From a virus: a stretch of DNA of 32,498 bases. Of this stretch, positions 1 to 32,498 are shown piece by piece. The stretch is taken from IMG/VR virus record IMGVR_UViG_3300027365_000371, positions 1 to 32,498 of that record; one strand, given 5' to 3'. The notes under the pieces are model-generated. The model saw nothing but the letters and a program-made list of their open reading frames with translations. It was not told the origin of the DNA and did not search any database. How positions within the stretch are numbered: the stretch's first letter is position 1; every line of letters begins with the position of its first letter. Both the position numbers and the translations under genes were made by a program.

Positions 1-10
1 ATCCCAACGC

Positions 11-541
11 TTAACCGCTGTTAGGGGCCAGAAGGAATGAGATAAGCGGGTTAATGTGGGTTGGCGTGGGTTGATGTGAGCGCAGGCCGCGTGTGGTGCG
101 GGATTCAGCGGCTTGCCGATCGGCGAACGCTGGCGGGTGATAGTTTGAGACATTCGGCTGGCAAGCGCCAGTTGTGCCGCATGAGGTGCGACAAGGCGCG
201 GAAGTGCACGCGGGGCGTTTAACAGTGTTTACGGTACAGCGTGCGTAAAGGTGGGTTACCAGCTGTTTAAGGGTGCGCACCTGGTGGCGTAGCGAGCGCA
301 GCTCCTGGTGCAGGGCGCGATCGCTGGCGCGCCGGCCGTGGCTGCCATCTCCGCCCCCTGGCCTGTCCTCCTCCCGCCGGCCCTGGTTGACGTTGCCGCC
401 GATCACCACGGTGCCCTGGTTGTTCACGATGTCGCCCACGTTGATGTGGGTGGTGTTCCCGCTGGTGGTGCCGTCCTGGCCTTTCTCGTCTTCCTCGCTG
501 TCGATCACCTCGTTGATTTTTTTGAGTAAATCGTCGATCAC
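11..541 (-). CDS. Small hypothetical protein downstream of the repressor
   Basis: A 176-residue product read leftward from a GTG start. I do not recognise a characterised family. Residues 1-25 are charged and probably helical. Residues about 28-55 hold an Asn/Gly-rich stretch (THINVGDIVNNQ, then GTVVIGGNVNQ) that looks like short beta repeats. Residues about 75-98 are helical and basic. The C-terminal 75 residues are Pro/Thr/Cys-rich and less protein-like; the DNA encoding the end carries 10-bp GGGTT repeats, so the true protein could be shorter in related phages. It lies 19 bp downstream of the repressor on the same strand and is probably co-transcribed with it, which would make it a gene expressed in the lysogen. 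An immunity or exclusion role is inference from position only. Confidence 0.5.
   Translation of the reverse strand: MIDDLLKKINEVIDSEEDEKGQDGTTSGNTTHINVGDIVNNQGTVVIGGNVNQGRREEDRPGGGDGSHGRRASDRALHQELRSLRHQVRTLKQLVTHLYARCTVNTVKRPACTSAPCRTSCGTTGACQPNVSNYHPPAFADRQAAESRTTRGLRSHQPTPTHINPLISFLLAPNSG
48..79. repeat. Three imperfect 10-bp direct repeats starting GGGTT
   Basis: GGGTT occurs at 48, 58 and 68, spaced one helical turn apart, each followed by a five-base variant (AATGT, GGCGT, GATGT). Mu-like phages carry several transposase-binding sites near the left end, so an end-binding role is possible, but no terminal TG/CA end can be fixed here. Confidence 0.35.
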
Positions 542-560
542 TGCCTTTGTTCCCCGTCGT

Positions 561-1046
561 CTATCTGAATGCTGCCAGCTCTATGACGTTGTTCAGGCTG
601 GCTTCGTCCATTGGTTTTTCCTGCTTGATGTAGAACTCGTAGACCAGGCGCACGATGCGGGCGCGCGCCTTGGTCGAGAGATCTGGCCGGCGCTTCTCCA
701 GTAGCGCCAGCACCTTCACGGCTACCTCCTCCAGGGCGTCCAGGTCAATGTCCGGCTTGCCCAGCTCCGTGGGCGCCACTGCGCCTTGGTCCGGGCCTCC
801 CTCTCCCGTGGCCAGCCACTCGACAGAGACGCCTGCGGCCCGCGCAACCTTAACCAGGCTGGTCCTCGACGGGTCCGACTTCTCAGCGCGCCAGCTTCTT
901 AGCACGGAGGTGGACATTCCTGTCTTTTCCGACATCTTCTTAGCGCCTCCGGCCCGCTGGATCGCCAAGGATATGCGCTCTCCAAACGCGTCAACCTTCC
1001 CGGGCTGAACATTGACCTCCTGGCTGTGCGAAGTTTGACGCGTCAT
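561..1046 (-). CDS. Phage repressor, HTH (CI/C-like)
   Basis: Likely lysogeny repressor that binds the operators between itself and ner. Near the N-terminus, FGERISLAIQRAGGAKKMSEK followed by TGMSTSVLRSW is a helix-turn-helix of the Xre/phage repressor type (about residues 20-50), followed by ARAAGVSVEWLATGEG, typical of this family's domain end. The C-terminal half (VAVKVLALLEKRRPDLSTKARARIV, then VRLVYEFYIKQEK) is helical and looks like an oligomerisation region; no S24 peptidase domain is present, so RecA-stimulated self-cleavage is not expected. I chose ATG at 1044-1046 (161 aa). A TTG at 1056-1058 would add four residues but sits directly against the AAAGG ribosome site. It is transcribed divergently from ner, as in Mu. 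Confidence 0.85.
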   Translation of the reverse strand: MTRQTSHSQEVNVQPGKVDAFGERISLAIQRAGGAKKMSEKTGMSTSVLRSWRAEKSDPSRTSLVKVARAAGVSVEWLATGEGGPDQGAVAPTELGKPDIDLDALEEVAVKVLALLEKRRPDLSTKARARIVRLVYEFYIKQEKPMDEASLNNVIELAAFR

Positions 1047-1058
1047 AGTTGCACCCAA

Positions 1059-1207
1059 CCTTTTGATATACCTTTGTTATTTGCTTTTAAAGCAAGTTCT
1101 TGGCGCTCCCTCGAACATTGACCGCCATGTTCTTGTTGACAAGCGCTAAGAACGTGGCGCATCATGCCGACATGTAGGAAAACAAACGCACTAGGAGCCG
1201 TTACTAC
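1059..1207. promoter_or_regulatory. Divergent repressor/ner control region with operator-like repeats
   Basis: A non-coding gap between two divergent regulator genes. It contains a perfect palindrome TTGCTTT-T-AAAGCAA (1081-1095), GTTCTTGGCGCT (1096-1107) and its inverted near-copy AGCGCTAAGAAC (1142-1153, 11 of 12 complementary), plus GTTCTTG at 1129-1135. GTTCTT (1129-1134) and AAGAAC (1148-1153) form arms around the TTGACA box. These are the likely repressor and Ner sites. A possible leftward promoter for the repressor is TTGCTT (complement of 1090-1095) with TATATC (complement of 1065-1070), 19 bp apart; it is weak. Confidence 0.65.
1136..1165 (+). promoter_or_regulatory. Candidate early promoter for ner and the A/B operon
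   Basis: A consensus -35 box TTGACA at 1136-1141 is followed, after 18 bp, by CATCAT at 1160-1165, a partial match to TATAAT. The start of transcription would fall near 1172, leaving a short leader with AGGAG at 1193-1197 before the ner ATG. The -35 lies between the GTTCTT/AAGAAC operator arms, so repressor binding would block it. Confidence 0.55.
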
Positions 1208-1504
1208 ATGGCGGAACGCAAAAGCTCAAAAAAAGCCAGCCTCAAGGACTGGCATCGCGGCGACATCAAGGCGGCGCTGGAAAAGGCTGGCTGGAACCTG
1301 AGCAGCTTGTCGCTGCATCACGGCTACGAGCACCGAAACACTCTGCAGACTGCCCTCCGGCGGCCATGGCCAAAAGGCGAGCGCTACATCGCCGACGCCA
1401 TTGGTGTTGATCCGGCCGAGATCTGGCCGAGCCGCTACCAGGGAAAGAATAACACTCATGCCTGTAAAGGGCATCGGGAATTGGCGCAGAGGAAGGCCGC
1501 ATGA
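1208..1504 (+). CDS. ner: Ner-like transcriptional regulator
   Basis: A 98-residue DNA-binding protein of the Ner/Nlp (SfsB) family. The pattern DWHRGDIKAALEKAGWNLSSL, then HHGYEHRNTLQTALRRPWPKGE and IADAIGVDPAEIWPSRY is the characteristic single HTH domain, covering about residues 14-78. The basic C-terminal tail is family-typical. In Mu, Ner turns down both early and repressor transcription and is the first gene of the early operon, the position seen here. AGGAG at 1193-1197 gives a 10-nt spacing to the ATG. The stop overlaps the ATG of the next small ORF. Confidence 0.9.
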   Translation: MAERKSSKKASLKDWHRGDIKAALEKAGWNLSSLSLHHGYEHRNTLQTALRRPWPKGERYIADAIGVDPAEIWPSRYQGKNNTHACKGHRELAQRKAA

Positions 1505-1614
1505 CTCTGACTCCGTTGCTGTTTTGTGATCAGCCTAGCCGGCACCCTGGCGTCCGCCTAGGTGCAGCGCAGAACGGCGTTTGGAGTGCTGTCTGGACGA
1601 GGGGGTACAAATGA
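1501..1614 (+). CDS. Tiny bridging ORF (37 aa)
   Basis: A 37-codon ORF that starts in an ATGA overlap with the end of ner and ends in an ATGA overlap with the next HTH gene. A purine-rich GAGGAAGG site lies just upstream. The product (MTLTPLLFCDQPSRHPGVRL and onward) matches nothing I recognise. The exact overlaps at both ends suggest it is translated, at least as a coupling device, but a sequence this short could be chance. Confidence 0.35.
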   Translation: MTLTPLLFCDQPSRHPGVRLGAAQNGVWSAVWTRGYK

Positions 1615-2093
1615 CACGCAAGCGCTGGAAACCAGTTCAGCCCGCCAGCATGCAGCACGCGATCCGGCTGTGCCTGGACTACGCGCTGCACAAGCACAAC
1701 CGCAGCGTGGCCCGCGTGGCCGAGCTGATCGGCACGTCCGAGTGGACCATTTACAAGTGGATGACCGACGGCTCCATTCCGTCCAAGCGCATCCGCCCGT
1801 TCGAGTTCGCCTGCGACGCCACGTTTATCACGAATTACATCGCCACCAGCGCGCAGAAGCTGGTGATCGACATCCCCGCCGGACGCGCCGGCAGCCAGGA
1901 CGAGCTGCTGGACCTGCAGAACCAGCTTAACGACGCCGTGTCGCTGCTGACCCGCTTCTATCGCGGCGAGGCCGAGGCGGCGGATGTACTGCACGGGGTC
2001 ACCTGTGCGATGCAACAACTGGCCGGCCACCGGGAGAGCGTGCGCAAGCACGACGCCCCGGAGCTGGCGCTGTTCGGAGGAGACGAAGAATGA
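1611..2093 (+). CDS. HTH DNA-binding protein of the early operon
   Basis: A 160-residue product. I chose the ATG at 1611 because GAGGGG (1599-1604) sits at ideal spacing; an upstream in-frame ATG at 1581 lacks such support. Residues about 25-60 (SVARVAELIGTSEWTIYKWM, then PSKRIRPFEFACDATFI) form a helix-turn-helix resembling phage CII-type regulators, though I cannot assign the family firmly. The C-terminal half (DLQNQLNDAVSLLTRFYRGE and onward) is helical and probably mediates oligomerisation. Comparable small HTH proteins sit between ner and A in several Mu-like phages. It probably tunes early transcription; its target is unknown. Confidence 0.6.
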   Translation: MTRKRWKPVQPASMQHAIRLCLDYALHKHNRSVARVAELIGTSEWTIYKWMTDGSIPSKRIRPFEFACDATFITNYIATSAQKLVIDIPAGRAGSQDELLDLQNQLNDAVSLLTRFYRGEAEAADVLHGVTCAMQQLAGHRESVRKHDAPELALFGGDEE

Positions 2094-2149
2094 CAGCAAG
2101 CAAACACCACCCCAGCCGGCGCCGCGCCGGCGTGGAGGGCCGGTCATGA
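2090..2149 (+). CDS. 19-codon leader ORF coupling into transposase A
   Basis: ATG at 2090 overlaps the previous stop, GGAGGAGACGAAG lies upstream as a good ribosome site, and the TGA at 2147-2149 overlaps the transposase ATG at 2146. The product would be MTASKHHPSRRRAGVEGRS. A perfect hairpin lies inside it. More likely a translational coupling leader than a functional protein. Confidence 0.3.
   Translation: MTASKHHPSRRRAGVEGRS
2115..2131 (+). promoter_or_regulatory. Hairpin abutting the transposase ribosome binding site
   Basis: Perfect 7-bp stem GCCGGCG / CGCCGGC with loop CCG. It ends two bases before GGAGGG (2134-2139), the ribosome site of transposase A, so folding could limit access, and ribosomes crossing the 19-codon leader ORF would open it. 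Confidence 0.4.
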
Positions 2150-4146
2150 GTCAGAACTGGTACACCCCGAAGGAGCTGGCCGGGCTTCCTGGTATGCCGG
2201 CTACCCATAGCGCAGTTGTTCGCCGCGCGAAGCGCGACAACTGGGAGAGTCGCAAGCGCACCGGCCGGGGCGGAGGGCGCGAGTACGCCTTCGCGTCTCT
2301 GCCCGTTGAGACCCAGGCGGCCCTGCTGAAAGACGCCAAGCCGGAACCCAAGGCGCCGAAGGTGAGCCGCCCGGCCGCCAGCCGGGGCGTGGTGGATCGG
2401 GAGAGCTTGTGGGCTTCCTATGAGCGCCGCCCCCAGGGCATGAAGGACGAAGCCGCCCGCCGGCTACAGGCCCTGCAGGGTGTGGAGCGCCTGGTCGCCG
2501 AGGGCCAGGGCAAGTCGCACGCCGTCGAGCAGATCGCCAAGGCATTCGGCGAGAGTCGGGCCACCCTCTACCGCTGGCAGAAGGCGGTGAAGGGCGTGGA
2601 CCGCAGCGACTGGCTGGCGGCCCTGGTGCCGGGCTACGTAGGCCGCACCGCCAAGGCCGAGTGCGACCCGCAGGCGTGGGAATACTTCAAGGCCCAGTAC
2701 CTGCGCCCGGAGGCCCCCAGCATCGCGGCCTGTTACGAGTGGACCAAGGAGGCGGCCAAGAAGCACGGCTGGACCGTGCCGGCCAAGCGCACCGTGACCC
2801 GATGGGCCAGCGAGATCCCGACCACCACCCGCGTGCTGATGCGTGAGGGCGAGGAGGCGCTGATGCGCCTGTACCCCAGCCAGCAGCGCACGGTGCGCGA
2901 CCTGCACGCCATGCACTGGATCAACGGCGACGGCTACAAGCACAACGTATTCGTGCGCTTCCCGGATGGCACCATCGACCGCCCCAAGACCTGGTTCTGG
3001 CAGGACGTGTACAGCCGCCGAATCGTGGGCTTCCGCACCGACCGCACCGAGCACACCGACATGATCCGCCTGGCCCTGGGCGACGTGCTGGAGCGCTACG
3101 GCATCCCCGAGCACGTGACGATCGACAACACCCGCGCGGCCGCCAACAAGTGGATGACCGGCGGGGTCAAGACTCGTTACCGCTTCAAGGTGAAGGAGGA
3201 GGACCCGATCGGCCTGATGCCGCAGCTGGGTATCCAGGTGCACTGGACCAGCGTGTTCAAGGGTAAGGGTCACGGCCAGGCCAAGCCGGTGGAGCGCAGC
3301 TTCGGCGTGGGCGGCCTGGGTGAGTATGCCGACAAGCGCTACGAGTTCCGGGGCGCCTACACCGGCCCCAACCCCACCGCCAAGCCGGAGAACTACCAGG
3401 AGCGGGCCATCGAGTTCGCCGAGTTCTGCCAGATCCTGGCCGACGCCATCCGCATGTGGAATGAAATGGAAGGCCGCCGCACCGAGATCTGCGACGGCCG
3501 CCTGAGCTTTGCCCAGGCGTTCGACGAGAGCTACCAGCGCAACGCCGACCGCATCCGCCGCCCGACCACGGCCCAGCGCCGCATGTGGCTGCTGGCCGCC
3601 GAGGCGGTCACCGTCCAGCGGGACAGCAGCATTTCCCTGCACGTGGGCAGCGGCCCGAACGGCAAGAACCGCTACGGCGGCGACGCCCTGATCGACTACA
3701 TCGGCCGCAAGGTGGTGGTGCGCTTCGACCCGGACAACCTGCATTCGGCGGTGTACGCCTACCAGACCGACGGCCGCTACATCGGCGAGATCGAGTGCCA
3801 GTTCGCGGTTGGCTTCGGCGACTCCCGCGCCGCCCGCGAGTGGGCACGCAACCGCACCCAGCGCGGCAAGGCCGCCAAGGCCCAGGCCGAGGCCGAACGC
3901 CGCATGTCCGAAGTGGAAACCCTGGATTACCTGCCCGAGCCCGAGCCCGAGGACACCGCCCCGGTGCAGACCGAGGTTGTGCGCGGCAGCTTCGGCGAGG
4001 CCAAGCGGGTGGTGGGCAGCGACGTGAACCCGAACGGCGACGACGAAAGCCCGGCGGATCGCCACGGCTTCAGCGATCGGATGCTGGAGCTTAGCGCGGC
4101 CTGGATGCGCAGCCACCCCGACGCACCCAAAGCGGAGGACGACTGA
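2146..4146 (+). CDS. A: Mu-like transposase A (DDE recombinase)
   Basis: A 666-residue transposase, close to MuA (663). It cuts and joins phage ends to target DNA during integration and replicative transposition. The N-terminus (NWYTPKELAGLPGMPATHSA, then VRRAKRDNWESRK) is the MuA enhancer-binding HTH; residues about 85-235 form the end-binding Ibeta/gamma domains. The RNase H-like core shows the DDE triad: D262 in WINGDGY, D327 in TIDNTR, E383 in KPVERSFG, aligning with MuA D269, D336 and E392. HWTSVFKGKGHGQAKP and AYTGPNP are near-identical to MuA. The C-terminal part (KVVVRFDP, LHSAVYAYQTDGRYIGE) is the beta-barrel domain, followed by an acidic tail that would contact B and ClpX. Start chosen at ATG 2146, preceded by GGAGGG; an upstream in-frame extension overlaps the previous gene and reads as nonsense. 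Confidence 0.97.
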   Translation: MSQNWYTPKELAGLPGMPATHSAVVRRAKRDNWESRKRTGRGGGREYAFASLPVETQAALLKDAKPEPKAPKVSRPAASRGVVDRESLWASYERRPQGMKDEAARRLQALQGVERLVAEGQGKSHAVEQIAKAFGESRATLYRWQKAVKGVDRSDWLAALVPGYVGRTAKAECDPQAWEYFKAQYLRPEAPSIAACYEWTKEAAKKHGWTVPAKRTVTRWASEIPTTTRVLMREGEEALMRLYPSQQRTVRDLHAMHWINGDGYKHNVFVRFPDGTIDRPKTWFWQDVYSRRIVGFRTDRTEHTDMIRLALGDVLERYGIPEHVTIDNTRAAANKWMTGGVKTRYRFKVKEEDPIGLMPQLGIQVHWTSVFKGKGHGQAKPVERSFGVGGLGEYADKRYEFRGAYTGPNPTAKPENYQERAIEFAEFCQILADAIRMWNEMEGRRTEICDGRLSFAQAFDESYQRNADRIRRPTTAQRRMWLLAAEAVTVQRDSSISLHVGSGPNGKNRYGGDALIDYIGRKVVVRFDPDNLHSAVYAYQTDGRYIGEIECQFAVGFGDSRAAREWARNRTQRGKAAKAQAEAERRMSEVETLDYLPEPEPEDTAPVQTEVVRGSFGEAKRVVGSDVNPNGDDESPADRHGFSDRMLELSAAWMRSHPDAPKAEDD

Positions 4147-4484
4147 TGACCGACCCGTATTTCAGCCTGGTGCGCGCACTGCGCGACGAGATCAAGGCGC
4201 TGGAGGCGGCCGCCAACGAGAAGGACGAGTGGCTGGCCGAGCTGCGCGCGGGCAAGAAGTCCGAGCAGCTGATGAAGATGGGGATGACCAAGCGAGACGC
4301 AGAGGCCATGGCGCAGGGCGCTGACAACACCCTGGCCAAGGTTATCCCGGAGCTGAAGAAGATCCTGCGCGATGCGGAAAGCGACCGCTTGCGCCTGGTG
4401 AGAAGGGCTCCGCATGGCGGCAACCATGAGGAGCCAAAGGTGGGCCGGACGGCCCGAGTGCAACGCGAGGAGTATATCAAATGA
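4146..4484 (+). CDS. Small helical protein between A and B
   Basis: A 112-residue protein coupled to A by a TGATG overlap and to B by an ATGA overlap. Residues 5-80 are strongly helical and charged (LVRALRDEIKALEAAANEKD, then AKVIPELKKILRDAES) and could form a coiled coil. The last 30 residues are basic and disordered. I do not recognise a domain. Its position suggests a role in transposition or its control, which is inference only; Mu itself has no gene between A and B. Confidence 0.7.
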   Translation: MTDPYFSLVRALRDEIKALEAAANEKDEWLAELRAGKKSEQLMKMGMTKRDAEAMAQGADNTLAKVIPELKKILRDAESDRLRLVRRAPHGGNHEEPKVGRTARVQREEYIK

Positions 4485-5446
4485 CCGACAACGTAGCCCA
4501 GCTCAACAAAGCACCCAGTAAGCACGACGAGGCGCTGATCGCCGAGGTCCGCCAGATCATGGAGGCGGAGGCGCTGTCACAGACCGCCCTGTCGCAGCTG
4601 ACCGGCGTGGGTAAAGCCCGGTTAAGCCAGTGGTTAAACGGCGTTTACAAGGGCAACGTGGCCGCCGTCGAGGAGAGCATCCGGCGCTGGCTGGAGAGCC
4701 GCCAGACTGCCACCGCCCTGGAAGGCCAGATGCCCACCGGCCCCGAGTGGGTGGAGACCCCGACCGCCCGCGCCGTGCTGTCCGCGCTGTCGTTCAGCCA
4801 GATGGCCGAGGCGGTGTCGGTGGTGTACGGCGGCGCCGGCGTCGGCAAGACCACCACCATCGCCCGCTACAGGCGCCAGGCCCCCAACGTGTGGGTGGTC
4901 ACCGCCACCCCGGCCGTGTCCGCTCCGGGGCCGATCCTGACCCGCATCGCGCAGACCCTGGGCATCCGCTCCACCGGCGCCGTGCACGTGGTCGAGGCCA
5001 ACATCATCGAGCGGGTCCGCGAGACGCGCGGCCTGCTGGTGATCGACGAGGCCCAGCACCTGACCCATCGCGCCCTGGACGCCGTGCGCTCCATCCATGA
5101 CGCCGCCGGCATCGGCCTGGCCCTGGTGGGCAACGAGATCGTGTACAGCCAGCTGACCGGCGGCAGCCGTTCCGTGGGCTTCGCCCAGCTGTTCAGCCGG
5201 GTGGCCAAGCGGGTGCGCCTATCCCGCGCCAAGGACGCCGACGTGACCGCCCTGCTGGAAGCCTGGGGCATCACCGACAAGGACGCCCGCCAGCTTTGCC
5301 TGGGCATCGGCCGCCGGCCGGGTGCCCTGCGCGGCCTGTCGCAGACCCTGCGCCTGGCCAGCATGTTCGCCGCCGCGAGCGGCACCAACCGCCCAGGCGT
5401 GGAACACATCCGCGACGCCTGGCAGGACCTTGGGGGTGAGGCATGA
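4481..5446 (+). CDS. B: MuB-like AAA+ ATPase, transposition target selection
   Basis: A 321-residue ATPase, close to MuB (312). MuB polymerises on target DNA with ATP, delivers targets to the transpososome, stimulates A and gives target immunity. Residues 33-56 (SQTALSQLTGVGKARLSQWL) form the N-terminal helix-turn-helix. Walker A is GGAGVGKT at 117-124, Walker B is LLVIDE at 185-190 followed by AQH, and NEI and the arginine-rich SRVAKRVRLSRAK stretch follow. The C-terminal helical region (LCLGIGRRPGALRGLSQTL) matches the MuB C-terminal domain. The codons for the HTH include TTA twice and AAC/GTT/TAC, unlike the CTG-dominated rest, which creates a TTAA-rich patch at 4619-4648. Confidence 0.95.
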   Translation: MTDNVAQLNKAPSKHDEALIAEVRQIMEAEALSQTALSQLTGVGKARLSQWLNGVYKGNVAAVEESIRRWLESRQTATALEGQMPTGPEWVETPTARAVLSALSFSQMAEAVSVVYGGAGVGKTTTIARYRRQAPNVWVVTATPAVSAPGPILTRIAQTLGIRSTGAVHVVEANIIERVRETRGLLVIDEAQHLTHRALDAVRSIHDAAGIGLALVGNEIVYSQLTGGSRSVGFAQLFSRVAKRVRLSRAKDADVTALLEAWGITDKDARQLCLGIGRRPGALRGLSQTLRLASMFAAASGTNRPGVEHIRDAWQDLGGEA

Positions 5447-5754
5447 AGACCTACAGCGACGAGTACCTGGAGCACTACGCCGACCGTTACGTGGCCATGC
5501 ACCTGCGTGGCCACGGCATCACGCTGGAGCAGTACCTGGCCGACCCGGCCCGGTACGAGCACCTGGCCCTGGAGCCGTTCCCGCTGCTGCCCGAGCAGCG
5601 CGAGGTCCAGGAGCGCCTGGACGCGGAGGCCGCCCGGGTCGAGGCGGAGGTGGCGCACCTGCCCCGACGCAACGGTGCGGTGGTCGAGGTGCTGCACCAC
5701 CACCGCCACCCCAGGCGCAGCCCGCTGGCGTTCTTCGCGCGGAGGGCCAAGTGA
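5443..5754 (+). CDS. Hypothetical early protein
   Basis: A 103-residue protein starting in an ATGA overlap with B. The N-terminus (YLEHYADRYVAMHLRGHGIT, then LEQYLADP) is helical; the middle is acidic; the C-terminus is rich in His and Arg (VLHHHRHPRRSP) and could bind nucleic acid or metal. No family recognised. It is coupled to the next gene by TGATG. It belongs to the semi-essential early block that varies widely among Mu-like phages. Confidence 0.65.
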   Translation: MKTYSDEYLEHYADRYVAMHLRGHGITLEQYLADPARYEHLALEPFPLLPEQREVQERLDAEAARVEAEVAHLPRRNGAVVEVLHHHRHPRRSPLAFFARRAK

Positions 5755-6116
5755 TGGGCGTGCAACTGGACGAGGCCATCAACGAGCTGGAGGGCCTGCT
5801 GCGGGCCAAGCTGCGCGGCGAGATCCTGGACCACCTGATCGCCAACCGCCACCCGCAGGGCAGCCGCACCATCGCGGACGCCCTGGGCAAGCCGCACCAC
5901 GCGGTACAGCGGGCGGTGTGCGAGCTGGTCCTGCAGGGGCGCATCACCCAGGTGGCGCGCGGCGCCGATCGCAAGCCGGTGTACCGCCCGGTGGAGGTCG
6001 GCCCGTGCGAGTGGTGCGGGCTGGTCAGCCACCACCTGGTGGCCGGTGAGTGCCCGAGCTGCAAGACCCTGACCCTTGGCCTGGCGCGTCCGAGTCTGGC
6101 GCGCCTGGTCTGCTGA
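5754..6116 (+). CDS. Winged-HTH plus zinc-ribbon small protein
   Basis: A 120-residue protein; ATG at 5754 overlaps the preceding stop and follows a GGAGGG site, so the long upstream extension in this frame is discarded. Residues about 20-70 (GEILDHLIANRHPQGSRTIA, then AVQRAVCELVLQGRITQVA) look like a winged helix-turn-helix. The C-terminal part has two CxxC pairs, C85/C88 (CEWC) and C100/C103 (CPSC), consistent with a zinc ribbon. A DNA-binding regulator is likely; the target is unknown. Confidence 0.65.
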   Translation: MGVQLDEAINELEGLLRAKLRGEILDHLIANRHPQGSRTIADALGKPHHAVQRAVCELVLQGRITQVARGADRKPVYRPVEVGPCEWCGLVSHHLVAGECPSCKTLTLGLARPSLARLVC

Positions 6117-6143
6117 ACCCTTACTACTGACAGGAGAACAACC

Positions 6144-6776
6144 GTGACCGAAGCAACCGCAACCAAGCCGACCATCCCCGAGGGGTACATCCGCAACGCC
6201 TCCGGCCACCTGGTGCCCGAGGACCAGGTGCGCGACCAGGACAAGCTGCGCGACGAAGTGGCCCGCGAGCTGGCCCAGGAAGCCGAGGAGCTGCACGCCC
6301 GCCTCAAGGCGTTCAAGGCCAAGGCCCTGGGCGACATCGCCGACCTGGTGGCCATCGCCGCCGAGCGCTACGACGTGCAGCTGGGAGGCAAGAAAGGCAA
6401 CGTCACCGCCGCCACCTACGACGGCGAATACAAGGTGATGCGCAGCTATGCCGAGCGCGTGACCTTCACCGAGGAGCTGGAGGCCGCCAAGGAGCTGATC
6501 AACGACTGCATCATGCGCTGGAGCGAGGGCGCCAACCCGCATATCCGCGCCCTGGTCGACCGGGCCTTCCGCACCGACAGCAAGGGCCAGATCAAGACCA
6601 CGGCCATCCTGGAGCTGCTGCGCCTGGAGATCGACGACGACGGCTGGCAGCGCGCCATGCAGGCCCTGAAGGACTCCATCCAGAGCGCCGGCACGGCGGT
6701 CTATGTCCGCGTTTACAAGCGCATCGGCGACTCCGACCAGTACCGGGCGGTGCCGCTCGACCTGGCGGCCGTCTGA
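6144..6776 (+). CDS. DUF3164 family protein
   Basis: A 210-residue protein with GTG start at 6144 and AGGAG at 6132-6136. The sequence (GYIRNASGHLVPEDQVRDQD, then AERYDVQLGGKKGNVTA and YDGEYKVMRSYAERVTF) is characteristic of DUF3164, a family very common in the early region of Mu-like phages. Residues 25-70 are helical and coiled-coil-like. Its function is not established; it sits where Mu carries genes such as kil and gam, but the sequence is not recognisable as Gam. ILELLRLEIDDDGWQRAMQA near the end is also family-typical. Confidence 0.8.
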   Translation: MTEATATKPTIPEGYIRNASGHLVPEDQVRDQDKLRDEVARELAQEAEELHARLKAFKAKALGDIADLVAIAAERYDVQLGGKKGNVTAATYDGEYKVMRSYAERVTFTEELEAAKELINDCIMRWSEGANPHIRALVDRAFRTDSKGQIKTTAILELLRLEIDDDGWQRAMQALKDSIQSAGTAVYVRVYKRIGDSDQYRAVPLDLAAV

Positions 6777-6789
6777 GGAGGTGTGGCCC

Positions 6790-7203
6790 ATGAACGTATT
6801 TACCAAGTACCTGACCCTGGACGGCGTGGCCACCACGCCGGTGGGCGAGATCCTAAAGGACATGGACGAAAGCGGCGTCGGCCAGATCGCCCTGACCGTG
6901 CGTAACGACCAGGAGCGCACCGTGGGCGGTCTGATCGTGCTGCGCGGCCCGGACGCCGACCGCTACATGCGCGCCATCGAGGCGGTGGAGCGGGAGATCG
7001 AGGCCGAGGAAGACGCAGCCGCCAACCCCTTCGCCAACGCCGACGGCGTGGGCACCGTGGACGTGGCCGGCCGCCTGGGCATGGTCGAGCGCTTTGACCT
7101 GGACCAGTGCCGTGCCGGCCTGACCGTGCCGAACCTGCAGAAGACCGTGGAGAAGAAGCTGCGGTCCCGCATCCGCAAGCTGGAGAAGGAGGCCGCCAAG
7201 TGA
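6790..7203 (+). CDS. Hypothetical early protein
   Basis: A 137-residue product; ATG at 6790 follows GGAGGTG (6778-6784), which favours it over an upstream in-frame start inside the previous gene. The N-terminal half has alternating hydrophobic stretches (GQIALTVRN, TVGGLIVLRG) suggesting a small alpha/beta fold. A central acidic helix (IEAVEREIEAEEDAAANPF) and a basic C-terminal helix (KTVEKKLRSRIRKLEKEAAK) follow. No family recognised. The stop overlaps the GTG of the MazG-like gene. Confidence 0.65.
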   Translation: MNVFTKYLTLDGVATTPVGEILKDMDESGVGQIALTVRNDQERTVGGLIVLRGPDADRYMRAIEAVEREIEAEEDAAANPFANADGVGTVDVAGRLGMVERFDLDQCRAGLTVPNLQKTVEKKLRSRIRKLEKEAAK

Positions 7204-7499
7204 GCAGTCAGGACATGGGTATTAACGATATCGCCAGCCGCCAGCACGACTGGGTGGAGCGCATGGGATGGCACAACAAGACCGTGCTGGAAGCGTTGGC
7301 CCTGATCGGTTCCGAGGTTGGCGAGGCCGTGAACGAGTGCCGGGGCGAGGCCCCCACCGAGGCATTCGGCAGCGAGCTGGCCGACATCGTTCTGCGCGTG
7401 GCCGATCTGGCCAAGTCTGAGGGCGTCAACCTGGCCGAGGAGATCCGGGCCAAGATGGCGATCAATGAGGAGCGCGGAACCAGGGGGCGCCGGGTATGA
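7200..7499 (+). CDS. MazG-like nucleotide pyrophosphohydrolase
   Basis: A 99-residue protein of the all-alpha NTP pyrophosphohydrolase (MazG/dUTPase-2) superfamily. The magnesium-binding signature is present: E39 and E42 in SEVGEAV, then E59 and D62 in SELADIV, giving ExxE-x16-ExxD, within the family's ExxE(12-28)ExxD pattern. Start: GTG at 7200 with AAGGAGG seven bases upstream; ATG 7215 is possible but its ribosome site is crowded. Members hydrolyse (d)NTPs to monophosphates; phage versions have been linked to nucleotide pools or alarmone levels. Substrate here is unknown. Overlap with the next gene (ATGA) indicates coupled expression. Confidence 0.75.
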   Translation: MSSQDMGINDIASRQHDWVERMGWHNKTVLEALALIGSEVGEAVNECRGEAPTEAFGSELADIVLRVADLAKSEGVNLAEEIRAKMAINEERGTRGRRV

Positions 7500-7918
7500 C
7501 AGAGTCTGCCCTGGACAAGTGGAAGCAACTGGAGGACCGCCTGGGCGGCGTGTTCGGTGACGCCACCGCCACGGCCGACGGCCACGAGCTGCGGTTTGTG
7601 AAGCGCCTGGACGGTGAGCGCCTGGTGATCCAGGTCTATGTGGACGGCTGGATCAAGGGCGAGTGGAGCAAGGCCGACGGCCAGGGCGAGCCGGTACATC
7701 CGGAGGGGCGCTTCTGGCGCCCCTACCGTTCGCGGGCCTGGAAGCTGAAGCAGTACCCCCAGCTAAAGCGAGCCTTCGGCAAGCGCAAGGCGGACCAGAT
7801 GACGGCCCTGAAAACCGTGGCCTATCTGCCCAGCTGGAACAGCCCCCGCACCCTGGTGCGGCACCTGCGCAAGCAGTTCCCGGATCTGGAGCTGCAGGCG
7901 AGCGAGGTGCAGCCATGA
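7496..7918 (+). CDS. Hypothetical early protein
   Basis: A 140-residue protein, coupled by ATGA overlaps at both ends. The N-terminal part (ELRFVKRLDGERLVIQVYVD, then GWIKGEWSKADG) looks like antiparallel beta strands; the C-terminal half is basic and helical (YRSRAWKLKQYPQLKRAFGK, then LVRHLRKQFPDLEL). Proteins of this look recur just before gemA in Mu-like phages, but I cannot name a family. The basic character would suit nucleic acid binding. Confidence 0.65.
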   Translation: MTESALDKWKQLEDRLGGVFGDATATADGHELRFVKRLDGERLVIQVYVDGWIKGEWSKADGQGEPVHPEGRFWRPYRSRAWKLKQYPQLKRAFGKRKADQMTALKTVAYLPSWNSPRTLVRHLRKQFPDLELQASEVQP

Positions 7919-8514
7919 CCACTACCGCCGAGATCCGTCGCCGCAAGCAGCTGGCCGCCATCCATGCGGCCCGCCGTGACCTGGGCCTGGACGAGGACGG
8001 GTACCGCCTGATGCTGCGCGAGGTGGCCGGGGTCCAGTCCGCCAAGGATCTGGACGCCGACGGCCGCCGCAAGGTGCTGGACCACCTGCGCCGTGTCGGC
8101 TGGGACAAGCGCCCGCGCAAGCGGGTGGCCCAGCACCCGGGCACGCCTCACAACATCGACCGCGAGGCCATGCTGCAGAAGATCGAGGCGCAGCTGACCG
8201 ACATGGGCCTGCCCTGGTCCTACGCCGATGCGATCGCCAAGCAACAGACCGGCGTCGAGCGCGTGGCCTGGCTGCGCAAGGCCGACGACCTGACCGGGGT
8301 GATCGGCGCCCTGCACGTGGAGCAGGAAAAGCGCGGCCTGCTGGCCACCCTGGACGACATCCTGGAGCGCGCGGGCATGACCCGCGAGCAGCTGGCCGAG
8401 CAGTACACCCTGCGCCGCAACTGGACCCGGCACCGGCCGACACTGCGGGCGCTGATCGAGCGCCTGGCACCGCTGGCGGAAACGCCCGATACACCCGATT
8501 CAAACGAAGGTTAA
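7915..8514 (+). CDS. gemA: GemA-like regulatory protein (DUF1018, Mu gp16)
   Basis: A 199-residue protein; ATG 7915 overlaps the previous stop, and the longer frame upstream is discarded. IRRRKQLAAIHAARRDLGLD followed by YRLMLREVAGVQSAKDLDAD is the hallmark of the DUF1018/gp16 family. The next block (DREAMLQKIEAQLTDMGLPW, then YADAIAKQQTGVERVAWL) also fits. In Mu, GemA affects host gene expression and DNA supercoiling through gyrase, and lies just upstream of mor, as here with two small genes between. The C-terminal extension is basic. Confidence 0.85.
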   Translation: MTTTAEIRRRKQLAAIHAARRDLGLDEDGYRLMLREVAGVQSAKDLDADGRRKVLDHLRRVGWDKRPRKRVAQHPGTPHNIDREAMLQKIEAQLTDMGLPWSYADAIAKQQTGVERVAWLRKADDLTGVIGALHVEQEKRGLLATLDDILERAGMTREQLAEQYTLRRNWTRHRPTLRALIERLAPLAETPDTPDSNEG

Positions 8515-8523
8515 AGGCACTTT

Positions 8524-9000
8524 ATGGACGTTCGCTGCCCGAGTTGTCATAGCACGTTCACCCTGGAACAGGTGGCCGAGGACGAGGCCCTGCGCGAGCT
8601 GATGGGGATCATCGCGGATCTGCCCCGCGAGACCTCCCGCCCGCTGGCCGCCTACATCGGCCTGTTCCGGGGCAAGACCCGCGCCACCGCCTACGAGCGC
8701 CAGCTGCGCCTGGCCCGTGAGGTGCTGGCCATGAGCGGCGACACCCAGCTGGTGGGCGCCGCGCTGTCGGAGACCGTGGAGGCCATCCGCGCCAAGCGCG
8801 ACAGCGGCGAGGACGCCCGGCCGCTGAAGAACCACAACTACTTCAAGCGGGTGCTGGAGAGCGTCGGCGCCCGGCCGCAACCGGCGCCGGTGGCCCGCAT
8901 CGAGCACGCCGACCGCGCCATGTCTCCGGCCGCCAACGCGGTGCCCGAGAGCAAGACCCGCCAGGCGGTTAACCGACTGTTGAGGGATCGCCGTGGCTGA
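8524..9000 (+). CDS. Hypothetical protein with N-terminal CxxC
   Basis: A 158-residue protein beginning MDVRCPSCHSTFTLEQVAED: a single CPSC knuckle resembling half a zinc ribbon, possibly completed on dimerisation. The middle (GIIADLPRETSRPLAAYIGL, then RATAYERQLRLAREVLAMSG) is helical. Proteins with this layout occur before the middle activator in Mu-like phages of high-GC hosts. A role in replication is possible; nothing in the sequence proves it. The tail end overlaps the next gene. Confidence 0.65.
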   Translation: MDVRCPSCHSTFTLEQVAEDEALRELMGIIADLPRETSRPLAAYIGLFRGKTRATAYERQLRLAREVLAMSGDTQLVGAALSETVEAIRAKRDSGEDARPLKNHNYFKRVLESVGARPQPAPVARIEHADRAMSPAANAVPESKTRQAVNRLLRDRRG

Positions 9001-9397
9001 ACAGAAACGACAAGCGCCGCCGGCGGACTGGTTCGAGAGCGTGGTGGCCGAGGGTATCGCCAAGCTGTACGTGCTGCGCCTGGAGAGCGCCCCGGCGGCC
9101 GATACCCTGGACGGCGTGGAGCTGGTGTGGGTGGAGGCCCTTTGGTACAGCAACGTCGCCTGGGACGAGGAGCTGGACACCGAACGCCTGCGCCAGGCGT
9201 TCCGCGCCCTGACCCAGCGGCTGCACCGCTGGCCGGCCCCGCGTGAGCTGATGGAGCACCTGCCCGCCCGGCCCAAGCGCCGCGAGTTGCCGCCGCCACC
9301 GCAAACGCCCGAGCAGAAGGCGAAGGCCGTGGCGCAGCTGGCCAAGCTGCGGGCCATGATGAAGGACTTGAACCTGGGGGGAAGTCGTGGAAATTGA
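8993..9397 (+). CDS. Hypothetical early protein
   Basis: A 134-residue protein from a GTG at 8993, overlapping the previous gene, with GAGGG just upstream. The N-terminal two thirds are helical with many Trp residues (DGVELVWVEALWYSNVAWDE); a proline-rich linker (RRELPPPPQTPEQ) leads to a basic terminal helix (KAKAVAQLAKLRAMMKDLNL). No family recognised. It forms a pair with the CxxC protein, so the two may act together. Confidence 0.65.
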   Translation: MAEQKRQAPPADWFESVVAEGIAKLYVLRLESAPAADTLDGVELVWVEALWYSNVAWDEELDTERLRQAFRALTQRLHRWPAPRELMEHLPARPKRRELPPPPQTPEQKAKAVAQLAKLRAMMKDLNLGGSRGN

Positions 9398-9776
9398 CAT
9401 CGACCAACTGCCGCAGAGTGCGGCGGAGATCGTGGACGTGGTGGGCGTGGAGGCCGCCCTGCGCCTGGTGGAGGCGTGGGGCGGTGTCCGCTTGTACGTG
9501 CCTCAGCAGATGCCCGAGGACCACCTGCTGGTGTCTACCCTGGGCCGGGGCGAGGCCGACCAACTGGCCGAGCGCTACGGCGGCGAGACCATCCAGATCC
9601 CGCGCTGCCTGCGTGCCCTGCGGGCGGTGCGCAACTGCCGCATCCGCGCCGAGCGCCACGACGGCGCCAGCCCGGCGCTGCTGGCCCTGCGCTACGGGCT
9701 GACCGAGCGCCAGGTGTATGCGATCATCGCCGCTGCCGACGAGCCGGTGGACGACCGCCAACAGTCCCTCCTCTAG
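9387..9776 (+). CDS. mor: Mor/C-family transcription activator
   Basis: A 129-residue activator of the Mor family, last gene of the early operon. Mu Mor (129 aa) binds the middle promoter as a dimer and recruits RNA polymerase where the -35 box is poor. Residues 1-75 form the dimerisation part (PQSAAEIVDVVGVEAALRLV, then RLYVP with LGRGEADQLAERYGGETIQIP). Residues about 95-117 (SPALLALRYGLTERQVYAII) are the helix-turn-helix. Start is GTG 9387 preceded by GGGGGGAAG. The two promoter-like repeats at 9829 and 18166 are its likely targets. No separate C-like activator appears in the window, so Mor may run late expression directly. Confidence 0.88.
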   Translation: MEIDIDQLPQSAAEIVDVVGVEAALRLVEAWGGVRLYVPQQMPEDHLLVSTLGRGEADQLAERYGGETIQIPRCLRALRAVRNCRIRAERHDGASPALLALRYGLTERQVYAIIAAADEPVDDRQQSLL

Positions 9777-9790
9777 ACCCCGGGCGTCCG

Positions 9791-9808
9791 GCGCGCTACT
9801 CTGCGCGC
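9791..9808 (+). terminator. GC hairpin after mor, possible early-operon terminator
   Basis: Perfect stem GCGCGC / GCGCGC with six-base loop TACTCT, 14 bp beyond the mor stop. No T run follows, so any termination would be weak or factor-assisted. Confidence 0.35.
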
Positions 9809-9828
9809 ATCCCTCCCGGCAGCGTCCG

Positions 9829-9875
9829 CTGCTGAAGCCCTGCATCTGATTGCCCCCACCTCCGCCTCGTAGTCT
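9829..9875 (+). promoter_or_regulatory. Candidate Mor-dependent promoter, copy 1 (lysis operon)
   Basis: A block starting CTGCTGAAGCCC and reaching ATTGCCC matches a block at 18166 at 24 of 29 positions. A -10-like TAGTCT (9870-9875) sits at offset 42, the same offset as GATACT in the other copy. There is no good -35. This layout (activator site upstream, -10 only) is that of Mu middle and late promoters. Confidence 0.65.
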
Positions 9876-9882
9876 GCGGGGC

Positions 9883-10194
9883 ATGGATACTAAACGCTTA
9901 CTCGACATGCTTCGTGCCAGTCCCTGGCTGCTGGTTGCCCTTGTGGCGCTGGCCCTGGTGACCTGGTGGAACCCTGACCTGCCCGTGTTCCTGGTGTGGG
10001 CCTTGGCCAAGCTGGCCCTGGGCGCCTTCCTGGGGTATTGGGTCGATCGCTCCGTTTTTCACTACTCCCGCCCGGGATCGGTGCCCATTGGTGACGCCGG
10101 CCCCAACACCGCCCTGCTGATCGCCGCCAGCATGCTGCGCCGTGCCCTGATCATGGCGGCGGCCATCGTGGCCATCGGCCTGGGGGCGCCATGA
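9883..10194 (+). CDS. Small membrane protein, first gene of lysis cassette
   Basis: A 103-residue protein with about three hydrophobic segments: WLLVALVALALVTWW (about 13-27), PVFLVWALAKLALGAFLGYW (about 31-50) and LLIAASMLRRALIMAAAIVA (about 77-97). Proteins like this begin the lysis cassette of many Mu-like phages (putative holin or holin regulator). The predicted transcription start lies at or very near the ATG and no ribosome site is visible, so the mRNA may be leaderless, or translation may begin at ATG 9907. It overlaps the next gene by ATGA. Confidence 0.7.
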   Translation: MDTKRLLDMLRASPWLLVALVALALVTWWNPDLPVFLVWALAKLALGAFLGYWVDRSVFHYSRPGSVPIGDAGPNTALLIAASMLRRALIMAAAIVAIGLGAP

Positions 10195-10346
10195 ACTACC
10201 TGGCAGCTTTCATTCTTTGCATTTCATTCACGGTGCTGTCCGCGCTGGGCGGCGAGACCGACTGGCACTGGCTGATCGTGTCCGACGCAAACGTGGCGAT
10301 CTGGCTGTGGGTCGCCTGGTGGCTGGGCAAGCGGAGGCGCTCATGA
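10191..10346 (+). CDS. 51-aa membrane protein of lysis cassette
   Basis: A short gene with ATGA overlaps at both ends. The product has two hydrophobic segments (YLAAFILCISFTVLSAL and VAIWLWVAWWLG) separated by GGETDWHW, and a basic end KRRRS. Size and layout suit a holin-like or antiholin-like protein placed just before the endolysin. No family assigned. Confidence 0.65.
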   Translation: MNYLAAFILCISFTVLSALGGETDWHWLIVSDANVAIWLWVAWWLGKRRRS

Positions 10347-10852
10347 ACATCAAGCAACTGATCGACGACATCCTGCGCCGCGAGGGCGGCTTCGTGGATC
10401 ACGCCGCCGACCGGGGCGGCGCCACCAATTACGGCATCACCCAGGAGACCCTGGCCAACTGGCGCAGCCGTTCGGTGAGCGTGGACGAGGTCCGCGACCT
10501 GACCGAGGACGAGGCCCGGGAGATCTACGCCGCCCGCTATGTGGTGGAGCCCCGCTTCTCTGACATCGAGGACGAGGACCTGGCGGCCCTGGTGGTGGAT
10601 TGCGCCGTGAACCACGGCCCGACACGTGCCGCACGCTGGCTGCAGAAGGCGGCGGGAGTCACCACCGACGGCAAGGTGGGGCCGATCACCCTGGAGGCCG
10701 TGAACAGCCAGGACGGTATGGATCTTTATTGTGCGGTGCTCGCCGAGCGCTGCCGTTTCTATGGGCGATTGATCACCCGCGTGCCCTCGCAGGCGGCGTT
10801 TGCCGCTGGCTGGGCCAACCGGGTGGCTGAGTTTATCGAGGAGACACCCTGA
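10343..10852 (+). CDS. Endolysin, glycoside hydrolase family 108
   Basis: A 169-residue peptidoglycan hydrolase (GH108/N-acetylmuramidase, ZliS-like). The catalytic motif is REGGF with E14, followed by GGATNYGIT. The C-terminal half (VVDCAVNHGPTRAARWLQKA, then GVTTDGKVGPITLEAVN) is the associated peptidoglycan-binding domain. No signal peptide is visible, so export should depend on the neighbouring holins. Start is ATG 10343 in an ATGA overlap. The gene directly precedes the 3-TM holin. Confidence 0.92.
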   Translation: MNIKQLIDDILRREGGFVDHAADRGGATNYGITQETLANWRSRSVSVDEVRDLTEDEAREIYAARYVVEPRFSDIEDEDLAALVVDCAVNHGPTRAARWLQKAAGVTTDGKVGPITLEAVNSQDGMDLYCAVLAERCRFYGRLITRVPSQAAFAAGWANRVAEFIEETP

Positions 10853-11442
10853 TGGATTGGTCTGATGTGGGCGGCATTGTCGCCAAGGCGGCCCCCCTGG
10901 TGGGGTCCATTCTGGGCGGCCCGGCCGGGGGCGCCGTGGGCGGCCTGGTGGCCAAGGCCCTGGGCACCGATGCCACCCCCGAGGCAGCCGCCGAGGCGCT
11001 GAAGGCGGACCCGGCAGCGCTGGAGCGTGTGCGCAAGCTGGAGATGGAGAACGAGCGGGAGCTGACCCGCATGCACCTGGAGGCGGAGACCACTCGCCTG
11101 GCCGAGGTGAACAAGACCATGCGCGCCGAGGCCGCGAGCAACGACGCCTACGTGCGTCGCTGGCGCCCCACCTTCGGCTACGCCGTGGCGCTGGCCTGGG
11201 TGATCCAGGCGCTGGGCATCATCGGCGCCAGCCTGTACGCGGCCATCGCCTCGCCCACCGAGGCCGGGCCGATCATCAACGCCGTGGGCAACATGGTCTC
11301 CGCCCTGGGCATGCAGTGGGCGGTGGCGCTCTCCGTGCTGGGCGTGAACGTGGCCAAGCGCAGCCAGGACAAGCAGGTGGCCGCCGGGCAGACGCCCGAT
11401 GGCGGCCTGCTGGGCGCGCTCGCCAAGCGCCTTGGCCGGTGA
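10852..11442 (+). CDS. Holin of 3-TM family
   Basis: A 196-residue membrane protein of the 3-TM holin family (GTA_holin_3TM type). The Gly/Ala-rich N-terminus (PLVGSILGGPAGGAVGGLVA) is followed by a charged coiled region (ERVRKLEMENERELTRMHLE), the signature RRWRPTFGYAVALAW with hydrophobic segments at about 105-125, and a segment near 140-160. It would form membrane lesions that release or activate the endolysin. It overlaps the endolysin stop by TGATG. Confidence 0.85.
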   Translation: MDWSDVGGIVAKAAPLVGSILGGPAGGAVGGLVAKALGTDATPEAAAEALKADPAALERVRKLEMENERELTRMHLEAETTRLAEVNKTMRAEAASNDAYVRRWRPTFGYAVALAWVIQALGIIGASLYAAIASPTEAGPIINAVGNMVSALGMQWAVALSVLGVNVAKRSQDKQVAAGQTPDGGLLGALAKRLGR

Positions 11443-11451
11443 GGTGCGGCC

Positions 11452-11688
11452 GTGTTTGACGAGCGCGACTACGAACGGGCCAGCGAGCTGGCCGAGGGCG
11501 AGATCGAACACGCCCTGGCGCAGCACCGCCAGCGGATGCGCGACGGCGCCGAGGGCTCGCCGGACGGCTGCTGTCTGGAGTGCGGCCTGCCGATCCCGGC
11601 GGCCCGCCTGGCGGTCTGGCCCAACGCCACCCGGTGTGTGGAGTGCCAGACGGACCATGAACGACAACAGAAAACGACGGGGGCCTGA
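11452..11688 (+). CDS. TraR/DksA-like zinc-finger protein
   Basis: A 78-residue protein with GTG start. The C4 zinc finger is C41/C44 (CLEC) and C62/C65 (CVEC), preceded by a short helix (ERASELAEGEIEHALAQHRQ). This is the short TraR-type form of DksA, without the long coiled coil. TraR-type proteins bind RNA polymerase at the secondary channel and mimic DksA/ppGpp. Such genes often sit in the lysis region of Mu-like phages; a role in late host shut-off is inference. Confidence 0.82.
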   Translation: MFDERDYERASELAEGEIEHALAQHRQRMRDGAEGSPDGCCLECGLPIPAARLAVWPNATRCVECQTDHERQQKTTGA

Positions 11689-12029
11689 TGGAGGCAGTAA
11701 ACATCGACGGGGCGCGCTTCTTCTGGGACGTGGCGCAGACCCTGATCATGGCGGTGATCGGGATTTACGTGTGGTGGACGGGGCGAACCCGGGCGACCAC
11801 CAAGGCGATCCAGGCGGTGGATGACCGGGTGGACGAGGTGGACCAGCACGTGAAGCGCCTGGAGCAGACCCTGGACAACCGGCCGGGCTATGGCGACCTG
11901 GACAACCTGCGGGCCGAGATGGCGCAAACGAATCGAACACTGGAGGGGGTGACGGCCCAGCTGCAGGGCACCACGGCGCTGCTGCATCGGCTGCACGACT
12001 ACCTGCTGCAGGAGCGGAGGGAGAAGTAA
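11688..12029 (+). CDS. DUF2730 protein (Mu gp25-like)
   Basis: A 113-residue protein with one N-terminal membrane segment (FFWDVAQTLIMAVIGIYVWW, about 11-30) and a long coiled coil (about 40-107: DDRVDEVDQHVKRLEQTLDN and onward). This is the DUF2730 pattern, found after the lysis genes in Mu-like phages. A membrane anchor with a periplasmic coiled coil would fit an inner-membrane spanin (Rz-like), but no outer lipoprotein partner is evident, so this stays a suggestion. Confidence 0.75.
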   Translation: MEAVNIDGARFFWDVAQTLIMAVIGIYVWWTGRTRATTKAIQAVDDRVDEVDQHVKRLEQTLDNRPGYGDLDNLRAEMAQTNRTLEGVTAQLQGTTALLHRLHDYLLQERREK

Positions 12030-12033
12030 CCAT

Positions 12034-12333
12034 ATGAGCTTTCAAGATTTCGAGACGGAAGGCCGCCGCCTGGGCGTGCTGCGCATCCTGTCGCGGCGCA
12101 ACGAGTACACCACCAACGAGTACAGCCTGAACGACGAGCTGGCCGGGGCCTATGCCCATAACGTCAGCCGTGACCGGCTGCACGCGGATCTGGCCTGGCT
12201 GGAGGAGCAGGGCCTGGTGATTGTCCAGCAGCCCCGCGCCGGCTGGATCGTGACCCTGACCGCCCGTGGTGGCGATGTCGCCGCTGGCCGGGCCAACGCC
12301 CCCGGCGTGGCACGCCCGCGTCCGGGGGTGTGA
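12034..12333 (+). CDS. Winged-helix protein, Mu gp26-like (VpaChn25_0724 family)
   Basis: A 99-residue protein with a winged-helix look: RLGVLRILSRRNEYTTNEYS, then VSRDRLHADLAWLEEQGLVI and AGWIVTLTARG. It matches the small family placed between DUF2730 and DUF3486 in Mu-like phages. DNA binding is likely; because the next genes are packaging genes, it may assist terminase or regulate late transcription. Function not established. Confidence 0.75.
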   Translation: MSFQDFETEGRRLGVLRILSRRNEYTTNEYSLNDELAGAYAHNVSRDRLHADLAWLEEQGLVIVQQPRAGWIVTLTARGGDVAAGRANAPGVARPRPGV

Positions 12334-12334
12334 G

Positions 12335-12886
12335 ATGCCCAAGCGATCCAAGGTCTACGAGCTGCCGCCGGAGCTACGCGACGAGCTGAACGAGCGCCTG
12401 GTCAGTAGTGGCTTTCAAGGCTACGAGCAGATGGCCAAGTGGCTGGAAGAGCGCGGCTTCAAGGTGTCGCGTTCTTCCGTTCAGCGCTACGGCCAGGACC
12501 TGCAGGAAGAGTTCGAGATGGCCATGGGCGACGTGCGCAAGACCACCGAGATGGCCAAGGCGTTCACCGAATCCGACGACGACAGCAAGGGCAGCCTAGT
12601 GGATGCCACCGCCCGGATCGTCCAGGAGCAGCTGCTGCGCATCACCATCGCGCTGCGCAAGGCCGAGCACGAACCCGAGAAGGCCGCCAAGTACATGGCC
12701 AGCATCACCCACGCCCTGGCCGACATCGGCCGCATGAGCCTGGGCCAGAAGAAGTGGGCGCGCGAGGTGCGCCGCGAGGTCGCCCAGGAAGCCGCCGACA
12801 AGGCCGCCGAGGTGGCCAAGCGCGGCGGGCTGTCGGCCGATATGGTCAACAACCTGCGCCGCGAGCTGCTGGGCATCGCCAAGTAA
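12335..12886 (+). CDS. DUF3486 protein, probable small terminase subunit (Mu gp27)
   Basis: A 183-residue protein. PKRSKVYELPPELRDELNER, then GYEQMAKWLEERGFKVSRSS and VQRYG form the DUF3486 N-terminal HTH; the remaining helical region (VQEQLLRITIALRKAEHEPE and onward) would form the oligomer. In Mu the equivalent gene lies directly before the large terminase and is believed to be the DNA-recognition subunit. Here the two are separated by an inserted methyltransferase gene. ATG 12335 follows the previous stop closely. Confidence 0.85.
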   Translation: MPKRSKVYELPPELRDELNERLVSSGFQGYEQMAKWLEERGFKVSRSSVQRYGQDLQEEFEMAMGDVRKTTEMAKAFTESDDDSKGSLVDATARIVQEQLLRITIALRKAEHEPEKAAKYMASITHALADIGRMSLGQKKWAREVRREVAQEAADKAAEVAKRGGLSADMVNNLRRELLGIAK

Positions 12887-12907
12887 CCGAACGGAGACAA
12901 GACCAAC

Positions 12908-13651
12908 ATGCAGACACTGGATGCCGACACCGCCCAGCTGATCCAAGGCGACGCCCTGACCACCCTGGTCGAGCTGGCGCCGGAGTCGGTGGACGCGCTG
13001 ATCACCGACCCTCCCTATTCGAGCGGCGGCATGTTTCGCGGCGACCGCGTGCAGGACACCGGCAACAAGTACCTGAACACCGGCGCGCGGCACAGCGCCC
13101 CGAGCTGGCCGGGCGACACCCGCGACCAGCGCGCCTACGCGCTGTGGTGTGAGCGCTGGTTAAGCGCCAGTTATCGCGCCCTTAAACGGGGGGGGGTGGT
13201 CGCTGTGTTCTGCGACTGGCGGCAGCTGCCGACCGTCTCCGATGCCATCCAGGTGGCCGGCTTCGTGCTGCGCGGCATCCTGGTGTGGGACAAGACCGAG
13301 GGCACCCGCCCGGTCAAGGGCTGGCACCGGCAGCAGGCCGAGTTCGTCCTGACCGCGAGCAAGGGGCCGCGCCTCAAGGCCGGCCCGGAGGCGCCGGCAC
13401 TGCCCGGCGTGGTGCGCTGCGCCCCGCGCAAGGGCGAGAAGCTGCACCAGGTGGGCAAGCCGGTGTCGCTGATGGAGGAGGTGATCCGCCTGGCGCCCGA
13501 GGGTGGCACGGTGCTGGACCCGTTCATGGGGTCAGCCACCACCGGCGTGGCCGCGCTGGCGTCCGGCCGGACCTTCGTGGGGGTGGAGATCGACCCGCAC
13601 TACTACGCCGTGGCCACCGAGCGGCTGCGCAAACTGGCCGATCCGGCCTGA
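12908..13651 (+). CDS. Orphan DNA methyltransferase (N6-adenine/N4-cytosine), with poly-G tract
   Basis: A 247-residue SAM-dependent enzyme of the N6/N4 Mtase family (PF01555). Catalytic motif IV is DPPY at 34-37; the SAM-binding motif DPFMGSATTG is at 204-213, followed by FVGVEIDPHYY. Motif order (IV before I) marks the beta class. No restriction partner is present, so it probably protects phage DNA or alters host methylation. It is inserted between the terminase subunits. Residues 94-97 are encoded by nine consecutive G (13188-13196); one base gained or lost there would destroy the SAM-binding half. Surrounding codons (TTA, AGT, TAT, CTT, AAA) differ from neighbours. Target sequence unknown. 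Confidence 0.92.
   Translation: MQTLDADTAQLIQGDALTTLVELAPESVDALITDPPYSSGGMFRGDRVQDTGNKYLNTGARHSAPSWPGDTRDQRAYALWCERWLSASYRALKRGGVVAVFCDWRQLPTVSDAIQVAGFVLRGILVWDKTEGTRPVKGWHRQQAEFVLTASKGPRLKAGPEAPALPGVVRCAPRKGEKLHQVGKPVSLMEEVIRLAPEGGTVLDPFMGSATTGVAALASGRTFVGVEIDPHYYAVATERLRKLADPA
13188..13196 (+). repeat. Nine-G homopolymer inside methyltransferase gene
   Basis: Nine consecutive G encode the end of Arg94, Gly95, Gly96 and the start of Val97. Such tracts are classical slipped-strand sites. In this genome Gly is usually GGC, so the GGG GGG pair is not the preferred coding. Confidence 0.9.
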
Positions 13652-13664
13652 TGGGGTGCCTGGT

Positions 13665-15221
13665 ATGACCGACGTTCCCGCCCGCCTGCCGGCCACCCAT
13701 GACGCCGACGCCCCGCCGCCGGTGCTGTTGGGCTACCAGCAGGCGTGGATTGCCGACGATAGCCAGCTGAAGGTGTCCGAGAAGTCGCGCCGCACGGGTC
13801 TGACCTGGGCGGAGGCATCGGACGACGTGCTGATCGCGGCGAGCAGCAAGGCCGCCGGCGGCCAGAACGTCTATTACATCGGCTACAACCAGGACATGGC
13901 CATCGAGTACGTGGAGGCGTGCGGCATGTGGGCGCGCGTGTTCAACCACGCGGCCAGCACCGTCGAGGAAGGGATCTGGGAAGACGACGGCGACGACAAG
14001 AACATCAAGACCTTTACCATCAAGTTCCCCGACAGCGGCCACCGCATCGTGGCGCTGTCCAGCCGCCCGGCCAACCTGCGCGGCAAGCAGGGCGTGGTGG
14101 TGATCGACGAGGCGGCGTTCCACGACAAGCTGGACGAGCTGCTGAAGGCGGCCCTGGCGCTGCTGATCTGGGGCGGCAAGGTGCGTGTGATCAGCACCCA
14201 CAACGGCGAGCGCAACCCCTTCAACGAGCTGATCAACGACATCCGCGCCGGCAAGCGCCGGGGCAGCGTGCAACGCATCACCTTCAAGGAGGCTGTGGCC
14301 CAGGGCCTCTATCAGCGCGTGTGCCTGCGCCTGGGCAAGGACTGGACGGCCGAGGGCGAGGCCGAGTGGATGGACAGCGTGTACGCCTTCTACGGCGACG
14401 CTGCCGGCGAGGAGCTGGACGTGGTGCCGTCCCAGGGCTCCGGGGCCTGGCTGTCCCGTGCGCTGATCGAGGCGCGCATGGTGGCCGGCCCGCCGGTGTT
14501 GCGCCTGACGATGCCCGACGAGTTCAAGCACTGGGCGCCGCACCTGCGCGAGGCGGAGATCCGCGACTGGTGCGAGCGCGAGCTGCGCCCGCTGCTGGCG
14601 GATCTGCCGCCGGAGCTGCTGGTGTCGGTGGGCGAGGACTTCGGCCGGGTCTCCGACCTGACCGTGATCACGCCCATGGTCACAGGCCAGGACCTCAAGC
14701 GCCGGGTGCCGTTCGTGGTGGAGCTGGGCAACATGCCGTTCGAGCAGCAGCGCCAGGTGCTGTTCTATATCTGCGACCGCTTCCCGCGCTTCCACGTGGG
14801 CGCCCTGGACGCCCGGGGCAACGGCGCCTACCTGGCCGAGGTGGCCGCCCAGCAGTACGGCGCGCGCATCCATGAGATCCAGTTCACCGAGGGCTGGTAC
14901 CGCGAGCACATGCCGCCGCTGAAGGCCGCCTTCGAGGACGGCGAGCTGGAGATCCCCAAGGACTCGCACCTGCTGGACGACCTGCGGGCGATCAAGCTGG
15001 TGGACGGCGTGGCGCGCCTGCCCAAGAGCACCGGCCAGCAGAAGCGCCACGGCGACGGCGCGATCAGCCTGGCGCTGGCCTACTACGCCACCCGCCAGGA
15101 CGGGGTGGAAATCGAATTTCGCAGCACCGGCATTCAGCGCAGCGGCTACCAGGCCGGGCGCGTCCAGCAGGACGTGGGCTGGGGCGCCGTCGGTGGCGGC
15201 ACAGACATGGGAGGCTTCTAA
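13665..15221 (+). CDS. Terminase large subunit (Mu gp28-like)
   Basis: A 518-residue packaging motor. The ATPase part has a Walker A-like KSRRTGLT (40-47), Walker B VVVIDE (144-149) and a likely coupling motif in ISTHNGERNPF. The RNase H-like nuclease shows acidic residues D325 (VGEDFGR), D382 (ALDARGNG) and D464 (RHGDGAISLALAYY). Mu-type terminases package by headful, starting at the left phage end and running into host DNA. ATG 13665 is preferred; the longer frame runs back through the methyltransferase gene. Confidence 0.93.
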   Translation: MTDVPARLPATHDADAPPPVLLGYQQAWIADDSQLKVSEKSRRTGLTWAEASDDVLIAASSKAAGGQNVYYIGYNQDMAIEYVEACGMWARVFNHAASTVEEGIWEDDGDDKNIKTFTIKFPDSGHRIVALSSRPANLRGKQGVVVIDEAAFHDKLDELLKAALALLIWGGKVRVISTHNGERNPFNELINDIRAGKRRGSVQRITFKEAVAQGLYQRVCLRLGKDWTAEGEAEWMDSVYAFYGDAAGEELDVVPSQGSGAWLSRALIEARMVAGPPVLRLTMPDEFKHWAPHLREAEIRDWCERELRPLLADLPPELLVSVGEDFGRVSDLTVITPMVTGQDLKRRVPFVVELGNMPFEQQRQVLFYICDRFPRFHVGALDARGNGAYLAEVAAQQYGARIHEIQFTEGWYREHMPPLKAAFEDGELEIPKDSHLLDDLRAIKLVDGVARLPKSTGQQKRHGDGAISLALAYYATRQDGVEIEFRSTGIQRSGYQAGRVQQDVGWGAVGGGTDMGGF

Positions 15222-16670
15222 ATGGCGACCGAAAAGCCCGAATTGCAGGAGGTGGCCACCACGCTGGATGGCCGCGACATCACTCGGGGGTACGTCTCCC
15301 CGCTGCAGCTGCTGCAGCCCACCGACACGGTGCTGGCCACCCGGGGCGGTGGCGACCTGCGGCTCTACCAGGAGCTGCTGCGCGATGACCAGGTTAAGGC
15401 CACCTGGCAGCAACGCCAGCTGGCGGTCACGTCCGCCGAGTGGGAGGTGATCCCCGGCGGCCAGCGCCGCCAGGACAAGGCCGCCGCCGACTTCCTGCGC
15501 GAGCAGCTGCAGGCCATCCGCTTCGACCGCGCCACCAGCAGCATGCTGTACGGGATCTTCTACGGCTACGCCGTGGCCGAGTGCCTGTGGGGGCGTGACG
15601 GCCGCCACGTCACCCTGGACGCGCTCAAGGTGCGCAACCGCCGCCGCTTCCGTTTCGACGGTGCCGGCCGCCTGCGCCTGCTGACCTCCAGCGACCCCAG
15701 CGGCGAGCTGCTGCCCGATCGCAAGTTCTGGACCTTCAGCACCGGCGCGGACCACGACGACGAGCCCTACGGCCAGGGCCTGGGGCACTGGCTGTACTGG
15801 CCGGTGTTCTTCAAGCGCAACGGTCTGCGCCTGTGGCTGGTGTTCCTGGACAAGTTCGGCCAGCCCACCGCCAAGGGCACCTTCCCGCAGTCGAGCACCG
15901 AGAGCCAGAAGCAGCGCCTGCTGCAGGCCCTGCAGGCGGTGCACAGCGACTCCGGCGTGATCGTGCCGGAGGGCATGCAGATCGAGCTGATCGAGGCCGC
16001 GCGCTCCGGTACCGGCGATTACACCTCGCTGTATGACCGCATGGACCGGGCCATCGCCAAGGTGATCCTGGGCCATACCGGCTCCAGCGAGAGCGCCCCC
16101 GGCCGCCTGGGTGGCGAGGACATGGCCGGCGACGTGCGCGACGACATCGTGAAGGCCGACGCCGACGTGGTGTGCGAGAGCTTCAACCAGAGCGTGGCGC
16201 GCTGGCTGACCGAGTGGAACTACCCCAGCGCCAAGACGCCGCGCGTGTGGCGCAAGATGGAGGCGCCGGAGGATCTGAACAAGCTGGCCGAGCGCGACGA
16301 GCGCGTGGCCCGCCTGGGCTATCGCCCGACCTTGAAGTACGTGGAGGACCACTACGGCGAGGGCTGGGAGGTGGACAGCCGCCCGCCACCGCCGCCGTCG
16401 CTGGGCTTTGCTGAGCGCGACGACGCCAGCGCCAAGCGCCGGGGCGACCGCATGGCCGACCGCCTGGAGCGCGAAGCCGAGCCGGCCTGGGGTGAGATGA
16501 TGGAGCCGGTGCGCCGCCTGGTGGACAGTGCGGCGACCATGGAGGAGCTGCGCGACGGGCTGCTGAACCTCTACGAGGACATGCCCAGCGAGCAGCTGGC
16601 CAAGGTCATGCAGAAGGCCATCGCCACCGCTGAGCTGTCCGGCCGCGCCGATGTGAGCGAGGGCGAGTAA
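15222..16670 (+). CDS. Portal protein, DUF935 (Mu gp29-like)
   Basis: A 482-residue protein of the DUF935 portal family. Typical features are the N-terminal region (RDIGTRGY-like text reads RDITRGYVSPLQLLQPTD), LRDDQVKATWQQRQLAVTSA, then DFLREQLQAIRFDRATSSML and FYGYAVAECLWGRDG. The C-terminal half includes HWLYWPVFFKRNGLRLWLVF and GHTGSSESAPGRLGGEDMAG. It forms the dodecameric DNA channel at one capsid vertex, docking the terminase. It starts directly after the terminase stop and overlaps gpF by one base. Confidence 0.92.
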   Translation: MATEKPELQEVATTLDGRDITRGYVSPLQLLQPTDTVLATRGGGDLRLYQELLRDDQVKATWQQRQLAVTSAEWEVIPGGQRRQDKAAADFLREQLQAIRFDRATSSMLYGIFYGYAVAECLWGRDGRHVTLDALKVRNRRRFRFDGAGRLRLLTSSDPSGELLPDRKFWTFSTGADHDDEPYGQGLGHWLYWPVFFKRNGLRLWLVFLDKFGQPTAKGTFPQSSTESQKQRLLQALQAVHSDSGVIVPEGMQIELIEAARSGTGDYTSLYDRMDRAIAKVILGHTGSSESAPGRLGGEDMAGDVRDDIVKADADVVCESFNQSVARWLTEWNYPSAKTPRVWRKMEAPEDLNKLAERDERVARLGYRPTLKYVEDHYGEGWEVDSRPPPPPSLGFAERDDASAKRRGDRMADRLEREAEPAWGEMMEPVRRLVDSAATMEELRDGLLNLYEDMPSEQLAKVMQKAIATAELSGRADVSEGE

Positions 16671-17458
16671 TGGCCGTCGAGTACAAGGATCTGCCGTTCG
16701 AGGAGGCGATCGCCTTTTTCCGCAACAAGGTGAATCTGCCCACGACGCGCTGGACGGACGTGTGGAAGCAGGCCCACGACAGCGCCTTCATGGTGGCGGG
16801 TGCGGCCAAGGCGGATCTGCTGAACGACCTGCGCGCGGCCGTGGACGAGGCGATCAGCCAGGGCACCACCCTGGCGCAGTTCCGCGAGCGCTTCGACGAG
16901 ACCGTGGAGCGCACCGGCTGGGAATACCGGGGCGGGCGCGGCTGGCGCACGCGGGTGATCTACGAGACCAACCTGCGCACCGCCTACGCCGCCGGCCGGC
17001 ACGCCCAGCTGACCGACCCGGACCTGCTGCGGGTGCGCCCGTACTGGCGCTACCTGCACGGCGGCAGCGCCGACCCCCGGCCCGAACACCTGGCGTGGGA
17101 CGGCCTGGTGCTGCGCGCCGACGACCCCTGGTGGAACGAGCACTACCCGCCCAATGGCTGGGGCTGCAGCTGCAAGGTGGTGGCGGTGAGCCGTGATGAC
17201 CTGGAGCGCCTGGGCAAGGACGGCCCGGACAACGCGCCGACCGTGCAGCGGGAGCCCTGGCAGGACCCGACCGGCGCCCGCCAGGAGGACGTGCCGGCCG
17301 GTGTGGACCCGGGCTTCAACTACCCGCCCGGGCGCAGCGTGGCCGAGCGCACCCGCGAGAGTGTGGAGCGCAAGCGCGACAAGCTGCCCGACGCCCTGGC
17401 CACCGCGATGATGGCCGAGATCCGCACGCGCCTGCGCGAAGACCCGGAGGACCTGTAA
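16670..17458 (+). CDS. Minor head protein, Mu F-like (gp30)
   Basis: A 262-residue head morphogenesis protein of the Phage_Mu_F/SPP1 gp7 family. The diagnostic region is RTRVIYETNLRTAYAAGRHA, then YWRYLHGGSADPRPEHLAWD and WNEHYPPNGWGCSCKVVAVS. Members are incorporated in few copies near the portal and help head assembly and DNA ejection. Shorter than Mu gp30, whose extra length lies at the C-terminus. It overlaps the portal gene by one base and is followed by gpG. Confidence 0.9.
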   Translation: MAVEYKDLPFEEAIAFFRNKVNLPTTRWTDVWKQAHDSAFMVAGAAKADLLNDLRAAVDEAISQGTTLAQFRERFDETVERTGWEYRGGRGWRTRVIYETNLRTAYAAGRHAQLTDPDLLRVRPYWRYLHGGSADPRPEHLAWDGLVLRADDPWWNEHYPPNGWGCSCKVVAVSRDDLERLGKDGPDNAPTVQREPWQDPTGARQEDVPAGVDPGFNYPPGRSVAERTRESVERKRDKLPDALATAMMAEIRTRLREDPEDL

Positions 17459-17460
17459 CC

Positions 17461-17973
17461 ATGGCCGGCATCGAACTGAAGGCGGAGATCCGCGACCAGG
17501 TGACCAGCGACGTGCTGGACCAGATCGTGCGCAACATGGGCAGCCTGCGCCCGGCGCTGATGGAGATCGGCGAGCACCTGCAGGGCTCCGTGGAGGAGCG
17601 TTTCCGCACCGAGACCGACCCCGAGGGCAACCCCTGGGAGCCGCTGTCGGAGTTCACCAAGGCCAACAAGCGCAACGACCAGATCCTGACCGAGAGCGGC
17701 GGCAGCGGCCTGCGCGGCTCCATCCACTACCAGGTGGGCAACGACTCCCTGGAACAGGGCACCAACAAGATCTATGGCGCCATTCACCAGCTGGGCGGTA
17801 TCATTCGGGCCAAGCGGGCGCCGGCGCTGGCGATCGGCCGCTCCGGTGGCGCCTTCGCCCTGGTCAAGCAGGTGGAGATTCCGGCGCGCCCGTACCTGGG
17901 TCTGTCCCGGGATGACCGCCGCGCGATCGACGCCATCCTGACCCGGCACACGCTGCCCGAAACGGCCCGATAG
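17461..17973 (+). CDS. Virion morphogenesis protein, Mu gpG-like (tail completion)
   Basis: A 170-residue protein of the phage virion morphogenesis family (Phage_tail_S, PF05069). ALMEIGEHLQGSVEERFRTE, then PEGNPWEPLSEFTKANKR and LTESGGSGLRGSIHY are family-typical, as is the end PARPYLGLSRDDRRAI. In Mu, gpG is a head-associated tail completion protein. It closes the first head operon; a 265-bp gap with a terminator-like hairpin follows, the same arrangement as in Mu. Confidence 0.9.
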   Translation: MAGIELKAEIRDQVTSDVLDQIVRNMGSLRPALMEIGEHLQGSVEERFRTETDPEGNPWEPLSEFTKANKRNDQILTESGGSGLRGSIHYQVGNDSLEQGTNKIYGAIHQLGGIIRAKRAPALAIGRSGGAFALVKQVEIPARPYLGLSRDDRRAIDAILTRHTLPETAR

Positions 17974-18010
17974 CGGGAACGTCCTGTAAGGCCCCTCAGA
18001 GCCGTTCTAA

Positions 18011-18046
18011 GGGCTGGGCGCAACGTAGGCCCGCCCAAAAGTTTTT
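18011..18046 (+). terminator. Rho-independent-like terminator after gpG
   Basis: Stem GGGC-T-GGGC (18011-18019, one bulged T) pairs with GCCCGCCC (18029-18036) around a nine-base loop, followed by AAAAGTTTTT. This would end the first late transcript before the protease operon. Confidence 0.55.
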
Positions 18047-18085
18047 AAACCGCTGTGCGAGCCGTTAAACGGGTCTTAAACAACT
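18037..18085. other. AT-rich patch, candidate central strong gyrase site
   Basis: An unusually AT-rich stretch in a high-GC phage with TTAAAC at 18045, 18065 and 18076, about two and one helical turns apart. In Mu the strong gyrase-binding site needed for efficient replicative transposition lies between gene G and gene I, near the middle of the genome. This patch lies between the same two genes. The role is inferred from position and composition only. Confidence 0.4.
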
Positions 18086-18118
18086 TGCCAGCGGCCCCGT
18101 CTGGTGATTACATGGTCC

Positions 18119-18138
18119 GCGCGCGTCCGCGCCTCTTT
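18119..18138 (+). terminator. Weak hairpin with T run before promoter copy 2
   Basis: GCGCG / CGCGC stem (18119-18132, loop CGTC) followed by CTCTTTT. A weak terminator or an insulating hairpin upstream of the second promoter, comparable with the GC hairpin that precedes promoter copy 1. Confidence 0.3.
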
Positions 18139-18165
18139 TCCGGCACCTCTGCCACCCCTCCCTGA

Positions 18166-18212
18166 CTGCTGAAGTCCTACACCTTATTGCCTCCGGCGAT
18201 CCTGCTGATACT
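18166..18212 (+). promoter_or_regulatory. Candidate Mor-dependent promoter, copy 2 (protease/head operon)
   Basis: A block starting CTGCTGAAGTCC and reaching ATTGCCT parallels that at 9829 (24 of 29 identical), with GATACT (18207-18212) at the same offset 42 as the TAGTCT of copy 1. Transcription would start near 18219, giving a leader of about 20 nt with GGGAGG before the protease ATG. Confidence 0.65.
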
Positions 18213-18238
18213 GGCCTCCACGAACACGGGAGGCCGCT

Positions 18239-19357
18239 ATGCAGCGCATCGAAATTTTCCGGCCGGGCAAGCACACCGCAATGTCCGGCGAGACCATCGG
18301 TTTTACCGAGGCGGAGCTGCGTGCATCCGCCCAAGCCTACGACCCGGCGCTCCATGAAGCGCCCATCGTCGTGGGCCACCCCAGCCATGACCACCCCGCC
18401 TATGGCTGGGTCAAATCGCTGAACTACGGCGAGAGCCTGGAGGCCGAGCCCGACCAGGTGGAGCCGCAGTTCGCCGAGCTGGTGGAGGCTGGACGCTTCA
18501 AGAAGGTGTCCGCGAGCTTCTACCGCCCCGATTCCCCCGCCAACCCCAAGCCCGGCGTGTATTACCTGCGCCATGTGGGCTTTCTGGGTGCCCAGCCGCC
18601 GGCCATCAAGGGCCTGAAGCAGATCGAGTTCGCCGACGGTGACACCGACGTGGTGGAGCTGGAGTTCGGCGAGGTGCGCGCGGGGGTGGTGCAGCGTCTG
18701 TTCCGCAGCCTGCGCGAGCACCTGATCGGCGAGAAAGGCCGCGAGGCCGCCGACCAGGTACTGCCCGACTGGGAGATCGAGCACCTGGAGGTGCCGGATT
18801 CGCCCGCCTACAGCGAGGCCGCCGCGCCCGCCAAACCGCAACCAAAGACCACCCAGGAGGTGACCGACGTGGACAAACAAGAACTGGAGCGCCAGCGCCA
18901 GGAAATCGAGGCGCGGGAGAACCGCATCAAGGAGCAGGAGGCGGCGTTCGCTGAGCGCACCCGCCAACAGCAGGCCGAGGCCAGCGCCAAGATGGTCGAC
19001 CAGCTGGTGACCGAGGGCCGCGTGCTGCCCAAGCACCGCGACGGCCTGGTGGCGTTCATGGCCAACCAGGACGCCGAAGGCGCGCTGGAGTTCGGCGAGG
19101 GCGACAGCAAGGTGAAGACCACCGGCCGCGCCTTCCTGGAGGAGTTCCTGAAGGAGCTGCCCCAGGCCGTGGACTACAGCGAGCGTGCCGGCGCCGGTGG
19201 CGACGATGCCGCCGCCGACAGCTTTGAGACCCCGGAAGGCTACCAGGCCGACCCGGACAAGGTGCGCCTGCACCGCCAGGCACTGGCGTACCAGGAGCGT
19301 AACGAGTGTGACTACGTGACGGCCGTGCGCGCCGTCCAGCGAGGAGGTGCCGCATGA
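18239..19357 (+). CDS. Head maturation protease with scaffold domain (Mu I-like)
   Basis: A 372-residue protein of the Mu-like protease family (PF10123). The protease half holds APIVVGHPSHDHPAYGWVKS (41-60), KKVSASFY (S91/S93 are candidate catalytic serines) and RHVGFLGAQPPAIKGL. From about residue 212 it becomes a charged coiled coil (QELERQRQEIEARENRIKEQ) ending in a capsid-binding-like tail, the scaffold portion. In Mu, gene I encodes the protease and its C-terminal part is also made separately as scaffold Z. GGGAGG precedes the ATG. First gene of the second late operon. Confidence 0.9.
   Translation: MQRIEIFRPGKHTAMSGETIGFTEAELRASAQAYDPALHEAPIVVGHPSHDHPAYGWVKSLNYGESLEAEPDQVEPQFAELVEAGRFKKVSASFYRPDSPANPKPGVYYLRHVGFLGAQPPAIKGLKQIEFADGDTDVVELEFGEVRAGVVQRLFRSLREHLIGEKGREAADQVLPDWEIEHLEVPDSPAYSEAAAPAKPQPKTTQEVTDVDKQELERQRQEIEARENRIKEQEAAFAERTRQQQAEASAKMVDQLVTEGRVLPKHRDGLVAFMANQDAEGALEFGEGDSKVKTTGRAFLEEFLKELPQAVDYSERAGAGGDDAAADSFETPEGYQADPDKVRLHRQALAYQERNECDYVTAVRAVQRGGAA
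18869..19357 (+). CDS. Nested scaffold protein (Mu gpZ-like), internal start
   Basis: An in-frame internal GTG at codon 211 of the protease gene is preceded by AGGAGG (18855-18860) at 8-nt spacing, one of the best ribosome sites here. It would yield a 162-residue scaffold starting MDKQELERQRQEIEARE, matching exactly the start of the coiled-coil part. Mu uses the same nested layout for gpZ. It would guide capsid assembly and then be degraded by the protease. Confidence 0.65.
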   Translation: MDKQELERQRQEIEARENRIKEQEAAFAERTRQQQAEASAKMVDQLVTEGRVLPKHRDGLVAFMANQDAEGALEFGEGDSKVKTTGRAFLEEFLKELPQAVDYSERAGAGGDDAAADSFETPEGYQADPDKVRLHRQALAYQERNECDYVTAVRAVQRGGAA

Positions 19358-19725
19358 GCCAGAAGATCCCTGTATTGACCCTGACCGTCTCCGCAGCCGG
19401 CGCGGTCAGCGCCCACCGTTTCGTGGGCTACGACGGCGCCCAGGTGTCCGCCTCCGGCGGCAAGGCCCTGGGGGTCGCCACCTTTGACGCCGCCGACGGC
19501 CAGGACCTGGCCGTGGATGCCCTGGGCACCACGGTGGTGGAAACCGCCGGCGCGATCGCCGTGGGCGACGAGGTGGTGTCCGACGCCACCGGTCTGGCTA
19601 TCACCAACCCCGCCGTGGGTGGCGAGGTGGTGGCGGCGCACGCCCTGGATTCGGCGGCCGGCGCCGGAGAGTTCATCGAAGTGCTGCTGGTCAAGTCAAG
19701 TAAGCGGCGCGTAAACGCGATTTAA
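19354..19725 (+). CDS. DUF2190 capsid decoration/cement protein
   Basis: A 123-residue beta-rich protein. TLTVSAAGAVSAHRFVGYDG, then GKALGVATFDAADGQDLAVD and VGDEVVSDATGLA are typical of the DUF2190 family, which includes capsid cement or head decoration proteins. It starts in an ATGA overlap with the protease gene and lies directly before the capsid gene, as expected for a protein needed in similar copy number. Its final codons and the gap after it are TTAA-rich. Confidence 0.8.
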   Translation: MSQKIPVLTLTVSAAGAVSAHRFVGYDGAQVSASGGKALGVATFDAADGQDLAVDALGTTVVETAGAIAVGDEVVSDATGLAITNPAVGGEVVAAHALDSAAGAGEFIEVLLVKSSKRRVNAI

Positions 19726-19739
19726 GGAGACGTTAAACC

Positions 19740-20675
19740 ATGCCTATGAATAACCAGCAGGTCCGGGTCATTGATCCGATTCTGTCCAACGTCGCCCAGG
19801 GGTATCGACACCCCGAGCGCGTGGGCTTCGCCCTGTTCCCCCGTGTGCCGGTGAAGCAGCGCGGCGGGCAGATCATCGAGTTCGGCCGGGAGAGCTTCAA
19901 GCGCTACAAGACCCGCCGTGCGCCTGGCTCCAACACCAAGCGCGTGCAGTTCGGCTACGAGGGCAAGCCCTTTGCCCTGGTGCAGGACGCCCTGGAGGGC
20001 CAAGTGCCCTGGGAGCACATGCAGGACGCCAACCAGGTGCCCGGCATCGACCTGGGCACCCAGGCGACCAACGAGACCATGAACATCATGTCGCTCTCGC
20101 TGGAGATCGAGCAGGCCGAGATCGCCACCAACCCGGCGAACTACAGCGTCAACAACAAGATCACCCTGGCCGGTACCGACCAGTGGACCGATCCCAACTC
20201 CGACCCGGCCAAGCAGATCCGCGAGTACCGCGAGGCGGTGCGCTCGATCATCGGCATCCGGCCCAACACGCTGGAGATCCCGGCGGCCGGCTTCAACGCC
20301 CTGTGCGAGCACCCGAAGATCCTGGAGCGCTTCAAGTACACCTCCAGCGATTCCATCACCGTCGAGATGCTGGCCCGGCTGTTCAACCTGCGCCGCATCG
20401 TGATCGGCGAGGCGGTGTACATGAACGAAGGCAGCGACCAGATGGTGGACGCCTGGGGTAATGCGGCCGTGCTGGCCTACGTGCCCGAGCAGGTCAGTTC
20501 CCGGGCGGAGCCGTCCTTCGGGTACACCTACACCCTGGAAGGCCACCCGATCGTCGAGGAGCCCTACAACGAGCGCAACGCCAAGAGCTGGATCTATCCG
20601 GTGACCTACGAGCGTTCGCCGGTGCTCTCCGGCATCGAGTCCGGCTTCCTGATCCAGGACGTGGCCGCGCTGTAA
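19740..20675 (+). CDS. Major capsid protein
   Basis: A 311-residue protein placed where Mu has capsid gene T. It begins QQVRVIDPILSNVAQGYRHP with GFALFPRVPVKQRGGQIIEF, continues with FALVQDALEGQVPWE, and ends EEPYNERNAKSWIYPV and VLSGIESGFLIQDVAAL. Size, position between decoration protein and connector genes, and overall pattern indicate an HK97-fold capsid subunit. From memory it does not resemble Mu T itself, so the capsid may come from a different lineage. Ribosome site AAGGAG at 19725-19730. A perfect hairpin lies 10 bp after the stop. Confidence 0.88.
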   Translation: MPMNNQQVRVIDPILSNVAQGYRHPERVGFALFPRVPVKQRGGQIIEFGRESFKRYKTRRAPGSNTKRVQFGYEGKPFALVQDALEGQVPWEHMQDANQVPGIDLGTQATNETMNIMSLSLEIEQAEIATNPANYSVNNKITLAGTDQWTDPNSDPAKQIREYREAVRSIIGIRPNTLEIPAAGFNALCEHPKILERFKYTSSDSITVEMLARLFNLRRIVIGEAVYMNEGSDQMVDAWGNAAVLAYVPEQVSSRAEPSFGYTYTLEGHPIVEEPYNERNAKSWIYPVTYERSPVLSGIESGFLIQDVAAL

Positions 20676-20684
20676 TCCACTGAC

Positions 20685-20702
20685 GGCCCGCTCCGGCGGG
20701 CC
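20685..20702 (+). terminator. Perfect hairpin after the capsid gene
   Basis: GGCCCGC / GCGGGCC stem (7 bp) with loop TCCG and no following T run. Could protect the 3' end of capsid mRNA or reduce read-through, keeping capsid expression above the connector genes. Confidence 0.45.
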
Positions 20703-20722
20703 GCAACCATGACGAGGTGAGC

Positions 20723-21145
20723 ATGAAATTCCCAGTGACCGAGCCGCTGCGCCGCAACGGCAAGACGCACAAGCCGCCCGCCGAGGTGGAGCTGGACGTC
20801 GAGCAGGACGCCGAGGAGATCGACCGCCTGGCCCGCAAGGGTGTGATTCGCGATGTGCGCGAGGCATCCGAGAGCGAAGGAGGCCAGGACGATGACCCGA
20901 CCGGCAGCGAGGCGAGCCAGACCGAGGGAGCGGCGGACGCGACCGACGCCCAGGGCGAGAAGGCCCAGGAAGCGCAAGCGACCCAGGCGCCGCAGGACGC
21001 CGAGGAAGCCGCCAAGGACGAGACCACCGAGGCCGACCAGGGCAAGACCGACGAGCCTGCCAAGGATGACGCCCCGGCCAAGGCCGAGGCCAAGCCGGCG
21101 GCCCGCAAGGGTGGCGCCAAGCCCACCACCAAGGCCAAGGGGTAA
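20723..21145 (+). CDS. FluMu N-terminal-type protein with acidic low-complexity tail (Mu gp35 position)
   Basis: A 140-residue protein; ATG 20723 has GAGG five bases upstream, although an in-frame GTG at 20717 exists. Residues 1-45 (FPVTEPLRRNGKTHKPPAEV, then ELDVEQDAEEIDRLARKGV) resemble the Mu-like FluMu N-terminal domain. Residues 50-125 are Glu/Asp/Ala/Gln repeats, surely disordered, and the end is Lys/Ala-rich. It occupies the Mu gp35 position after the capsid. Function unknown; low-complexity length probably varies between relatives. Confidence 0.75.
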   Translation: MKFPVTEPLRRNGKTHKPPAEVELDVEQDAEEIDRLARKGVIRDVREASESEGGQDDDPTGSEASQTEGAADATDAQGEKAQEAQATQAPQDAEEAAKDETTEADQGKTDEPAKDDAPAKAEAKPAARKGGAKPTTKAKG

Positions 21146-21148
21146 GCG

Positions 21149-21559
21149 ATGTACGCCAGCGTAGCCGATCTGATCGAGCGATTCGGCGAGACCGAGATCG
21201 TGGAGCTGACCGACCTGGAGCACACCGGGGCGGTGGACAACGCCATGGCCGAGCAGGCCCTGACGGACGCCACGGCCGAGATCGACGGCTACCTGGCGGC
21301 CCGCTACCGCCTGCCGGTGACTGACACACCCCGCCTGCTGTCGCTGCTGTGCACGGACATCGCCCGGTACCGCCTGCAGAAGGGCGTGAGCACCGAGCAG
21401 GCGCGCCAGCGCTACGAGGACGCGGTGGCCAGGCTGAAGGCGATCGCCCGGGGCGAGATCAACCTGCCCCTGGACACGCCGCCGCCGGCTAGCGCCGAAC
21501 CCAAGGTGGTGACCGGCTCCGGCCGGACCTTCGATAACGACACGCTGCGGGGGTACTGA
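21149..21559 (+). CDS. DUF1320 head-tail connector-like protein (Mu gp36)
   Basis: A 136-residue protein. YASVADLIERFGETEIVELT, then ALTDATAEIDGYLAARYRLP and CTDIARYRLQKG, plus RYEDAVARLKAIARGEI, make DUF1320 (gp36) clear. The helical fold is like that of adaptor proteins below the portal (HK97 gp6 type), so a connector role is likely. It overlaps the gp37 gene by one base. Confidence 0.9.
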   Translation: MYASVADLIERFGETEIVELTDLEHTGAVDNAMAEQALTDATAEIDGYLAARYRLPVTDTPRLLSLLCTDIARYRLQKGVSTEQARQRYEDAVARLKAIARGEINLPLDTPPPASAEPKVVTGSGRTFDNDTLRGY

Positions 21560-22113
21560 TGATTGCCGCCGCCGAGGACGCCATCGTCGCCGCCATCCAG
21601 GATGCCCTGGGCCAGACGGTGCAGACCGTCGAGACCCTGCCCGGCCCCTGGGACCAGGACGCCCTGGCGCTGGCCTTTCGCAAGATGCCGGGCGTGTGGG
21701 TGTACTTCGACGGCGGCAACCCCGGCCGGGGCCGTGGCCGTCTGTCCGCCCGCTTCCTGGTGTACGCGGTGACCAGCCATGCCAGCGGGGGCCGGGAGCG
21801 CCAGCGCGGCAACAGCCGCCAGATCGGCGCCTACGAGATCGTGGAGCGGGTGGTGCCCACCCTGGACCAGCAGCCGGCCGCCCAGTTGGGCAGCCTGCGG
21901 TTCGACGGGCTGCGGGTGCTGACCCCGGCCAGCGCCCAGCGCAAGGGCGTGGCCGTCTACGAAATGGCGTTCGGGCTGGAGATGGCCTTCCCGGCGCCGC
22001 GCGACCTGGCCGACCTGGCCGACTTTGCCATCTACAGCGCCACCCATGAGGTGGGCGAAGGCCCGGTGACCGAGAGCTACACCGAGATTCCCACGGGTAA
22101 CGAGGAGACATGA
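21559..22113 (+). CDS. DUF1834 protein (Mu gp37)
   Basis: A 184-residue protein of the DUF1834/gp37 family. IAAAEDAIVAAIQDALGQTV, then MPGVWVYFDGGNPG and RFLVYAVTSHASGGRERQRG, with IGAYEIVERVVPTLD, follow the family pattern. It is probably a head-tail joining or tail terminator component, by position between connector and sheath genes. Ends in an ATGA overlap with the DUF2635 gene. Confidence 0.87.
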   Translation: MIAAAEDAIVAAIQDALGQTVQTVETLPGPWDQDALALAFRKMPGVWVYFDGGNPGRGRGRLSARFLVYAVTSHASGGRERQRGNSRQIGAYEIVERVVPTLDQQPAAQLGSLRFDGLRVLTPASAQRKGVAVYEMAFGLEMAFPAPRDLADLADFAIYSATHEVGEGPVTESYTEIPTGNEET

Positions 22114-22328
22114 CCGTGACCAAGCGATACATCAAACCGGCCCGCGAGGGCCTGGTGGTGCGCCAGCCGCAAAACGGCCGCCCGCTGCCCGCCGAGGGAG
22201 CCTGGGTGGACTGGAGCGGGCACTGGGCGCGCCGTAAGGCGGAAGGCTCGATCGTCGAGGCCAAGCCGCCGGCGAAAACCAAGGCCAAGCCCCAGGGCGA
22301 AGCCGCCAAGCAAAAGGAGGCTGACTGA
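22110..22328 (+). CDS. DUF2635 protein (Mu gp38)
   Basis: A 72-residue protein. RYIKPAREGLVVRQPQNGRP, then LPAEGAWVDWSGHWARRKAE is the DUF2635 motif; the C-terminus is a Lys/Ala-rich tail. It always precedes the sheath gene in Mu-like phages and is overlapped by it here (TGATG). Function not established. Confidence 0.87.
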   Translation: MTVTKRYIKPAREGLVVRQPQNGRPLPAEGAWVDWSGHWARRKAEGSIVEAKPPAKTKAKPQGEAAKQKEAD

Positions 22329-23815
22329 TGGCGATCAGTGCGACCGTATTTAACGAGATCCCGTCCGCCCTGCGGGTGCCGGGCTGGTATATCGAGTTCG
22401 ACAACCGCCTGGCGGGCAACGCGGTGTTCATGGGCAAGCTGCTGGTGATCGGCCAGAAGCTGGCCACCGGCACCCAGGACCCCAACAGCCTGGTGCGCGT
22501 GACCAGCAAGGAACAGGCCGACGAGCTGTTCGGCCGGGGCTCCATGCTGGCCGAGATGATGCGCGCCATCAAAGAGGTGGACCTGTACACCGAGACCTGG
22601 GCGATCGCCCTGGAGGATGCCGCGACGGCCGTGGCCGCCGAGGGCGCCATCGAGGTGACCGACAGCCCGACCGAGACCCGTCCCCTGGCCTTGTACATCG
22701 CCGGCCGGCGCGTGTGGGTCGAGATGGCCGGCGGCGACACGCCCGACGCGGTGGCCCAGGCCATCATCGACGCGGTAAACGCCGATGATCGGGTGCCGGT
22801 AACGGCGGCGGTGGATGGTGTGACCACCAGCAAGGTCAATCTGACTTGCCGCTGGGGCGGTGAGACCGGCAACGACATCGACCTGCGCGACAGCGTGAAG
22901 GGCGAGCAGCGCCCCGGTGGCCTGGGCCTGACCTACGCGCAGCCGACCGGCGGCGCGGTGAACCCCGACCTGGACCCGGTGATCGCGGCCATGGGCAGCG
23001 AGTGGTGGAACTGGGTCAGCCTGCCGTACACCGACGCCACCAGCCTGGACGCGATCGAGGCGGAGCTGTCCGACCGCTACGGCCCCATGCGCCAGATCGG
23101 TGGCCGTGCGTTTGCTGCCTTCCGGGGCAATCACAGCGCCACCGCGACCCTGGGCAACGGCCGCAATTCGCCGCACGTGACCATCATGGGCACCAACCTG
23201 GCGCCGAGCCCCACCTGGCTGTGGTCCGCGACCAACGCCATCGTGGCCGCCAAGTCCCTGGCGATCGACCCGGCGCGGCCGCTGCAGCGGCTGACCATGC
23301 CCGGCCTGATCCCGCCGGCGGAGGACGTGCGCTGGAGCGACGCCGAGCGCAACCTGCTGCTGTTCGACGGCATCGCCACCTACACCGTGGCCAGCGACGG
23401 CAGCGTGCAGATCGAGCGCCAGATCACGACCTACCAGGAGAACGCCAGCGGCGTGGCCGATGACAGCTACCTGGACATCAACACGCCGGAGACCCTGGAG
23501 CGCATCCGCTTCGAGCAGATCAGCCTGTTCGCGCAGAAGTACCCGCGCCACAAGCTGGCCGCCGACGTTGACCGGGAGTTCTACGACCCAAGCCAGCCGA
23601 TCATGACGCCCAAGGTGGCCCGCACCGAGCTGCTGAACCTCTACCGGCTGACGCTGATGGGGGCCTATGGCTGGGTGCGCGACTATGCCGGCTACTCCGA
23701 GAGCCTGCAGGCGAACATCGACCCGAACGACCCCAGCCGGCTGAACGTGATCGACCAGCCCATGCTGATCGGCCAGTACCGCGTCCACGCCCAGCAGACG
23801 CAGTTCCGCCGCTGA
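22328..23815 (+). CDS. Tail sheath protein (Mu L-like)
   Basis: A 495-residue contractile sheath subunit. ISATVFNEIPSALRVPGWYI, then EFDNRLAGN begins the family; GAVNPDLDPVIAAMGSEWWN, then TDATSLDAIEAELSDRYGPM and HVTIMGTNLAPSPTWLWSAT are characteristic of Mu L. The C-terminal domain (RQITTYQENASGVADDSYLD, then INTPETLERIRFEQISLFAQ) is the sheath core that holds neighbours together. Presence of a sheath makes this a myovirus. A perfect hairpin covers the stop codon. Confidence 0.95.
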   Translation: MAISATVFNEIPSALRVPGWYIEFDNRLAGNAVFMGKLLVIGQKLATGTQDPNSLVRVTSKEQADELFGRGSMLAEMMRAIKEVDLYTETWAIALEDAATAVAAEGAIEVTDSPTETRPLALYIAGRRVWVEMAGGDTPDAVAQAIIDAVNADDRVPVTAAVDGVTTSKVNLTCRWGGETGNDIDLRDSVKGEQRPGGLGLTYAQPTGGAVNPDLDPVIAAMGSEWWNWVSLPYTDATSLDAIEAELSDRYGPMRQIGGRAFAAFRGNHSATATLGNGRNSPHVTIMGTNLAPSPTWLWSATNAIVAAKSLAIDPARPLQRLTMPGLIPPAEDVRWSDAERNLLLFDGIATYTVASDGSVQIERQITTYQENASGVADDSYLDINTPETLERIRFEQISLFAQKYPRHKLAADVDREFYDPSQPIMTPKVARTELLNLYRLTLMGAYGWVRDYAGYSESLQANIDPNDPSRLNVIDQPMLIGQYRVHAQQTQFRR

Positions 23816-23836
23816 TAAGCGGCGGGTAACCACCCG
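23806..23836 (+). promoter_or_regulatory. Two overlapping hairpins at the sheath/tube boundary
   Basis: Stem one: CCGCCGCT (23806-23813) with AGCGGCGG (23818-23825), loop GATA, perfect 8 bp. Stem two: CGGGT (23823-23827) with ACCCG (23832-23836), loop AACC. They share bases 23823-23825 and so exclude each other in full form. Neither has a T run. The tube gene ribosome site AAAAGGAGGG follows at once. Confidence 0.45.
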
Positions 23837-23857
23837 TTAAAAGGAGGGTAAACACCC

Positions 23858-24214
23858 ATGAGCGGACGAATCACAGGGGTAGCCACCATCCGCGTGGATG
23901 GCCAGGAGTTCCCCACGGAACGCGGCGCGACGCTGAACCCGGGCGGTGTTAATCGCACCCCCAAGATGGCCGGCCGGCGCGTCTTCTACAACGAGGAGCC
24001 GGTGGCGCCGACGCTGCAGGCCACGGTTCTGCACACCGAGGAGCTGGACATCATCGAGATGGGCAAGATCCGGGACGCCACGGTGCTGTTCGAGTGCGAC
24101 AACGGCCAGGACTACATGCTGACCGGGGCTTTCGTGACCGAGACGGCAGAACTGAACAGCGGCGAGGGCCAGATCCGCCTGAACATGGCCGCCCGCACCT
24201 GCGAGAGGGTTTAA
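23858..24214 (+). CDS. Tail tube protein (Mu M-like)
   Basis: A 118-residue tube subunit (PF10618 family). RITGVATIRVDGQEFPTERG, then LNPGGVNRTPKMAGRRVFYN and LHTEELDIIEMGKIRD, with LMGAF-like YMLTGAFVTETAELNSGEGQ, fit the family throughout. It polymerises into the inner tube beneath the sheath. A strong AAAAGGAGGG ribosome site suits a highly expressed structural protein. Confidence 0.92.
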   Translation: MSGRITGVATIRVDGQEFPTERGATLNPGGVNRTPKMAGRRVFYNEEPVAPTLQATVLHTEELDIIEMGKIRDATVLFECDNGQDYMLTGAFVTETAELNSGEGQIRLNMAARTCERV

Positions 24215-24217
24215 CGC

Positions 24218-24583
24218 ATGAGCATTGACGCGATCTACGCCGCCGGCGACGACATCGACCTGACCGAGGAGGAGCTGGCGCGCATCGAGGACACCGGCGA
24301 CGCCATCCAGGTGGCGCTCTCCGAGCCGCTGACCTTCAAGGCCAGCAAGCTGGACGGCGAGCGCACCCTGGAGGTGCTGACCCTGCCCAAGAAGGTGAAG
24401 GGCAAGCACCTGAAGGCCATGGACCAGGCCCAGGGCGAGATGGGCAAGTCCATCGCCCTGCTGGCCAAGCTGGGCGGCATCCCGCCGCACGCCTGTGACG
24501 AGATGGACGGACGCGACATCGTGCTGTGCCTGGAAGCGATGAAGCCTTTTTTGCCCAGGCCCCCGCGGACTGGGCAACGCTGA
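24218..24583 (+). CDS. Tail assembly chaperone, short form (Mu gp41)
   Basis: A 121-residue product. LSEPLTFKASKLDGERTLEV, then LTLPKKVKGKHLKAMDQAQG and MGKSIALLAKLGGIPPHACD, with EMDGRDIVLCLEAM, match the gp41 tail assembly chaperone family. It binds the tape measure while tube subunits add. The last codons after the slippery site (LPRPPRTGQR) are made only by ribosomes that do not shift. Confidence 0.9.
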   Translation: MSIDAIYAAGDDIDLTEEELARIEDTGDAIQVALSEPLTFKASKLDGERTLEVLTLPKKVKGKHLKAMDQAQGEMGKSIALLAKLGGIPPHACDEMDGRDIVLCLEAMKPFLPRPPRTGQR

Positions 24584-24711
24584 TCCGCGTCGTGGCGGTG
24601 GCGTTCACCGGCTTTAACCCGGTGGAGCTGCTGGAGATGGACCTGGAAGACCTGGAGTGGTGGTACCACCAGGCGGAGCAACTGGCCGAGGAGATGAAGG
24701 GCGATGGCTAA
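24218..24711 (+). CDS. Tail assembly chaperone, -1 frameshift long form
   Basis: If ribosomes slip back one base at 24547-24553, reading continues in the -1 frame as FAQAPADWATLIRVVAVAF and ELLEMDLEDLEWWYHQAEQL to a stop at 24709-24711, giving about 164 residues. The extension overlaps the tape measure start. Long-tailed phages, including Mu (41/42), use this arrangement to make a small amount of extended chaperone; the extension has no good start of its own. Confidence 0.78.
24547..24553 (+). other. -1 frameshift slippery heptamer
   Basis: T TTT TTG in the chaperone frame (codons CCT TTT TTG), fitting X XXY YYZ. It lies just before the zero-frame stop at 24581-24583, with the -1 frame open beyond it. 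Confidence 0.8.
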
Positions 24712-26524
24712 CATGCAAACCAGCATTGTGATGCAGCTGGTGGACCGGGTGACCCGCCCGGTTCGCCGCATCCAGCGTTCGCTCTCCGGCCTGTCGCAGC
24801 GGGCCGGGCTGGATCGCCTGGCCGCCTCCGGCCGTCGCGTGAGCCAGTCCCTGGGCACTGTCATGGAGCGCGCCCGGGGCCTGGGCGAACGGCTGCTGTG
24901 GATGGGGGGCATCACCGCCGGCGCCGTCTGGGGCACTGAACGCCTGGTGTCGGGGGTCACCGACCTGGGCAACGAGGTGAAGAACGCCGCCGAGCGGGTG
25001 GGCGTGGGCACCACATGGCTGCAGGAATGGCAGTACGTGGGCAAGCAGTTCGGCGTGCAGAACGACGCCCTGGTGGACGGCCTGAAGGAGCTGTCCCTGC
25101 GGGCGGACGAGTTCGTGGTCACCGCCGGCGGCCCGGCGGCGGAAGCCTTCGGGCGGCTGGGCATTGGCGTCGAGGAGCTGCGCAAGACCGGCGGCGACAC
25201 GGCCGCCATGTTCGACCTGGTGCGTTCGCGCCTGGGCAACCTGGAGAACGACGCCGCGCGCCAGCGGGTGATGGACGAGATCTTCGGCGGCCAGGGCGCC
25301 GAGCAGATGGTGGAGATGCTGGCGGCCAGCCGCGAGGAGATCGAGCGGATGATGCAGGCCGGCCGGGACCGGGGTGCCATCCTGACCGAGGAGGAGATCG
25401 AGAACAGCCGCGAGTACACCCGCCAGATGGGCGACCTGCGCACGGTGCTGTTCGGCATCCAGGCGTCGGTGGTGGGCGAGCTGCTGCCGGCGATCAATGA
25501 ATGGATCGGACAAATGGGCGCTTTGGGCCAGGCCAACCGGGAAGCGATCGCCAAGGACATTGTGGACGGCATCCGGGACATCTGGCGTGGCGTCAAAATG
25601 GTGGGAGGTGTTGTCAGCTGGGCGGCGGACCAGGTAGGCGGCTACGGCAACCTGCTGGGCGTGGTCGCTGGCCTGATGGCCGGCAAGTTCCTGCTATCGC
25701 TGGTGCTGGCCACCGTTCAGTTGGCTGCTTTTGGCTGGACGGCCGGAAAGACTGTGGTCAAGGGATTGCTTTGGATGGGGCGGGGCGTTGTCAGTGGCGG
25801 TAAGCGCCTGATGGCGTTCGGCCGCGCCGCCCTGCTGGCGGGGGCAATGAGTGCCAGGATGGGTACAGGCCTGATCGGCCTAGCCGCGCGGGCAGTGCCC
25901 GCCGCCATTGCCGGCATCCGCGCCCTGTCGCTCGCCCTGCTGACCACCCCGATCGGCTGGATCATCACCGGCGTGGCGGCGGTGGCTGGGGCGGTGTACC
26001 TGATCTACCGCAACTGGGGCGGCATTTCCGAGTGGTTCAGCAACCTGTGGCAGGGCATCAAGGCGTTTTTCAGCCGAGGCATCGGCGAGATCGCCCAGGA
26101 CCTGCTGGCCTTCAATCCGGCCAGCCTGCTGCTGCAGGGCATCGACGCGGTGTTCGAGCTGTTCGGCGCCCGGCCGCTGACCGAGCTGGGCCAGGAATGG
26201 ATCGGCGGCCTGTGGGACGGGATCAGCGCCCAGTGGTCGCAGCTGACCGGGTGGCTGTCCGAGCGGATCACCGGGCTGATGGAGTGGATGCCCGACTGGG
26301 TGAAGGACCGCCTGGGGATCAGCGGCCTGGCCGCGCCGGTGGCCAGCGGTGCCCCGGTGACCGAGGGGCGGCCGTCGGCGATGCCGGGGCCGGCACGTGC
26401 AGAAGTAGGCGGCGAGCTGCGGATCGTGGTGGATTCTGAGGGGCGGCCCCGCGTGGCGGAGGCGCGCCGCAACGGGGGCATGGACTTCGATGTGGAGTCT
26501 GGTGTGCTGGGGGTGGCGCCGTGA
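24704..26524 (+). CDS. Tape measure protein
   Basis: A 606-residue tail length-determining protein. The N-terminus is amphipathic (MQTSIVMQLVDRVTRPVRRI). Residues 90-280 resemble tape-measure core repeats (LVDGLKELSLRADEFVVTAG, with FDLVRSRLGNLENDAARQRV). Hydrophobic segments lie at about 310-350 and 395-435 (IGWIITGVAAVAGAVYLIYR). The C-terminal third has Trp-rich repeats (WFSNLWQGIKAFFSRG; WIGGLWDGISAQWSQLTGWL) found in Mu-like tape measures. It overlaps the frameshift extension by a few bases. Its length would set tail length. Confidence 0.92.
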   Translation: MANMQTSIVMQLVDRVTRPVRRIQRSLSGLSQRAGLDRLAASGRRVSQSLGTVMERARGLGERLLWMGGITAGAVWGTERLVSGVTDLGNEVKNAAERVGVGTTWLQEWQYVGKQFGVQNDALVDGLKELSLRADEFVVTAGGPAAEAFGRLGIGVEELRKTGGDTAAMFDLVRSRLGNLENDAARQRVMDEIFGGQGAEQMVEMLAASREEIERMMQAGRDRGAILTEEEIENSREYTRQMGDLRTVLFGIQASVVGELLPAINEWIGQMGALGQANREAIAKDIVDGIRDIWRGVKMVGGVVSWAADQVGGYGNLLGVVAGLMAGKFLLSLVLATVQLAAFGWTAGKTVVKGLLWMGRGVVSGGKRLMAFGRAALLAGAMSARMGTGLIGLAARAVPAAIAGIRALSLALLTTPIGWIITGVAAVAGAVYLIYRNWGGISEWFSNLWQGIKAFFSRGIGEIAQDLLAFNPASLLLQGIDAVFELFGARPLTELGQEWIGGLWDGISAQWSQLTGWLSERITGLMEWMPDWVKDRLGISGLAAPVASGAPVTEGRPSAMPGPARAEVGGELRIVVDSEGRPRVAEARRNGGMDFDVESGVLGVAP

Positions 26525-26526
26525 GC

Positions 26527-26736
26527 TTAGCCCTTGTCTTTAGCGGGCAGATCGCCGTCCGCGACGCGATCGGTAGCGGCCGACTGCGTGATGCCCTGAG
26601 AAACGATGCCCATAACGATGAAGCCGGCAGCCAGATAAAACCCCCAGTGCCAGTCCGGCAGCAGGTATGCAACGCCGAGTCCAGCAGCGACGCCGGCGAC
26701 TATGCCGACAACGCCGGCTTTCTCACTCGTTTTCAT
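26527..26736 (-). CDS. Reverse-strand small membrane protein (moron-like)
   Basis: A 69-residue protein on the strand opposite to all other late genes. Two predicted membrane segments (AGVVGIVAGVAAGLGVAYLL, about 7-26; WGFYLAAGFIVMGIVSQGI, about 31-49) and a polar tail ending AKDKG. AAGGAGG lies seven bases upstream of the ATG, a near-perfect ribosome site. It converges on the tape measure gene with a two-base gap and is divergent from gpN, 43 bp away. Codons end in T or A more often than in neighbours, suggesting separate origin. No promoter is clear. Expression in the lysogen, with a role such as superinfection exclusion, is a guess. Confidence 0.65.
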   Translation of the reverse strand: MKTSEKAGVVGIVAGVAAGLGVAYLLPDWHWGFYLAAGFIVMGIVSQGITQSAATDRVADGDLPAKDKG

Positions 26737-26779
26737 GATGACCTCCTTTTTAATTCATGCGTGAACAGGAGCTTAGCAC

Positions 26780-28030
26780 ATGAGCTGGCGTGACCGTATC
26801 GACCCGGAACTGGCGGGCTCCTATCGCGGTGTGCGCTTCCACGTGGAGCGCTCCGACACCACGGGCGGCCGTCGCTGGCTGATCCATGAGTACCCGCGCC
26901 GCGACCGGCCCTATGCCGAGGACATGGGACGCAAGGCCCGCGAGTGGCGCCTGTCGCTGTTCGTGGCCGGCGACGACTACGACCGCCAACGCGATGCCCT
27001 GATCCAGGCCCTGGATGCCCCGGGGGCGGCCACCCTGGTGCACCCGTACCTGGGCAGCGTCACGGCCGTGGCCAGCGACGTGCGCTGGAGCGAGAGCACC
27101 CGCGACGGTGGCGTCTGCACCTTCCAGGTAACGTTCGCCGAGGCGGGCCAGGAAGCCTTCCCGGCCACCACCGTGGACACCCAACGGGAGGTCCAGCAAT
27201 CGGCGGACGCCTTCGAGGAGGCGCTGGCCGAGGACTTCGCCGACAAGTGGAGCGTGGAGGGCCTGCTGGGCTGGTCCCTGGTGGCGGTGGAGCGTGATCT
27301 GGCGGCCGTGATGCAGGGCATCGAGGACGTGGTGGGCGGCATCGCCGACCAGGTGGCAGAACAGATCCGCGCCCCGATGAACATGGTGGGCATCGTGCTG
27401 GGTGGCTTCAACCGCCTGCGCAACGCGGTGCTGCGCCCGATCAACGCCCTGGACCTCTACAGCGGCAACACCGTCCTGGGCAAGAGCGACGACGAGGGCG
27501 GTGGCCGTGTGCTGCTGACTCCGGGCACCCCGACCCGCGCGGCCCGGCTGCTGCTGGAAACCGGCACCAGCAGCGACAGCGTGACCCCGCCCGTGGCGGA
27601 CACGCCCGAGCGCCGGCAGCGGGCACAGAACACCATCGCGGCCCGGCAACTGAACAGCCGCGCGGCCACCCTGGCGGCCGCGCGCCTGGTGGCGGACACC
27701 GACTGGATGAGCCGGCAGGATGCCCAGGCGGCGGGTGCCAGCACCCTGGAGCTGATCGACCGGCAGATGACCACCGACGAGGCCATCACCGACGCGGTGT
27801 ATGCCGCCCTGGTGGATCTGCGGGCCAAAGTCTCCGACGACTTGCGCACCCGTGCGGTGGCGCTGCCTGGCATGACCACCTACACCCCGCAGCGGACGCT
27901 GCCGGCGCTGGTGGTGGCCCACCGGCTGTACGGCGACGCCACCCGCGCGGACGAGATTACGGTGCGCAACAACGCCCGCCACCCCGGCGCCCTGCGCGGC
28001 GGCATCGAGCTGGAGGTGCTGAGTGAGTAA
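26780..28030 (+). CDS. DNA circularisation protein N (Mu gpN-like)
   Basis: A 416-residue baseplate protein. The N-terminus (ELAGSYRGVRFHVERSDTTG, then EYPRRDRPYAEDMGRKAREW and FVAGDDYDRQRDALIQAL) is the DNA_circ_N domain. In Mu, gpN is a baseplate/tail protein named for binding injected DNA. The C-terminal half is helical and Ala-rich (TIAARQLNSRAATLAAARLV). AGGAG at 26767-26771. Overlaps the gpP gene by 8 bp. Confidence 0.92.
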   Translation: MSWRDRIDPELAGSYRGVRFHVERSDTTGGRRWLIHEYPRRDRPYAEDMGRKAREWRLSLFVAGDDYDRQRDALIQALDAPGAATLVHPYLGSVTAVASDVRWSESTRDGGVCTFQVTFAEAGQEAFPATTVDTQREVQQSADAFEEALAEDFADKWSVEGLLGWSLVAVERDLAAVMQGIEDVVGGIADQVAEQIRAPMNMVGIVLGGFNRLRNAVLRPINALDLYSGNTVLGKSDDEGGGRVLLTPGTPTRAARLLLETGTSSDSVTPPVADTPERRQRAQNTIAARQLNSRAATLAAARLVADTDWMSRQDAQAAGASTLELIDRQMTTDEAITDAVYAALVDLRAKVSDDLRTRAVALPGMTTYTPQRTLPALVVAHRLYGDATRADEITVRNNARHPGALRGGIELEVLSE

Positions 28031-29087
28031 CCGCGAGCCGGTAGTGCTGCAGATTGGCAGCCAGCGCCACCAGGGCTGGCAGGAGGTCCGCATCCGCCTG
28101 TCCCTGGAACAGATCGCCGACAGCTTCGAGCTGACCCTGACCGAGCGCTGGGCCGAGTCCGGCCTGGTGCGCCCGGTGACGCCTGGCGAAGCCTGCACCG
28201 TGAAGGTGGGCGACGAGCTGGTGGTGACCGGCTACCTGGACGAGGTGCTGCCGGACTACGACGCCACCAGCCACACCATTTCAGCCAGCGGCCGGAGCAA
28301 GGCGGCGGACCTGATCGACTGCAGCGGCAAGGACCGCCGTTTCGATGGCCAGACGCTGCTGCAGATTGCCACGACCCTGGCCGAGCCCTACGGCATCGAG
28401 GTGATCGACACCGTGGGCGCTTCCAAGCCCTTCCGGGAGTTCGCCCTGGAGGATGGCCAGCCGATCGCCGAGGCCATCGAGCGGGCCGCGCAGATCCGGG
28501 GCGCCCGGATCGTGAGCGACGCCCAGGGCCGCCTCGTGATCGTGCACGCGGTGCAGCGGGAGATCCGCACGCCGCTGGAGCTGGGCGGAAACATCCGCAA
28601 GGGCTCCGGGGTGTTCAGCGATCGGGACCGCTTCAACGTCTACATCGTGGAAGGACAGACCCCGGGTACCGACCAGTGGAACGGCGAGGACGCGGCCGGC
28701 CCCACCGCCCAGGTGACCGACCCCCGTATCCGCACGCCACGCACCACCCTGATCGTGTGCGACACCCCGGCCGATTCGGCCGACTGCAAGGCGCGGGCCG
28801 AGCTGGAGTCGCGCATGCGCTGGGCCAAGGGCCGGGGTGTGACCTACACCGTGGGCACCTGGCGGCACGAACAGGGCGTATGGCGCCCCGGTGACCTGGT
28901 GCAGGTGCGGGATGCCTATCTGGGCCTGGACGAGCAGCTGCTGATCAGCGACGTGCAGCTGATCGAGAACAACCAGGGGCGCACCGCCGAGCTGCGCGTG
29001 GCCCCGCCGGCGGCGTTTGAGCCAGTGCCGGTACCGGAGCCGGAGCCCAGCGACAGCAGCGGCACCCCGGCCGGATGGGGGTGGTGA
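28023..29087 (+). CDS. Baseplate hub protein (Mu gpP/gp44-like, late control D family)
   Basis: A 354-residue hub protein with GTG start inside the end of gpN. QIGSQRHQGWQEVRIRLSLE, then SFELTLTERW and EACTVKVGDELVVTGYLDEV form the first beta domains; SGRSKAADLIDCSGKDRRFD, then QTLLQIATTLAEPYGIEV, mark the Mu P family; YTVGTWRHEQGVWRPGDLVQ lies near the end. The trimer caps the tail tube above the spike. The Pro/Glu tail (PVPVPEPEPSD) is a flexible end. Confidence 0.92.
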   Translation: MSNREPVVLQIGSQRHQGWQEVRIRLSLEQIADSFELTLTERWAESGLVRPVTPGEACTVKVGDELVVTGYLDEVLPDYDATSHTISASGRSKAADLIDCSGKDRRFDGQTLLQIATTLAEPYGIEVIDTVGASKPFREFALEDGQPIAEAIERAAQIRGARIVSDAQGRLVIVHAVQREIRTPLELGGNIRKGSGVFSDRDRFNVYIVEGQTPGTDQWNGEDAAGPTAQVTDPRIRTPRTTLIVCDTPADSADCKARAELESRMRWAKGRGVTYTVGTWRHEQGVWRPGDLVQVRDAYLGLDEQLLISDVQLIENNQGRTAELRVAPPAAFEPVPVPEPEPSDSSGTPAGWGW

Positions 29088-29680
29088 TGGCTGATCAGAG
29101 ACGCACCTGGCAGCGCCTGATGGGGCCGGTGTGGCGGCGCATCCGCCTGCTGGTCTCCCGTGGCGTGCTGAAGCTGGTGGACGACAGCCTGAAGCTGCAG
29201 GGCGTGCAGGTGTCGCTGCTGGGTGGCGAGCCGGCGTGGGCCGAGCGCTTCCAGGAATACGGTTACACCAGCCACCCGCACCCAGGGGCCGAGGCGATCG
29301 TGGCGGCCGTGGGTGGTGCCCGTGCCCACCTGGTGGCGCTGTCGGTGGACGACCGGCGGTACCGGCCGAAGGGCCTGGCCGCTGGCGAGGTGTGCCTGTA
29401 CACCGACGAGGGCGACGAGATCCGCTTCAAGCGCGGCAAGATAATCGCCGTGAAGGCTGGCAGCAAGCTGGAGGTGACCGCGCCGCAGGCGGTGTTCAAC
29501 TGCAGCACCAGCGTGACCCTGAACACCCCCAAGGTGATCGCCACCGGCGACATCGAGGCCGCCGGCCAGGTGCGCGACGCCACGGGCACCATGCAGGGCA
29601 TGCGCGACACCTACAACGGCCACAACCACGGCGGCGACAGCGGCGGCACGACGAGCACGCCTAACCAGGAGATGGGCTGA
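29087..29680 (+). CDS. Baseplate spike protein (Mu gp45-like, gpV)
   Basis: A 197-residue tail spike. The region RIRLLVSRGVLKLVDDSLKL, then GAEAIVAAVGGARAHLVALS and CLYTDEGDEIRFKRGKIIAV is the Mu gp45 OB-fold and beta-helix start. The C-terminus (DIEAAGQVRDATGTMQGMRD, then YNGHNHGGDSGGTTSTPN) has a GHNHGG motif that in related spikes forms the metal-binding tip. It pierces the outer membrane. ATG 29087 overlaps the previous stop; ATG 29075 would add four residues. Confidence 0.92.
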   Translation: MADQRRTWQRLMGPVWRRIRLLVSRGVLKLVDDSLKLQGVQVSLLGGEPAWAERFQEYGYTSHPHPGAEAIVAAVGGARAHLVALSVDDRRYRPKGLAAGEVCLYTDEGDEIRFKRGKIIAVKAGSKLEVTAPQAVFNCSTSVTLNTPKVIATGDIEAAGQVRDATGTMQGMRDTYNGHNHGGDSGGTTSTPNQEMG

Positions 29681-30123
29681 TGGACATCGCATTGAAATAT
29701 GACGCCGGCGCCAAGCGCTTCGACCTGGCAATCGAAGGCGGAGACCTGGCGACCGACGAGGGCCTGGAGACAGCGGTGATCCTGTCCCTGTTCACCGACC
29801 GCCGCGCCCTGGAGGAGGACCGGCTACCGGACGGCACGGGCGACCGTCGGGGCTACTGGGCGGACGCCTTCCGCGATCGCCTGCACGGGTCCCGCCTGTG
29901 GCTGCTGCACCGGGAAAAGGAGCAGGCCGAGGTGCTGCGCCGTGCCCAGGAGTACGCCGAGGAGGCGCTGGCCTGGCTGATCGAGGACGAAGTGGCCGAG
30001 GCCGTGGAGGTGGAGGCGTGGCACATGCGCCGCGACACCCTGGGCCTGCGGGTGGTGATCCGGCGCGGCGATCGCGCGGTGCTGGAACGGCAATACGACT
30101 ACGTGTGGCGGAACGCCGCATAA
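29680..30123 (+). CDS. Baseplate protein (Mu gp46-like)
   Basis: A 147-residue member of the GP46 family (related to the baseplate wedge protein gpW/gp25 type). MDIALKYDAGAKRFDLAIEG, then LATDEGLETAVILSLFTDRR and GTGDRRGYWADAFRDRLHGS, with RLWLLHREKEQAEVLRRAQE, are diagnostic. It joins hub and wedge. One-base overlap with the gp45 gene. Confidence 0.92.
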   Translation: MDIALKYDAGAKRFDLAIEGGDLATDEGLETAVILSLFTDRRALEEDRLPDGTGDRRGYWADAFRDRLHGSRLWLLHREKEQAEVLRRAQEYAEEALAWLIEDEVAEAVEVEAWHMRRDTLGLRVVIRRGDRAVLERQYDYVWRNAA

Positions 30124-30134
30124 CGGAGGGTTAG

Positions 30135-31181
30135 ATGGGGTTTAAACGGCCTTCACTACCGGAGCTGATGGCGCGGGTCGACCAGGACCTGCTGTCCCGG
30201 CTGCCCGGTGCGCAGGCGGCGCTGGCCACCCGCCTGACCCAGGCCCTGGCGACCAGCCAGGCCGGGGTAACGCACGGCCTTTATGGGTACCTGCAGTGGC
30301 TGGAACGGCAGATGTTCCCGGAAACCTGCGACGACGACCTGCTGCACCTGCACGGTGCCGGGGTGCCCCGGCGCCAGGCGTCCAAGGCCACCGGCGACGT
30401 GACCTTCACTGGCACCGATGGTGCGGTGATCGTCGCGGGCAACCGCCTGCAGCTGGATGGCCAGGAGTACGAGACCACCGACGAGGTGGCCATCGCCGGG
30501 GGCACAGCCGTGGCCACCGTGGAGGCGCTGGAGGCCGGCGCGGCCGGTGATCAGTCCGCCGGCGCCGAGCTTAGCCTGGTGTCGCCGATCCCGGGCGTGG
30601 ACAGCACGGCCGTGGTGGGTGCCGAGGGTCTGCAAGGCGGTGCGGATATTGAGGCATACAGCAGCTGGCGCGATCGCATCCTGCAGCGCCGGGCGCGGGT
30701 GCCGCGTGGTGGGGCTGCGGGCGACTGGGAAAGCTGGGCGCTGGAGGTGCCGGGCGTGACCCGGGCCTGGGAGGACCCCCTGGGCATGGGCGCGGGCTCT
30801 GTCGTGATCCGCATCGTGGCGGACGCTGCCGCCGACGGGCCGCTGCCGTCCCAGCAGCTTCTGGATGCGGTCTTCGACTACATCACCGAGCGCAAGAACG
30901 TGACCGCGCACCTGTACGTGATCGCGCCGACCCCGGTGGACTTCGCGCCGCAGCTGTCGGTGGTGCCGGACACGGCCGAGGTGCGGGCAGCGGCAGCGGC
31001 CGGCCTGCAGGACCTGGTGGAGCGCGAGGGCGAGCCCGGCGGCACGCTGCTGATCACCCGCGTGCGGCATGCGATCAGTTTGGCGGCCGGCATCGAGGAC
31101 TACGACCTGCAGTGGCCCACGGCGAACATCAACTACGCCACGGGTGAGCTGCCGATCTGGGGAGGCGTGACATGGGTGTGA
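30135..31181 (+). CDS. Baseplate assembly protein J (Mu gp47-like)
   Basis: A 348-residue baseplate wedge subunit (Baseplate_J family). The pattern FKRPSLPELMARVDQDLLSR, then HGLYGYLQWLERQMFPETCD, LLHLHGAGVPRRQ and VTGDVTFTG-like GDVTFTGTDGAVIVAGNRLQ, followed by VPRGGAAGDWESWALEVPGV, is family-typical. A TTAAACGG octamer lies within its first codons. It overlaps the gp48 gene by 10 bp. Confidence 0.93.
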   Translation: MGFKRPSLPELMARVDQDLLSRLPGAQAALATRLTQALATSQAGVTHGLYGYLQWLERQMFPETCDDDLLHLHGAGVPRRQASKATGDVTFTGTDGAVIVAGNRLQLDGQEYETTDEVAIAGGTAVATVEALEAGAAGDQSAGAELSLVSPIPGVDSTAVVGAEGLQGGADIEAYSSWRDRILQRRARVPRGGAAGDWESWALEVPGVTRAWEDPLGMGAGSVVIRIVADAAADGPLPSQQLLDAVFDYITERKNVTAHLYVIAPTPVDFAPQLSVVPDTAEVRAAAAAGLQDLVEREGEPGGTLLITRVRHAISLAAGIEDYDLQWPTANINYATGELPIWGGVTWV

Positions 31182-31798
31182 GCCTGACCGCCCAGGACTA
31201 CCGGGGGCTACTGTTCAGCCTGCTGCCGCCAGGGATGGTGTGGCCAGTGGAGCCGGAGAGCAACGTGCAGCGGCTGCTGGACGGTTCGGCCCAGGAGTTC
31301 GCCCGGGTGGATGCCCGTGTGGCGGATCTGCTGGTGGAGGCGGACCCGCGCCGGGCGCTGTACCTGTTCGAGGAGTGGGAAGCCAGCTATGGGCTGCCCG
31401 GAGATTGTGCCCCGGCTGATCAGTCCATGTCCGACCGCCGCGCGGCCCTTGTAGGCCGGGTAGTTGCCCAGGGCGGCATGCGGGCCGCCGACTACGTGGA
31501 GCTGGCCGCCGGCCTGGGGTACGACAACATCGAGATCATCGAGCTGCGCGAGGCCACTGTGGAGGTGAACACCCCCACCGGCCACACCGGCGCGGTGATT
31601 GGTGACGACATCAACGGCAGCGACTGGGATTCCACCTGGCGCGTGCTGCTGCCCAACGGGGTGGTGCGCGAGTCAGTGGTGGACGAGGCGCAGATCGGCG
31701 ACCCCCTGCGGACGTGGGGCGATGAGCTGATCGAGTGCGCCCTGCGCGAGGCGGCGGCCAGCTGGCTGATTCTGCAAGTGGGTTACAAAGAGGAGTGA
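31172..31798 (+). CDS. Baseplate wedge protein (Mu gp48, DUF2313/YmfQ)
   Basis: A 208-residue protein of the DUF2313/gp48 family. TAQDYRGLLFSLLPPGMVWP, then LLDGSAQEFARVDARVADLL and LFEEWEASYGLPGDC, followed by RAALVGRVVAQGGMRAADYV, match the family. It completes the wedge and links it to the fibres. The tail fibre gene follows after five bases, GAGGAG preceding it. Confidence 0.93.
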   Translation: MGVSLTAQDYRGLLFSLLPPGMVWPVEPESNVQRLLDGSAQEFARVDARVADLLVEADPRRALYLFEEWEASYGLPGDCAPADQSMSDRRAALVGRVVAQGGMRAADYVELAAGLGYDNIEIIELREATVEVNTPTGHTGAVIGDDINGSDWDSTWRVLLPNGVVRESVVDEAQIGDPLRTWGDELIECALREAAASWLILQVGYKEE

Positions 31799-31802
31799 CA
31801 CC

Positions 31803-32498
31803 GTGGAGAAAGTAGGAGCATATACCGAGCGGGCGACCGCCGAGGGCGAATGGCGCCCAGGCGATCCCGCCACCGGCCAGCAGGCGACGCCGATGCTGGC
31901 CCAGTACTTCAACATGCTGCAGCGGGAGCTGCTGGCGGTCCTTTCAGCCGGTGGCGTGGTGCCGGACATCAATACCGAGAACCAGGTGCTGGCGTCGATC
32001 CAGCGGCTGGCTGGGCGTGGTGTGACGACCGTTACCAGTGCGGACTCACCGAAGGCACTGACCGTGGCCGAGGCCGGGCTGGTGCTGGTGGATGCGAGCG
32101 CTGGCGCGGTAACCCTGAATCTGCCAGAGGCAGGGAGCAATGGCGGGCTGCGCTACACGGTTTTGCGTATGGACAGCAGCGCCAATGTTGTCACTGTCAG
32201 CCCCGACGGAACAGCACCGGACACTATCGAGGGCGGCTCGTCCCTGGCGATCGGTACCGGTCAGCGTCGCGTATTGGCGAGCGCGGGCAGCACGGATTGG
32301 AAAGAGCCGGCTGGCGTTACCCCGCGCGATATGCCCTTGCGCGGGGTTCAGGTTTACGACTCTGCTGGGTCTTACACCTGGACTGTGCCGCCCGGCGTCA
32401 CTCGTGCATGGGTGACTGTAATTGGTGGGGGTGGTGGCGGTGGCAACCACAGCTCCACTGGCGGCGGTGGCGGTGGTGGCGGTGGTTTTTCTCAGAAG
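31803..32498 (+). CDS. Tail fibre protein, N-terminal part (cut by window edge)
   Basis: An open frame from GTG 31803 through the last base, 232 residues with no stop. GAGGAG lies eight bases upstream. Residues 1-75 (YTERATAEGEWRPGDPATGQ, then QATPMLAQYFNMLQRELLAV) are the baseplate-attachment part. Residues 76-175 look beta-rich. From about 180, VQVYDSAGSYTWTVPPGVTR and AWVTVIGGGGGGGNHSSTGG start a polyglycine-rich domain of the type seen in phage fibres, where Gly-rich sandwiches form the receptor-binding tip. It should be Mu gpS-like by position. The remainder, chaperone U and the right end lie outside the window. Confidence 0.85.
   Translation, partial: MEKVGAYTERATAEGEWRPGDPATGQQATPMLAQYFNMLQRELLAVLSAGGVVPDINTENQVLASIQRLAGRGVTTVTSADSPKALTVAEAGLVLVDASAGAVTLNLPEAGSNGGLRYTVLRMDSSANVVTVSPDGTAPDTIEGGSSLAIGTGQRRVLASAGSTDWKEPAGVTPRDMPLRGVQVYDSAGSYTWTVPPGVTRAWVTVIGGGGGGGNHSSTGGGGGGGGGFSQK

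Follow-up and report, generated by a model that had tools for sequence, protein, structure and literature searches.

Does a run of nine guanines inside the DNA methyltransferase gene of a transposable phage serve as a length-variable switch of DNA modification, or is it a homopolymer that arose by chance? The question is raised by a 32,498-nucleotide IMG/VR virus record (IMGVR_UViG_3300027365_000371), here called the window. Profile matches (phrog_310, phrog_296, and phrog_836, plus portal, protease, major head, and sheath) assign the record to a Mu-like transposable phage, with MuA transposase, MuB, C-like activator, and Mu-type head and tail genes all present.

The methyltransferase gene and its G tract

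Genes on the plus strand include the MuA-type transposase that marks the record as Mu-like (1984-4146; phrog_310, E 7e-172), a MuB-like protein, a C-like late transcriptional activator (9387-9776; phrog_836, E 4e-39), an endolysin, the small (terS, 12266-12886; phrog_426, E 9e-42) and large (terL, 13665-15221; phrog_2, E 1e-33) terminase subunits, and the portal, head protease, major head, tail sheath, tape measure, and baseplate genes. The methyltransferase gene (12908-13651, plus strand) is an intact open reading frame of 247 amino acids in the late gene block, flanked by terS and terL as the preliminary description had placed it. The lysis-packaging block to which it belongs lies on the same strand as the activator gene and 3′ of it. 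The product matches Pfam N6_N4_Mtase (PF01555; E 2.1e-30, 106.8 bits against a cut-off of 26.7), phrog_67 (E 1.5e-60), and methyltransferases in the PDB, and its motif IV, DPPY (residues 34-37), stands N-terminal to the SAM-binding motif I, DPFMGS (residues 204-209), which is the beta-class order. By Pfam score and motif order, it is classified as a beta-class N6/N4 DNA methyltransferase, with methyltransferase activity predicted. A scan of the adjoining and selected genes found no cognate restriction gene alongside, the immediate neighbors being terS and terL and the upstream genes belonging to lysis or unknown phage families, and the enzyme is treated here as an orphan in that sense.

Chromohalobacter phage YPCBV-1 offers a comparison for the packaging block, as its terL is 88% identical in protein to that of the window. 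Its gene table shows no methyltransferase separating terS from terL, which share an ATGA overlap, so the gene was probably inserted into the packaging block of the window's phage. The YPCBV-1 terL (OP380511.1; L155, 3001-4557) is annotated as a DUF3486 family protein, a name shared with its neighbor in the terS position and probably a misannotation.

The tract occupies exactly 13188-13196 on the plus strand, within LKRGGVVAVFCDW, and is read as AAA cGG GGG GGG Gtg, giving K-R-G-G-V at codons 93-97. Its position at codons 94-97, between DPPY and the SAM-binding motif, is thus confirmed. Frame computation places nine G in frame (ON) and eight, ten, or eleven out of frame. With eight or eleven G, a stop is predicted at window position 13352 after 147-148 amino acids; with ten or seven, another frame is predicted to run to 13668 and yield 252-253 amino acids, and motif I is lost in either case.

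G/C runs of five number 47 in the window and those of six number three; lengths seven and eight are absent, and the tract is the single run of nine. With about six G8 matches expected from dinucleotide shuffling of the window, the tract is not unusual in terms of base composition alone. When synonymous codons were redrawn from the phage's own usage, a run of at least nine appeared in this gene in 0.3% of trials and anywhere in the genome in approximately 48%. Given the genome-wide rate, the tract alone is weak evidence and suggestive only, and it is retention and length variation that carry the weight. The preliminary description had also pointed to atypical local codons, but TTA, AGT, and CTT become CTG, AGC, and CTC or CTG in relatives; these codons are not part of the feature, and that argument was dropped.

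Retention and length change among relatives

The search turned up close homologues in a Halothiobacillus MAG (L002), an Ectothiorhodospiraceae MAG (L003), and three IMG/VR contigs (L007, L008, and L009). All five keep the tract, down to 85% protein identity in L003, with nine G and an intact enzyme in L002, L007, and L003 and ten G and a frameshift in L008 and L009. L002 and L007 encode an identical protein and probably represent the same phage. Among the G/C runs of each of the five records examined, none exceeds the tract in length and no other reaches nine. L003 carries TGG in place of CGG before the tract, exchanging arginine for tryptophan, so that the residue is altered while the nine G are kept, and GGG glycine codons outside the tract are kept poorly (one of six between the window and L002, three of seven between the window and L003). 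The L003 gene (G002:C42, 11634-12379) lies upstream of terS rather than between terS and terL, and still the tract is kept.

The position of the methyltransferase gene therefore differs among related phages (G002:C42 11634-12379 against the window). The phage of L003 (L065, contig G002:C42) has two more G8 runs, at 10979-10986 and 5836-5843, one directly after an ATG (ATGACGGGGGGGGCGATG) and the other immediately ahead of an ATG; runs of this kind are absent from the window.

No further close homologues were found in 27 and 54 genomes from the orders of the two host MAGs. Homologues at approximately 50% identity mostly lack the tract and use mixed codons, which confines the switch to the lineage of the window. 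The preliminary description had held that an invariant length, or mixed codons among relatives, would speak against phase variation: close relatives keep a pure G tract of nine or ten, an outcome in favor of phase variation, and mixed codons occur in the homologues at about 50% identity. A general enrichment of long G/C runs throughout the methyltransferase family was not demonstrated, with runs of at least eight numbering four in 56,900 bases inside the genes and 11 in 272,890 outside. Other family members have a G9 tract in frame before the DPF motif (L105, 2581-2589) and an A8 tract in the VWDK region (L080, near 2358).

The ten-G copies, L008 and L009, encode 253-amino-acid products unrelated to the enzyme after about residue 96. 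Alignment of the window with L008 spans 4,865 columns with 326 substitutions, and its single gap is the extra G in the tract. The bases flanking the tract in L008 equal those of the window on both sides and in L009 differ on both sides, which places ten G on two haplotypes; recombination prevents a count of independent G10 events, and the two OFF copies, the only ones in the close lineage, may go back to a single ancestral event. In the G10 copies, purifying selection acts on both halves of the gene, with dN/dS of 0.02-0.32 (for the most part 0.1-0.2) to either side of the tract when these copies are compared with each other and with ON copies, and no second lesion is present. Within an 80-locus set of the family, the two G10 loci alone have their halves in different frames (Fisher p 0.002), and a stop interrupts the match of one further locus, L123. 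The contigs with ten G come from metagenome assembly, where homopolymer errors are possible. Repeat length differs among close relatives whose gene is otherwise intact and selected, a pattern expected of a contingency locus.

A proposed slippage switch and its alternatives

It is quite probable, judged from these comparisons, that the G9 tract is a slipped-strand contingency locus that would switch late methylation of progeny DNA. The earlier reading of the gene as a phase-variable methyltransferase is supported by a pure G tract kept at nine or ten, the frameshift in the G10 copies, and purifying selection on both halves, with the length variation seen between records of relatives. As the phage or prophage replicates, slipping of DNA polymerase along the G run would add or remove a G, giving in-frame lengths of nine, and also six or twelve, and out-of-frame lengths of eight, ten, or eleven. 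ON phages would make the methyltransferase while terminase is made and package methylated genomes, and those packaged by OFF phages would be unmethylated. A burst containing both would then hedge between hosts that cut unmodified DNA and hosts with type IV enzymes that cut modified DNA. Slippage as the cause, its reversibility, methyltransferase activity, late expression, and a bet-hedging benefit are what we infer for this locus.

The location of the gene in the lysis-packaging block behind the C-like activator suggests that the enzyme should act as progeny DNA is made and packaged, and for the same reason an effect on host expression, as in a phasevarion, is less likely than one on virion DNA. 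Both host MAGs encode MutS, and slippage may therefore be slow and its rate modest. A G tract in Streptomyces pglX has been linked to switching at 1e-2 to 1e-4 (PMC4365076), a rate that need not carry over to a phage.

Of the competing accounts, the one with the most in its favor, although unlikely, sees no selected switch: the tract would be a chance homopolymer, and the G10 copies would be common loss-of-function mutants or genes in decay. A run of at least nine does turn up somewhere in about half of codon-redrawn genomes, most of the methyltransferase family does without the tract, and G9 runs are mutational hotspots regardless. Chance fits poorly, however, with the persistence of all nine G throughout the close relatives, where other GGG codons have turned over and the gene does not always occupy the same position, and decay fits poorly with purifying selection on both sides of the tract and the lack of a second lesion in the G10 copies. 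That ten G is an assembly or sequencing error, and the tract fixed at nine, is less probable still. The two G10 copies come from metagenome contigs whose sample numbers lie close together, and long G runs are error-prone, yet the L008-window alignment has no other gap in its 4,865 columns, ten G occurs in two different haplotypes, and the homologue in complete Bordetella phage records, each deposited separately, shows the same kind of variation.

Of the three accounts, the most improbable is programmed slippage, ribosomal or transcriptional, at the tract, which would yield two products from one genome length. Slippage at a pure G run is plausible, and the shifted frame does reach 253 amino acids in the window, L002, L008, and L009, ending in the window in ATGA at the start of terL. 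The shifted product is not conserved, however; in L003, its frame closes early, with a stop at 102 amino acids, and programmed frameshifting was rejected on this ground. The genomic tract length itself varies, and the ATGA ending matches the terS/terL junction of YPCBV-1, a phage without the insert. A slipped-strand switch of tract length in the DNA remains the preferred reading. If correct, a random self-modification switch would explain how one clone copes both with hosts that punish unmodified DNA and with hosts that punish modified DNA, and mixed methylation would be predicted among sister virions, directly measurable by long-read sequencing.

Parallel tracts and known systems

A G tract within the coding frame is also found in bpm, the adenine methyltransferase gene of Bordetella phages and a homologue of the window's gene (45-47% amino acid identity), in which deposited genomes differ in length: eight G in BPP-1 and vB_BbrP_003, nine in BIP-1, and ten in BMP-1, with only eight in frame. 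Unlike the window's tract, which precedes FCDW, that of bpm lies just before DPFAG, and bpm adjoins a cI/cro-like region of a phage that is not Mu-like, whereas the window gene sits in the terminase block. From these differences in tract site and gene context, the window's switch probably arose separately from that of bpm.

An IMG/VR scan for G tracts before DPFAG returned 31 loci with at least eight G and 10 with seven at fixed spacing. The set of 41 viral genes in which a G tract precedes methylase motif I holds some near-duplicates and is not all of the window's subfamily, so that the numbers are indicative: one of 10 was out of frame at seven G, four of 17 at eight, and nine of 14 at nine or more (p 0.006 for nine or more against seven and eight). 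The last share approaches the two thirds that a freely running tract should give. One member of the set, L038, lies near a contig end and was called from an upstream motif. At the window's own tract site, L022 (G8) is out of frame and L023 and L024 (both G8) are in frame. An A8 control at the same motif gave three loci only, which are not clearly methyltransferases.

Two pairs of similar viral methylase genes differ in the length of the tract before DPFAG, with 11 G in L033 and 13 in L035, and 11 in L031 and eight in L044; of these, L035 is in frame and the others are out of frame. Nine environmental bpm-like genes (L158, L161, L167, L032, L039, L043, L047, L048, and L055) carry seven, eight, or nine G at the BPP-1 site, some in frame and others out of frame, and L161 shares its IMG sample number with L009.

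There are signs that viral methyltransferases acquire G tracts repeatedly. The chances appear evenly balanced that phage DNA methyltransferases have repeatedly acquired poly-G contingency loci, at sites that differ, as a general means of countering restriction through which one genotype yields virions with and without the modification.

In bacteria, methyltransferases switched by homopolymer tracts are a familiar phenomenon. Phasevarions, driven by Mod and type IIG enzymes of Haemophilus, Neisseria, Helicobacter, and Campylobacter, likewise depend on simple-repeat slippage in a methyltransferase coding frame, but the window's enzyme is an orphan on a transposable phage, and its likely target is virion DNA, not a host regulon. 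Mu itself has late DNA modification (mom/com) and, separately, reversible switching of tail fibers by Gin inversion; Mom is not of the window's methyltransferase family, however, and neither Mom nor Gin uses a homopolymer tract. PglX of the Streptomyces coelicolor Pgl system is likewise a DNA methyltransferase of a GC-rich organism with a G tract in its gene, and its switching is attributed to changes in the length of that tract (PMC4365076), but it is a host defense gene rather than a phage counter-defense and belongs to an unrelated system. The consulted portions of a 2026 review of methyltransferase regulation name no phase-variable phage enzyme (PMC13076061), and literature searches found no direct report of a phage-encoded phase-variable methyltransferase. 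The bpm gene of BPP-1, by its deposited sequences, is nevertheless a phage precedent, with the same tract variation in a phage homologue. New here are a tract at a new site, its place in the packaging block of a transposable phage, and the accompanying evidence of retention and frame switching.
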